From the NCBI GenBank assembly GCA_017507765.1, contig JAFWAG010000066.1:1-42797 (forward strand): a stretch of 42,797 bases of DNA, given 5' to 3'. This DNA comes from Alphaproteobacteria bacterium. Its GTDB lineage: Bacteria; Pseudomonadota; Alphaproteobacteria; CACZRW01. Below, one piece after another: positions 1-42,797 of this stretch. Made by a program: the position numbers and the translations under genes. Each line of letters opens with the position of its first letter. Position 1 is the first letter of the stretch. The notes beneath the pieces are model-generated. The model was given only the letters and a program-made list of their open reading frames with translations. It ran no database searches and was not told where the DNA came from.

Positions 1-159
1 AGCATAAAAGATTTTTACAAAGCAGCGTCCTCTCTGGCTCCGCTGTTCCAAGAATATTTCCGCAGCTTTGCTTTGCAGATTTTAAAGCTTAAAGAATTAC
101 AAGATGCGGAATATTTAGATGAGTTTTTAAAACTTGAAATAAGTTTCGATAATCAATAA
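1..159 (+). CDS. C-terminal end of unknown protein (partial, cut by window edge)
   Basis: A frame open from base 1 encodes 52 residues and stops with TAA at 157-159. The visible tail is rich in Leu, Lys and Glu, probably helical, and ends in FDNQ. It carries no motif that identifies a family. It lies about 50 bases upstream of a small helical protein and a run of glycosyltransferase genes on the same strand, so a role in surface-polysaccharide synthesis is plausible by context only. The upstream part of the gene is outside the window. Confidence 0.55.
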   Translation, partial: SIKDFYKAASSLAPLFQEYFRSFALQILKLKELQDAEYLDEFLKLEISFDNQ

Positions 160-209
160 GCTAAAGATGTCTATAACAAACTGTTAGATTTAAGGAAAGA
201 GATGTAAAG

Positions 210-644
210 ATGGCAGAAACCCTAGGTTCATTATGCGATAAGCTTACAATCGTAAAGCTAAAACAATTTCATAGTACAGATGCAGAAAAATTAGCCAGCT
301 TGGCTAACCAAGAAAAACAGCTGCAAGAGGAAATAGATACGTTTGTAAGCGATGCTTTATCGGGAAGGATTCCCTTTGAAAAATTATCCTTCGCCGCAAA
401 TAAAGTTTATAAAAAAGAAGGCAATGAAATAGAGGTAATATCTGGAAACATCGGTCAAATATTTGCAAAATTGGCAGAGGTAAATTGTAAATTATGGCAT
501 GAGCAAGATAAAGTTTATGACTTTTCCAAAGTCCCCGCAGAAGAGAAAGACATCGTTGTAAAACAGCTTGGTGTATTGAACCTTGAAAGAAACCAATACA
601 TTGATAAAATAGACTCCTTGCTTAAAGAGAGTTTAAAAAAATGA
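210..644 (+). CDS. Small helical protein, DUF6165/DUF4254-like, in glycan cluster
   Basis: This 144-residue soluble protein is almost entirely helical. Near the N-terminus it has CDKLTIVKLK (about residues 9-18). Near residue 95 it has LWHEQDKV, followed by a C-terminal helix of the LNLERNQYIDKID type. From memory, this arrangement (a DKLTI helix, an LWxxxD segment, then an N-x-x-R-x-x-I helix) recalls the small DUF6165 or DUF4254 proteins found among LPS and capsule genes. Their biochemical role is not established. The stop overlaps the start of the next gene by 4 bases (ATGA), so the two are probably translationally coupled. The start is supported by a purine-rich stretch (GGAAAGAG) upstream. 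The family call is tentative. Confidence 0.6.
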   Translation: MAETLGSLCDKLTIVKLKQFHSTDAEKLASLANQEKQLQEEIDTFVSDALSGRIPFEKLSFAANKVYKKEGNEIEVISGNIGQIFAKLAEVNCKLWHEQDKVYDFSKVPAEEKDIVVKQLGVLNLERNQYIDKIDSLLKESLKK

Positions 645-1813
645 ACATATTGTTTGTTCAACTTGGCTCTATGGGTGATTGTTTGTTGGCAACAACTATT
701 GCTCGACAAATAAAAGAGGTTGATTATCCAAACTGTCATCTAACTTGGATGATTGGCGATATATTTGAAACCGTAATTAAAAACAATCCCTATGTTGATG
801 ATACAATAACCATTCCTTTAAAATATGAAAACGATGCTATCATCAAAGCAAGAGAAAACATTGCTACTTTCGTAGATGAAGCCCAAAAAAAGCAGAAGTT
901 TGACAAAGTAATAATTCTTGATGTAACGCCAACCAACAAAAATTTTCATTATGGAACCTACCGTTCTATTTATTTTCGGATTTATAAAGAAGTTTACTGG
1001 AATGAAGTTACGGTTTCACCGGAACCGGTAATAAATCTTTTGCCTGAAGAAGTGGCTAATGTTGAGGCTTTTGTAAAAGCAAATAAATTAGATGAAGATA
1101 ACTGCTATCCGATTTTAATCGAAGCCGGCGCCAAAAGCGCCCAATCGGAATTAAATATGGATTTAGCATTATATGTCGCCGAAGAATTGGTAAAGAAATA
1201 TAATCATGTTAAATGTATTATATCTTCAAAAGAGAAGCTTCCCAGCGACATATCGCCAAGAATTATTGACGGCAGCGTCTTAACGTTTAGAGAAAATGCA
1301 GAGCTTTTAAATCATTGTAAGTTATTCTTAGGCGGAAACAGTGGCATAACTTGGTTGAATGTTTCCACTTGGTCTAAAAAAACACCGATGATTCAAAATG
1401 TTGTTAAACCGTTCACTCTGGTGCCGGTTCTATCCATGTCTGTTGATATGGATTTTAAGAATGTCGGTCAATCAACCGAAGGTTTAATTGAGCTTGGCTC
1501 TCCTTCAAGAAAAAAATATTTACAATGTATTTATGATGTTATAGATAATTCATTCAAGGTTGCAAAATCACATTATCAATCAAATGAACATAATTTAAAC
1601 ATTAAAGAAAATTTGCGTTATGCAATACGGAGTAAGTACGATATTTACCTCTTTAGAAAGATTAAAATCGGAACGTTTTCTGTAAGTTGTGATGGAAGAG
1701 AGAGGGGAAAGATAAAACTTTTGGGAATACCCATTTTTGAGACAGAAAAAGTAACTAACAGGATAAAGATAAAGTTTTTAAAAATTACCATTTTACTATT
1801 AAGGAGAAAATAA
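641..1813 (+). CDS. Glycosyltransferase family 9 (heptosyltransferase-like)
   Basis: This 390-residue protein resembles GT9 enzymes, the ADP-heptose:LPS heptosyltransferase family that acts on the cytoplasmic face of the inner membrane. The N-terminal Rossmann domain starts MNILFVQLGSMGDCLLAT, which is the GT9 acceptor-side signature. The nucleotide-sugar side has LFLGGNSGITWLNVSTW (about residues 227-243), equivalent to the conserved GxDSGxxHLA segment, with N in place of the usual D. The last 60 residues form a basic extension carrying KIKLLGIPIF. A very similar element ends the glycosyltransferase at 3073-4182. The gene overlaps its upstream neighbour by 4 bases and is followed after 1 base by the methyltransferase. 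The sugar donor and acceptor cannot be read from sequence. Confidence 0.85.
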   Translation: MNILFVQLGSMGDCLLATTIARQIKEVDYPNCHLTWMIGDIFETVIKNNPYVDDTITIPLKYENDAIIKARENIATFVDEAQKKQKFDKVIILDVTPTNKNFHYGTYRSIYFRIYKEVYWNEVTVSPEPVINLLPEEVANVEAFVKANKLDEDNCYPILIEAGAKSAQSELNMDLALYVAEELVKKYNHVKCIISSKEKLPSDISPRIIDGSVLTFRENAELLNHCKLFLGGNSGITWLNVSTWSKKTPMIQNVVKPFTLVPVLSMSVDMDFKNVGQSTEGLIELGSPSRKKYLQCIYDVIDNSFKVAKSHYQSNEHNLNIKENLRYAIRSKYDIYLFRKIKIGTFSVSCDGRERGKIKLLGIPIFETEKVTNRIKIKFLKITILLLRRK

Positions 1814-1814
1814 G

Positions 1815-3056
1815 ATGACAAAAGTTACGAAATTGGAAAAGTGCCGTGTTTGTGGCAACACTCATATGAGTGTCGTTCTTGATTTAGGCGAACAAGAGTT
1901 AACCGGAGTATTCCCCAAAGAAAAGGGTGTAAAACTTACCGAAGGACCAATGCAATTAGTATGGTGTCCGGAATGCGGTTTGTTGCAATTGGGTCATTCT
2001 TATGACTTAGATGAAATGTATGGTGAAAATTATGGCTATCGCTCAGGTTTGAACCAGTCTATGGTAAAACACCTAAGCAACAAGATTGCTCAATTGGAAA
2101 AATTGTATAATTTAAAATCCGGCGACATTGTTCTGGATATCGGCAGCAATGATGCCACTACTTTAAAATCATACAAAACGTCCAATTTGCGTAAAATCGG
2201 TATAGATCCGACCGGTAAAAAGTTCCACCAATTTTACACTTCCGATATCCAATTAGTTCCGGATTTCTTTACCGCCGAAAACTATCGTAAAGTATTTCGG
2301 GGGGGGGAGAAGGCGAAAATCATTACATCCATTGCCATGTTTTATGATTTGCCTTCGCCAATTGATTTTGTAAAAGATATTGCTTCTATTTTGGCAGACG
2401 ATGGTGTTTGGCATTTTGAACAAAGCTATATGCCGGCAATGTTAAGATTGAACTCCTATGACACGGTTTGTCATGAGCATTTGGAATATTATTCTTTAGG
2501 CGTAATAAAATATATCTTAGACCAAGCCGGCATGAAAATCATTGATGTAAAGCAAAATGATATTAATGGCGGAAGCTTTGCCGTAACGGCAGCTTTACAG
2601 TCTTCGACGTTGCCAAGTAACACTCCGGTCATCAACTGGATGTTGGAACAAGAAGAAAGAATGGGTCTCAGAACAATTGAACCATATAAAGATTTTGAAA
2701 AAAGAGTTCTGCGTCATCGTAGCGATTTAAACCGCTTGTTAAAGGCGTTGCATGATGACGGCAAAGTTATCATGGGTTATGGTGCGTCAACAAAGGGAAA
2801 TACGGTATTGCAGTATTGTGACTTGGACGCAGATATTATCACCGCCATTGCCGACGTTAATCCCGATAAGTTTGGAGCCTACACTCCCAAGACCATGATT
2901 CCTATAATTTCTGAAGAGGATGCTAAGGCGCAAAATCCGGACTATTTCTTGGTTTTACCGTGGCATTTCAAGAATGGTATTTTGGAAAGAGAGCAAGACT
3001 TCCTGCAATCTGGCGGAAAGATGATTTTCCCGTTCCCTGAAATTGAAATTATATAG
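1815..3056 (+). CDS. SAM-dependent sugar C-methyltransferase (TylC3/NovU-like) with internal G9 tract
   Basis: This 413-residue protein has the three-part architecture of NDP-sugar C-methyltransferases. First is an N-terminal zinc-binding region with two Cys pairs (CRVCG near residue 10, CPECG near 52). Second is a Rossmann SAM-binding core with DIGSNDATTLKSY near residue 110. Third is a C-terminal Methyltransf_14-type region with GYGASTKGNTVLQYC. The segment CHEHLEYYSL is typical of these enzymes, which methylate a ketosugar nucleotide on carbon. It sits between glycosyltransferase genes, so the product probably enters a surface glycan. An uninterrupted run of nine G at 2299-2307 encodes R-G-G (codons 162-164). 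A change of one G would end translation soon after, which suggests possible phase variation. Confidence 0.88.
   Translation: MTKVTKLEKCRVCGNTHMSVVLDLGEQELTGVFPKEKGVKLTEGPMQLVWCPECGLLQLGHSYDLDEMYGENYGYRSGLNQSMVKHLSNKIAQLEKLYNLKSGDIVLDIGSNDATTLKSYKTSNLRKIGIDPTGKKFHQFYTSDIQLVPDFFTAENYRKVFRGGEKAKIITSIAMFYDLPSPIDFVKDIASILADDGVWHFEQSYMPAMLRLNSYDTVCHEHLEYYSLGVIKYILDQAGMKIIDVKQNDINGGSFAVTAALQSSTLPSNTPVINWMLEQEERMGLRTIEPYKDFEKRVLRHRSDLNRLLKALHDDGKVIMGYGASTKGNTVLQYCDLDADIITAIADVNPDKFGAYTPKTMIPIISEEDAKAQNPDYFLVLPWHFKNGILEREQDFLQSGGKMIFPFPEIEII
2299..2307 (+). repeat. Poly-G tract (G9) inside methyltransferase gene
   Basis: Nine consecutive G residues lie in an otherwise AT-rich coding sequence and are read as cgg-ggg-ggg. 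If one G is added, TGA is reached about 14 codons later near 2345. If one is lost, TAA is reached near 2370. Either change removes the C-terminal half of the enzyme. Such tracts are typical contingency loci in surface-glycan genes of host-associated bacteria. Confidence 0.7.
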
Positions 3057-3072
3057 GTAAGATTTGGCGGAT

Positions 3073-4182
3073 ATGCTAAAGGCACTTTTTATAAACTCAA
3101 GTTCAAAAAAATGCTCTATATATCAATCAGGTAAGATGATTTTTGATTGTTTAAGACAATCAAAAAAAGTTTCCTTTGATTATATTGAAATAGATAGCGA
3201 TAACAGGTTTATCCCTGTTGGCTATGATTTCTATTTGTTTAATTATCATTATGCCACAATGGGTTGGCTTGACTTAAAGGAATTAAAAAGACACTTCAGT
3301 TACATAATGACGATAGTGCTTGAAGTCTTGCCAAATAATCCGTTTCCATTGGTTGACGATAAAGCATTTGACGCATACTTGGCAATTGATCCGACCATGG
3401 AATCAGACAATCCCAAAGTCTTTGCTTTCCCCAGACCTTTGGAAAAAACTCTTGATATAGATTTATCCGAAGAATCAGAAACACCAATTATTGGTAGTTT
3501 TGGAATGCCTACGCCCGGAAAAGGTTTTGACCTTATTATTAAGGCAATTAATAAAGAGTTTGATAAAGCAATTTTCCGGCTAAATCTGTCCAAAGCCGAT
3601 TTTGTTCCTAATTATGAGGAAATAATACAATACTATACGGACCTTTGCCGACAAACTGCGAAATCGGGTATAGAGGTTCAGGTAACTTCGGATTTTATGA
3701 CCAAAGAGGAACTAATAAAGTGGTGTGCATCAAACACCATAAATTGTTTCTTTTATGATAGGAATCAGCCGGGTTTGTCTGCAACTACAGATCAGGCAAT
3801 AACTTCGGGGCGGCCGTTACTTATAAGTGATAATCCAACATTCCGGCACATACATAAATATATAAAGCCTTATCCTGAGTGGTCTATAAAGGAAGCCATA
3901 GTAAAAACGCCTTCTATCATCAAACAAATCCAAAAAGATTGGTCGCAAGAAGCATTCGCCGCTACCTTTGACGATATGATATCAAAGCTTGAAAACGATA
4001 TTAAGAATGCTCATGCAAAAATCGAACTTAAAAAGAAAGTAAACGTTGAACCGAAATTATGCCAATATGCATTTTATCTGTTTAATTTGATTCCGTTTAT
4101 AAAAGTTAAGTTTTTTGATAAGAAAAAGAGTATTGAACTATTCGGAATACCGTTTTTAACTATAAAAATAAAAAAGAAATAA
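3073..4182 (+). CDS. GT-B fold glycosyltransferase-like protein with basic C-terminal tail
   Basis: This protein of about 369 residues starts MLKALFINSS. An in-frame TTG at 3064 is an alternative start, and neither has a strong ribosome binding site. The middle has IGSFGMPTPGKGFDLI (about residues 138-153), which matches the start of the C-terminal Rossmann domain of GT4-like GT-B enzymes. Later GLSATTDQAITSGRPLLIS resembles their donor-site helix. The N-terminal half is divergent. The C-terminus carries SIELFGIPFLTIKIKKK, closely like the tail of the GT9 enzyme at 641-1813. Donor and acceptor are unknown. It lies 16 bases after the methyltransferase in the same cluster. Confidence 0.7.
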   Translation: MLKALFINSSSKKCSIYQSGKMIFDCLRQSKKVSFDYIEIDSDNRFIPVGYDFYLFNYHYATMGWLDLKELKRHFSYIMTIVLEVLPNNPFPLVDDKAFDAYLAIDPTMESDNPKVFAFPRPLEKTLDIDLSEESETPIIGSFGMPTPGKGFDLIIKAINKEFDKAIFRLNLSKADFVPNYEEIIQYYTDLCRQTAKSGIEVQVTSDFMTKEELIKWCASNTINCFFYDRNQPGLSATTDQAITSGRPLLISDNPTFRHIHKYIKPYPEWSIKEAIVKTPSIIKQIQKDWSQEAFAATFDDMISKLENDIKNAHAKIELKKKVNVEPKLCQYAFYLFNLIPFIKVKFFDKKKSIELFGIPFLTIKIKKK

Positions 4183-4230
4183 TTTTTTAAAATTGTAAAT
4201 TGGCATATCCGTCGCAGTAAGGAAATCAGC

Positions 4231-5478
4231 ATGAAATTATTTAAAAAGTTTTATAGAAACCTTATAAAAAAGCGGGATTGTTTTGCCACCAAGCAGCTTT
4301 TTACAGCGTCGTTAGATACAGGCGACTTTAATCTTGAAAAATATAAAGATATATCAATTGCCCATGTTTCAACTTACAATATTTTATGCGGCATTGCTTC
4401 TTATTGTAAAAATCTGAAAGACGGTCTTGATACATTAGGAATAAAAAACGATGTTATTGATGGTGGCTTGAATATAAAACAAGTAAATCAGTCTTCGGAA
4501 GCTGAAGTAATTGAATATTATAGAAATATTGCCGAAAAATGTAAAAATTATGACACTGTAATTATTCAACATGAGTATTCTTTCTTTTTTGCCAAAGATA
4601 TGAGCTTTTCTGTTGCTAATAATATATTATTGGATTTTCTAAATCATTTAAGCCAACATGACCGTATTGAAAATATCTTACTTTTAATGCACTCTTCACC
4701 TGATGCTGCCTTTGGCGATAAATATGCAAAAAATAGTGGTGATTTTTTTCCTTCTCTTCGCCAAAATAAAAAGATTAAGTTTTTATCAACAAACCCTCAT
4801 TCGACATATATTCTGTCGCAATTGGGGATTACGGCTTATCCTTTAATCTTACCGATTCCCAGCCAAGATTATGAAGTCAAAAAAGATATCCAAGATATTG
4901 TCAAAGCAAAATTAGATTTACAAAAAAATGATATCGTTCTGGCTACGATTGGATTTATTCTTAAAGAAAAAAGAACCATAGATGCGGTAAAGGTCTTAAA
5001 ACTTCTTCCCGATAATTATAAACTCATGATTGTCGGAGGCATAAAAGAAGAATGGTCGGATACATACCTTAGTCAAGTTTGCGATGAAATAAAGTCTAAC
5101 AATCTTGAAAAGAGAGTTTTTATAACCGGTTGCTATAAAGACGAAGATTTAAACAGTTATACATCTATGACAGATATAATGTTGGCGCTTTATTCTGATA
5201 CTTTCAAAGTACAAGGTGCTTCCATAAATACAATGATAGCAACCTTAAAACCAACGATAGCTTATAACAATGACACTTACTCAACGTTAAATAATTTAAC
5301 TCCATATAAGCCGTTGAAGTTATGTAAATACGATGATTTAAAATCTTTAAAATCAACAATTGAAGAAGTTGCCGGTAATGACCGTTTAAAAAAATATATG
5401 GTAGAGCAAGCCCAAGGTTATATCAGCGAGAAGTCTATTGTAAAATTAGCTCAGTTAACTCTTAAAGCCATTGATTAG
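4231..5478 (+). CDS. Glycosyltransferase family 4-like
   Basis: This 415-residue protein has two Rossmann-like halves typical of GT-B enzymes. The N-terminal half contains IAHVSTYNILCGIASYCKNL (about residues 43-62), a GT4-type opening with the glycine-rich acceptor loop. The C-terminal half contains ATIGFILKEKRTIDAVKVL and later KLMIVGGI, the usual position for donor nucleotide-sugar binding. The classical EX7E glutamates are not obvious, so the exact subfamily is uncertain. It begins 48 bases after the preceding glycosyltransferase and its 3' end runs close to the FkbM methyltransferase start. It has no signal peptide or membrane segment and is expected to act on the cytoplasmic face of the inner membrane. 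Confidence 0.75.
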   Translation: MKLFKKFYRNLIKKRDCFATKQLFTASLDTGDFNLEKYKDISIAHVSTYNILCGIASYCKNLKDGLDTLGIKNDVIDGGLNIKQVNQSSEAEVIEYYRNIAEKCKNYDTVIIQHEYSFFFAKDMSFSVANNILLDFLNHLSQHDRIENILLLMHSSPDAAFGDKYAKNSGDFFPSLRQNKKIKFLSTNPHSTYILSQLGITAYPLILPIPSQDYEVKKDIQDIVKAKLDLQKNDIVLATIGFILKEKRTIDAVKVLKLLPDNYKLMIVGGIKEEWSDTYLSQVCDEIKSNNLEKRVFITGCYKDEDLNSYTSMTDIMLALYSDTFKVQGASINTMIATLKPTIAYNNDTYSTLNNLTPYKPLKLCKYDDLKSLKSTIEEVAGNDRLKKYMVEQAQGYISEKSIVKLAQLTLKAID

Positions 5479-5494
5479 ATATAAGGATATTGCA

Positions 5495-6301
5495 ATGTCG
5501 AAAATATTAAAGAAGCTTAAAACAAAGGTTTATAGTTCAAAGTTTTTAAAATCCCAATTTTTAAAATACTGCAAATCTTTATCAATTGCTGATTTAGCTC
5601 ATGTATCTGATGACTGTGCAAGGATTTCATATTCTCAATTCGGTGAAGATAGGATTTTAGAGTTTGCCATTATGATTTTACAAAATAAGAAAATCATAGA
5701 AAACCCCACCTATCTTGATATCGGCGGGAACAATCCGTTTTCGTCAAGCAATTCCTACTTTTTGCACCGCCAAGGATATAAAGGCGTTGTTATCGAACCC
5801 AACCCCAAGCTCGCCGAAGCCTTTTTAAAAGCTCGTCCAACAGATACGGTATTAAATATCGGCATTCATTTTACAGACGAAGACATTGATTCCCTACCGT
5901 TTTATATATTGAATTATCACGGCTCGAGTTCTTTTGATAAGGCTAGTGTTGAAGAATATATGCAATTACAAAAAGACGCCTTTATCGAAAAGGTTGAAAA
6001 TATAAAAATTAAAAATATAAATAAAATTATTGAAGAATATTTTGCTAATAAAGCACCGACTTTTATTTCCTTAGATGTAGAGGGAATTGATTTAGCTATT
6101 ATCAAAAGCTTTGATTTTACCAAATACAAGCCGGCTTTTTGGTGTATTGAAACTGCGGATTCTTGTTCTAATGACCATCTTGGTAAGAAATCTAATGACA
6201 TTTCCAATTATTTACTGTCCAAAGGTTATGAAATATATGCGGATACATATGTTAATACCATTTTTATTGACAGCAATTTATTGCAGGAAATGACAAAGTA
6301 G
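5495..6301 (+). CDS. FkbM family SAM-dependent methyltransferase
   Basis: The chosen start is ATG 5495, which has AAGGA at 5483-5487 about seven bases upstream. An in-frame TTG at 5471 would overlap the preceding gene and has no such site. The 268-residue protein carries SQFGEDRILEFAI, then YLDIGGNNPFSSSNSYF (SAM motif I) and VVIEPNPKL. Later comes FISLDVEGIDLAIIKSFDF, the FkbM signature in which a D-x-E-G segment precedes a conserved helix. FkbM-type enzymes O-methylate sugars or similar hydroxyls. This is the last gene of the glycan cluster and is followed by a 93-base gap before an unrelated regulatory module. Confidence 0.85.
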   Translation: MSKILKKLKTKVYSSKFLKSQFLKYCKSLSIADLAHVSDDCARISYSQFGEDRILEFAIMILQNKKIIENPTYLDIGGNNPFSSSNSYFLHRQGYKGVVIEPNPKLAEAFLKARPTDTVLNIGIHFTDEDIDSLPFYILNYHGSSSFDKASVEEYMQLQKDAFIEKVENIKIKNINKIIEEYFANKAPTFISLDVEGIDLAIIKSFDFTKYKPAFWCIETADSCSNDHLGKKSNDISNYLLSKGYEIYADTYVNTIFIDSNLLQEMTK

Positions 6302-6342
6302 ATGCCTAAAGGTTAAAGCTTTCATTTTTTCTTAAAAAATAA

Positions 6343-6369
6343 TGAACCATTTTGTGTTATCCTTCGTTA
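6343..6369 (+). promoter_or_regulatory. Candidate ECF sigma-type promoter (GAACC-N16-CGTT)
   Basis: The sequence TGAACC at 6343-6348 is followed, after 16 bases, by CGTT at 6365-6368. A GAAC-type -35 with a CGT-type -10 at 16-17 bases is the usual arrangement for group IV (ECF) sigma factors. It lies about 25 bases upstream of the first gene of an operon that encodes an ECF sigma factor, which suggests autoregulation. No housekeeping TTGACA-type promoter is obvious in the same gap. Confidence 0.55.
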
Positions 6370-6394
6370 TAAAGGTTATCAGACGGAGGATAGA

Positions 6395-6667
6395 ATGGAC
6401 GATATTTCTGCATTATTAAAAGAAGCAAAGCCCTTATATTTCACGCGCAAGCAAAGAAGGCAACAAGTTAAAAAAGGCCTTTCTTGCGCTGCTTGTATAG
6501 CTTTTGCGGGGGCGATATTTATTCCGTATTGGCAGTCCTCGTCTGAGGATATAGCATTTTCTTTATATGATGTTGCGGCATATGATGAAGCCTTTGATTA
6601 TCAAGGTTCGGTTATAAAAGATATGGGGCTTCCGACTGATGATTTCGGCTTGCTTATGGTTTTATAA
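6395..6667 (+). CDS. Small single-pass membrane protein, putative anti-sigma factor
   Basis: This 90-residue protein has a short, basic N-terminal part (residues 1-28, containing FTRKQRRQQVKKG). One hydrophobic segment follows (about residues 29-46, SCAACIAFAGAIFIPYW), then an acidic tail of about 44 residues that should lie in the periplasm. GGAGG lies a few bases upstream of the ATG. The stop TAA is directly followed by the ATG of the sigma factor, so translation is probably coupled. Its size, single membrane span and adjacency to an ECF sigma gene resemble CnrY-type anti-sigma factors. I see no conserved zinc-binding anti-sigma motif, so the role is inferred from context. Confidence 0.6.
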   Translation: MDDISALLKEAKPLYFTRKQRRQQVKKGLSCAACIAFAGAIFIPYWQSSSEDIAFSLYDVAAYDEAFDYQGSVIKDMGLPTDDFGLLMVL

Positions 6668-7171
6668 ATGGAAGAACTAATTGCAGCAAATCGTTCAGTC
6701 GTCCGTTCGGTTATCAAAAAGATGACCGGCTCGTATAACGAGGATATAGAACAGGAAGTGTATATCAAAGCGTGGCGTAATTTATCTTCGTATCAGGAAA
6801 AGGGAAAGCTTGGGGCTTGGTTTGCCGTTATTACTAGGAACTTATGTCTTGATTATTTCAAATCTGGACAGCGCAGAATGCAGAGCTTAGGAGAGGACGC
6901 AGCCGAAGAAATCAAAGATGAAAGGCTTTCGCCGGAGGAAGCATTAACCTTAAAAGTTCGGCAAAAAAGGATTTTAAAAGCCGTTGACGCTCTTCCGGCA
7001 AAAATGCGCAAAGTTATAGAACTGCATGAGTTCGAGGAGATGAGTTGTGAAGACATTGCCTTAAAGTTAGCCATTCCGGTTGGTACGGTTAAATCTCGTC
7101 TTTTTACCGCCCGCCGTATTTTAAGCGAAAAGCTGAAAGATTTGTATCAAGACGGAAAAGAAGTATCGTAA
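6668..7171 (+). CDS. RNA polymerase ECF-type sigma factor
   Basis: This 167-residue protein has the two-domain layout of group IV sigma factors. Region 2 contains DIEQEVYIKAWRNL (about residues 26-39) and TRNLCLDYFK, used for core binding and -10 recognition. Region 4 contains LPAKMRKVIELHEFEEMSCE and then IPVGTVKSRLFTARRIL, the helix-turn-helix that reads the -35 element. Region 1 is absent and region 3 is reduced to a linker, as usual. It is placed directly after a small membrane protein (likely its inhibitor) and before a periplasmic Spy-like protein, and the operon is preceded by a GAACC-N16-CGTT promoter. It most likely controls its own operon and some envelope or metal-stress genes. Confidence 0.93.
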   Translation: MEELIAANRSVVRSVIKKMTGSYNEDIEQEVYIKAWRNLSSYQEKGKLGAWFAVITRNLCLDYFKSGQRRMQSLGEDAAEEIKDERLSPEEALTLKVRQKRILKAVDALPAKMRKVIELHEFEEMSCEDIALKLAIPVGTVKSRLFTARRILSEKLKDLYQDGKEVS

Positions 7172-7197
7172 TTGTTTTTTATAAAGGAGAAATAGCC

Positions 7198-7596
7198 ATG
7201 AATAAAATCATTTTAAGCGGTATATCCCTAAGTCTTTTATTAGGAGCAACCGGAGCTTTTGCGGCAGATGTTCCGCCACCGCCTCCACCGCCGGATAGGC
7301 CAATGTTGGAAAATGTGCTTAAAGCTCCGCGGTTTTCCCCAAAACATTTTGAAGAAAAACTGCATCTTACCAAAGAGCAGAAAGAACGAGCCAAAGAAAT
7401 TCGGGAAGAAGGCAGAGAAAAGCTGAAACCGATAATGGAGGAAATGAAAGCCTTACGGAAAAAGGCTGACGAAATCCGCAAAGATAATATGGAGGAGTTT
7501 GAAAAAATCCTTACTCCGGAACAAAGGAAGATTTTGAAAAGCTTTGAAAAGGGCAGACATAAAAAGCCCATAAAGCCACATAAAGATATAGATTAA
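7198..7596 (+). CDS. Periplasmic Spy/CpxP-like protein
   Basis: This 132-residue protein has a clear signal peptide ending ATGAFA-AD (about residues 16-23), followed by a run of seven prolines. The mature part is a charged helical protein with two LTxxQ-type elements, HLTKEQKERAKEI and ILTPEQRKILKSF. These mark the Spy/CpxP/CnrX superfamily of periplasmic chaperones and metal sensors. A His- and Lys-rich tail (RHKKPIKPHKD) could bind metal. AAGGAG lies upstream of the ATG. It is the last gene of the ECF sigma operon and is followed by a strong terminator. It could be the signal sensor of the module, like CnrX, or simply a regulon member that buffers misfolded proteins. Confidence 0.82.
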   Translation: MNKIILSGISLSLLLGATGAFAADVPPPPPPPDRPMLENVLKAPRFSPKHFEEKLHLTKEQKERAKEIREEGREKLKPIMEEMKALRKKADEIRKDNMEEFEKILTPEQRKILKSFEKGRHKKPIKPHKDID

Positions 7597-7600
7597 CTTT

Positions 7601-7630
7601 TTAAAGCCCTTTATTTTAAAGGGCTTTTTT
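7601..7630. terminator. Bidirectional rho-independent terminator
   Basis: A perfect 10-bp inverted repeat, AAAGCCCTTT (7603-7612) and AAAGGGCTTT (7618-7627), with a 5-base loop, is followed by a T run on the + strand and preceded by A/T bases that give T on the - strand. It sits between two convergent genes and overlaps the 3' end of the minus-strand gene. Confidence 0.85.
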
Positions 7631-7840
7631 CCGTCTTAAGCGAAAAATAGCTTTTAAAGCTTTGCGGTTCATAAACATATGCACAAATATCATAGCAATA
7701 AAAATCATACCGGATATTTCGTGTATTTCTTTAAAAATTGCTTTCGTTGGCCTTACGGTAGCTTCAATGCCGACAATCCCGACCAGAACCCCGATAAACG
7801 CTAAAATCATAACGCCCATCACAATTTTTAATTTAATCAT
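7616..7840 (-). CDS. Small two-helix membrane protein, DUF4405-like
   Basis: This 74-residue protein has two hydrophobic segments (about residues 5-25 and 43-59). The second begins with EIHEISGMIFIAMIFVHMFM and ends in a basic tail. The pattern H-E-x-x-G followed about 14 residues later by a second His and then N-R/W is typical of DUF4405 and related cytochrome b-like membrane proteins, where the histidines could bind heme. A good ribosome binding site (TAGGAAAGA) lies six bases before the ATG. The gene converges on the sigma operon and shares its terminator. It may be the downstream partner of trpS. Heme binding is inference. Confidence 0.65.
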   Translation of the reverse strand: MIKLKIVMGVMILAFIGVLVGIVGIEATVRPTKAIFKEIHEISGMIFIAMIFVHMFMNRKALKAIFRLRRKKAL

Positions 7841-7875
7841 TCTTTCCTACCTTACTAAAGAATGTAAAGTGATTA

Positions 7876-8877
7876 TCAGCCAAGCATAGCCTTTAATACC
7901 CTAGCCAAAGTTTTCTTGGCTTCTTCTCTGGCTTTTGCGGCACCGTCAGCCAAAATAGCATCAATTTGTTCCGTATGAGCCATTAAGTCGTAGTATTTTT
8001 CTCTGGCCGGAGCAATTTTTTCGTTAATCGCTTCAAACAGGATTTGTTTTGCTTCTCCATAACCAAGCCCTCCTTTAATAAATCTCTGGCGGAGTTCTTC
8101 TGTCTGCGCTTCATTGGCAAAAGCACGGTACAAGTGGAATATAGTCGACTCTTCCGGATCTTTTGGTTCTTCGGGAAGCTTTGAATCGGTAATGATTTTC
8201 ATAATCAGTTTTCGCAGTTCTTTTTCCGGCGCAAATATAGGAATATAGTTGTTATAGCTTTTGCTCATTTTCCGTCCGTCCAATCCGGGAACGGTAGCAG
8301 CATCTTCCGGAATAATCGGCTCCGGAGAGGTAAGCAAATCTTTGCCGTAGATATAATTAAAGCTTCCTGCGATATCTCTGGCAAACTCAACGTGTTGTTT
8401 TTGGTCTTGCCCGACCGGCACGACATCAGAGTTGTAAAGCAGAATATCTGCGGCCATTAAAATAGGATAAGTATAAAGCCCCATATTGATACCGGCATCG
8501 GCGTCTTCGCCTTTTGCCAAGTTCTTATCGACGGAAGCTTTATAAGCATGGGCGCGGTTCATCAATCCTTTGGGCGTTACATTCATCAACAAAGTTGCCA
8601 GCTGATACACTTCCGGAATATCGGATTGGCGGAAAAGAATGGCTTTTTCCAAATTGATCCCTAAAGCAAGATAAGTAGCGGCAATTTCATAAGTATTTTT
8701 ATGAATAAACTCACGGTCTTTGACGGCATTCAAAGCGTGCAAATCGGCAATAAATACATAGGTTTTCTTTGCTTCATCGGACATTCTTACCACAGGATAA
8801 AAAGCTCCCAGTAAATTACCGAAATGAGGAGTTCCGGTCGGCTTTACTCCGGTCAAAGATATTTTATTGCTCAGCAT
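7876..8877 (-). CDS. trpS: Tryptophanyl-tRNA synthetase
   Basis: This enzyme charges tRNA-Trp with tryptophan in the cytoplasm. The 333-residue length is normal for bacterial TrpRS. The HIGH-type signature of class I synthetases is PHFGN (residues 17-21), within GVKPTGTPHFGNLLGAF. The second ATP-binding signature, KMSKSYNN, lies near residue 202. GQDQKQHVEFARDIA is a typical TrpRS segment. The start is fixed by TAGGAGAAA upstream on the minus strand. The gene is divergent from the flavin reductase-like gene, with about 100 AT-rich bases between them. Confidence 0.97.
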   Translation of the reverse strand: MLSNKISLTGVKPTGTPHFGNLLGAFYPVVRMSDEAKKTYVFIADLHALNAVKDREFIHKNTYEIAATYLALGINLEKAILFRQSDIPEVYQLATLLMNVTPKGLMNRAHAYKASVDKNLAKGEDADAGINMGLYTYPILMAADILLYNSDVVPVGQDQKQHVEFARDIAGSFNYIYGKDLLTSPEPIIPEDAATVPGLDGRKMSKSYNNYIPIFAPEKELRKLIMKIITDSKLPEEPKDPEESTIFHLYRAFANEAQTEELRQRFIKGGLGYGEAKQILFEAINEKIAPAREKYYDLMAHTEQIDAILADGAAKAREEAKKTLARVLKAMLG

Positions 8878-8977
8878 ATTTTTCTCCTAAAAACTTTAAT
8901 TTTCGTTGGGACAGGTATATAAAACTTATTAAAATATAGCAATATAAATAAACGTTAAGCATCAGGAGAAAAAGCAA

Positions 8978-9562
8978 ATGGCAAAGATAACTTGGAAAGC
9001 GGGTACGATTTTAGCTCCGGTTCCTCCGGCAATGGTTTCCTGCGGTACATTAGATAAGCCGAATATTTTAACCATAGCTTGGACGGGGATTATTAATTCA
9101 GAGCCGCCGATGACCTATATATCCGTACGGAAAGAGCGTTTTTCTCATAATATAATTGCCCAGAATAAAGAGTTTGTAATCAACCTTCCGAACCTTGCTA
9201 TGGCTACGGCGTGTGATTTCTGCGGCGTAAAGTCCGGTCGGGTTGTTGACAAGTTCAAAGAAATCGGCTTAACCGCCGCCGCTTGTTCAAAAGTTTCCGC
9301 CCCGCAGATTTTGGAAGCTCCGGTTTCTTTGGAATGTAAGGTTTTATCGGTAACCGAGCTTCCTTCACACGATATGTTTATGGCAGAGATTGTTGCCGTC
9401 AATGTCGATGATAAGTACATGGACGATAAAGGCAAGCTTTGGCTTGAAAAAGCAGGGCTTTTGGCTTACGTCCACGGAGGCTATTATACCTTAGGTCGTT
9501 ACTTAGGTAAGTTCGGCTTTTCCGTGGAAAAAAAGAAAAAGCCGAATAAACGCAAAGCTTAA
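8978..9562 (+). CDS. Flavin reductase-like (FMN-binding split barrel) protein
   Basis: This 194-residue protein belongs to the flavin reductase-like domain family (DIM6/NTAB type), which binds FMN in a split barrel. The order of segments fits: an N-terminal LAPVPPAMVSCG strand, ILTIAWTGIINSEPPMTYIS, then ERFSHNIIAQNKEFVINLPN, and a late strand region AEIVAVNVDDKYMDDKG. Family members reduce flavins with NAD(P)H or bind FMN in other redox roles. The exact substrate is unknown. A strong AGGAGAAA ribosome binding site precedes the ATG. The Lys-rich C-terminus (KKKKPNKRKA) is an unusual extra. The gene converges on the ROK kinase with a gap of only four bases. Confidence 0.85.
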   Translation: MAKITWKAGTILAPVPPAMVSCGTLDKPNILTIAWTGIINSEPPMTYISVRKERFSHNIIAQNKEFVINLPNLAMATACDFCGVKSGRVVDKFKEIGLTAAACSKVSAPQILEAPVSLECKVLSVTELPSHDMFMAEIVAVNVDDKYMDDKGKLWLEKAGLLAYVHGGYYTLGRYLGKFGFSVEKKKKPNKRKA

Positions 9563-9566
9563 TAAA

Positions 9567-10475
9567 CTATTCGTTCCACAGCCAAGCCGCCCCGCGGATA
9601 CCGCTGGAATCTCCGAACTTTGCCGGTAGCAGTTTGGTGGAAACCGTGTCCGAGAAAACATACTTTTCCCAAAGCTTAGGGATAGAAGTATAAAGCCGCT
9701 TATAATTGGAAACTCCGCCGCCCAAAACTACGACATGAGGGTCAAGAATGTTTATCACGCTTGCCATTGCTCTGGCCAGGCGGTCTTCATAACGGGAGAC
9801 GCAAGCTTCTGCCTGTTCGTCTCCGGCATCGGCCAAGGCAACGATTTCATGACCTTTAAGTAAGTTTCCGGTTGCTCGGAAATAATCTTTTTTCAATCCG
9901 GTTCCAGAAATAAACTGTTCAATACAGCCGTTCTTTCCGCAATAGCAAGGACCCACGCTGGCGATTTCTTCATCACTTGCCCAAGGCTGCTGATTATGCG
10001 CCCATTCGCCGGCAATAGCATTAGGACCGGTTACCAAGGTTTTATTTACAACAATTCCGCTTCCCGAGCCGGTTCCGATAATTACCGCCCATACGGTAGC
10101 AAATCCGGCTCCCGCCCCGTCCGTAGCTTCGGATACCGCCAGACAGTCGGCATCATTGGCAATTTTTATCGGGCGGTTTAAAGCTTCCTGTAAATCTTTA
10201 TCAAAAGGCTTGCCGATAAGCCAAGTTGAATTGGCATTTTTCATCAATCCGGTAGCCGGAGAAATCGCCCCCGGAGTTCCAAGCCCCACTGTTCCTTTTT
10301 CCCCGATAGTTGCTTCGGTTTCTTCGACCAAATCTTTGATGGCACGCACGGTACCCGCATAGTCATCATAAGGGGTATCAACTCTTTTTCGGAAGAGTTC
10401 TTCTCCCGTATTTCCGTCCAAAGCGATTACTTCGGTTTTTGTTCCGCCTAAATCTATGCCAATCCGCAAAACCAT
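9567..10475 (-). CDS. ROK family sugar kinase (fructokinase/glucokinase-like)
   Basis: The protein is about 302 residues when started at the ATG 10473-10475 (MVLRIGIDLGGTKTEV), which fits the family. An upstream in-frame ATG would add an unsupported 27 residues. The N-terminal DLGGTKTEV phosphate-binding loop, IANDADCLAVSE with the catalytic Asp, GTGSGSGIVV, and the zinc motif with GPCYCGKNGCIEQFISG identify a ROK kinase. The C-terminal VVLGGGVSNY is also typical. ROK kinases phosphorylate hexoses or N-acetylhexosamines with ATP. This one resembles the Mak/fructokinase or NagK branch, but the substrate is not certain. It is divergent from argS. Confidence 0.9.
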   Translation of the reverse strand: MVLRIGIDLGGTKTEVIALDGNTGEELFRKRVDTPYDDYAGTVRAIKDLVEETEATIGEKGTVGLGTPGAISPATGLMKNANSTWLIGKPFDKDLQEALNRPIKIANDADCLAVSEATDGAGAGFATVWAVIIGTGSGSGIVVNKTLVTGPNAIAGEWAHNQQPWASDEEIASVGPCYCGKNGCIEQFISGTGLKKDYFRATGNLLKGHEIVALADAGDEQAEACVSRYEDRLARAMASVINILDPHVVVLGGGVSNYKRLYTSIPKLWEKYVFSDTVSTKLLPAKFGDSSGIRGAAWLWNE

Positions 10476-10622
10476 TTTTTCTGCCTTTTCGTTGTTTATT
10501 AGTAAAACTGGCAAAAAGTACCACTCTTGACCGGATAAATCCATAAAAAAACGCATTCGCCTCTTGCTTTCGGGGGGAATAGTTCTTAACCTTTAGGAAA
10601 AATTGTAAAAACAGAGGGAAAA

Positions 10623-12332
10623 ATGATAAATTATAAAGAGTTTTTTCAAGCCGAAGTATTAAAGGCCGTACACGAACTTGGCTTTGCCGCAGAAGATGCT
10701 TTGATTTCGCAATCGAACCGTCCGGATTTATCGGACTATCAAAGTAATATTGCGCTTCCGTTGGCGAAGAAAAACGGTCTTGTTCCACGGGAGCTTGCAA
10801 GCAAACTGGCGGAAAAGCTTTCTGCTAATGACGGACTTTATACAGTCAGTGTTGACGGTCCCGGCTTCATCAATTTTTCCCTTACCAACCGTATGTTGGA
10901 AGACAATTCCGAGCCGTTTTCTTTCAAACCTTCCGGCAGGACGATAGTCATTGATTACGGCGGACCCAATATAGCCAAAGCTTTGCACGTTGGACATTTG
11001 CGAGCGGCGGTTATCGGGGAAAGTATGAAAAGGATTATGCGGGAAAGCGGCGATAAAGTTATCGGCGATGTTCATTTCGGCGATTGGGGAACTCCTATCG
11101 GTATGCTTATTTCTCAGTTGCAAAATGATGGCTTAGATGCGTCTAAAACCATGACCATAGCCGAGATTTCCGACTTATATAAACGGGCGGCGGCATCTTT
11201 TAAGGAAAGCGATGATTTTAAAGAGCAGGCAAGGGTGGCGACATCGGAATTGCAGGCAGGAAATGAAGAATACCGGAAAATATGGCAGATGTTCCATGAT
11301 GTATCCATTGCCGACATTAAAAAGATTTATGATGCTTTGGACGTTGACTTTGATTTATGGCTGGGCGAAAGCGACGTTAACGATATTTTGCCGACTATGT
11401 TTGCCGAATTGACGGCAAAAGGCATGGCGGTTGAATCCGACGGAGCCGTTATTATTCCGCTTCCGCCGATAAAGGGCAGGGAAAGAGCACCGTTTATTTT
11501 GCGCAAAACGGACGGAGCTTATACTTATGCGGCAACGGATTTGGCGACCATTATTCAAAGAATGAAAGATTTTAATCCGGACGCAATTTTATATGTTGTT
11601 GATGCTCGTCAGAAAGAACATTTTGAGCAAGTTTTTGAAGTCGCCCGTACGGCAGGATATGTACCGGAAAACGTATCCCTAGAACATTTAGGCTTTGGCA
11701 CGGTTAACGGCGCAGACGGCAAGCCTTTTAAAACCAGAGACGGCGGCGTGATGAGCCTTATGGACTTGTTGGTTCTGGCTGAAAATAAAGCCAAGGAAGC
11801 TTTGCCGGAACCGTCCGCCGATATTTCCAAGGAAGAGTTGGATTTACAGGCGGCGCAAATCGCTTTTGGGGGCATTAAGTATCAGGATTTAAAGAACAAT
11901 CGTATTTCGGATTATATTTTTGATACGGAAAACTTTACAAAGTCCGAAGGCAAAACCGGAGCTTATGTCCAGTATGCGATTGTCCGGATTAACTCTATTT
12001 TGGCAAAGGCAAAGGAAAACGGCTTTGCCATAGCTCCGAAGGTAGAAATATCTCATACCTTAGAGCGGGAAATCATGCTTACTTTGGAACGTTATCCGGA
12101 AGTTATTATCCGTGCCTATGAAACCAGAGAGCCTTCGGAAATCAGCGAATACGCCCATATTTTATCCCAAAAGTTCAGCTCTTTTTATGCGGAATTAAGC
12201 GTTCTTGGCGAACAAGATGAAAAGGTCAGGGCTTCACGTTTAAAAATAGCGGAACTTACCAGGGATACTTTGCATAAATCGTTATGGCTTTTGGGTATTT
12301 CTGCGCCGGATAAGATGCTTCGTAAGGAATAA
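10623..12332 (+). CDS. argS: Arginyl-tRNA synthetase
   Basis: This class I synthetase charges tRNA-Arg in the cytoplasm. The 569-residue length is normal for bacterial ArgRS. The N-terminal additional domain (about residues 1-95) is followed by IVIDYGGPNIAKALHVGHLR, which includes the HIGH-type motif HVGH near residue 121. The segment FGTVNGADGKPFKTRDGG matches the loop that takes the place of KMSKS in many ArgRS. A C-terminal DALR anticodon-binding domain includes YVQYAIVRINSIL and ends near the C-terminus. A GAGGGAAAA ribosome binding site lies upstream of the ATG. The gene stands alone, with about 140 bases to the rpmH promoter region. Confidence 0.97.
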   Translation: MINYKEFFQAEVLKAVHELGFAAEDALISQSNRPDLSDYQSNIALPLAKKNGLVPRELASKLAEKLSANDGLYTVSVDGPGFINFSLTNRMLEDNSEPFSFKPSGRTIVIDYGGPNIAKALHVGHLRAAVIGESMKRIMRESGDKVIGDVHFGDWGTPIGMLISQLQNDGLDASKTMTIAEISDLYKRAAASFKESDDFKEQARVATSELQAGNEEYRKIWQMFHDVSIADIKKIYDALDVDFDLWLGESDVNDILPTMFAELTAKGMAVESDGAVIIPLPPIKGRERAPFILRKTDGAYTYAATDLATIIQRMKDFNPDAILYVVDARQKEHFEQVFEVARTAGYVPENVSLEHLGFGTVNGADGKPFKTRDGGVMSLMDLLVLAENKAKEALPEPSADISKEELDLQAAQIAFGGIKYQDLKNNRISDYIFDTENFTKSEGKTGAYVQYAIVRINSILAKAKENGFAIAPKVEISHTLEREIMLTLERYPEVIIRAYETREPSEISEYAHILSQKFSSFYAELSVLGEQDEKVRASRLKIAELTRDTLHKSLWLLGISAPDKMLRKE

Positions 12333-12405
12333 AGGTTAATTGTTCGCCGACAAGTTGGTTTTTAATAACTTTTTAAAGTTTTTATAAAATATGCTTGGAA
12401 AGCTA

Positions 12406-12434
12406 TTGACAAATTAGGTGTAAATAGATATAAA
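12406..12434 (+). promoter_or_regulatory. Housekeeping promoter of the rpmH operon
   Basis: A perfect TTGACA (12406-12411) is followed by a 17-base spacer and TATAAA (12429-12434). Transcription should start about 30 bases before the rpmH GTG. This is one of the best sigma-70 type promoters in the window, in keeping with a highly expressed ribosomal-protein gene. Confidence 0.85.
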
Positions 12435-12472
12435 CCACCCCTCTTGGAATAATTTTTTAGTGGAGAATGGTC

Positions 12473-12613
12473 GTGAAACGCACGTATCAGCCTAGTAAGA
12501 CAGTACGCACCCGCCGCCATGGCTTTCGCAGCCGTATGGCAACTCTTGGCGGTCGTAAAGTCCTGAACGCTCGCCGCCGTAAAGGTCGCAAACGTTTAGT
12601 TGTAGTTGTCTAA
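12473..12613 (+). CDS. rpmH: 50S ribosomal protein L34
   Basis: This 46-residue, very basic protein begins [18 protein letters not shown] and ends [11 protein letters not shown], a clear match to bacterial L34 (normal length 44-46). The start is GTG at 12473, with GGAGA about seven bases upstream. The gene follows a near-consensus promoter and precedes rnpA, as in most bacteria. L34 is a late-assembling protein of the large ribosomal subunit. Confidence 0.97.
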
Positions 12614-12624
12614 TAAACAGCATT

Positions 12625-13032
12625 ATGGCATTTAAAAGAATTGAATTGAAACAAATGGCGCCCCTCAAGAAAAGGAGGGACTTTCTAAGGATTGCCGAGG
12701 AAGGTTTTAGCGCCCCTGTTTCAGGTTTGGTTCTTCAAGGACGCGAGCGCACAGAGTATTGCGAAGTTACCAGCAAAACTTTTCGTGTAGGATATACCGT
12801 TACAAAGAAAATCGGCAATGCGGTTAAAAGAAACCGTGTTCGCCGTCGTTTGCGTGCGGCGGTAGCAAAAGTTTTGCCGGAAATGGCCGCCAAAAGATTT
12901 GATTATGTTGTCATCGGCCGCCTTTCGACTCTGGACAGACCTTTTTACGCTCTGACTCGGGATTTAAGAATGGCTGTTGAACAGATTCATGAAGCCGCCC
13001 GCCTGAAAGCCGAACAAGAAGAAGATATTTAA
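12625..13032 (+). CDS. rnpA: Ribonuclease P protein component
   Basis: RnpA binds the RNase P RNA and helps it cleave 5' leaders from pre-tRNA. The conserved RNR motif region is present as [17 protein letters not shown] (about residues 69-85). The N-terminal [14 protein letters not shown] is typical of alphaproteobacterial RnpA. ATG 12625 gives 135 residues. ATG 12655 ([11 protein letters not shown]) aligns better with family N-termini, and neither has a good ribosome binding site. The C-terminus shows a charged helix ([11 protein letters not shown]). The stop overlaps the yidD start by one base (TAATG), and the gene sits in the conserved rpmH-rnpA-yidD-yidC order. Confidence 0.93.
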
Positions 13033-13271
13033 TGAAACGTTTTTTTGTTCTTTTAATTCGGGGCTATCAAAAAGGAATCTCGCCGTTTTTTCCTAAGTGT
13101 TGCCGCTACATTCCAACGTGTTCGCAATACGGAATTGAAGCCATAAATGAATATGGGGCTTGGCGAGGCTCGATTCTTACGTTAAAACGCATATTACGTT
13201 GTCATCCGTGGGGAGGCTCCGGTTATGATCCGGTTCCGCCGAACCTTAACAAAAAGCATAAGGAAAAGTAA
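13032..13271 (+). CDS. yidD: Membrane protein insertion efficiency factor YidD
   Basis: This 79-residue protein carries the family hallmarks: [38 protein letters not shown] and [17 protein letters not shown], with conserved Cys, His and Pro positions. YidD is a small peripheral inner-membrane protein that assists YidC-dependent insertion of membrane proteins. Both ends overlap neighbours by one base (TAATG), which indicates strong translational coupling with rnpA and yidC. Confidence 0.96.
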
Positions 13272-15073
13272 TGTCTGTCGATTTTCAAAAAGAAAAAAAA
13301 GAAACCAACAACAATGTAAATCTTATTGTTGCGACTGTTCTTGCGATTTTAGCCGTTTTTGTTTTTGATTATTTCTTTCCTACTCCGGAAATGCCGGAAA
13401 CCAAGACTGCCGCAGTGCAGGGGCAAGACAAAAAGGCTGCGGTTCCGGCGGCAGATGAAGCCGTTGTTCCGTCTTTGCAAAGTATGACGACTGCGCCGGA
13501 GGCAACGGCAGCGACTCCGGTATCTCGGGAAGCAAAGATTGCCGAAGACCGCCGCATAAAGATTTCCAATGCTAAAGTTAGCGGTTCTTTGCGCTTAAAA
13601 GGCGCCCGTTTTGACGATATTTCTTTAAACTTGTACAGAGAAACTTTGAATCCGGACAGCCCGCACATAGTTTTATTCTCTCCTGCCGGAACTCAAAATC
13701 CGTATTTCGCGGAGTTTGGTTGGACGAGTGTCGAGCCTGCACTTCCGTTGCCGGACAAAAATACTCCGTGGCAGACTTCTTCCACCGAGCTTACTCCGGA
13801 AAAGCCGTTGGTTTTAACTTGGGACAACGGCAAAGGGTTACACTTTACCCGTACAATTTCTGTTGATAACGATTATATGTTTACGGTAACGGATAAGGTT
13901 ACCAACACCGGAGCCAAAGAAGTTACTTTGAACTCTTACGGACTTATTTCCCGTACGGGCGCACCGGAAGAAGAAAACAATTTCAGCTATATTTCTTTTG
14001 ACGGTCTTTTGGGGGTAATGCAAAACACACTGGAAGAAATCCGCTATGCCGACTTAATGGAAGAAAAGCAGGAAAGCTTTACAACTAATGACGGCGGTTG
14101 GCTTGGTATAACTGATAAATACTGGCTGTCGGCTTTGGTTTTTGATCAGAAAGCCAAAGACGTAAACACAAAGTTTTCTTATCATAACTTAAACCGTAAA
14201 GACGTATTCCAAGCCGATTACCTTTTGCCGACCCTTTCGCTTGCTTCCGGAGAAACTCTTGAAAGCACCAATCGCTTGTTTGTCGGCGCAAAGGAAATCA
14301 ATGCGTTGGACGCCTATGCCGAAGAATATAATATTCCCCGTTTTGATTTGGCGATAGATTTCGGTTGGTACTATTTCTTGACCAAGCCGTTTTTGTATAT
14401 CTTGGACTTTTTAAATGCGTTCCTTGGCAACATGGGCTTGGCGATATTGGTTTTTGCCTTCTTGCTTCGGGTTCTTGTTTTCCCGATAGCCAACAAATCT
14501 TATGTCAGTATGCATAAAATGAAGTTATTGCAGCCAAAAATCAAAGAGCTGACGGAAAGATATAAAGACAACCGCCAAAAGCTAAGTCAGGAAATGATGG
14601 CTTTGTATAAAAAGGAAAAGGTTAATCCTGCTTCCGGCTGTCTTCCTGCATTGATACAGATACCTATATTCTTTTCCCTTTATAAGGTTTTGTATATTGC
14701 GATAGAACTTCGCCAAGCTCCTTTCTATGGTTGGATTCATGATTTATCCATGCCGGACCCGACTTCCATATTTACTCTGTGCGGACTGATTAATTGGCCT
14801 GTACCGGGCTTCTTGGATATCGGCGTATGGCCGTTGATAATGGGTATCACGATGTATATTCAGTTCAAGCTTAACCCTCAGCCGGCGGATAAGACGCAAG
14901 CCATGGTCTTTGCTTGGTTACCGGTAATCTTTACCTTTATGTTGGCGCATTTTGCTTCCGGCTTGGTAATTTACTGGGCATGGAGCAACATATTGTCCAT
15001 TATCCAGCAGAGAGTTATCATCTTCCGCATGGATAGAAAGTTCAAGAAAACCGGAAAGTTAAGCCAGATATGA
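13271..15073 (+). CDS. yidC: Membrane protein insertase YidC
   Basis: YidC inserts and folds inner-membrane proteins, alone or with the Sec translocon. The 600-residue length fits the Gram-negative form. An N-terminal membrane anchor (about residues 10-34) is followed by an Ala/Pro-rich linker and a large periplasmic beta domain (to about residue 345). The conserved core then follows, with membrane segments starting near [16 protein letters not shown], the cytoplasmic hairpin [18 protein letters not shown] and [20 protein letters not shown]. The positively charged groove Arg is likely the R in [10 protein letters not shown]. The final helix includes [13 protein letters not shown]. It overlaps yidD by one base and engB by four. 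Confidence 0.97.
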
Positions 15074-15720
15074 TAATTGACCGTACACCGGAAGAAAACG
15101 CCGAATTGGCAGAAAAGGGCAAAACGTTATTTGCCGGCTCGTGTGATTTTATGCTTGGTGTTGCCGCACTGGAGCAGCTTCCCGACGCCGATATGGCAGA
15201 GATTGCTTTTGCCGGCCGTTCCAATGTTGGTAAGTCTAGCCTTATTAATGCGCTTACCGGCCGTAAGAACCTTGCCAGAGCGTCAAACACTCCCGGCCGT
15301 ACGCAACAGCTTAATTTCTTTAATCTGGGTGGCAAGATAAGGATTGTTGACCTTCCCGGTTATGGCTATGCCAAGGCGCCGATAAAAACGGTCAGTACTT
15401 GGCAGAATCTGATTTTCAATTATTTGCGGGGGCGGACTAATTTAAAACGGGTTTTTGTTTTAATTGACAGCCGCCACGGCATTAAAAAGAATGATGAAGA
15501 AGTCATGACGCTTTTGGATAAAGCGGCAGTCAGTTATCAGCTTGTCTTTACCAAGGCGGATAAAGTATCGGCAACCGAGCTTAACAAAAACCTTGCTGCC
15601 GCAAATAAGACTGCTGCAAAGCACGTTGCTGCCTATCCGCACATTTCGGTTACCAGTTCGGAAAACGGTACCGGCTTGGCGGAGTTACAAGGCGATATCG
15701 CATTTCTTACCGACAATTAA
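15070..15720 (+). CDS. engB: Ribosome biogenesis GTP-binding protein EngB/YsxC
   Basis: This is a TRAFAC-class GTPase needed for assembly of the large ribosomal subunit. The 216-residue protein has the G1 loop [12 protein letters not shown] (about residues 48-59), the G2 region with [13 protein letters not shown]3 DLPGYGYA and G4 TKADKV near residue 160. Its start overlaps the yidC stop by four bases (ATGA). This gene is the last of the rpmH operon. No clear terminator follows it. Confidence 0.95.
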
Positions 15721-15843
15721 TCCGACCATAAAAACTATCTTTGTTACGGGATAAAGGGAAAAGCTTGCCTACAGTGGATTGACAAGCACGGCAAAATCAT
15801 ACTTTACTAAGGAAGATGTATCGTTTTTATAGGAAAGCTTTTC

Positions 15844-17487
15844 ATGATTTCACAAGCGGCGCTTCAGCATTGGGAAAACAGCAAACCTCTTATCCGCAAA
15901 GGATATGAAGTTTTAGGTAAGGAAGTAACCATGGGTCTTCCCGGGACGGCTTTTCCCGCAGCTTCGGCAGAGGCGGATACGGGAATAGGCAGTCCCTATG
16001 GCGACGGAGCCAAGAAAGTTGCCGACTTTTTCTCCGGCGTTATTGATAAAATCCTGTTAAATCCTACGGGAGAAACCTTCCCGCCGGATTATTCTCCCTA
16101 TATGTCGACCATGGGCTATAATCCCTTTTTTATTCCGTTGGAAAGCGCTCCCTATCTTAGCCCCAAAGCCCTTGCCGAAGTTTATGCAAACTCGGTAAAA
16201 GGAACCAATGTTGATTTTAATTCTGTCGCCAAAAATTATCATAAAGCTTTAAAGGCAATGTATAAAAACTTCCTTTCGGCTTTGGATAACAATGAAAAAG
16301 AAGCTCTGAAAACTAAAAAGCAAATAGAATTATTTACCAAAGCCAATCCTTATATAGTTGATGATGCTTTATTCTATCATGCCAAAGAAGTGGATTATTA
16401 TTTATTTGTTGAATACATCGCTTCTTCTTTTATTAAAAGTTCTCCGTTCCCGTATATCGGCGATATTCAAGTTCGTATACCGTACACGATATATAAATCT
16501 CATCCGGAAGACTTCCTGACGGATTTTACGCTTGGCGCACCGCCGGATATGTTTTCCGCCGAAGGACAACGCTGGGGCTTTCCGGTTCTTAATCCGGAAA
16601 AGATGTTTACAAAAAGCGGCTCTCTTGGCAGTGCGGGCAAGATTTTGTATGCGATTTTTGACCAAACGTTTAAACGCAATCAAGCCGGCATTCGCATTGA
16701 CCATTATATCGGCATGGTAAATCCGTATGTTTTCCCGACTAATCCGGAAAATGAAGCCGGCCGCCTTTATTCATCGCCGAAAAATCCGTTGTTAAAAAAG
16801 TACGTCAAGCATACGACTGCCGAGTTTGCCGATATCACGACAGAGATTATTTTAAAGTGCGCAGAAAAGAACAATTTTTCCATAGATAATATTTATATTG
16901 AAGATATTGGTATGCGTCCGGTTCAGCTTGATAAAGTTATGACTATGTTGGGACTTGGGCGTATGTTGGTATCGCAGTTTGTCGAGCCTTGGAATAAAAA
17001 GCATATTTATCGTTTGAAGTTAGCCAAGCCAAGGGATATAGCGGCAATAGATACGCACGATACGCCGTCAATCCAAGAGTTCTTTGCCGGTCTTGATGAG
17101 CATATGAGGGAACTTCACGCCGGTTTACTGGCAGAAGATTTACGCTTTAACTATGCAGCGGATTTAAAAGAACCGGACAATCTTGTCCGCATGAAGTGGG
17201 GTGAACTTATGGCATCTCCTGCCAAAAGGGTGCAGGCGTTTTTCTGTAGCCTTATCGGGCAAGAGGGCAGGTATAACGACCCAAGTAAGCAAGATAACTG
17301 GCATCTTCGTTGCCCGCATGATTTTGCTGATTTATACCTTAACAATTTAAAAGCCGGCAAAGCTTATAACCCGTTTGACGCAATTTCTTTGGGTATTTAC
17401 GCACGGGGAGACAAGTTCTTTGCCAAGCATAAAAAGTTAGTAGAGGATTTGCGCACGGCGGAGCAAACCCTCTTTAACCTGTTATAA
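15844..17487 (+). CDS. malQ: 4-alpha-glucanotransferase (GH77, MalQ-like), divergent
   Basis: GH77 enzymes transfer glucan segments between alpha-1,4-glucans in maltose and glycogen metabolism. The 547-residue protein keeps the family landmarks. SPYMSTMGYNPFFIPLE stands for the N-terminal substrate loop, and GAPPDMFSAEGQRWGFPVLN is close to the GVPPDYFSxTGQxWGNP motif. RIDHYIGM (about residue 286) holds the nucleophile Asp, IYIEDIGMRP (about residue 353) the acid/base Glu, and DTHDTPS the third carboxylate. Overall similarity looks low and FIKSSPFPYIGDIQVRIPY departs from the usual text, so substrate preference may differ. AGGAAAG lies upstream of the ATG, and a TTGACA occurs at 15779 without a clear -10. 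It overlaps the convergent deaminase gene by six bases. Confidence 0.8.
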   Translation: MISQAALQHWENSKPLIRKGYEVLGKEVTMGLPGTAFPAASAEADTGIGSPYGDGAKKVADFFSGVIDKILLNPTGETFPPDYSPYMSTMGYNPFFIPLESAPYLSPKALAEVYANSVKGTNVDFNSVAKNYHKALKAMYKNFLSALDNNEKEALKTKKQIELFTKANPYIVDDALFYHAKEVDYYLFVEYIASSFIKSSPFPYIGDIQVRIPYTIYKSHPEDFLTDFTLGAPPDMFSAEGQRWGFPVLNPEKMFTKSGSLGSAGKILYAIFDQTFKRNQAGIRIDHYIGMVNPYVFPTNPENEAGRLYSSPKNPLLKKYVKHTTAEFADITTEIILKCAEKNNFSIDNIYIEDIGMRPVQLDKVMTMLGLGRMLVSQFVEPWNKKHIYRLKLAKPRDIAAIDTHDTPSIQEFFAGLDEHMRELHAGLLAEDLRFNYAADLKEPDNLVRMKWGELMASPAKRVQAFFCSLIGQEGRYNDPSKQDNWHLRCPHDFADLYLNNLKAGKAYNPFDAISLGIYARGDKFFAKHKKLVEDLRTAEQTLFNLL

Positions 17488-18525
17488 TCCGGCTTTTTGC
17501 CGAATAGCTGCTTTCTGTTCTTCCGGAATAAAGGAAGCATCAAGCGCATTTTTAGTGAAGCTTTTTAATTCTTCGTCCGTAAAGCCCAGAATATCATTGG
17601 CAATTTCATATTCTTTGCCGATAGAAGTTCCAAACATTCCCGCATCATCACAAGCAAGAGTGATTTTAACTCCGGCATCATACAGCTTACGGATAGGGTG
17701 CGACTCCCATGAATCCTTATACAAAGGCAGCAAAGCATGGTTACTGGAAAGGCATACTTCCAAAGTAACTTTACGCTTAATCAGCTCTTCCACCAAAGCA
17801 GGGTCTTCAATCGAGCGGATACCATGTCCTATACGTTCGGGATTGTATTCCAAAACGTCCCACACGCTTTGCGGTCCGCATTGTTCGCCGGCATGAGGAG
17901 CAAAGCGGTATCCTTCTTTTAACGCACGGCGGATACCTTCGTCATAGTCGCCAAAGCGACCGAACGACTCGTTTTCCACAAAGCCAAACCCACGGTATAA
18001 AGGATTGGGGTGCTTTTCAATAAAGTCTAAAACTTTCATGACCCCACGGTTTCCCCAGCTTCGCAAAGATACGGCGACAATTCCGGAAACTATACCGGTT
18101 TTCTGTTCCGCATCAGCCATAGCCGTGGTAATGGCAGAGAAAATATCGTTATACATTCCCTCATCAACCTGAGCGTCTATGACATTATGCTTATCTTTAA
18201 CCCCGTAATACATCGGAGACACTTGGAACTCTGCCAAAACAGCGCCTTCTGCCGCCGAATAAGTCAAAAAGTCGTGCAATACTTCGTAATAATCAATAGG
18301 GTTTATAACCAGATTGCAAATAGTATCATAAGCCCAAAAGAAATTGTTTATATCGGATAAATCATAGTTGAATGAACCGCGGGGATTTTTTTCGTCCGGC
18401 GGAGAAATCAAGCCTTCCGGCACGGATATTTTATTTCTTTCCGCAATTTTCAATGCTCTTTCGGGCGTAATTGTAGCGGTTAAATGTTCATGCAGAGTAG
18501 CTTTAGGTATATTTTTATCAATCAT
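17482..18525 (-). CDS. Adenosine deaminase-like amidohydrolase
   Basis: The chosen start gives MIDKNIPKATLHEHL and 347 residues, which is normal for the family. An upstream in-frame ATG would add 21 poorly supported residues. Metal ligands are visible: H12 and H14 in LHEHL, the His of HAGEQCGP, and DDAG in TLACDDAGMFG. RIGHGIRSIED and LEVCLSSNHALLP also match adenosine/AMP deaminase family segments. The family removes the amino group from adenosine or other purines. Here LHEHLTATITP and DDAG replace the more usual HxHLEG and DDP, so the substrate could be different from adenosine. It converges on the glucanotransferase gene. Confidence 0.82.
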   Translation of the reverse strand: MIDKNIPKATLHEHLTATITPERALKIAERNKISVPEGLISPPDEKNPRGSFNYDLSDINNFFWAYDTICNLVINPIDYYEVLHDFLTYSAAEGAVLAEFQVSPMYYGVKDKHNVIDAQVDEGMYNDIFSAITTAMADAEQKTGIVSGIVAVSLRSWGNRGVMKVLDFIEKHPNPLYRGFGFVENESFGRFGDYDEGIRRALKEGYRFAPHAGEQCGPQSVWDVLEYNPERIGHGIRSIEDPALVEELIKRKVTLEVCLSSNHALLPLYKDSWESHPIRKLYDAGVKITLACDDAGMFGTSIGKEYEIANDILGFTDEELKSFTKNALDASFIPEEQKAAIRQKAGL

Positions 18526-18618
18526 GGAAAAAACTCTCTTAAAAATTAGCAAAAAGGCTTTATAATGAAGCCTCATAGTTGTAAGCAAAATTATCAGAAA
18601 GATAAAGATAAATTATGA

Positions 18619-18624
18619 TTTTTT
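18619..18624 (+). repeat. T6 tract at the likely frameshift in the phosphoesterase 5' end
   Basis: Six T residues follow ATGA at 18615-18618. With six T the frame from this ATG ends at TAG after five codons. With seven T it would join the long frame of the metallophosphoesterase. This is either a sequence error, a slippage-controlled start or a mutated allele. Confidence 0.4.
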
Positions 18625-18640
18625 CCTGTTAGCATTTTTC

Positions 18641-19741
18641 TTGGCCGCTTGTTATCTACTTATCCACCTTTATTATTCGTTTTGTCCGGAAAACGCCTCT
18701 AAAAAGGTGAAAGCATCTGTGATTTTAGGCTTTTACCTTATCGTTTTCGGGCCGATTTTTATGCACCCTTTGCGTTTTTGGTTAGGTATAACATTTCCGG
18801 AAGTTCTGCAATTTATTCTTTATCTTATATCTGCCGCTTTTCTTACTTTATTTCTTCTGTACCTTTTTACGGACATATTAAAGCTTATCCGCCTGTATCC
18901 GAAGTCATGGAAAAAGCATGAACGAAAGGAAGGAATAGCCTTTATGGTAATTTCTGTCTTTATTACGCTTTGCGGATATATAAATGCCATGACCCCGACG
19001 GCGACGGAGTATGACATTGCCGTTTCCAAGCCGCATAAAGATTTTACCATCGCCGTTATGTCGGATTTGCATATCGGCGGTTTGAATATGACACCGGCAA
19101 AGCTTTCCCAAGCGGTGGAAATAGTCAATGCCGCCAATCCTGATTTAGTTATGTTTGTTGGGGATACGCTGGACGGCAAAAGTTCTGCCGATGTGTTCAC
19201 CAAAGACAATTACGGCGATATTCTTTCCCGTTTCAAAGCCAAGTACGGAGTTTTTGCGGTTATGGGCAACCATGAGTATTATACGAACTCTACGGAAGCA
19301 GACGCAGAGCTTATCCAAAATACGGGTATCAAGCTTTTAAGAGATGAATCGGTATATATCCAACCGTTGGGAACCTATCTTGTCGGCAGAGAGGATAGGG
19401 CGAAAAACTCCCGAGGCATAGGCGAAGTTCTTCCTTTGGCAAAGATTATGCCGCAAAACTCTCAGAAAGATGATTTAATCATCGTCTTTGCGCATAATCC
19501 CAAAGTAGTTTCGGACAGCGTAGCAGAAAAGGCAGATATTCAGATTTCCGGCCATACTCATAACGGCCAGCTCTTTCCGCTAAATCTGATTTTGCGGGAA
19601 ATGTATGAAATAACTTGGGGCTTAAAAAAGATTGAAGATACAGTACTTTTTGTCAGTTCCGGTTTAGGGCAGTGGGGACCTCCGGTACGGACAAGCGCCG
19701 TTTCGGAAATCGCTTTTATCAAGATTAAATCAGCGGAATAA
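18641..19741 (+). CDS. Membrane-anchored metallophosphoesterase, YkuE-like
   Basis: The protein has about 366 residues from a TTG at 18641, though the true start is uncertain. N-terminal hydrophobic segments (about three to four) place it in the membrane. The C-terminal half is a calcineurin-like phosphoesterase domain with SDLHIGG, VGDTLDG, MGNHEYY, FAHNP and SGHTHNGQLFP, so all metal ligands are kept. This form is common in YkuE-type phosphodiesterases of the envelope. An ATG at 18615 is out of frame by one base. One extra T in the T6 run at 18619-18624 would give a protein starting MIFFLLAFFLAACYLL, a good membrane anchor. No ribosome binding site supports the TTG. Confidence 0.85.
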   Translation: MAACYLLIHLYYSFCPENASKKVKASVILGFYLIVFGPIFMHPLRFWLGITFPEVLQFILYLISAAFLTLFLLYLFTDILKLIRLYPKSWKKHERKEGIAFMVISVFITLCGYINAMTPTATEYDIAVSKPHKDFTIAVMSDLHIGGLNMTPAKLSQAVEIVNAANPDLVMFVGDTLDGKSSADVFTKDNYGDILSRFKAKYGVFAVMGNHEYYTNSTEADAELIQNTGIKLLRDESVYIQPLGTYLVGREDRAKNSRGIGEVLPLAKIMPQNSQKDDLIIVFAHNPKVVSDSVAEKADIQISGHTHNGQLFPLNLILREMYEITWGLKKIEDTVLFVSSGLGQWGPPVRTSAVSEIAFIKIKSAE

Positions 19742-19749
19742 ATAATTCT

Positions 19750-20517
19750 TCAGTCTTGGAACTGTTCTTTTAAAACCCGCTCTTCCAGATTGTGTTCGGG
19801 GTCAAAAAGCACCGGCAAGGATATTTCCGATATTTCTTTGACCTTTACGGATACAACGTTTCTGATTTCGGTATAATCCGCAACTGCGCTTACCGGACGC
19901 TTTGCCGATTGCAGGATATTCAGCTCTATTTCCGCAGTTCTGGGAAGCAAAGCTCCGTGCCACCGCCGTGGCCGAAAAGCACTGATTGGGGTCAGAACCA
20001 TAAGATTGGCTTCTATCGGCAAAATCGGTCCATGCGCCGAAAGGTTATAAGCCGTACTTCCGGCAGGAGTAGCGACAATTACTCCGTCGCATACCAAATT
20101 ATCCAAGCGTTTTTTATTGTTTATATTAACTTTGATATTTGCCGCTTGCCTGCTTTGGCGCAAAAGGGAAACTTCATTTATTGCCATAGCCTTTATTTCT
20201 TTTTTGCTTTCGGTTATGGCTGTCATTTCCAAAGGGTGAAGATTTACGGTAACGGCTTTGCGAATACGGGCGGATAAGTTTTTGACATCATAGTTATTCA
20301 TCAAAAAACCGATAGTTCCTCGGTTCATTCCGTATAACGGCATATTTTTGTTAAGGTAGCGGTGCATGACCTTTAACATAAAGCCATCGCCGCCAAGAAC
20401 GACAATGACATCAGCTTTCGCCGCCGGAGTGTTTGGGTAAAGTTCCAAGACGCACTTAAGAGCCTCCTTCGCAGAAGGAGTTCTATCCGCCAAAAAATGC
20501 ATTTTCAAAGGGTTCAT
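19750..20517 (-). CDS. nadK: NAD kinase
   Basis: NadK phosphorylates NAD to NADP with ATP or polyphosphate in the cytoplasm. The 255-residue protein has the GGDG motif (VVLGGDGFML, about residues 39-48), MNRGTIGFLMN, NEVSLLR and CDGVIVATPAGSTAYNLSAHG, which are the family signatures for the active site and NAD binding. The length is typical of alphaproteobacterial NadK. It starts seven bases after a small YjfB-like gene that in turn follows secA on the same strand, so the three may be co-transcribed. It converges on the phosphoesterase gene with a gap of only eight bases. Confidence 0.95.
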   Translation of the reverse strand: MNPLKMHFLADRTPSAKEALKCVLELYPNTPAAKADVIVVLGGDGFMLKVMHRYLNKNMPLYGMNRGTIGFLMNNYDVKNLSARIRKAVTVNLHPLEMTAITESKKEIKAMAINEVSLLRQSRQAANIKVNINNKKRLDNLVCDGVIVATPAGSTAYNLSAHGPILPIEANLMVLTPISAFRPRRWHGALLPRTAEIELNILQSAKRPVSAVADYTEIRNVVSVKVKEISEISLPVLFDPEHNLEERVLKEQFQD

Positions 20518-20524
20518 AAAAAAC

Positions 20525-20743
20525 TTACACCTTGATATTTACATTTTCGCCACGTCCCGGAACAACATTTCCGGTATCTACTTCATTCGCCATTTTTGCA
20601 TTATCAACAGCCTGCTGCATCAAAGTCGTAACTACCGCTCTGTCCGCTTCGGCAGTTGCCTTAGCAAGGCTAACGGCAAGCTGCTGACGAGATACAATCG
20701 ACTGCATTGCCATGGTTACATCGAAGGAATTGCTAATGGTCAT
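20525..20743 (-). CDS. Small protein, YjfB/putative motility-like
   Basis: This is a 72-residue acidic protein. The start is MTISNSFDVTMAMQ because GGAGGTG lies five bases upstream of that ATG. The earlier in-frame ATG at 20755 would put this ribosome binding site inside the gene. The segment DVTMAMQSIVSRQQLAVSLAKA followed by a second helix and a short polar tail resembles YjfB-type small proteins annotated as putative motility proteins, but the match is from memory and weak. It has no signal peptide or membrane segment. It lies between secA and nadK and is probably co-transcribed with nadK. Confidence 0.6.
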   Translation of the reverse strand: MTISNSFDVTMAMQSIVSRQQLAVSLAKATAEADRAVVTTLMQQAVDNAKMANEVDTGNVVPGRGENVNIKV

Positions 20744-20811
20744 ATTCACCTCCATTCCCTTAACATTACCATTATAGCATAAATCTGCATAAAAAGCAAA
20801 GTTTAGGGGAA

Positions 20812-23490
20812 TTAGCCGCCGTTAGCTTTAGCTACCTTGCCGTGGCAATGCTTAAACTTTTTCCCTGACCCGCACGGACATGGCGCATTTCTTTGGATTT
20901 TACCCCATTTTGCTTCGGCATCTTCCAAAGAAGTGAAGGCATCACTTTTGGAACGCAGATTCTCTTGCATATTTTGGAACGAAGGATTTACCGGCGCCAC
21001 ATCATCAGCAGTTCTAATTTCTACACGGAACAAAGTTGCAATAGTCTTGGTGGTAACTTTGTCGAGCATATCCTTAAACAAGCCGAAAGCTTCTTTCTTA
21101 TACTCGTTTAAAGGATCTCTCTGACCATACGCCCGCATAAAAATGGAATAGCGCATATAATCAAGTAGTTGCAGATGTTCTTTCCATGTCTGGTCAAGAA
21201 CTTGTAAAAGCACGCTTTTTTCGACTACTCGGATTGCTTCCGGCGAAGTTTGAAGCTCTTTTTGTGCCATTTTATCTGCGCCGGCTTTTAAAACCCGCTC
21301 GATAAAGATTTCATCGGTAACCCCGTCTTCGCTCCGCCATTCTTCCAAAGGCATTTCTATGCCCGTAAAGTTAGCAAGCTCTGTCGTTAATTCGGGAATA
21401 TTCCATTCTTCCGGCACCGATTTTTCGGCAACATAAGCACGAACCATATCCGTCAGGATTTCTTCCCGCATATCGTTGATAGTTTCGGATATATCCGCAG
21501 AGTTCATAATATCCCGTCGCTGGTCATATATGACTTTGCGTTGGTCATTCATAACGTTATCGTATTTTAATAAGTTTTTCCGAACGTCAAAGTTATATCC
21601 TTCGACTTTTTCTTGAGCTTTTTTCAAAGCTTTATTGACCCAAGGGTGAGTTATCGCTTCATCTTCACGAATACCGAAAGTGCGTAAAACCGTATCCATT
21701 CTGGCGGTTCCGAAAATCCGCATTAAGTCATCTTCCAAAGAAAGGAAGAACTTAGAGTTTCCGGGGTCTCCCTGACGTCCGGAGCGTCCGCGTAACTGGT
21801 TGTCAATTCGGCGGCTTTCGTGTCTTTCGGTTCCGATAACATAAAGTCCGCCGGCTTTCAATGCGACTTGCTTACCTTCTTCAATCTCGGCTTTAATTTT
21901 TTCAATGGCTTTTTGTTTTTCTTCCCCTTCCGGCATATCGGCAAGCTCGGTTTTAACCCGCATTTCCAAGTTTCCGCCAAGCTGAATATCCGTGCCTCGA
22001 CCTGCCATGTTCGTAGCAATGGTAACCGCACCGGGAATACCTGCTTGCGCAATGATTGCCGCTTCTCTTTCATGATGTCGGGCATTTAAAACCTCAAACT
22101 TTATATCGGTATTTTTCTGTAACAGATTAGCTATATGCTCGGACTTTTCAATTGATGTCGTACCAAGCAAAACCGGCTGTTTTCTTTCCGTACATTCTTT
22201 GATAAGACGAATAATAGCTTTATATTTTTCCTCTGCCGTACGATAAACTTCGTCATCATAATCCAACCGTTGGCAAGGCACATTCGTCGGGATTTCCACA
22301 ACTTCCAAGCCGTATATTTCTCCGAACTCTCCGGCTTCGGTCATCGCCGTTCCGGTCATTCCCGCCAATTTTGGATACAAACGGAAATAGTTTTGGAAGG
22401 TAATCGAGGCAAGGGTTTGGTTTTCCGGATTTATGGTTACATTTTCTTTTGCTTCCAAAGCCTGATGCAAGCCGTCCGAATAGCGGCGTCCTTCCATCAT
22501 ACGTCCGGTAAACTCGTCAATAATGACTACTTTGTCGCCTTTGACGATGTAATCCACATCTTTTTGGAACATTTTGTGCGCCCGCAAAGCTTGGTCGGCA
22601 TGATGCACCAAAGCAATATTTGCCATATCGTATAAAGAGCCGGGTTCAAGCAATCCTGCCTCATGAAGCAGCTGTTCAATATGCACCGAGCCTTTTTCCG
22701 TAAAAGTTACGGTTTTTTGCTTTTCGTCTTTTTCGTAATCATCTGGCTCCAGCAAAGGAATAACTTTATCAACGGTTTTATATCGTTCCGAAGAATCTTC
22801 GGCGGCTCCGGATATAATCAACGGAGTTCTGGCTTCGTCAATAAGGATAGAGTCAACTTCGTCCACGATAGCATAATTAAATGAGCGCTGAACCATATCT
22901 TCCAAGCGGAACTTCATATTATCACGCAGATAATCAAAGCCGAGTTCGTTATTTGTGGCATAAGTAATATCCGCGGCATAAGCTTCCCGTCGTTCTTCTT
23001 CGGTAAGTTCATGCAAGATACAGCCAACGCTTAGCCCCAAGAACTTATAAATCTGTCCCATCCATTCGGAATCTCGTTTGGCGAGGTAGTCGTTTACGGT
23101 TACAACATGAACGCCTTTTCCGGTTAAGGCATTAAGGTAAACCGGCATTGTTGCGACCAAAGTTTTTCCTTCGCCGGTTTTCATTTCGGATATTTTACCT
23201 TTGTGCAGGACGATACCGCCGATTATCTGTACGTCAAACGGGCGCAGTCCCAAAACTCTTTTGGCGGCTTCCCGAACGGTTGCAAAAGCATCAACCAAAA
23301 TGTCATCAAGAGTTTCCCCGTTTTGCAAGCGTTCTTTAAGCCATGGCGTACGAGCTTTCAACTCGTCATCGGACAAAGCAGCAATCTCATCTTCCTTTGC
23401 ATTTATTGCGCAAACGGTTTTGTGCAGCGATTTTACATAACGGTCATTAGCCGACCCAAAAACTTTTTTCGCCCACGAACAAATCATCAT
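20812..23490 (-). CDS. secA: Preprotein translocase ATPase SecA
   Basis: SecA is the ATP-driven motor that pushes unfolded proteins through SecYEG. The 892-residue length is normal. [14 protein letters not shown] is the Walker A region (about residues 103-116), and [20 protein letters not shown] carries the DEAD-like Walker [15 protein letters not shown] and [13 protein letters not shown] belong to the second nucleotide-binding domain. The C-terminus has the SEC-C zinc motif [14 protein letters not shown], which binds SecB and lipids. The start at 23490 has GAGG upstream, and a TTGACA-type promoter lies 30-60 bases ahead on the minus strand. It is divergent from the parvulin gene. Confidence 0.98.
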
Positions 23491-23522
23491 AAACCTCGTA
23501 CTTGTATAACAACTTTTAACAA

Positions 23523-23551
23523 GAGATAGTGTTCTATCGCAAATATGTCAA
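23523..23551 (-). promoter_or_regulatory. Putative secA promoter
   Basis: On the minus strand, TTGACA (complement of 23546-23551) is followed by a 17-base spacer and TATCTC (complement of 23523-23528). The expected transcription start gives a leader of about 25-30 bases before the secA ATG at 23490. Confidence 0.6.
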
Positions 23552-23690
23552 TGTTGCTATCTTTTTATTTGCCATAAAATTACAAATAATTATTATAAGG
23601 ACTCAGCAAGAGGCTTTTTGCGCAGGTTTCGCCTTTAAGCCTTAGGGGTATCTTTAAAGCGTTTAATATTTTTATAAAGGATTAAAGAAT

Positions 23691-24755
23691 ATGTGTTGCA
23701 GCAGTAGAAAGGTAATAAGCGCCGTAGTTGTGGTGTTTTTAATCGCAGCTCTTGGCTATGTTGTTTATGATAAAAAGTTTGCACCATCCCAAAACCGGCC
23801 TGCCGATGATGTCGTAGTAGCCGTTGTTTCCGGTGATAACATTTGGCTTTCGGACATCGTAAAGTTCCACGAATCCAATCCTCAGTTAAAGTCCATACCG
23901 TTTGAAATGGTATACAAAGACCTTTTGAATCATTTGATTGAAACCAAGTCAATCAAGGTTGCTGCAGAAAAAGCCGGCATTCAGGATTTGCAGTCTTATA
24001 AAGACTCTGTAAAGTGGGCTGCCGATCAGGTTTTGCGCACCGAATACATTAAGTATGCGTTGGCAAAAGCCACCACCGAAGAAAAGTTAAAAGAACTTTA
24101 TGATGAATATGTAAAGCAGAATCCTCCGGAAGAAGAAGTTCGTGCCAGCCACATTTTGGTTGACTCGGAAGATGACGCAAAAGATATCATCAAGCAGATA
24201 GCTGACGGTGCAGACTTTGCTGCTTTGGCAAAAGAAAAGAGCAAAGACTCGAACGGCAGCAAAGGCGGAGACCTTGGATACTTTAAAAAGTCCGCCATGG
24301 TTCCAGAGTTTGCTAATGCCGCATTTTCCATGGAAGTCGGCACTGTATCGGAAAAGCCGATTAAGACCATGTTCGGTTATCACGTTGTAAAAGTTACGGA
24401 TAAGCGTTTGTCTCAGCCTGTACCCATGGAACAGGTCAAAGAAATGTTGCAGATGATGGCTGCCGAGGAACTTCTTCCTGCTATCGTTCGTGAAGCCAGA
24501 GAAAGCGCTCAAGTAATGGTTCAGCCGGAAGCTTATAAGAATAAGCTGGTAACCATTGACGCTGACAGTACAAAGAAGACAGAACCGGAAGCTGCTCCTG
24601 CTCCTGCCGAAGCTGAAGCAGAAGCAGCGGCAACTCCGGTTGAAGTAGAGGCTCCTGCTGCACCTGCCGCCGAAGCTGAAGCTCCTGCCGTTCCGGCTGA
24701 AGCAGCACCGGCAGATGAAGCCGTTGTTGAAGAAGAAATCGTTACGGTAGAATAA
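23691..24755 (+). CDS. Membrane-anchored parvulin-type peptidyl-prolyl isomerase
   Basis: This 354-residue protein has one N-terminal hydrophobic segment (about residues 7-24, VISAVVVVFLIAALGYVVY). The bulk should therefore face the periplasm. A SurA-like helical region follows. The parvulin domain (about residues 148-245) then begins VRASHILVDSEDDA and contains SNGSKGGDLGYFKKSAMV and MFGYHVVKVTDKR, all standard for rotamase PpiC/SurA proteins. The last 70 residues are a low-complexity Ala-Glu-Pro-Val tail that ends in an acidic stretch. The enzyme likely helps fold exported or outer-membrane proteins. Its stop overlaps the mutT start by one base (TAATG). It is divergent from secA. Confidence 0.92.
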   Translation: MCCSSRKVISAVVVVFLIAALGYVVYDKKFAPSQNRPADDVVVAVVSGDNIWLSDIVKFHESNPQLKSIPFEMVYKDLLNHLIETKSIKVAAEKAGIQDLQSYKDSVKWAADQVLRTEYIKYALAKATTEEKLKELYDEYVKQNPPEEEVRASHILVDSEDDAKDIIKQIADGADFAALAKEKSKDSNGSKGGDLGYFKKSAMVPEFANAAFSMEVGTVSEKPIKTMFGYHVVKVTDKRLSQPVPMEQVKEMLQMMAAEELLPAIVREARESAQVMVQPEAYKNKLVTIDADSTKKTEPEAAPAPAEAEAEAAATPVEVEAPAAPAAEAEAPAVPAEAAPADEAVVEEEIVTVE

Positions 24756-25204
24756 TGTCTTTGCTTCAAGACGTACAAAATACGGGGGCGGCTGATTTTG
24801 GCCGCCCTTTATTTGTGGTTTCTTTGGCTTTGTTTGCCAAAGACGGCAAAGTTTTGCTTTGCCGCCGTCCCGAAGGGAAAAATCTGGCGGGAATGTGGGA
24901 GTTCCCCGGCGGTAAAGTAGAGAAGGGGGAGACCCCTTCCCAAGCATTGGTACGGGAAATTACCGAAGAGCTTTCGTTAACTTTGGCGGAAAATAACCTA
25001 ATTCCTGCCAGTTTTGCCTGCACCAAGGATATCATCATGCTTTTATACTTTTGCAAAGATTGGGAAGGAACGGTAATCCCAACCGAAAAACAGGAAACCT
25101 CTTGGATTTTGCCGGAGCATTTTAAAGATTTTCCCATGCCGGAAGCTGATATTTTACTTTGCCGTCAGGTTTGGTATAATGATTATGTTGGTTCTTCTGA
25201 ATAA
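24755..25204 (+). CDS. mutT: 8-oxo-dGTP diphosphatase (MutT-like Nudix hydrolase)
   Basis: This 149-residue protein has a complete Nudix box: GGKVEKGETPS, then REITEEL (about residues 52-75), following the GX5EX7REUXEEXGU pattern except that the last Gly is replaced by Ser. LLCRRPEGKNLAGMWEFPGG is the typical MutT lead-in. Such enzymes clear oxidised nucleotides (8-oxo-dGTP) before they cause mutations. An exact substrate cannot be proved by sequence, but similarity to MutT is strong. It overlaps the parvulin stop by one base, so it is translated from the same mRNA. Confidence 0.88.
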   Translation: MSLLQDVQNTGAADFGRPLFVVSLALFAKDGKVLLCRRPEGKNLAGMWEFPGGKVEKGETPSQALVREITEELSLTLAENNLIPASFACTKDIIMLLYFCKDWEGTVIPTEKQETSWILPEHFKDFPMPEADILLCRQVWYNDYVGSSE

Positions 25205-25226
25205 GCTTTAAGAATAGGATTCGTAA

Positions 25227-26498
25227 ATGTTTTATTGGTTTGCAGCAATTCCTCTTTTCATCGCCTTAGCAATGTTCACTTTATATCCTCGTCCGGGTAA
25301 AGAAATGGGTATGAAAGTGCTTGAGGATACTACGGTTGACGCCGCCGCTTTTCGTATAGCGATGCAACATGACGCTATGGTCAAAACGGTCAGAGCGCAC
25401 TTAAAAAACAATTCAACCTATACTTCGGTTGTCGATAAATGGGTTGTTTCCAGTGATAACATTACGCCGATTGATGATTTTCTGCCCATAGGTTATCAAA
25501 ACGATGCCTTGGATAGCTTTGAAAGTACGGTTTATTGTTTGGCAGAAACCGACCAAGACGGCGTTGCCAATCCTAGCACCCAGTGCAAAAATGCTGATTT
25601 TGTTTATGTCTTTACCTATCCGAGCATAGATGCTTCCAACCGTTGGTACGGTTCCGGAGAAGCCAAAGTTTTGGCAGAGAAAATAGGTAATTACCGTGGT
25701 TTAATTTCCGGAGCCTATGGCATAATTCAAGAAACATTGCCTGCTCCGGACGCAGACAGAAATCCTGTCGGTTCTAAACGTGGGGTTATTAAGGAAGGAG
25801 TTCTGGGAACAAATGATTTGATGTATGAATATCTTCCGTCCGCATTTTCTTGCCGTAAAGGTGATTTAAAAGGCAAACTTGTTTTGGTAACAAGGGTTAA
25901 AGGAACCAAAGCATTCCAACGTCCGACGTCAAGGTGTTCTGGCTATGCCAACTATTCTCTTTTAAGTACATCTTGCCCGTATACGGCAAACAAAGTAATC
26001 CTTGCCAGCAATAAAAGCGGCAAGCTTACTATTTCCTGCGCCGGCCGTTATACCTTTGAATTAGCCGGCGGAGCGGGCAAAGATTATGCCGATGTTAAAG
26101 GCAACGGCGGCCGTATAACTATCAGCAACCGGACTCTTGCCAAAGACACCAAGATTTCTTTTACCACCAAGCCCGGATATAAGAAAAAGCCTTCTAAACC
26201 GGGAAGTGCGATGACTTTGACAATCGGTGATACGCTTGTTGCGGTTGCCGGCGGCGGCGGAGCTTATTTAAGCGGCGGCGGCGGATACCAAGGCGGCTGC
26301 GGCTCTGACGGTAATGGCCAAGGTGTGGTCGCCAACTGTGTTTCGGTTACTTCCGGAGCGGCAGGGGGCAGAGCCGGAAGCAATGCTTACGGTGGTTCGG
26401 GCTATTGCAATACGGGAGCAGGCTATGCTTGCACACAGGTATATAATACCAATGCCTCACCGGACCCATACATAAAAATCAATTATCTGGGAAGTTAG
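25227..26498 (+). CDS. Anchored surface protein with C-terminal glycine-rich domain, function unknown
   Basis: The 423-residue protein begins with a hydrophobic segment (about residues 2-21, FYWFAAIPLFIALAMFTLY) that should anchor it in the inner membrane or direct export. A middle region (about residues 30-245) has no recognised motif. From about residue 267 the protein is glycine-rich, with GGGGAYLSGGGGYQGGCGS and further Gly-Ser-Ala stretches, a few Cys and a final PYIKINYLG strand. This recalls the glycine-rich domains at the tips of pilus or fibre proteins, for instance PilV-type minor pilins. A standard prepilin cleavage site is not evident. AGGA lies upstream of the ATG. It follows mutT by 22 bases and converges on an exported unknown. 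Confidence 0.65.
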   Translation: MFYWFAAIPLFIALAMFTLYPRPGKEMGMKVLEDTTVDAAAFRIAMQHDAMVKTVRAHLKNNSTYTSVVDKWVVSSDNITPIDDFLPIGYQNDALDSFESTVYCLAETDQDGVANPSTQCKNADFVYVFTYPSIDASNRWYGSGEAKVLAEKIGNYRGLISGAYGIIQETLPAPDADRNPVGSKRGVIKEGVLGTNDLMYEYLPSAFSCRKGDLKGKLVLVTRVKGTKAFQRPTSRCSGYANYSLLSTSCPYTANKVILASNKSGKLTISCAGRYTFELAGGAGKDYADVKGNGGRITISNRTLAKDTKISFTTKPGYKKKPSKPGSAMTLTIGDTLVAVAGGGGAYLSGGGGYQGGCGSDGNGQGVVANCVSVTSGAAGGRAGSNAYGGSGYCNTGAGYACTQVYNTNASPDPYIKINYLGS

Positions 26499-26511
26499 CG
26501 GCAAGGATTTT

Positions 26512-27354
26512 CTATTCATTACTGCTTAAAGAAGCCGCAGCTATCAAAGACGGAACGGACATCAACGGTGCCGGCGGAGCAAAGGAAATCCGCCCCCGTA
26601 TTTGTTGCGGGTTGTCTAAGAACTTTGCCATTGCCAGTATGTTATCGGCGATTTTCTTGGTATTAAGGCCTAACCGCTCCTGATGCTTTTTATACCAAAG
26701 GAAAAAAGGTTCCGCCTTTTTAGGGTGTGAACTTTGCTCAAAACTTATTGCTTGCTGATAATTTTGCATAAATAAAGCGGGTATATAAGTAAAATCAATA
26801 AAGCTTAACTTAATACTTTGGTAAATAGCGTCATAATTATGCTTAGAAAGCATATTTTTAAAATAACTTAATTCTTCATTGCCAATATTTTCCGCTTTTG
26901 TGCTTAATTTTATTTCCCCGATAATCGGTTCGCTGATGTTTATATAAATAAAAGCGTTTTTAGCTTCCTTATTATATTTTACATTTATTTGTAAAGAGAA
27001 GTTTAATTCTTCTGCTCCGGCAATCACAAGGCTTTCTTTGGGGTAATAATAAATATCCTTATACGGAGTATAGTTTTTAAATATAGCAATAATTTTTTCA
27101 CTATCTTGAGGATACGAAGGATTTATTCTTAAATTATTTATGATTAAAGAAAGTTCATTTTCTTGCCTTTGTGCGGTTATTTCTGCTTCCGTTCCCAAAG
27201 GAAGCTTATAAATGACCTCTTTTATTCCCAAGGAAGAAAGAATTACATCTGTTTGCTGTTGTTTATATTTGGAATAAAAATAAGCACTTGCCGCAACAAG
27301 CAAAGCAGTCAACAAAACGCTGCCAAGCCATATTTTTACAGGTATTTTTTTCAT
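26512..27354 (-). CDS. Anchored exported protein of unknown function
   Basis: This 280-residue protein has one N-terminal membrane anchor (about residues 9-28, WLGSVLLTALLVAASAYFY) after a short basic start. It should therefore project into the periplasm. The rest is rich in Asn, Lys, Ile and Tyr and appears to alternate strands and helices (for example ENELSLIINNLRINPSYP and NAFIYINISEPIIGEIKLS). I recognise no domain. The general look recalls DUF945-type exported proteins but that is only a guess. Its ATG overlaps the stop of the upstream gene by four bases, so the pair is probably translated together and works together. Confidence 0.6.
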   Translation of the reverse strand: MKKIPVKIWLGSVLLTALLVAASAYFYSKYKQQQTDVILSSLGIKEVIYKLPLGTEAEITAQRQENELSLIINNLRINPSYPQDSEKIIAIFKNYTPYKDIYYYPKESLVIAGAEELNFSLQINVKYNKEAKNAFIYINISEPIIGEIKLSTKAENIGNEELSYFKNMLSKHNYDAIYQSIKLSFIDFTYIPALFMQNYQQAISFEQSSHPKKAEPFFLWYKKHQERLGLNTKKIADNILAMAKFLDNPQQIRGRISFAPPAPLMSVPSLIAAASLSSNE

Positions 27355-28379
27355 TTATATGGTTTCCAGTCATGGATTTTATATTTTCGTTGGATTAAAG
27401 AAATTATATCGTCAGTTTCTTTGCAAGACTTATCCTCGCATTTAAAAGCGTCTTCAAGTTCAAAAAAAGCGGCAGGTGACTTCTTTTTTATTCCGGCCTT
27501 CATCTTTTCCTTTGGACTTAAAGGCTTAATCAGTCCCGAGCCTATATACCAGCCATTCTGAGTAATGTTTCCATAAATGTCATTCAGCATCATAGGAAAC
27601 GGTTCATCAATCCAGCCTTTAGAGTTTTCCATTTGTTTAATATGAAAAATAAATACAGCCGGCACGGGATTGTTGGCAATTTTTGCCGCTTTCATCATTA
27701 AGAATGGATTGTCCAAGTCCTCCGCATCAAAAAGAAATGCGGCTTTGCGGGAAGGCGGATACGTTTGCAGAGTTTGATAAATCGCGGTTAAAGTTTCCTG
27801 AGAGTTTTCCTGATCTTCTTGGTTTCTTTGGACACGGTTAATCACGTTATCCGGAGAAAAGCTCCACCTTCCGTCCTCGTTTTTTTCTATCTTGGCGGCA
27901 AAAGTTATATTGTCATCGGTTTTTTCGGTAACCGGCAAGTCTACTCCTGCCATGCCAAAAGGTTTTGGCGACGCAAAAAACAAGATTTTGTTTGCCGTAG
28001 GACATAAAGCATCAGCATAATTCTGTACGGAAGTCATCAGGTTTAAAACCGCCTCATTGTCCAGAAAAATAGAGTTCCCTTTACTCATCACATTTATAAT
28101 AAAAGGAAAACAGCCATTCCATTTTCCGGCGGCATCGCTACGCATATAGCTTATAAAGTCCAAGCGTAATTCATTATCTTTATCCAGCAAAAAAGCAATT
28201 GCCCGTCCTTTTTCTCCGGTGGGATAAGAAGCAATCGGCTTTGCCCGCCACTTTTTCTCTTTCGGCAGATTTTGATAATCGTCCGGAAGTTTAACGTCAG
28301 AGCCATAGCTTTCAGCCCGTAAACTGCAAGGATATAGGACTAGCAAAAAAGCAAATAATATGTTAGATAACTTATTCAT
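27351..28379 (-). CDS. Secreted protein of unknown function, coupled to downstream gene
   Basis: This 342-residue protein has a clear signal peptide (about residues 1-22, ending PCSLRA-ES) and no further membrane segment, so it is periplasmic or secreted. The mature part contains IAFLLDKDNELRLDFIS and AAFLFDAEDLDNPFLMM, and it has a few Cys (for example CEDKSC). I recognise no family. The C-terminal part is Lys-rich (KKKSPAAFFELEDAF). The stop overlaps the start of the next exported protein by four bases. Both lie between a glycine-rich surface protein and the DUF2157 operon, a cluster of envelope genes. Confidence 0.6.
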   Translation of the reverse strand: MNKLSNILFAFLLVLYPCSLRAESYGSDVKLPDDYQNLPKEKKWRAKPIASYPTGEKGRAIAFLLDKDNELRLDFISYMRSDAAGKWNGCFPFIINVMSKGNSIFLDNEAVLNLMTSVQNYADALCPTANKILFFASPKPFGMAGVDLPVTEKTDDNITFAAKIEKNEDGRWSFSPDNVINRVQRNQEDQENSQETLTAIYQTLQTYPPSRKAAFLFDAEDLDNPFLMMKAAKIANNPVPAVFIFHIKQMENSKGWIDEPFPMMLNDIYGNITQNGWYIGSGLIKPLSPKEKMKAGIKKKSPAAFFELEDAFKCEDKSCKETDDIISLIQRKYKIHDWKPYK

Positions 28380-28468
28380 AATAGAATATATTTAGCACTA
28401 TATGGTTTTACTTGCCAGTGTTATCATTGCTAAGTATCGGGAAAGGTATTGTAAAACAGGATAGTTAT

Positions 28469-29488
28469 ATGGATAAGTCCGCCAAAAATAATCTGGAGAT
28501 TTTATTGGACCGTCCGGCCTCTCCATCTTTAATTCGCCGTTTGGTTTGGGCGGGAGTAGTTCCTTCAAAAAAGTTTATCGGTGCATTGGTTTTATGCAGG
28601 GATAATTCATTACTTACCCGTTACGGAATGCAGTTTTTGCTTTTTTCGGCGGTCGCCTATGCGGTTGCCGGCTTTGCCTGTTTCCTGTTTGCTAAGTGGG
28701 CGGTAATTCCTTTTGCGGTGAAAATATCTTCGGCATTGTCTTTAATTATGCTTTTTTCCGTCCTTGCTTGGTTCCAAGGCTTAAACACTCGCAGAGGTGT
28801 TGTATATTTATTTATTGCCTGTTTTCTGGTCGGGCCGTTACTCAGCTTTATCGGCAATTATTATCAAACCACGGATTATTCGTGGGGAAGTTTTGCGTTA
28901 TGGGCGATTTTGATTTTGCCGTGGACGATTATCAGCCGGAGTATGCTTCTTTATTCTTTTTGGCTGATTTTGTTTAATGCTGCGGTTCTTTGTTGGGGCT
29001 GTCAAATAGCTTTGCCGAGTTCTTATATCGGCTGGCCGGAGTTTTTCAGTTTGCTTGCCGTTGGTAACGGATTTATTCTGGCCGCAAGGGAAGGGGTAGT
29101 CCATATTTTAAACAATAATTGGCTTAAACCTCAGATAACTCGTCTACTTCCGTTGATAATAGGTCTTTCCTATGCGGTTTACCCTCTTATCGGTTACATT
29201 CTTGGCATCAACGGCAGCAGCCTTATTGACTGTGCTTTAATTTTCTTTTTGCTCGTAACCTTAGCATCTATGTTTTATTTTAGGGTTTTCCCAGATTTCT
29301 GGGCGCTTACCTGTGTACTTTCTTCGGTTTGTGTTTTGTTTTTAGTGTTTTGGCTATATGCCATCGTTATGGCTATACTTCCTTGGTATATTTTATTTGC
29401 GGCGGTTTTGGTCGTTTTTGGATTTTCTTCTTGGCTGATTGTAAAACTTAAAGATGTGATAGAGAGGCGTAAATGCAGTCAGGAATAA
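28469..29488 (+). CDS. DUF2157-type multi-pass membrane protein
   Basis: The chosen start is ATG 28469 (MDKSAKNNLEILLDRP), with AGGA upstream. A TTG at 28412 is in frame but unsupported. The 339-residue protein has a soluble N-terminal region of about 60 residues (SPSLIRRLVWAGVVPSKKF) and then about ten hydrophobic segments. This layout, with a DUF4401 protein and a GDYxxLxY protein directly downstream, is the known DUF2157 gene set. The function of the set has not been established. Overlaps of about 15 bases with the next gene show an operon. Confidence 0.75.
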   Translation: MDKSAKNNLEILLDRPASPSLIRRLVWAGVVPSKKFIGALVLCRDNSLLTRYGMQFLLFSAVAYAVAGFACFLFAKWAVIPFAVKISSALSLIMLFSVLAWFQGLNTRRGVVYLFIACFLVGPLLSFIGNYYQTTDYSWGSFALWAILILPWTIISRSMLLYSFWLILFNAAVLCWGCQIALPSSYIGWPEFFSLLAVGNGFILAAREGVVHILNNNWLKPQITRLLPLIIGLSYAVYPLIGYILGINGSSLIDCALIFFLLVTLASMFYFRVFPDFWALTCVLSSVCVLFLVFWLYAIVMAILPWYILFAAVLVVFGFSSWLIVKLKDVIERRKCSQE

Positions 29489-30516
29489 CGGTACGGTCTT
29501 TACTTTCTTTGTTAAAAATCACCGTTTACAAAGGTGAAAGCGGTAAAAAGTTAGAAGCTTTTTCCTGCCGTACTCAAGTCGTGTCTTGGCCGACCTTAAT
29601 CTTTTTGGCTATCGGAACGTTTTTAGCTGCTATAGCTTTGGGCGTCGGTATTTTAAGTACAATTTCCCATAATTTCCCTTCCGAAGAAGAGGGACGTTTT
29701 ACCGTAGCTTTGACTTCCGGTATCGGCGGATTTCTGATTGTTTTGGGATATTTCCTGTTTATCCGGTTGAAAACGATATTTTTCCGCCCGACTGCATTGT
29801 CTCTTGCTCTTGGCGGAGAGTTCTTGATAGTTATGGGAATTGCTGGAGAAGGTTACTCTCTTATTTGGGGAACGATAGTTGCCTTGGCGCTTTTGGTGCT
29901 TTTATTGCGCCTATTCCCCGATGCTTTGCATCAGATAGGCTCAGCAACTATTTTTTGCGCTATCTTTGTTTTTGCGCTTCGTGAATACATTCCGGAATAC
30001 GCCGAACCGATAAGCACCGTGGTTTTGCTTCCCTTTGCAACACTGTTTTTATTCTATCCTTTACGGAATCTGGATATGCGGCCAATGGCGATGATTTTTA
30101 TCCTTTTCCCGTTGTTGGTTGCTTCCGAAGGTGATTTTGCTGCTCCGGCAGTTACTACCAGAGTAATTTACATGGCGTTTTATGCTTTCCTGTTATATTT
30201 GCTGTGGCCTGCGCTTTCTTTCGTAGGAAAGCGTTTTGCCGTTATCAGCTTTATTCCGGTTTTTATTTTCAGTATGATTACTTCTTCGGGAATTGCCGCA
30301 TCTTTCTTTATTATTTTCGTTGCGTATATGCTTGGTAGCCGCTTGGTGATGAGCGCAGGAATCTTGGCAAATATCCTGTTTACGGTTCTTTTTTATGCCG
30401 GCCTTGATTTAACTCTTTCCGAAAAATCATTGTTGCTTTTTCTGTCGGCTTTTATCCTGATGCTTATGGTTATATGGCTTCAGAAAAAGGAGATTCAAGC
30501 CAATGATGAAAGCTAA
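29473..30516 (+). CDS. DUF4401-type multi-pass membrane protein
   Basis: This 347-residue protein has a short soluble N-terminus and about ten to eleven transmembrane segments with few charged loops (for example LIFLAIGTFLAAIALGVGIL near residue 40). It fits the DUF4401 family, which accompanies DUF2157 and GDYxxLxY proteins. It starts inside the end of the DUF2157 gene (overlap of 16 bases) and its end overlaps the next start by 14 bases, so the three are translationally coupled. No function is known. Confidence 0.75.
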   Translation: MQSGITVRSLLSLLKITVYKGESGKKLEAFSCRTQVVSWPTLIFLAIGTFLAAIALGVGILSTISHNFPSEEEGRFTVALTSGIGGFLIVLGYFLFIRLKTIFFRPTALSLALGGEFLIVMGIAGEGYSLIWGTIVALALLVLLLRLFPDALHQIGSATIFCAIFVFALREYIPEYAEPISTVVLLPFATLFLFYPLRNLDMRPMAMIFILFPLLVASEGDFAAPAVTTRVIYMAFYAFLLYLLWPALSFVGKRFAVISFIPVFIFSMITSSGIAASFFIIFVAYMLGSRLVMSAGILANILFTVLFYAGLDLTLSEKSLLLFLSAFILMLMVIWLQKKEIQANDES

Positions 30517-31024
30517 ACATATTTATTTTTGTGCGTTGGGTTTAATTTTCATTGTTGCTTTGGTTTTGGTTGCCCACCGTCAGTATGTTGTAAATAGCGG
30601 TACCACTATTTTAGTTCCTTTAGGGAGCGGCAAGAACGCCAAAACCATAGACTCGGATTATGTTTATCTGCGCTACAAAAACCTTATTCCGCAAAAGCAA
30701 TTAGAAGCAGAGCAAGGAAAAATCATTGTTTATGTAAACAGTTTCGGCGTAGCTTCTTTTGTAAAAGTTTACCATTCCGGAGACGAGCTAAAATACGGCG
30801 AGCATATTTTGGATTATCATATCTATCGTCCTTTTGGTTTAACTCCGGCAAAGCCCAGAGTATATTTTGCCTCTTATCGTTATCGCTATACGGATAAAGA
30901 CAATCAGTATAATTATCGCAACGCCCGTTACGCAGTTTTAAAAGTAAATGATGACGGTTTTGCTTTACTTAGCGGTCTTGCAGACGCCAACTATAACCTT
31001 ATCAATAAAGACTTTAGGTTTTAA
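30503..31024 (+). CDS. GDYxxLxY-domain membrane-anchored protein
   Basis: This 173-residue protein has one N-terminal membrane segment (about residues 7-24) and a periplasmic domain. The defining motif is near residue 50 as DSDYVYLRYKN, a variant of GDYxxLxY with Ser-Asp before DY. A later stretch, VYFASYRYRYTDKDNQYNYR, is Tyr-rich. Such proteins occur with DUF2157 and DUF4401 membrane proteins, as here, and probably form one complex with them. The function is unknown. Its stop shares the TTAA at 31021-31024 with the stop of the convergent gene. Confidence 0.75.
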   Translation: MMKAKHIYFCALGLIFIVALVLVAHRQYVVNSGTTILVPLGSGKNAKTIDSDYVYLRYKNLIPQKQLEAEQGKIIVYVNSFGVASFVKVYHSGDELKYGEHILDYHIYRPFGLTPAKPRVYFASYRYRYTDKDNQYNYRNARYAVLKVNDDGFALLSGLADANYNLINKDFRF

Positions 31025-31575
31025 GCGTTAACGGCGGACTTTTTCGGCAGCATGTTATTTTCGTTCTGCGGGTTATAGCGCACCAAACCGTCAGGCATAG
31101 CATATCCTTCAATCTTTGCGGACAGCAGAGTTTCAGAGGAAGATTCGGAATCTTTATCGGTAAGTATGGTTATAGCATCAGCCATTTGACTGATTGCTTC
31201 AATAAGAGGCAAGGGATTTCCCATATCATCATAATCAAGTCCGGCACAAGTTACGACCGAACCTTTACCAAGCATACTGCCAATAGTTTGCAAAATATTT
31301 CCTTGATAATGGGCTTTGGTAAAGGCATGAACATTATCAATAAAAATCCAGTCATAAAATGGCAGACTTGCGAACTCTTCTGCGCTTTGCAGGCATAGAG
31401 CAGGGAAGGTTTCCTGATTATGGGAAAGTAGCTGAGATATACCGGAAAGTTCGGTATCATCACTTGGCTTTAACACCAGACATCGTCCGGGAGAGCGTTT
31501 TATTCTGCTGATAAGAGTAGATGTTTTTCCTGAAAATGCGGGACCGATAATAAGTTCAAGAAAACCTGTAACCAT
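31021..31575 (-). CDS. Thymidine kinase-like P-loop protein, probably not a thymidine kinase
   Basis: The 184-residue protein resembles bacterial type II thymidine kinases in its first two-thirds. LELIIGPAFSGKTSTLISRI holds the P-loop (residues 11-18), LKPSDDTELSGISQLLSHN the loop after it, and VVTCAGLDYDD the later strand. The normal Mg-binding and catalytic segment IDEGQFF appears as IDNVHAF (D80, N81). The usual catalytic Glu is thus Asn. The Cys pairs of the zinc ribbon are missing and the C-terminus (STILTDKDSES-like and NNMLPKKSA) is unlike the family. ATP binding looks intact but dThd phosphorylation is doubtful. It is alone on this strand between the GDYxxLxY gene and the outer-membrane protein. 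Confidence 0.7.
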   Translation of the reverse strand: MVTGFLELIIGPAFSGKTSTLISRIKRSPGRCLVLKPSDDTELSGISQLLSHNQETFPALCLQSAEEFASLPFYDWIFIDNVHAFTKAHYQGNILQTIGSMLGKGSVVTCAGLDYDDMGNPLPLIEAISQMADAITILTDKDSESSSETLLSAKIEGYAMPDGLVRYNPQNENNMLPKKSAVNA

Positions 31576-31689
31576 TAACTTTCTATCTCCCTAAAGCAGA
31601 GCTGAAATCTATTTATAAATATACTCTAAATCTTGTTGTTTGTACAGAAAAAATCAGCATCATTTTCTATATATAGTAGAACGGCGCAA

Positions 31690-31722
31690 GGAAAAGCCGG
31701 AGCAAATAACTCCGGCTTTAAA
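31690..31722 (-). terminator. Rho-independent terminator of the outer-membrane protein gene
   Basis: A perfect 10-bp inverted repeat, AAAGCCGGAG (31693-31702) and CTCCGGCTTT (31710-31719), has a 7-base loop. On the minus strand the stem is followed by TTTTCC. It lies about 35 bases downstream of the outer-membrane protein stop. Confidence 0.75.
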
Positions 31723-31754
31723 ATAAAACCATATGTGCGGTTTGTTATCCTAAA

Positions 31755-32330
31755 TTAGAAGGAGTAACGAATACCGGCATAGAATTCATGGTTATAAAGA
31801 TCGGCTTTGTTACCTTCATAGTTATACTTTCCAAGGTTAACATAACGGTATCCTACGTCCATTGCCAAGGATTGGGTAAGGTTATAGGCAGCGCCGACAC
31901 CAAGATTCCAACCAATCTTATTTTTCTTTTTCTTTAAGCCGTTTAACTTTCCTTCGATACGGCTGTATCCAAGGCCGGCATTAACATAAGGCTGTACCGC
32001 CCAAGTAACCGGCAAATCATAGTAAACGTTCACGAACAAAGCCTGAGACTGGAACTTTACCTTTAAATCATCGGCAGCGTGACCGGAAAACTCATCACGG
32101 TAAGTATATTCAAGCTCGGTTCTGATATCTCCTTTCGGCAAGGCGAAAGCAAGACCGCCGGCAACGCTTCCGAACATCTTGGTCTGGTCAACATTTTTAG
32201 CGTTTTTGATATCGGCATTTTCCATAGCGGCGCCAAGTTTAAGTCCTACATACGGACGTACATCGGCAGCACTGGCAGAAAAAGCGACTGAGCAAGCAGC
32301 TCCGGCAAGCAATAAAGTTTTAATATTCAT
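31755..32330 (-). CDS. Outer-membrane beta-barrel protein (OmpA-like/Opa-type)
   Basis: The chosen start (MNIKTLLLAGAACSVAFS) is at 32330, where GGAG lies nine bases upstream. The ORF-wide ATG at 32345 would put that site inside the gene. The 191-residue protein has a signal peptide ending FSASA-AD. The mature part has about eight amphipathic strands (for example VRPYVGLKLGAAM, IRTELEYTYRDEF, VQPYVNAGLGYSRIEG and SLAMDVGYRYVNLGKY) and ends HEFYAGIRYSF, a typical C-terminal Phe signal for BAM insertion. This fits small 8-stranded barrels related to Omp25/OmpW/Opa. It is followed by a strong terminator and transcribed alone. Confidence 0.88.
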   Translation of the reverse strand: MNIKTLLLAGAACSVAFSASAADVRPYVGLKLGAAMENADIKNAKNVDQTKMFGSVAGGLAFALPKGDIRTELEYTYRDEFSGHAADDLKVKFQSQALFVNVYYDLPVTWAVQPYVNAGLGYSRIEGKLNGLKKKKNKIGWNLGVGAAYNLTQSLAMDVGYRYVNLGKYNYEGNKADLYNHEFYAGIRYSF

Positions 32331-32507
32331 AATTTGCAACTCCATAAAAGTTTAAATAATTTACAACATTAACAGAGAAACCCCTATCAAGTAACAAGAA
32401 GCTTAGAAACAAGTTCGGGGTAAGTAAACCTTACATAAAGTATATATTCGTTACATTTCTCTGTTTTGTTGTATTTATGCCACAACCGTGGCAGGAGTTT
32501 TTATTGC

Positions 32508-33245
32508 TTATCCTCTGACTTTGTTTAACAAAGAAGCAGCGGTTATATAATCCATGAAAGTTACTTTAAAATCATTCATGTTATAAATTGCTCCGGATAT
32601 TTTGGTTACACCGGATTCCAGAGCTTTTTTAATGCCGTCATTATCAGAGTTTGCGAACTTATACATATCCATAGCGACATTGAACTGAGCCAACTCATCA
32701 GCGGTTTTAACATCAGCCGGAGCAGATTTTGCTATTTCTTCCACAATGATTGCCATGTTTTCATTTTTCTGCTGACTCGTGCGTTCTTTTGCACAAGCGT
32801 TCATAGCACCGCAGTTAGTATGACCAAGGAACAGGATTAAGGTCGTACTGTGGCTTGCCGGTACGTTCAAGCTTTCCAAAGCAACCGGAGACAATATATT
32901 TCCGGCATTCAAAACGGAAAAAGTATCGTTTAAAGCCAAGCGGGAAAAAATGATGTGCGGAGTAACACGGGAATCACTGCAACCAACTACGGCAACTTTA
33001 GGTTCTTGGTGCAAGGCAGCTTCTTGACTGTTCACCCGCAGATTTGCTTTAAACTCTTTAAAGCGTTTTGCGGCTTCCGGAGAAGGTTCCGGCTTGTCAG
33101 AGAAATATTCGCCAAGGTTTTCTTGAAAAATCTCATTACCAACCGCCAGTTCTTTTTGCATATTTGCGGCTTCCGGAGAAAGCTCCATATATTTTTGCAG
33201 GTTTTTCAAGCCGTCTTCCGTGATTGCAATTTTATTCTCAGTCAT
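32508..33245 (-). CDS. Beta-type carbonic anhydrase
   Basis: Beta-carbonic anhydrases interconvert carbon dioxide and bicarbonate with a zinc ion. The 245-residue protein has the zinc ligands C89 with D91-S-R (VAVVGCSDSRVTPH) and H142-x-x-C145 (LFLGHTNCGAM). NAGNILSPVALESL is close to the family text RNAGNxV. It has an N-terminal helical extension of about 75 residues that is unusual and lacks a signal peptide. It lies two bases after the stop of a membrane protein with a Cys-rich tail, which suggests co-expression. A cytoplasmic location is expected. Confidence 0.92.
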   Translation of the reverse strand: MTENKIAITEDGLKNLQKYMELSPEAANMQKELAVGNEIFQENLGEYFSDKPEPSPEAAKRFKEFKANLRVNSQEAALHQEPKVAVVGCSDSRVTPHIIFSRLALNDTFSVLNAGNILSPVALESLNVPASHSTTLILFLGHTNCGAMNACAKERTSQQKNENMAIIVEEIAKSAPADVKTADELAQFNVAMDMYKFANSDNDGIKKALESGVTKISGAIYNMNDFKVTFMDYITAASLLNKVRG

Positions 33246-33247
33246 TT

Positions 33248-33586
33248 TTATTTTCCTTTACAACAAGGGCAGTATTGCCCGTTTTTACAATAATTTTCAC
33301 ACATTTCTTCTTCGGTTATTCCTGCATCTTGCATTTCTGCTTTTGCATCTTCAATAGCCTTTTCCCGAAGTTTGATTCTGAAATCCCGTATAGCAAGCAA
33401 AACGATACCGGGCAGGATAAAGCAAAAGACTTCTAAAATCCGCATTGGAGAGTATATATAGCCAAGCCTTTCCCATACATCGGCATTCTGCGGAGTATTA
33501 AGATAAATATCTATAGCAGAAATGATATTTGCCAAGATGACAGACAAGATATAAACCCAACCGGCAATTCTTAGAAAGGTATTCAA
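33248..33586 (-). CDS. Small membrane protein with Cys-rich C-terminal tail
   Basis: This 112-residue protein has two hydrophobic segments (about residues 5-25 and 46-65) linked by a charged loop. A charged helix (FRIKLREKAIEDAKAEM) follows and the tail CENYCKNGQYCPCCKGK holds five Cys in the pattern Cx3Cx5CxCC. Such a cluster could bind zinc or iron. No family is recognised. Its stop is two bases before the start of a zinc enzyme (carbonic anhydrase) on the same strand, so a shared role in metal or carbon dioxide handling is possible but speculative. Confidence 0.6.
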   Translation of the reverse strand: MNTFLRIAGWVYILSVILANIISAIDIYLNTPQNADVWERLGYIYSPMRILEVFCFILPGIVLLAIRDFRIKLREKAIEDAKAEMQDAGITEEEMCENYCKNGQYCPCCKGK

Positions 33587-33671
33587 TTTCTTTACCTTTA
33601 ATTCTTTCTTTATTTTCCCGTAAGCATTATGTTGCTAAGACATACGGGTAATTTTTAAATAAGGTATAAAA

Positions 33672-34451
33672 ATGGTCAAGGCTTATTTAACGATAGATGA
33701 TTCGCCTTCTGCTGATTTTATGGGAAAGGTTGAGTTTTTAGCGGCAAAAAAGATTCCGGCGATATTCTTCTGCCGTGGCGATTTACTGGAAAAGCGTTCA
33801 GATGAAGCCATAAAAGCAATCCAAATGGGATTTGTTGCCGGCTCTCATTCTTATTTGCATAAGCGGCACAGTACTTTAAGTATAACGGAAGCTTCCGCCG
33901 CTATCCGGAAAAATGACGAGCTTTTGGATAATATCTATGCCAAAGCCGGCGTACAAAGAAAGTGGAAGTTATTTCGTTTCCCTTACCTTGATAACGGCGC
34001 AGGAAGCTTTCCTTGCGCACCGGAAAACCTTACGGCAGAGGAAAAAAGTTGGCTTACAAAGATAATGAGCGATGTTGTCGGCTCTTGTGTTATGCCGACC
34101 GCTGCACAGCTTGCCCAAAAGTCCGCCCTACAGGAAGTATTGGAAGAACTTGGCTATCAAGGCTTGCCGGATATAACTTCTTCCGCCTATCAAAAAGGCT
34201 TTGGTAAGTTTGATATCAATATTACCTATTGCACCGATGATTGGCATTTGTTGACAAGGCATCAGGCGACTTATCACCAGACCGCCGATGATTTAATTGC
34301 CAAGGTAAAAAGGGAGCTTTTGCTGGCAGAAACTTCTTCCCCGCAAGTTATCCTTGCCCATGATTACGGCGAAAAAGAGCCGGACGAAGCTTTCCGACTT
34401 TTGGTTTCCTTTATGCAGGAATCAGGAGTTGATTTCCTTTCCTTGCCCTAA
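33672..34451 (+). CDS. Polysaccharide deacetylase (NodB-like) family protein
   Basis: The 259-residue protein begins MVKAYLTIDDSPSADF, matching the TFDDGP motif with its metal-binding Asp. GSHSYLHKRHSTL keeps the HxxxH metal ligands seen in NodB domains. KLFRFPYLDNG is the RxPY motif. A later AHDYGEKEPD segment is in the position of the final catalytic His (LAHD). Typical substrates are acetylated glycans such as peptidoglycan or chitin oligomers. There is no signal peptide, so the protein may act in the cytoplasm or be exported differently. AAGG lies upstream of the ATG. Confidence 0.85.
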   Translation: MVKAYLTIDDSPSADFMGKVEFLAAKKIPAIFFCRGDLLEKRSDEAIKAIQMGFVAGSHSYLHKRHSTLSITEASAAIRKNDELLDNIYAKAGVQRKWKLFRFPYLDNGAGSFPCAPENLTAEEKSWLTKIMSDVVGSCVMPTAAQLAQKSALQEVLEELGYQGLPDITSSAYQKGFGKFDINITYCTDDWHLLTRHQATYHQTADDLIAKVKRELLLAETSSPQVILAHDYGEKEPDEAFRLLVSFMQESGVDFLSLP

Positions 34452-34465
34452 GTCTAACCCATAAA

Positions 34466-34505
34466 AATATCCCCTTTCCAGATACAGAAAGGGGATAAGT
34501 TTTTG
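34466..34505. terminator. Bidirectional rho-independent terminator
   Basis: A perfect 10-bp inverted repeat, ATCCCCTTTC (34469-34478) and GAAAGGGGAT (34487-34496), has an 8-base loop. It is followed by AAGTTTTT on the + strand and, on the - strand, by TTTTTAT. It separates the convergent deacetylase and glpX genes. Confidence 0.85.
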
Positions 34506-34521
34506 CTTGTTATCAAAGCGT

Positions 34522-35502
34522 TTAATAAGAAATGGAGCTGATTTTCATCAACTGTTCCAAATCATGATGAGCTTCGATATAACGAGTAGTTTTTGTCTTA
34601 GCTCTGACAACCAAAGAATGGGTTATTGCCGTATCTTTGTTTGGATAAGTAACGCCACGCAAGAATGCGCCGCCGGATATTCCGGTTGCCGCAAATACGG
34701 TGTCATCGCTTTTAACCAAAGTATCGGCGGTTAAGATTTCGGTTAAATCTACGCCTTCGTCCAACAGCATTTTTTTCTCTGCTTCGGATTGCGGATTTAA
34801 TCTTGCCAACATATGACCGCCCAATCCTTTAACGGCGCAAGCCGCAATAACGCCTTCCGGAGAACCGCCGGTTCCCATCATGATATCGACTTCCGAAGTC
34901 GGAGAAGCAGCCATTAAAGCACCGATAATATCACCGTGGTAATGCATTTGGATTCTGGCTCCGCATTTACGGATAGCATCGACCAAATACTGGTTACGAG
35001 GGCGGTCTAAAAGATAAACTACCAAGTCTTCAATCTTTTTATCAACGGCACGGGCGACTTTTGCCAAAGTGTCTTCCATCGGCGCATCAAGTTCTACGTC
35101 TTTGGCGGCTTCGGGAACGACCAACTTTTGCATATAATAGCTATGTCCGGGGATATACATACTTCCTTTGGGAGCTACACCGACCACGGCGATAGCATTC
35201 GGCAGACCTTTAGCCAACAGAGTAGTTCCGTCAATCGGGTCTACGGCAATATCCAAAGACGAGCCTTCACCGGTTCCGACTTTTTCTCCGATGTACAGCA
35301 TCGGAGCTTCATCTTTTTCGCCTTCACCGATGATGATAGTACCTTTCATCGGGACGGTATTGAAGGAAAGGCGCATTGCATTTACTGCGGCTCCGTCGCC
35401 TTCTTCTTTCTGACCTCTGCCCAACCACCTTGTCGACGCAAGAGCGGCGGCTTCGGTTACTCGTACCAAGTCAAGACCGATATTTCTCTCTGGAGCTTCC
35501 AT
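34522..35502 (-). CDS. glpX: Class II fructose-1,6-bisphosphatase
   Basis: GlpX dephosphorylates fructose-1,6-bisphosphate in gluconeogenesis. The 326-residue length is normal. MSNxIGLDLV-like NIGLDLVRVTEAAALAS, GRGQKEEGDGAAVNAMR, IIGEGEKDEAPMLYIGE and DIAVDPIDGTTLLAKG are the metal and substrate binding segments, close to the class II consensus. The later GTGGSPEGVIAACAVKGLGG is also diagnostic. AGCGAGGTT-like bases lie upstream of the ATG. It is followed on the same strand (upstream) by guaA with 36 bases between, so both could share transcripts. Confidence 0.96.
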   Translation of the reverse strand: MEAPERNIGLDLVRVTEAAALASTRWLGRGQKEEGDGAAVNAMRLSFNTVPMKGTIIIGEGEKDEAPMLYIGEKVGTGEGSSLDIAVDPIDGTTLLAKGLPNAIAVVGVAPKGSMYIPGHSYYMQKLVVPEAAKDVELDAPMEDTLAKVARAVDKKIEDLVVYLLDRPRNQYLVDAIRKCGARIQMHYHGDIIGALMAASPTSEVDIMMGTGGSPEGVIAACAVKGLGGHMLARLNPQSEAEKKMLLDEGVDLTEILTADTLVKSDDTVFAATGISGGAFLRGVTYPNKDTAITHSLVVRAKTKTTRYIEAHHDLEQLMKISSISY

Positions 35503-35538
35503 TTTAACCTCGCTTAATAATCAAAGAAGTTGCAAAAA

Positions 35539-37071
35539 TTATTCCCACTCAATCGTGGCAGGAGGCTTACTGGTGATATCATAAACCACACGGTTAACCT
35601 TCTTTACCTCATTAACTATGCGGCTGGAAGTTTTGGCCAAAACCGGAAAAGGAATGTGCGCCCAATCCGCCGTCATAAAATCAGAGGTGATGACCGCTCT
35701 TAAAGCGACCGTATAATCATAAGTTCTGCCGTCGCCCATAACTCCGACACTTTTCATGTTGGTTAAAACGGCAAAGTACTGATTGATTTCTTTATCCAAA
35801 CCTGCTTCGGCGATTTCTTCACGGAAAATTGCATCGGCATCTTTCAAGATTTCCAATTTTTCCGCCGTAATATCGCCGATAATCCGCACTCCGAGACCAG
35901 GGCCGGGGAACGGCTGACGCCATACCAGATTTTCCGGTATTCCGAGTTCAATGCCCAGTTTACGGACTTCGTCTTTAAACAGATTGCGCAAAGGCTCGAT
36001 AATTTCCTTAAAGCTTACATTATCCGGCAAGCCTCCGACATTATGGTGGCTTTTGATTGTCGCCGCTTTTCCTGCGCCGCTTTCAATCACGTCGGGATAG
36101 ATTGTGCCTTGTACCAAGAACTTCACATCGCCGAGCTTTTGAGCTTCTTCTTCAAAAACTCTGATAAACTCTTCGCCGATTATTTTTCTTTTGGTTTCGG
36201 GGTCGGTAACTCCGGCCAGTCTGTTTAAAAATCTTTCTTTGGCGTCAACTTTGATTAAGTTCATGTCAAAGGTTTTTCTGAAAACTTCTTCGACTTGTTC
36301 GCCTTCGTTTTTCCTGAGTAAGCCATGGTCAACGAATATGCAATAAAGCTGTTTACCGATAGCTTTGTGCATCATTACGGCGGCAACCGAAGAATCAACA
36401 CCGCCGGATAAAGCGCAGATAGCTTTTTCATCGCCGACTTTTTCTTTTATTGCGGCAATCATATCTGCGGCAAAAGCGTCCATCTGCCAGTCTCCGGCAA
36501 CTTTAGCCACTTCAAACAAGAAGTTACGAATAACTTTGGTTCCTTCGGGAGTATTTACGACTTCGGGGTGGAATTGCACGGCATACAAGCCAAGCTCTGG
36601 ATTTTCCATAGCGGCACAAGGACAAGAAGGCGTTGTGGCAATAACCGTAAATCCTTCCGGCAATTCTTTGATATAGTCGGTATGGCTCATCCAACAGGAA
36701 GTTTTTTCGGGAATGTCTTTGAAAAGCAACGAAGGGGAAAGCGAAAGCTCTGCATTTCCGTATTCTCTTAAGCCGGCTTTATCGACCAACCCGCCCATAG
36801 TCTGCGCCATAAGCTGAGCGCCATAACATATACCCAAAACCGGAATGCCGGAGGTGAATATGCTTTTGGAGCATCTGGGAGCGCCTTCTTCATAAACGCT
36901 TGCGGGGCCTCCGGTCAGAATTATAGCTTTATAGGAGTTTTTTTGTATAGCCTCTTCGGCTTTTTCAAACGGTACGACTTCACAATATACATTGCACTCA
37001 CGAACTCTTCGGGCGATTAACTGGTTATATTGGCCGCCGAAGTCAATCACCAATACCGTTTCTTTATTCAT
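35539..37071 (-). CDS. guaA: GMP synthase (glutamine-hydrolysing)
   Basis: GuaA converts XMP to GMP using ATP and glutamine. The 510-residue protein has both domains. The N-terminal class I glutaminase domain (about residues 1-195) has [11 protein letters not shown] with the nucleophile C82 and FHPEVVNT with the catalytic His and Glu. The C-terminal synthetase domain has the PP-loop [12 protein letters not shown] (about residue 219), and the dimerisation region ends KPPATIEWE, as expected. [10 protein letters not shown] is also conserved. It is the first gene of a minus-strand pair with glpX. The upstream region contains symmetrical elements that may be an operator. Confidence 0.98.
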
Positions 37072-37078
37072 GTTAAGT

Positions 37079-37140
37079 AAGCTCCGTTAAAACGATTATA
37101 AAACAAGATGCTATAATCTTGCATGCTAACGAAGCTCCGT
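37079..37140. promoter_or_regulatory. Symmetric elements in the guaA promoter region
   Basis: Upstream of guaA, on the minus strand, TATAAT (complement of 37095-37100) is a good -10. A perfect inverted repeat CAAGAT-N6-ATCTTG (37104-37121) lies just upstream of it, where an operator would overlap the polymerase site. The 9-base sequence AAGCTCCGT occurs twice as direct copies (37079-37087 and 37132-37140) flanking this region. The -35 is poor. No known purine operator was recognised. Confidence 0.35.
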
Positions 37141-37239
37141 CAAGGGAATAAGTCAGGATTTTCTGCGCCGAAGGGCAAAGATTTTTTCCGTTTTGCAAAG
37201 CATTTTGCCGTCCGCTTAAAAGTAGGCGTATGGAGCAAT

Positions 37240-37270
37240 AAAAAAGCCCGCATAAAAGCGGGCTTTTGTT
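37240..37270 (-). terminator. Rho-independent terminator of ahcY
   Basis: A perfect 10-bp inverted repeat, AAAAGCCCGC (37242-37251) and GCGGGCTTTT (37258-37267), has a 6-base loop. On the minus strand, six T follow the stem. It lies about 20 bases after the ahcY stop. Confidence 0.85.
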
Positions 37271-37287
37271 GGTATTTTAAATATATT

Positions 37288-38595
37288 TTAATAACGATAA
37301 GCGTCTGATTTAAAAGGTCCGTCAACGGAAGCCAAACCGATATATTTAGCTTGCTTTTCCGTTAATTTATCAAGCTCGATTCCCAAGTGCGGGCAATGAA
37401 GGCGGGCAACTTCTTCATCAAGCTCTTTCGGAATGGTATAGACTTTTCCTCGTTCGTATTTATTCGTATCACGATTTTTCCACAGCTCTATCTGAGCAAT
37501 CGTTTGGTTTGTAAAGGACATCGACATAACGAACGGAGGGTGTCCGGCTGCACAGCCCAGATTTACCAAGCGTCCTTCCGCAAGCAAGATTATGACTTTG
37601 CCGTTGGCAAGCTCTAATTTGTGAACTTGAGGCTTGATTTCCGTCCATTTAGCATTTTCCCGCAACCAAGCCGTATCAATTTCATTGTCGAAGTGGCCGA
37701 TGTTGCAAAGGATTACGCCGCTTTTAACGTTTGGCAGTACTCCTGGGTGAACAACATCACAGTTTCCGGTGGTCGTAACGATAATATCGGCTTTATCAAT
37801 AATATTTTCCAACTTTTTAACCGCAAAACCGGACATAGAAGCTTGAATGGCGCAAATCGGGTCAACTTCGGTAACATATACCTGCGCACCCATTCCCTTG
37901 AAGGATTGAGCGCAGCCTTTTCCTACATCACCGTATCCGCATACGACAGCGATTTTTCCGGCTACCATAGTGTTGGTTGCCCGCATAATTCCGTCCAACA
38001 TAGATTCCCGACAGCCATAGATGTTATCAAACTTTGACTTTGTAACGGCATCATTAACGTTTATCGCCGGCATCAAAAGCTTTCCTTCTTTTGCCATTTC
38101 TAACAAGCGGTGTACACCGGTTGTTGTTTCTTCGGACACGCCGATGATTTCTTTGGCTTTTTCGGGATATTTTTCGTTTACATAAGCCGTCAGGTCTCCG
38201 CCGTCGTCCAACAATAGGTTAGGGAACCATTCACCGTCTTCTGTCCACAAAGTTTTTTCGATACACCACCAATATTCTTCTTGGGTCATTCCTTTCCAAG
38301 CAAATACCGGTATACCTTTTTTGACCATAGCGGCGGCAGAGGAATCACTGGTTGAAAAGATATTGCAGGAACTCCAACGGATTTCTGCGCCCAAGTCAAC
38401 CAAAGCGTCCATAAGTCCGCAAGTTTTGATATTCATATGCAGACAGCCGGTAATTCTTGCTCCTTTTAATGGCAATTCACCTTTTGCGCGGTATTGGCGC
38501 ACCAGTTCGGTAAGTCCTGCCATTTCGGATTCGCAGAGTTCAATTTCCCGCAAACCCATGTCTGCCAAAGACATATCTTTAACTTTATAATCCAT
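37288..38595 (-). CDS. ahcY: Adenosylhomocysteinase
   Basis: AhcY splits S-adenosylhomocysteine into adenosine and homocysteine, using bound NAD, and so relieves product inhibition of methyltransferases. The 435-residue protein has the family motifs: [47 protein letters not shown] and the NAD-binding loop [16 protein letters not shown] (about residues 216-231). The C-terminus KSDAYRY matches the family KPDHYRY. A GGGGAGG ribosome binding site lies upstream of the ATG and a TTGACA-type promoter lies about 35-65 bases ahead. A terminator follows, so the gene is monocistronic. Confidence 0.98.
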
Positions 38596-38631
38596 TTTAT
38601 CCTCCCCTGATTGTTAAGTTAAACTGGGCGG

Positions 38632-38660
38632 AATCTAAAAAAGAGGTTGGTTCCTGTCAA
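38632..38660 (-). promoter_or_regulatory. Putative ahcY promoter
   Basis: On the minus strand TTGACA (complement of 38655-38660) is followed by a 17-base spacer and TAGATT (complement of 38632-38637). The expected leader is about 30 bases, which leaves no room for an SAH or SAM riboswitch. Confidence 0.7.
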
Positions 38661-38708
38661 GGTATTCTTTCCCTTCCTATGAAGTGAGCGAGCATAGCCC
38701 CAAAATAC

Positions 38709-38737
38709 TTGACAAAACAGGCAAAAAGGTTTAAAAG
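38709..38737 (+). promoter_or_regulatory. Putative promoter of the large repeat-protein gene
   Basis: TTGACA (38709-38714) is followed by a 17-base spacer and TAAAAG (38732-38737), a weak -10. It lies about 50 bases upstream of the ATG at 38788 and points away from the divergent ahcY promoter. Confidence 0.45.
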
Positions 38738-38787
38738 CTACCCATATTTATATGCTCGGAAGTTATTGTCAGCAAAGGATAAGGGCT

Positions 38788-41700
38788 ATGAAAAGACGTA
38801 ATAACACCAAAAGCAATCAGCGAAAGACCTCAAATCCCAAAGGTGGCAAAATTCGTAAAGGCGGCAAACCGATACCGTCCGTTTCTGCTCCTAAAAAAGA
38901 AGATTTTTCCACTGTTTCTCCGTTTAATTTTGAAGCCGCCGCACCAAAGAAAGAGCCGCCAAAGCCTTCCGGATTTAAAAGCAGTTCCTATGCCCAGAAT
39001 AAACCTTCTCAGCAAAAGTATCTTGGCAAGCCGGACATCCTTCCGAACGATGATTTATATCTCTTATTAAAGAATGCGAAAACAAAGTTACAAACAGACT
39101 TATCTCCCATTCCGCCAAAGGATTGGAATCTTAAAGGTAACATTCAATTTTTAAGGATATTGCGAGCCTATCACCCCGCATCTATGGCAAGGAACGAAGT
39201 CATAGACGGCAAAGAAATACGCTATTTAACCGCCGAAATTATTATGGAGGTTTTGTTAAGAGCTCCTGACAACCGTTCTTTTATGGCTTGGGAAAAGATT
39301 GTAAGGTCAAAAATTATCAGATGCTGGATTAGTCCAGAAGAAGTAAGGATTTATCTTGATGCGCATGATAAAGGAAAGATTGTTTATACCGCGCCTTCTT
39401 TTGACATTTTGAATGCAGATTTAAGGCACGCTGCCACAACTTACTTTTTCTCCGGCAAGATAGATTATCAAAAATGGTATGACGTTACTTCGATTTTAGA
39501 CGAAGACGGTAATATGCCGATTTTATTTTCTTTAAGCGAATTGTTGGCTATCAATAATTTTTCGGCACAGAATTATATCGACAGCGGTTTGGATTATCTT
39601 GTGTACAAGGATTGGGAGAATATTCCCTCTATTTTAAGTTATGCCGATAATTACGACAGTATAAAGGAATTGCTGGCAAACGGGGACAAAAACACCGCTC
39701 AAATGCTGATAAAGCACTGGTCGGAAAATAAAGATAAAAAGGAATTAGAGGTTTTGGCCTCCTTAATTCCGGAAAAGTTCAAAGATATTGATACTGCGGA
39801 AGTCCAACTTACCAAGAAACCTTTGCCGCTTTCCGAAATGCCGGAGACCAAAGAAAAAGCACCGGAAACCAAAAAACACGTAATTAAAAAGCCAAAAGCA
39901 AACCAACCTCAGCCTAAAAAACGTATCGGTAAAAATAGACTTTTCTTTACGGACTTTTTGGGGAATATACCTGACTTTAAAAATATGTCTGTGCGGAATG
40001 GAGATATTGTTTTAGGCATGAAAGAGCTTGTTCCCCCTTTATCGGAAATCACCAAAGAACACAATCCGGAAGCATTAAGGTGTTTTTTCGCCGAAGTTCG
40101 TGCATCACATCAAATATTGCTTGCGCCGTGGATTACCTCGGCTTGGGATAAGCTTGTTTTTGAAAATGCCGAAGAAGGATTGGCAGAACTTACCATGCTT
40201 AATCGCATTTCCTCGGACTTCTTTTTCAAATACAGCAAGACTTTTACTACTTATCTTAAAATAAACAATATAAATGTTTCTGATATTGCAAATAAACTTA
40301 ACGAATATCTAAAACAAACATCAGAAGACAAAAATAAAGAAAGATATAATACAATATCAATATTAAGTAATTCATGCTCTGCAAATCATCCAAAGCTTTA
40401 TAGCCCGCTTGATTTTATTGCCAGACCATATTTACTTTTTGGTGCAAACAAGGAAAGTTTATTTATCAGTGCGGCGACAAGCTGTTTTATGCCTTCTGTA
40501 CTTTCTTTCCCCAACGATGAAAATCTGAGTGTGGTTTTGCAAGCATCATCTGCGATAGAGAACAATCTTTATATTCATTGGAATACTTTGGCATTTAACC
40601 ATATTACTTCGGGTGATAAGGATTTAATCAGCCTTGGTATAAAGGAAACCGAAGCTTTATTTGCCATGAATGAACCGCTTTCCCATAAAACGCTTGGCTT
40701 TTTGTTCAAAATTGCCCCGTTTGTTCCCATGGAAAATCAAGAAGCCGTATGCCGTTATTTGGAAGAAAACGGCTCAGATAATATATTGCCGTTTTACATT
40801 CATGCTTTTGTTTTCGGGCGTTTTCAAAAGAGCATAGCCTTTAATTCCAAAGGCAGACAGAGCCTTCCTTTTGATGCGATTGCTTTTTATAACAAAAATA
40901 AAAAGAAAAATACTAAAAGGGGCAGGCCTTCCACAAAAAATGCGGTGTCGGCTGCTGATACCGTTTCGGTTCAGACTTCCGCAGAGCCAAAATCAGTTCC
41001 GACTCCCGTGGCGACAGAAAAGGTAACCCAAAGCGTACCTACACCCAAGCCCAAACCAGCACCAAAGCCCAAAGCGGAACCAAAGCATAAAGCCGTACCA
41101 AAACCCAAAGCAGAACCAAAGCCAAAAAACAAGGTAAACACAGTCAAGCTAAAGTCTGCTTCTGTTCCGGTTGTTATCGACGCCGAAGCAGCAGGTGTAA
41201 AGCTAACCGTAAAAGATTCCGGTTTGTTTGCAGAACTTATTGAAAGGCTATATCTATCTACACGGTCAGATATAGATATCAGGGAAGATAATCTGGCGTT
41301 TTTAAAACGCAATTTCTCCACTGCTTTAGCAATAATAGCCGACAAACCTATCAGTAAAAATATCACGACAAAGAAAGTTGTTGGCGGCACTTCTCTCGCT
41401 CCTGTTCAAAAACGCCATCCTAACAGCAAGCACAATATGCCGAAGAGTGCTTATAATAGTGCTTTATTTTATACGGATTTCTTGGGCTATCCCAAATCCT
41501 TTGCTGCGTTTGCGGAGCAAGCTTCTGACCGCCTTGCGATATGCAGTGAGCTTGTGCCGGATTTAAAAGAGTTTTATTCCCAAAAAGATGAACTTATTGA
41601 TTTGTTTAACTATAGCAACAATCAAACATACAGCTTTTTGCTTTTGCCTCACCTAAACAGGGCTTTGCATAAAGTCATATCCGGAGACATTAACGAAGGT

Positions 41701-42519
41701 ATTAAGGAGCTTGGCATTTTAACCGCCGCTGACACTAATTTTGTGCAAAAGTATGTTATCCGGACGTTAAGGCAATTACCAAAGACCGACGAGGAAAAAC
41801 GTATTTTGCTGAAGCGTTTGGCAGAGGTAAAAGGCAAAGACAATCTAACCGACCAAGAAAAAACCGCTTGGCAGTTTTGTAAGGACGGAGTAGATCTTCG
41901 CCCCGGCATAGCGCAGAAGTTCTTGCTTGCAGAGTATCTTGGCAAAGAAAGAGCCTTTATGATGTTAGAGGAAGAAGACCGTCAGGACATTGTTAATCGT
42001 ATAGGTATGCACCCGTCTATGGCGGATATAAACATAGATTGTATCAAAATGTGTGATTTCCTTGACGAAGCGCAAGAGGCAGGGGAAAAGCTTTTAACCC
42101 ATTGGCACGCCGAAGCTGTCGGAGACATCATTTCCGGCGACATTAAATCCGGCGTAACTAAGTCTCGAGAGTTAATGAATATAGACTCTGAGTTTTATCG
42201 TAACACTCTTCCGATTTTACTTCGGGTGGCTTTGCGCAAAGACGACATTGGCGAAGAAATAATGGCGTATATTGAAAAACATCCGGACAGCATAGATATT
42301 CTGGAAGAGTATAAAACCGAGATAACCTATAAGCAGCAAAGCTTAAAGGCAAAAATGTCCGGAGCCGTCCCTGCCGCTCTTAAACAGAGTACGGGTATAG
42401 ACTTGGACGTTTCTCCGGCGTTAAAAGAAAGACTCGCCGATACCCAAACCCCAGACAACGGGAAAATCGCTATGGACATTTCCCCTTGCCGTGAAGGTTT
42501 TGGTAAAGAACGGGAATAA
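38788..42519 (+). CDS. Large (1243-residue) repeat protein of unknown function
   Basis: The chosen start, ATG 38788 (MKRRNNTKSNQRKTSNPKGG), has AAGGATAAGGG upstream. The ATG at 38752 has no such site. The first 70 residues are basic and disordered, as in nucleic-acid-binding tails. There is no signal peptide or membrane segment. The rest is mainly helical. Two regions open alike (LFFTDFLGNIPDF near 39940 and LFYTDFLGYPKSF near 41464) and each leads to a diverged unit of the type W/H-x5-A-x4-SGD-x3-GI-x4-L. Further copies start near 40570 and 42095. A Lys-Pro-Ala linker near 41030-41135 separates two halves. No known domain is recognised. The gene stands alone between ahcY and the glycyl-tRNA synthetase. 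Confidence 0.75.
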   Translation: MKRRNNTKSNQRKTSNPKGGKIRKGGKPIPSVSAPKKEDFSTVSPFNFEAAAPKKEPPKPSGFKSSSYAQNKPSQQKYLGKPDILPNDDLYLLLKNAKTKLQTDLSPIPPKDWNLKGNIQFLRILRAYHPASMARNEVIDGKEIRYLTAEIIMEVLLRAPDNRSFMAWEKIVRSKIIRCWISPEEVRIYLDAHDKGKIVYTAPSFDILNADLRHAATTYFFSGKIDYQKWYDVTSILDEDGNMPILFSLSELLAINNFSAQNYIDSGLDYLVYKDWENIPSILSYADNYDSIKELLANGDKNTAQMLIKHWSENKDKKELEVLASLIPEKFKDIDTAEVQLTKKPLPLSEMPETKEKAPETKKHVIKKPKANQPQPKKRIGKNRLFFTDFLGNIPDFKNMSVRNGDIVLGMKELVPPLSEITKEHNPEALRCFFAEVRASHQILLAPWITSAWDKLVFENAEEGLAELTMLNRISSDFFFKYSKTFTTYLKINNINVSDIANKLNEYLKQTSEDKNKERYNTISILSNSCSANHPKLYSPLDFIARPYLLFGANKESLFISAATSCFMPSVLSFPNDENLSVVLQASSAIENNLYIHWNTLAFNHITSGDKDLISLGIKETEALFAMNEPLSHKTLGFLFKIAPFVPMENQEAVCRYLEENGSDNILPFYIHAFVFGRFQKSIAFNSKGRQSLPFDAIAFYNKNKKKNTKRGRPSTKNAVSAADTVSVQTSAEPKSVPTPVATEKVTQSVPTPKPKPAPKPKAEPKHKAVPKPKAEPKPKNKVNTVKLKSASVPVVIDAEAAGVKLTVKDSGLFAELIERLYLSTRSDIDIREDNLAFLKRNFSTALAIIADKPISKNITTKKVVGGTSLAPVQKRHPNSKHNMPKSAYNSALFYTDFLGYPKSFAAFAEQASDRLAICSELVPDLKEFYSQKDELIDLFNYSNNQTYSFLLLPHLNRALHKVISGDINEGIKELGILTAADTNFVQKYVIRTLRQLPKTDEEKRILLKRLAEVKGKDNLTDQEKTAWQFCKDGVDLRPGIAQKFLLAEYLGKERAFMMLEEEDRQDIVNRIGMHPSMADINIDCIKMCDFLDEAQEAGEKLLTHWHAEAVGDIISGDIKSGVTKSRELMNIDSEFYRNTLPILLRVALRKDDIGEEIMAYIEKHPDSIDILEEYKTEITYKQQSLKAKMSGAVPAALKQSTGIDLDVSPALKERLADTQTPDNGKIAMDISPCREGFGKERE
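41047..41133 (+). repeat. 36-bp tandem repeat coding for a Lys-Pro linker
   Basis: Within the large repeat-protein gene, ACCAAAGCCCAAAGC (from 41061) recurs with two changes from 41097, a period of 36 bases. It encodes PKPKAEPKHKAV followed by PKPKAEPKPKNK, with a related PKPKPAPKPKAE text just upstream. Such in-frame low-complexity repeats often vary in copy number and act as flexible spacers. Confidence 0.65.
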
Positions 42520-42538
42520 AGTAACCGGCTTTAAAAAC

Positions 42539-42797
42539 TTATGCGAAATATTCCCGAATATAATTCGGCAAATCCGTAAGGTTTACTCTGGTTTGTTTCA
42601 TGGTATCTCTGTCACGGATAGTAACGCTTGCCGGCTCTTGTTCAATAGAGTCAAAATCAACCGTTATGCATATCGGCGTACCGACTTCGTCATGCCGACG
42701 ATAAGCCTTACCGATATTTCCGCTGTCTTCCAAAGCTACTCTGCCTATGCCGAGCTTTAACAAGTCGGTTTTAATTTTATGAGCCATGTTCATAATA
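42539..42797 (-). CDS. glyQS: Glycyl-tRNA synthetase, dimeric (eukaryote-like) type, C-terminal part
   Basis: The minus-strand frame is open to the window edge, so this is only the C-terminal 86 or so residues. They match the anticodon-binding domain of dimeric class II GlyRS: ALEDSGNIGKAYRRHDEVG, then TPICITVDFDS and VTIRDRDTMKQTRVN. The end is LPNYIREYFA. Many proteobacteria use the heterotetrameric glyQ/glyS enzyme instead. The catalytic domain lies outside the window and cannot be checked. The gene converges on the large repeat-protein gene with a gap of 19 bases. Confidence 0.85.
   Translation of the reverse strand, partial: IMNMAHKIKTDLLKLGIGRVALEDSGNIGKAYRRHDEVGTPICITVDFDSIEQEPASVTIRDRDTMKQTRVNLTDLPNYIREYFA

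Follow-up and report, generated by a model that had tools for sequence, protein, structure and literature searches.

The Gene and Its Surroundings

The window, i.e., the whole stretch of 42,797 nucleotides that was analysed, contains a solitary gene for a repeat protein of 1243 amino acids (38788–42519, + strand). This open reading frame had been picked out in an earlier, sequence-only reading of the DNA, and it proves to be a real gene: a purine-rich ribosome-binding site, AAGGATAAGGGCT, lies just 5′ of its ATG, an orthologue occupies the same place in the sister genome, G001, and the protein is under purifying selection, as described below. An alternative in-frame ATG, located 36 bases upstream of 38788, would give a repeat protein of 1255 amino acids. 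In the orthologue (L002:1492), ATA stands in place of the window ATG and no in-frame ATG is found close by. The sequence TTGACA (38709–38714, + strand), read directly, suggests a −35 element; the distance from it to the start is 79 bases in the window gene and 84 bases to the aligned start in the orthologue.

Housekeeping genes flank the repeat-protein gene on both sides. Its divergent neighbour is ahcY (adenosylhomocysteinase; 37288–38595, − strand), whose product is 94% identical in G001, and its convergent neighbour is the glycyl-tRNA synthetase gene, of which the 3′ end is present (42539–42796, − strand; named from its sequence, and the same in G001). Around the repeat-protein gene there is no operon, no partner and no conserved functional neighbour. 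Its GC content is near that of the neighbouring genes, and values of 40–46% extend across most of the window; Hepatincolaceae, with about 30% GC (PMC11724238), were set aside as a candidate lineage on this ground. Elsewhere in the window, two Pfam-negative genes (641–1813, 390 aa, and 3064–4182, 372 aa) are placed amid sugar- and methyl-transferase genes. The earlier description of the repeat protein as cytoplasmic is consistent with its hydropathy, the maximal 19-residue mean being 1.3; the start does not resemble a signal peptide, and neither a Sec signal nor a membrane segment is detected by hydropathy.

Modular Architecture of the Protein

Two blocks open with the related sequences LFFTDFLG (aa 385) and LFYTDFLG (aa 893). 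Their relationship, already noticed by eye, is one of homology according to both blastp (E 2e-10) and hhalign (probability 98.3, E 1.9e-14, 296 columns). A shifted hhalign alignment (probability 78, E 1.8e-5) places the first half of block 1 on the latter half of block 2, which means that each block is in turn a pair of units. The family was divided into ten half-blocks to define a module of ~150 amino acids. Three hallmarks characterize it, namely the head (F/L)-x3-(D/E)-(F/Y)-(L/I), the brief motif h-P-(S/P/D)-h and the core L-h-x-(H/P)-W-x3-A-x3-h-x-SGD-h-x2-G-(I/V)-x5-L.

A unit profile built solely from non-window units was used for searching the window, and it recognizes four units in the repeat protein, all on the + strand: 1A (39934–40392, aa 383–535; i-E 6.8e-15), 1B (40393–40842, aa 536–685; i-E 7.9e-21), 2A (41458–41901, aa 891–1038; i-E 3.1e-37) and 2B (41914–42354, aa 1043–1189; i-E 7.5e-29). 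They score 42–114 bits, against 8 bits for the best of 200 shuffled proteins, and a profile of the paralogues alone recovers the same four units at 4e-7 to 4e-17. The SGD triplet is present at aa 608, 965 and 1116; the first unit, 1A, has FEN-AEEG in its place, and the second, 1B, has a 3-residue insertion after it. The combination A-x5,6-SGD is observed 3 times, with 0.04 occurrences expected by shuffling. Hence, the four diverged motif units that had been proposed do exist, far beyond chance, but the unit is much longer than the motif, ~150 aa, and SGD is kept in only three of the four. The repeat borders resolve as four modules in two pairs.

The N-terminal domain probably ends in a decayed fifth copy of the module (39595–39747, + strand; aa ~270–320), which extends as far as the core's LIKHW. 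When this stretch (IPSILSY...LIKHW) is compared with hhalign, it scores 20.9 versus 10.7 ± 2.0 for column shuffles, with a maximum of 16.7 (n = 200); the HMM gives it 5.7 bits, a value equalled by ~0.5% of the shuffles. We grade this unit only as probable because the fragment was picked after the match had been seen and because the orthologue copy scores lower.

The remaining regions of the protein, all encoded on the + strand, are quite different from each other in conservation. The head (38788–39036, aa 1–83), which is Pro-rich and probably disordered to judge from its composition, has 34% identity to the orthologue. Its 20 K+R versus 5 D+E bear out the basic character assigned to it previously, and it also contains 11 P. 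Within the head, alignment and pattern search single out NPKGG-x3-KGGK (38833–38868, aa 16–27), whose only matches in three genomes are the two orthologues. Because it is kept in an otherwise poorly conserved head and is unique to this gene in those genomes, we think that its conservation points to a short motif with a specific binding role. That the head binds nucleic acid is a guess that its composition may allow; the family searches returned no known nucleic-acid-binding domain. The N-terminal domain (39037–39792, aa 84–335) is the most conserved part, with 62% identity to the orthologue, and family searches gave no match for it. Linker 1 (39793–39936, aa 336–383; 21% identity) is rich in Lys, Pro and Glu. 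The Lys-Pro linker 2 (40858–41436, aa 691–883; 24% identity), which holds 37 K+R and 20 P, separates the two blocks just as had been reported; its PKPK run is missing from the orthologue. Finally, composition and identity define a variable hydrophilic tail (42379–42516, aa 1198–1243).

Relatives and Evolution

The order was sampled by three genomes: G000, G001 of the same genus (a MAG, uncultured Alphaproteobacteria bacterium isolate E30__bin2) and G002 of another genus, which is 83% complete. In G001 the orthologue sits in the same position between ahcY and glyQS; it runs over two contigs, the end of one coming within a few residues of the other at about aa 460/462. Its identity to the window protein is 49% in the N half and 38% in the C half, with 33–55% in the repeat units and 21–24% in the linkers; other proteins have identities of 94% (AhcY), 87% (GuaA) and 94% (bisphosphatase). 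The value of dN is 0.30 in the N-terminal domain and 0.41–0.65 in the units, and dS is saturated or >1. With such a dS, dN values of 0.30–0.65 in the folded parts indicate purifying selection on a protein that is kept while changing fast.

Besides the orthologue, G001 has two paralogues detected with the profile, one of 347 aa with one unit (L017:3573–4616, +) and another of 412 aa with two units (L017:4623–5861, +). They share a reading frame and are separated by six bases; their place, between guaA and ahcY, is on the opposite side of ahcY from the repeat-protein gene; the corresponding interval in the window measures 216 bases and lacks them. The paralogues share the repeat unit with the window protein, but they have no basic head, no Lys-Pro linkers and no match to the N-terminal domain. 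The existence of proteins with one and two units shows that the module is a building block. In the same G001 contig, a glycine-rich protein (L017:2–808, +) is encoded next to the bisphosphatase gene, and a polysaccharide deacetylase is found at the counterpart site of the window.

No family member was found in G002, and no credible relatives turned up among 385 genomes from the class and 399 from the phylum, or in viral contigs, phages and plasmids. The phylum-wide profile matches were weak (E 0.016–0.1). The weak class-wide matches of the block profile that we examined, named by reading their sequences, were gyrA, ptsP and an unrelated 308-aa protein, and they were discarded as chance matches in helical stretches. 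Within the class and phylum sampled, the relatives recognizable by sequence are confined to the sister genome, namely the orthologue and the two shorter paralogues.

Family Searches and Fold

Searches of Pfam, NCBIfam, PHROGs, PADLOC and PDB sequences returned only noise or matches to low-complexity linkers; those to Pfam PARP, NCBIfam TonB and PDB 9qm4 were rejected, as all of them fall within the low-complexity Lys/Pro linker. Remote homology search with the unit and block profiles likewise gave no confident match to a known repeat family. As no search returned a known family, the earlier statement that the protein is without a known domain holds. AlphaFold2 with shallow alignments produced two models that are nearly all-helical, with mean pLDDT of 56 and 50. 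Where the models are confident, they consist entirely of helix and place hairpins at the core motif (pLDDT about 70–90); the N-terminal domain is poorly modelled. Foldseek gave no significant fold match with either model, and among its weak matches are designed helical repeats as well as solenoids of the TPR and HEAT type. Thus, structure prediction points to an all-alpha block, although with low confidence and no significant fold match. We class the module as a new helical-repeat family outside any named family, among the alpha-helical repeat scaffolds.

Interpretation

In our opinion, the repeat protein is a lineage-specific, cytoplasmic, multivalent alpha-helical repeat scaffold, to which we assign a probability of roughly 45%. 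That it could be a new scaffold had been suggested before, and a repeat scaffold is indeed the best-supported reading, although its function is deduced from the layout: four ~150-aa modules in two pairs, with basic low-complexity linkers and a conserved N-terminal domain ahead. Each module would be a small alpha-hairpin bundle, its helicity being shown in part by the models. The core hairpin, roughly LL-x-HW-x3-A-x3-I-x-SGD-I-x2-G-I-x5-L, may offer a surface for binding peptides or proteins; with such a surface on each core hairpin, the tethered module pairs would hold several partners close to one another. Through its NPKGG-x3-KGGK motif and basic character, the head might dock the assembly onto an acidic partner, possibly nucleic acid or a membrane, and modules that change fast, compared with a steadier N-terminal domain, would fit partners that vary themselves. 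The fixed chromosomal place of the gene, its own candidate promoter and its presence in both species of the genus also support a scaffold, as do the purifying selection and the paralogues with one and two units. Against it stand the low overall confidence of the models, with no significant fold match, and the lack of an operon, a partner or a conserved functional neighbour.

Secretion has to be weighed as well, because all three genomes of the order encode VirB4 together with a VirD4-type coupling protein and G000 has a row of VirB genes, VirB8-VirB9-giant VirB10-VirB11, after which come a second VirB8, VirB4 and VirB2. The repeat protein might then be a signal-peptide-less substrate (effector) of a VirB/VirD4-type system that is passed to another cell, where its modules would bind target proteins; we find this, the main alternative to a scaffold, somewhat unlikely. 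Small genome, lineage restriction, fast evolution and local multiplication are usual for secretion effectors, and the small genomes (1.2–1.4 Mb), the restricted distribution, the speed of change and the multiplied genes found here agree with it, as does the hydropathy, which shows neither a Sec signal nor a membrane segment. However, lineage restriction, speed, multiplication and a missing signal peptide are compatible with an effector but not specific to it, and the association with a host is deduced from genome size. Of the four proteins in the family, three have a charged, K/R-rich C-terminus, but the last 20 residues of the window protein have a net charge of 0 (orthologue +1, paralogues +2). 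The genes scanned in the VirB region of G000 include no relaxase; even so, the machine might equally serve DNA transfer. Moreover, the protein has no known effector domain, its conserved part is the N-terminal domain, and G002 has the secretion machine without any member of the repeat family.

Type IV secretion effectors with repeats occur in Rickettsiales, Legionella and Coxiella. The repeat protein would be like them in being large, lineage-specific, fast-evolving, devoid of a signal peptide and encoded in a genome with VirB4/VirD4, but it differs in that neither its repeat type nor any effector domain in it is known, and its export is putative. A more far-reaching version, which we regard as improbable, is that the module would represent a new alpha-helical repeat fold class restricted to one alphaproteobacterial genus. 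Its multi-copy family, evolving fast beside ahcY, would consist of secreted proteins that interact with a host and leave the cell via a type IV machine with a giant VirB10.

The secretion genes have features of their own. The giant VirB10/TrbI-type protein of 2831 aa (L041:3015–11510, −, equivalent to G000:C14:75014–83509) contains 19 beta-flower stretches (PF21785) and DUF3659, and is reminiscent of CagY. Adjoining the VirB region there are genes for a PilN-family type IVB pilus secretin and a PilP-like protein (L038:14082–18197, +). Between VirB8 and VirB4, five consecutive genes (L038:995–7406, −; 756, 380, 451, 300 and 235 aa), mostly with signal-peptide-like starts and with no Pfam or NCBIfam match, are perhaps lineage-specific parts of the secretion system.

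The protein could also be a highly diverged TPR/Sel1-like solenoid whose TPRs drifted beyond profile recognition, which we judge quite improbable. The repeats had been called unlike HEAT, TPR or Sel1, and by score this stands. No TPR or Sel1 profile was matched by hmmscan against Pfam with the whole protein, the C-terminal half or single units, up to E 1–10; the unit profile scored the TPR, Sel1, HEAT, PPR and ankyrin consensus like shuffled sequence; a TPR signature scan did no better than shuffles; and Pfam gave no match to HEAT, PPR, ankyrin or ARM either, being the sole test for ARM. By eye, though, the core hairpin is TPR-like, since W-x3-A-x6-GD-x3-G falls on the TPR helix-turn-helix positions (W4, A8, G15-D16), and among PDB sequences the unit profile matches best, although not significantly (E 0.1), the TPR region of CNOT10, in the TPR register. 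Like a TPR such as that of the CNOT10 N-terminal region, the module has an all-helical hairpin with an A-x6-G-(D/N) turn in register and would serve as a protein-binding scaffold. Yet its period is ~150 residues with one such hairpin each, instead of the 34–36 residues of TPR/Sel1, and it has an extra head motif, (F/L)-x3-D-(F/Y)-(L/I), and an h-P-(S/P/D) motif. With the register seen by eye and a non-significant CNOT10 match, what the module resembles is probably an alpha-hairpin of a general type.

The 62% identity of the N-terminal domain, clearly the highest in the protein, and the conserved KGG motif of the basic head could be explained if this domain were an unrecognised enzyme or nucleic-acid-binding domain that the repeats merely position, with the head binding RNA or DNA. 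We consider this very unlikely: family searches returned no match for the domain, it is poorly modelled, and its last part is probably a decayed repeat unit. A phage or mobile-element origin, which an orphan, fast-evolving gene could bring to mind, is mostly refuted by the lack of relatives in viral contigs, phages and plasmids, by the fixed chromosomal place in both species and by a GC content near that of the neighbours.

A repeat family absent from all the searched libraries is now defined, and its clear unit borders and three hallmark motifs make it recognisable elsewhere. If the repeat protein is retained inside the cell, it would be a large lineage-specific scaffold maintained in a small genome. 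If it is exported, it would offer the first lead to how an unstudied order with small genomes interacts with other cells.
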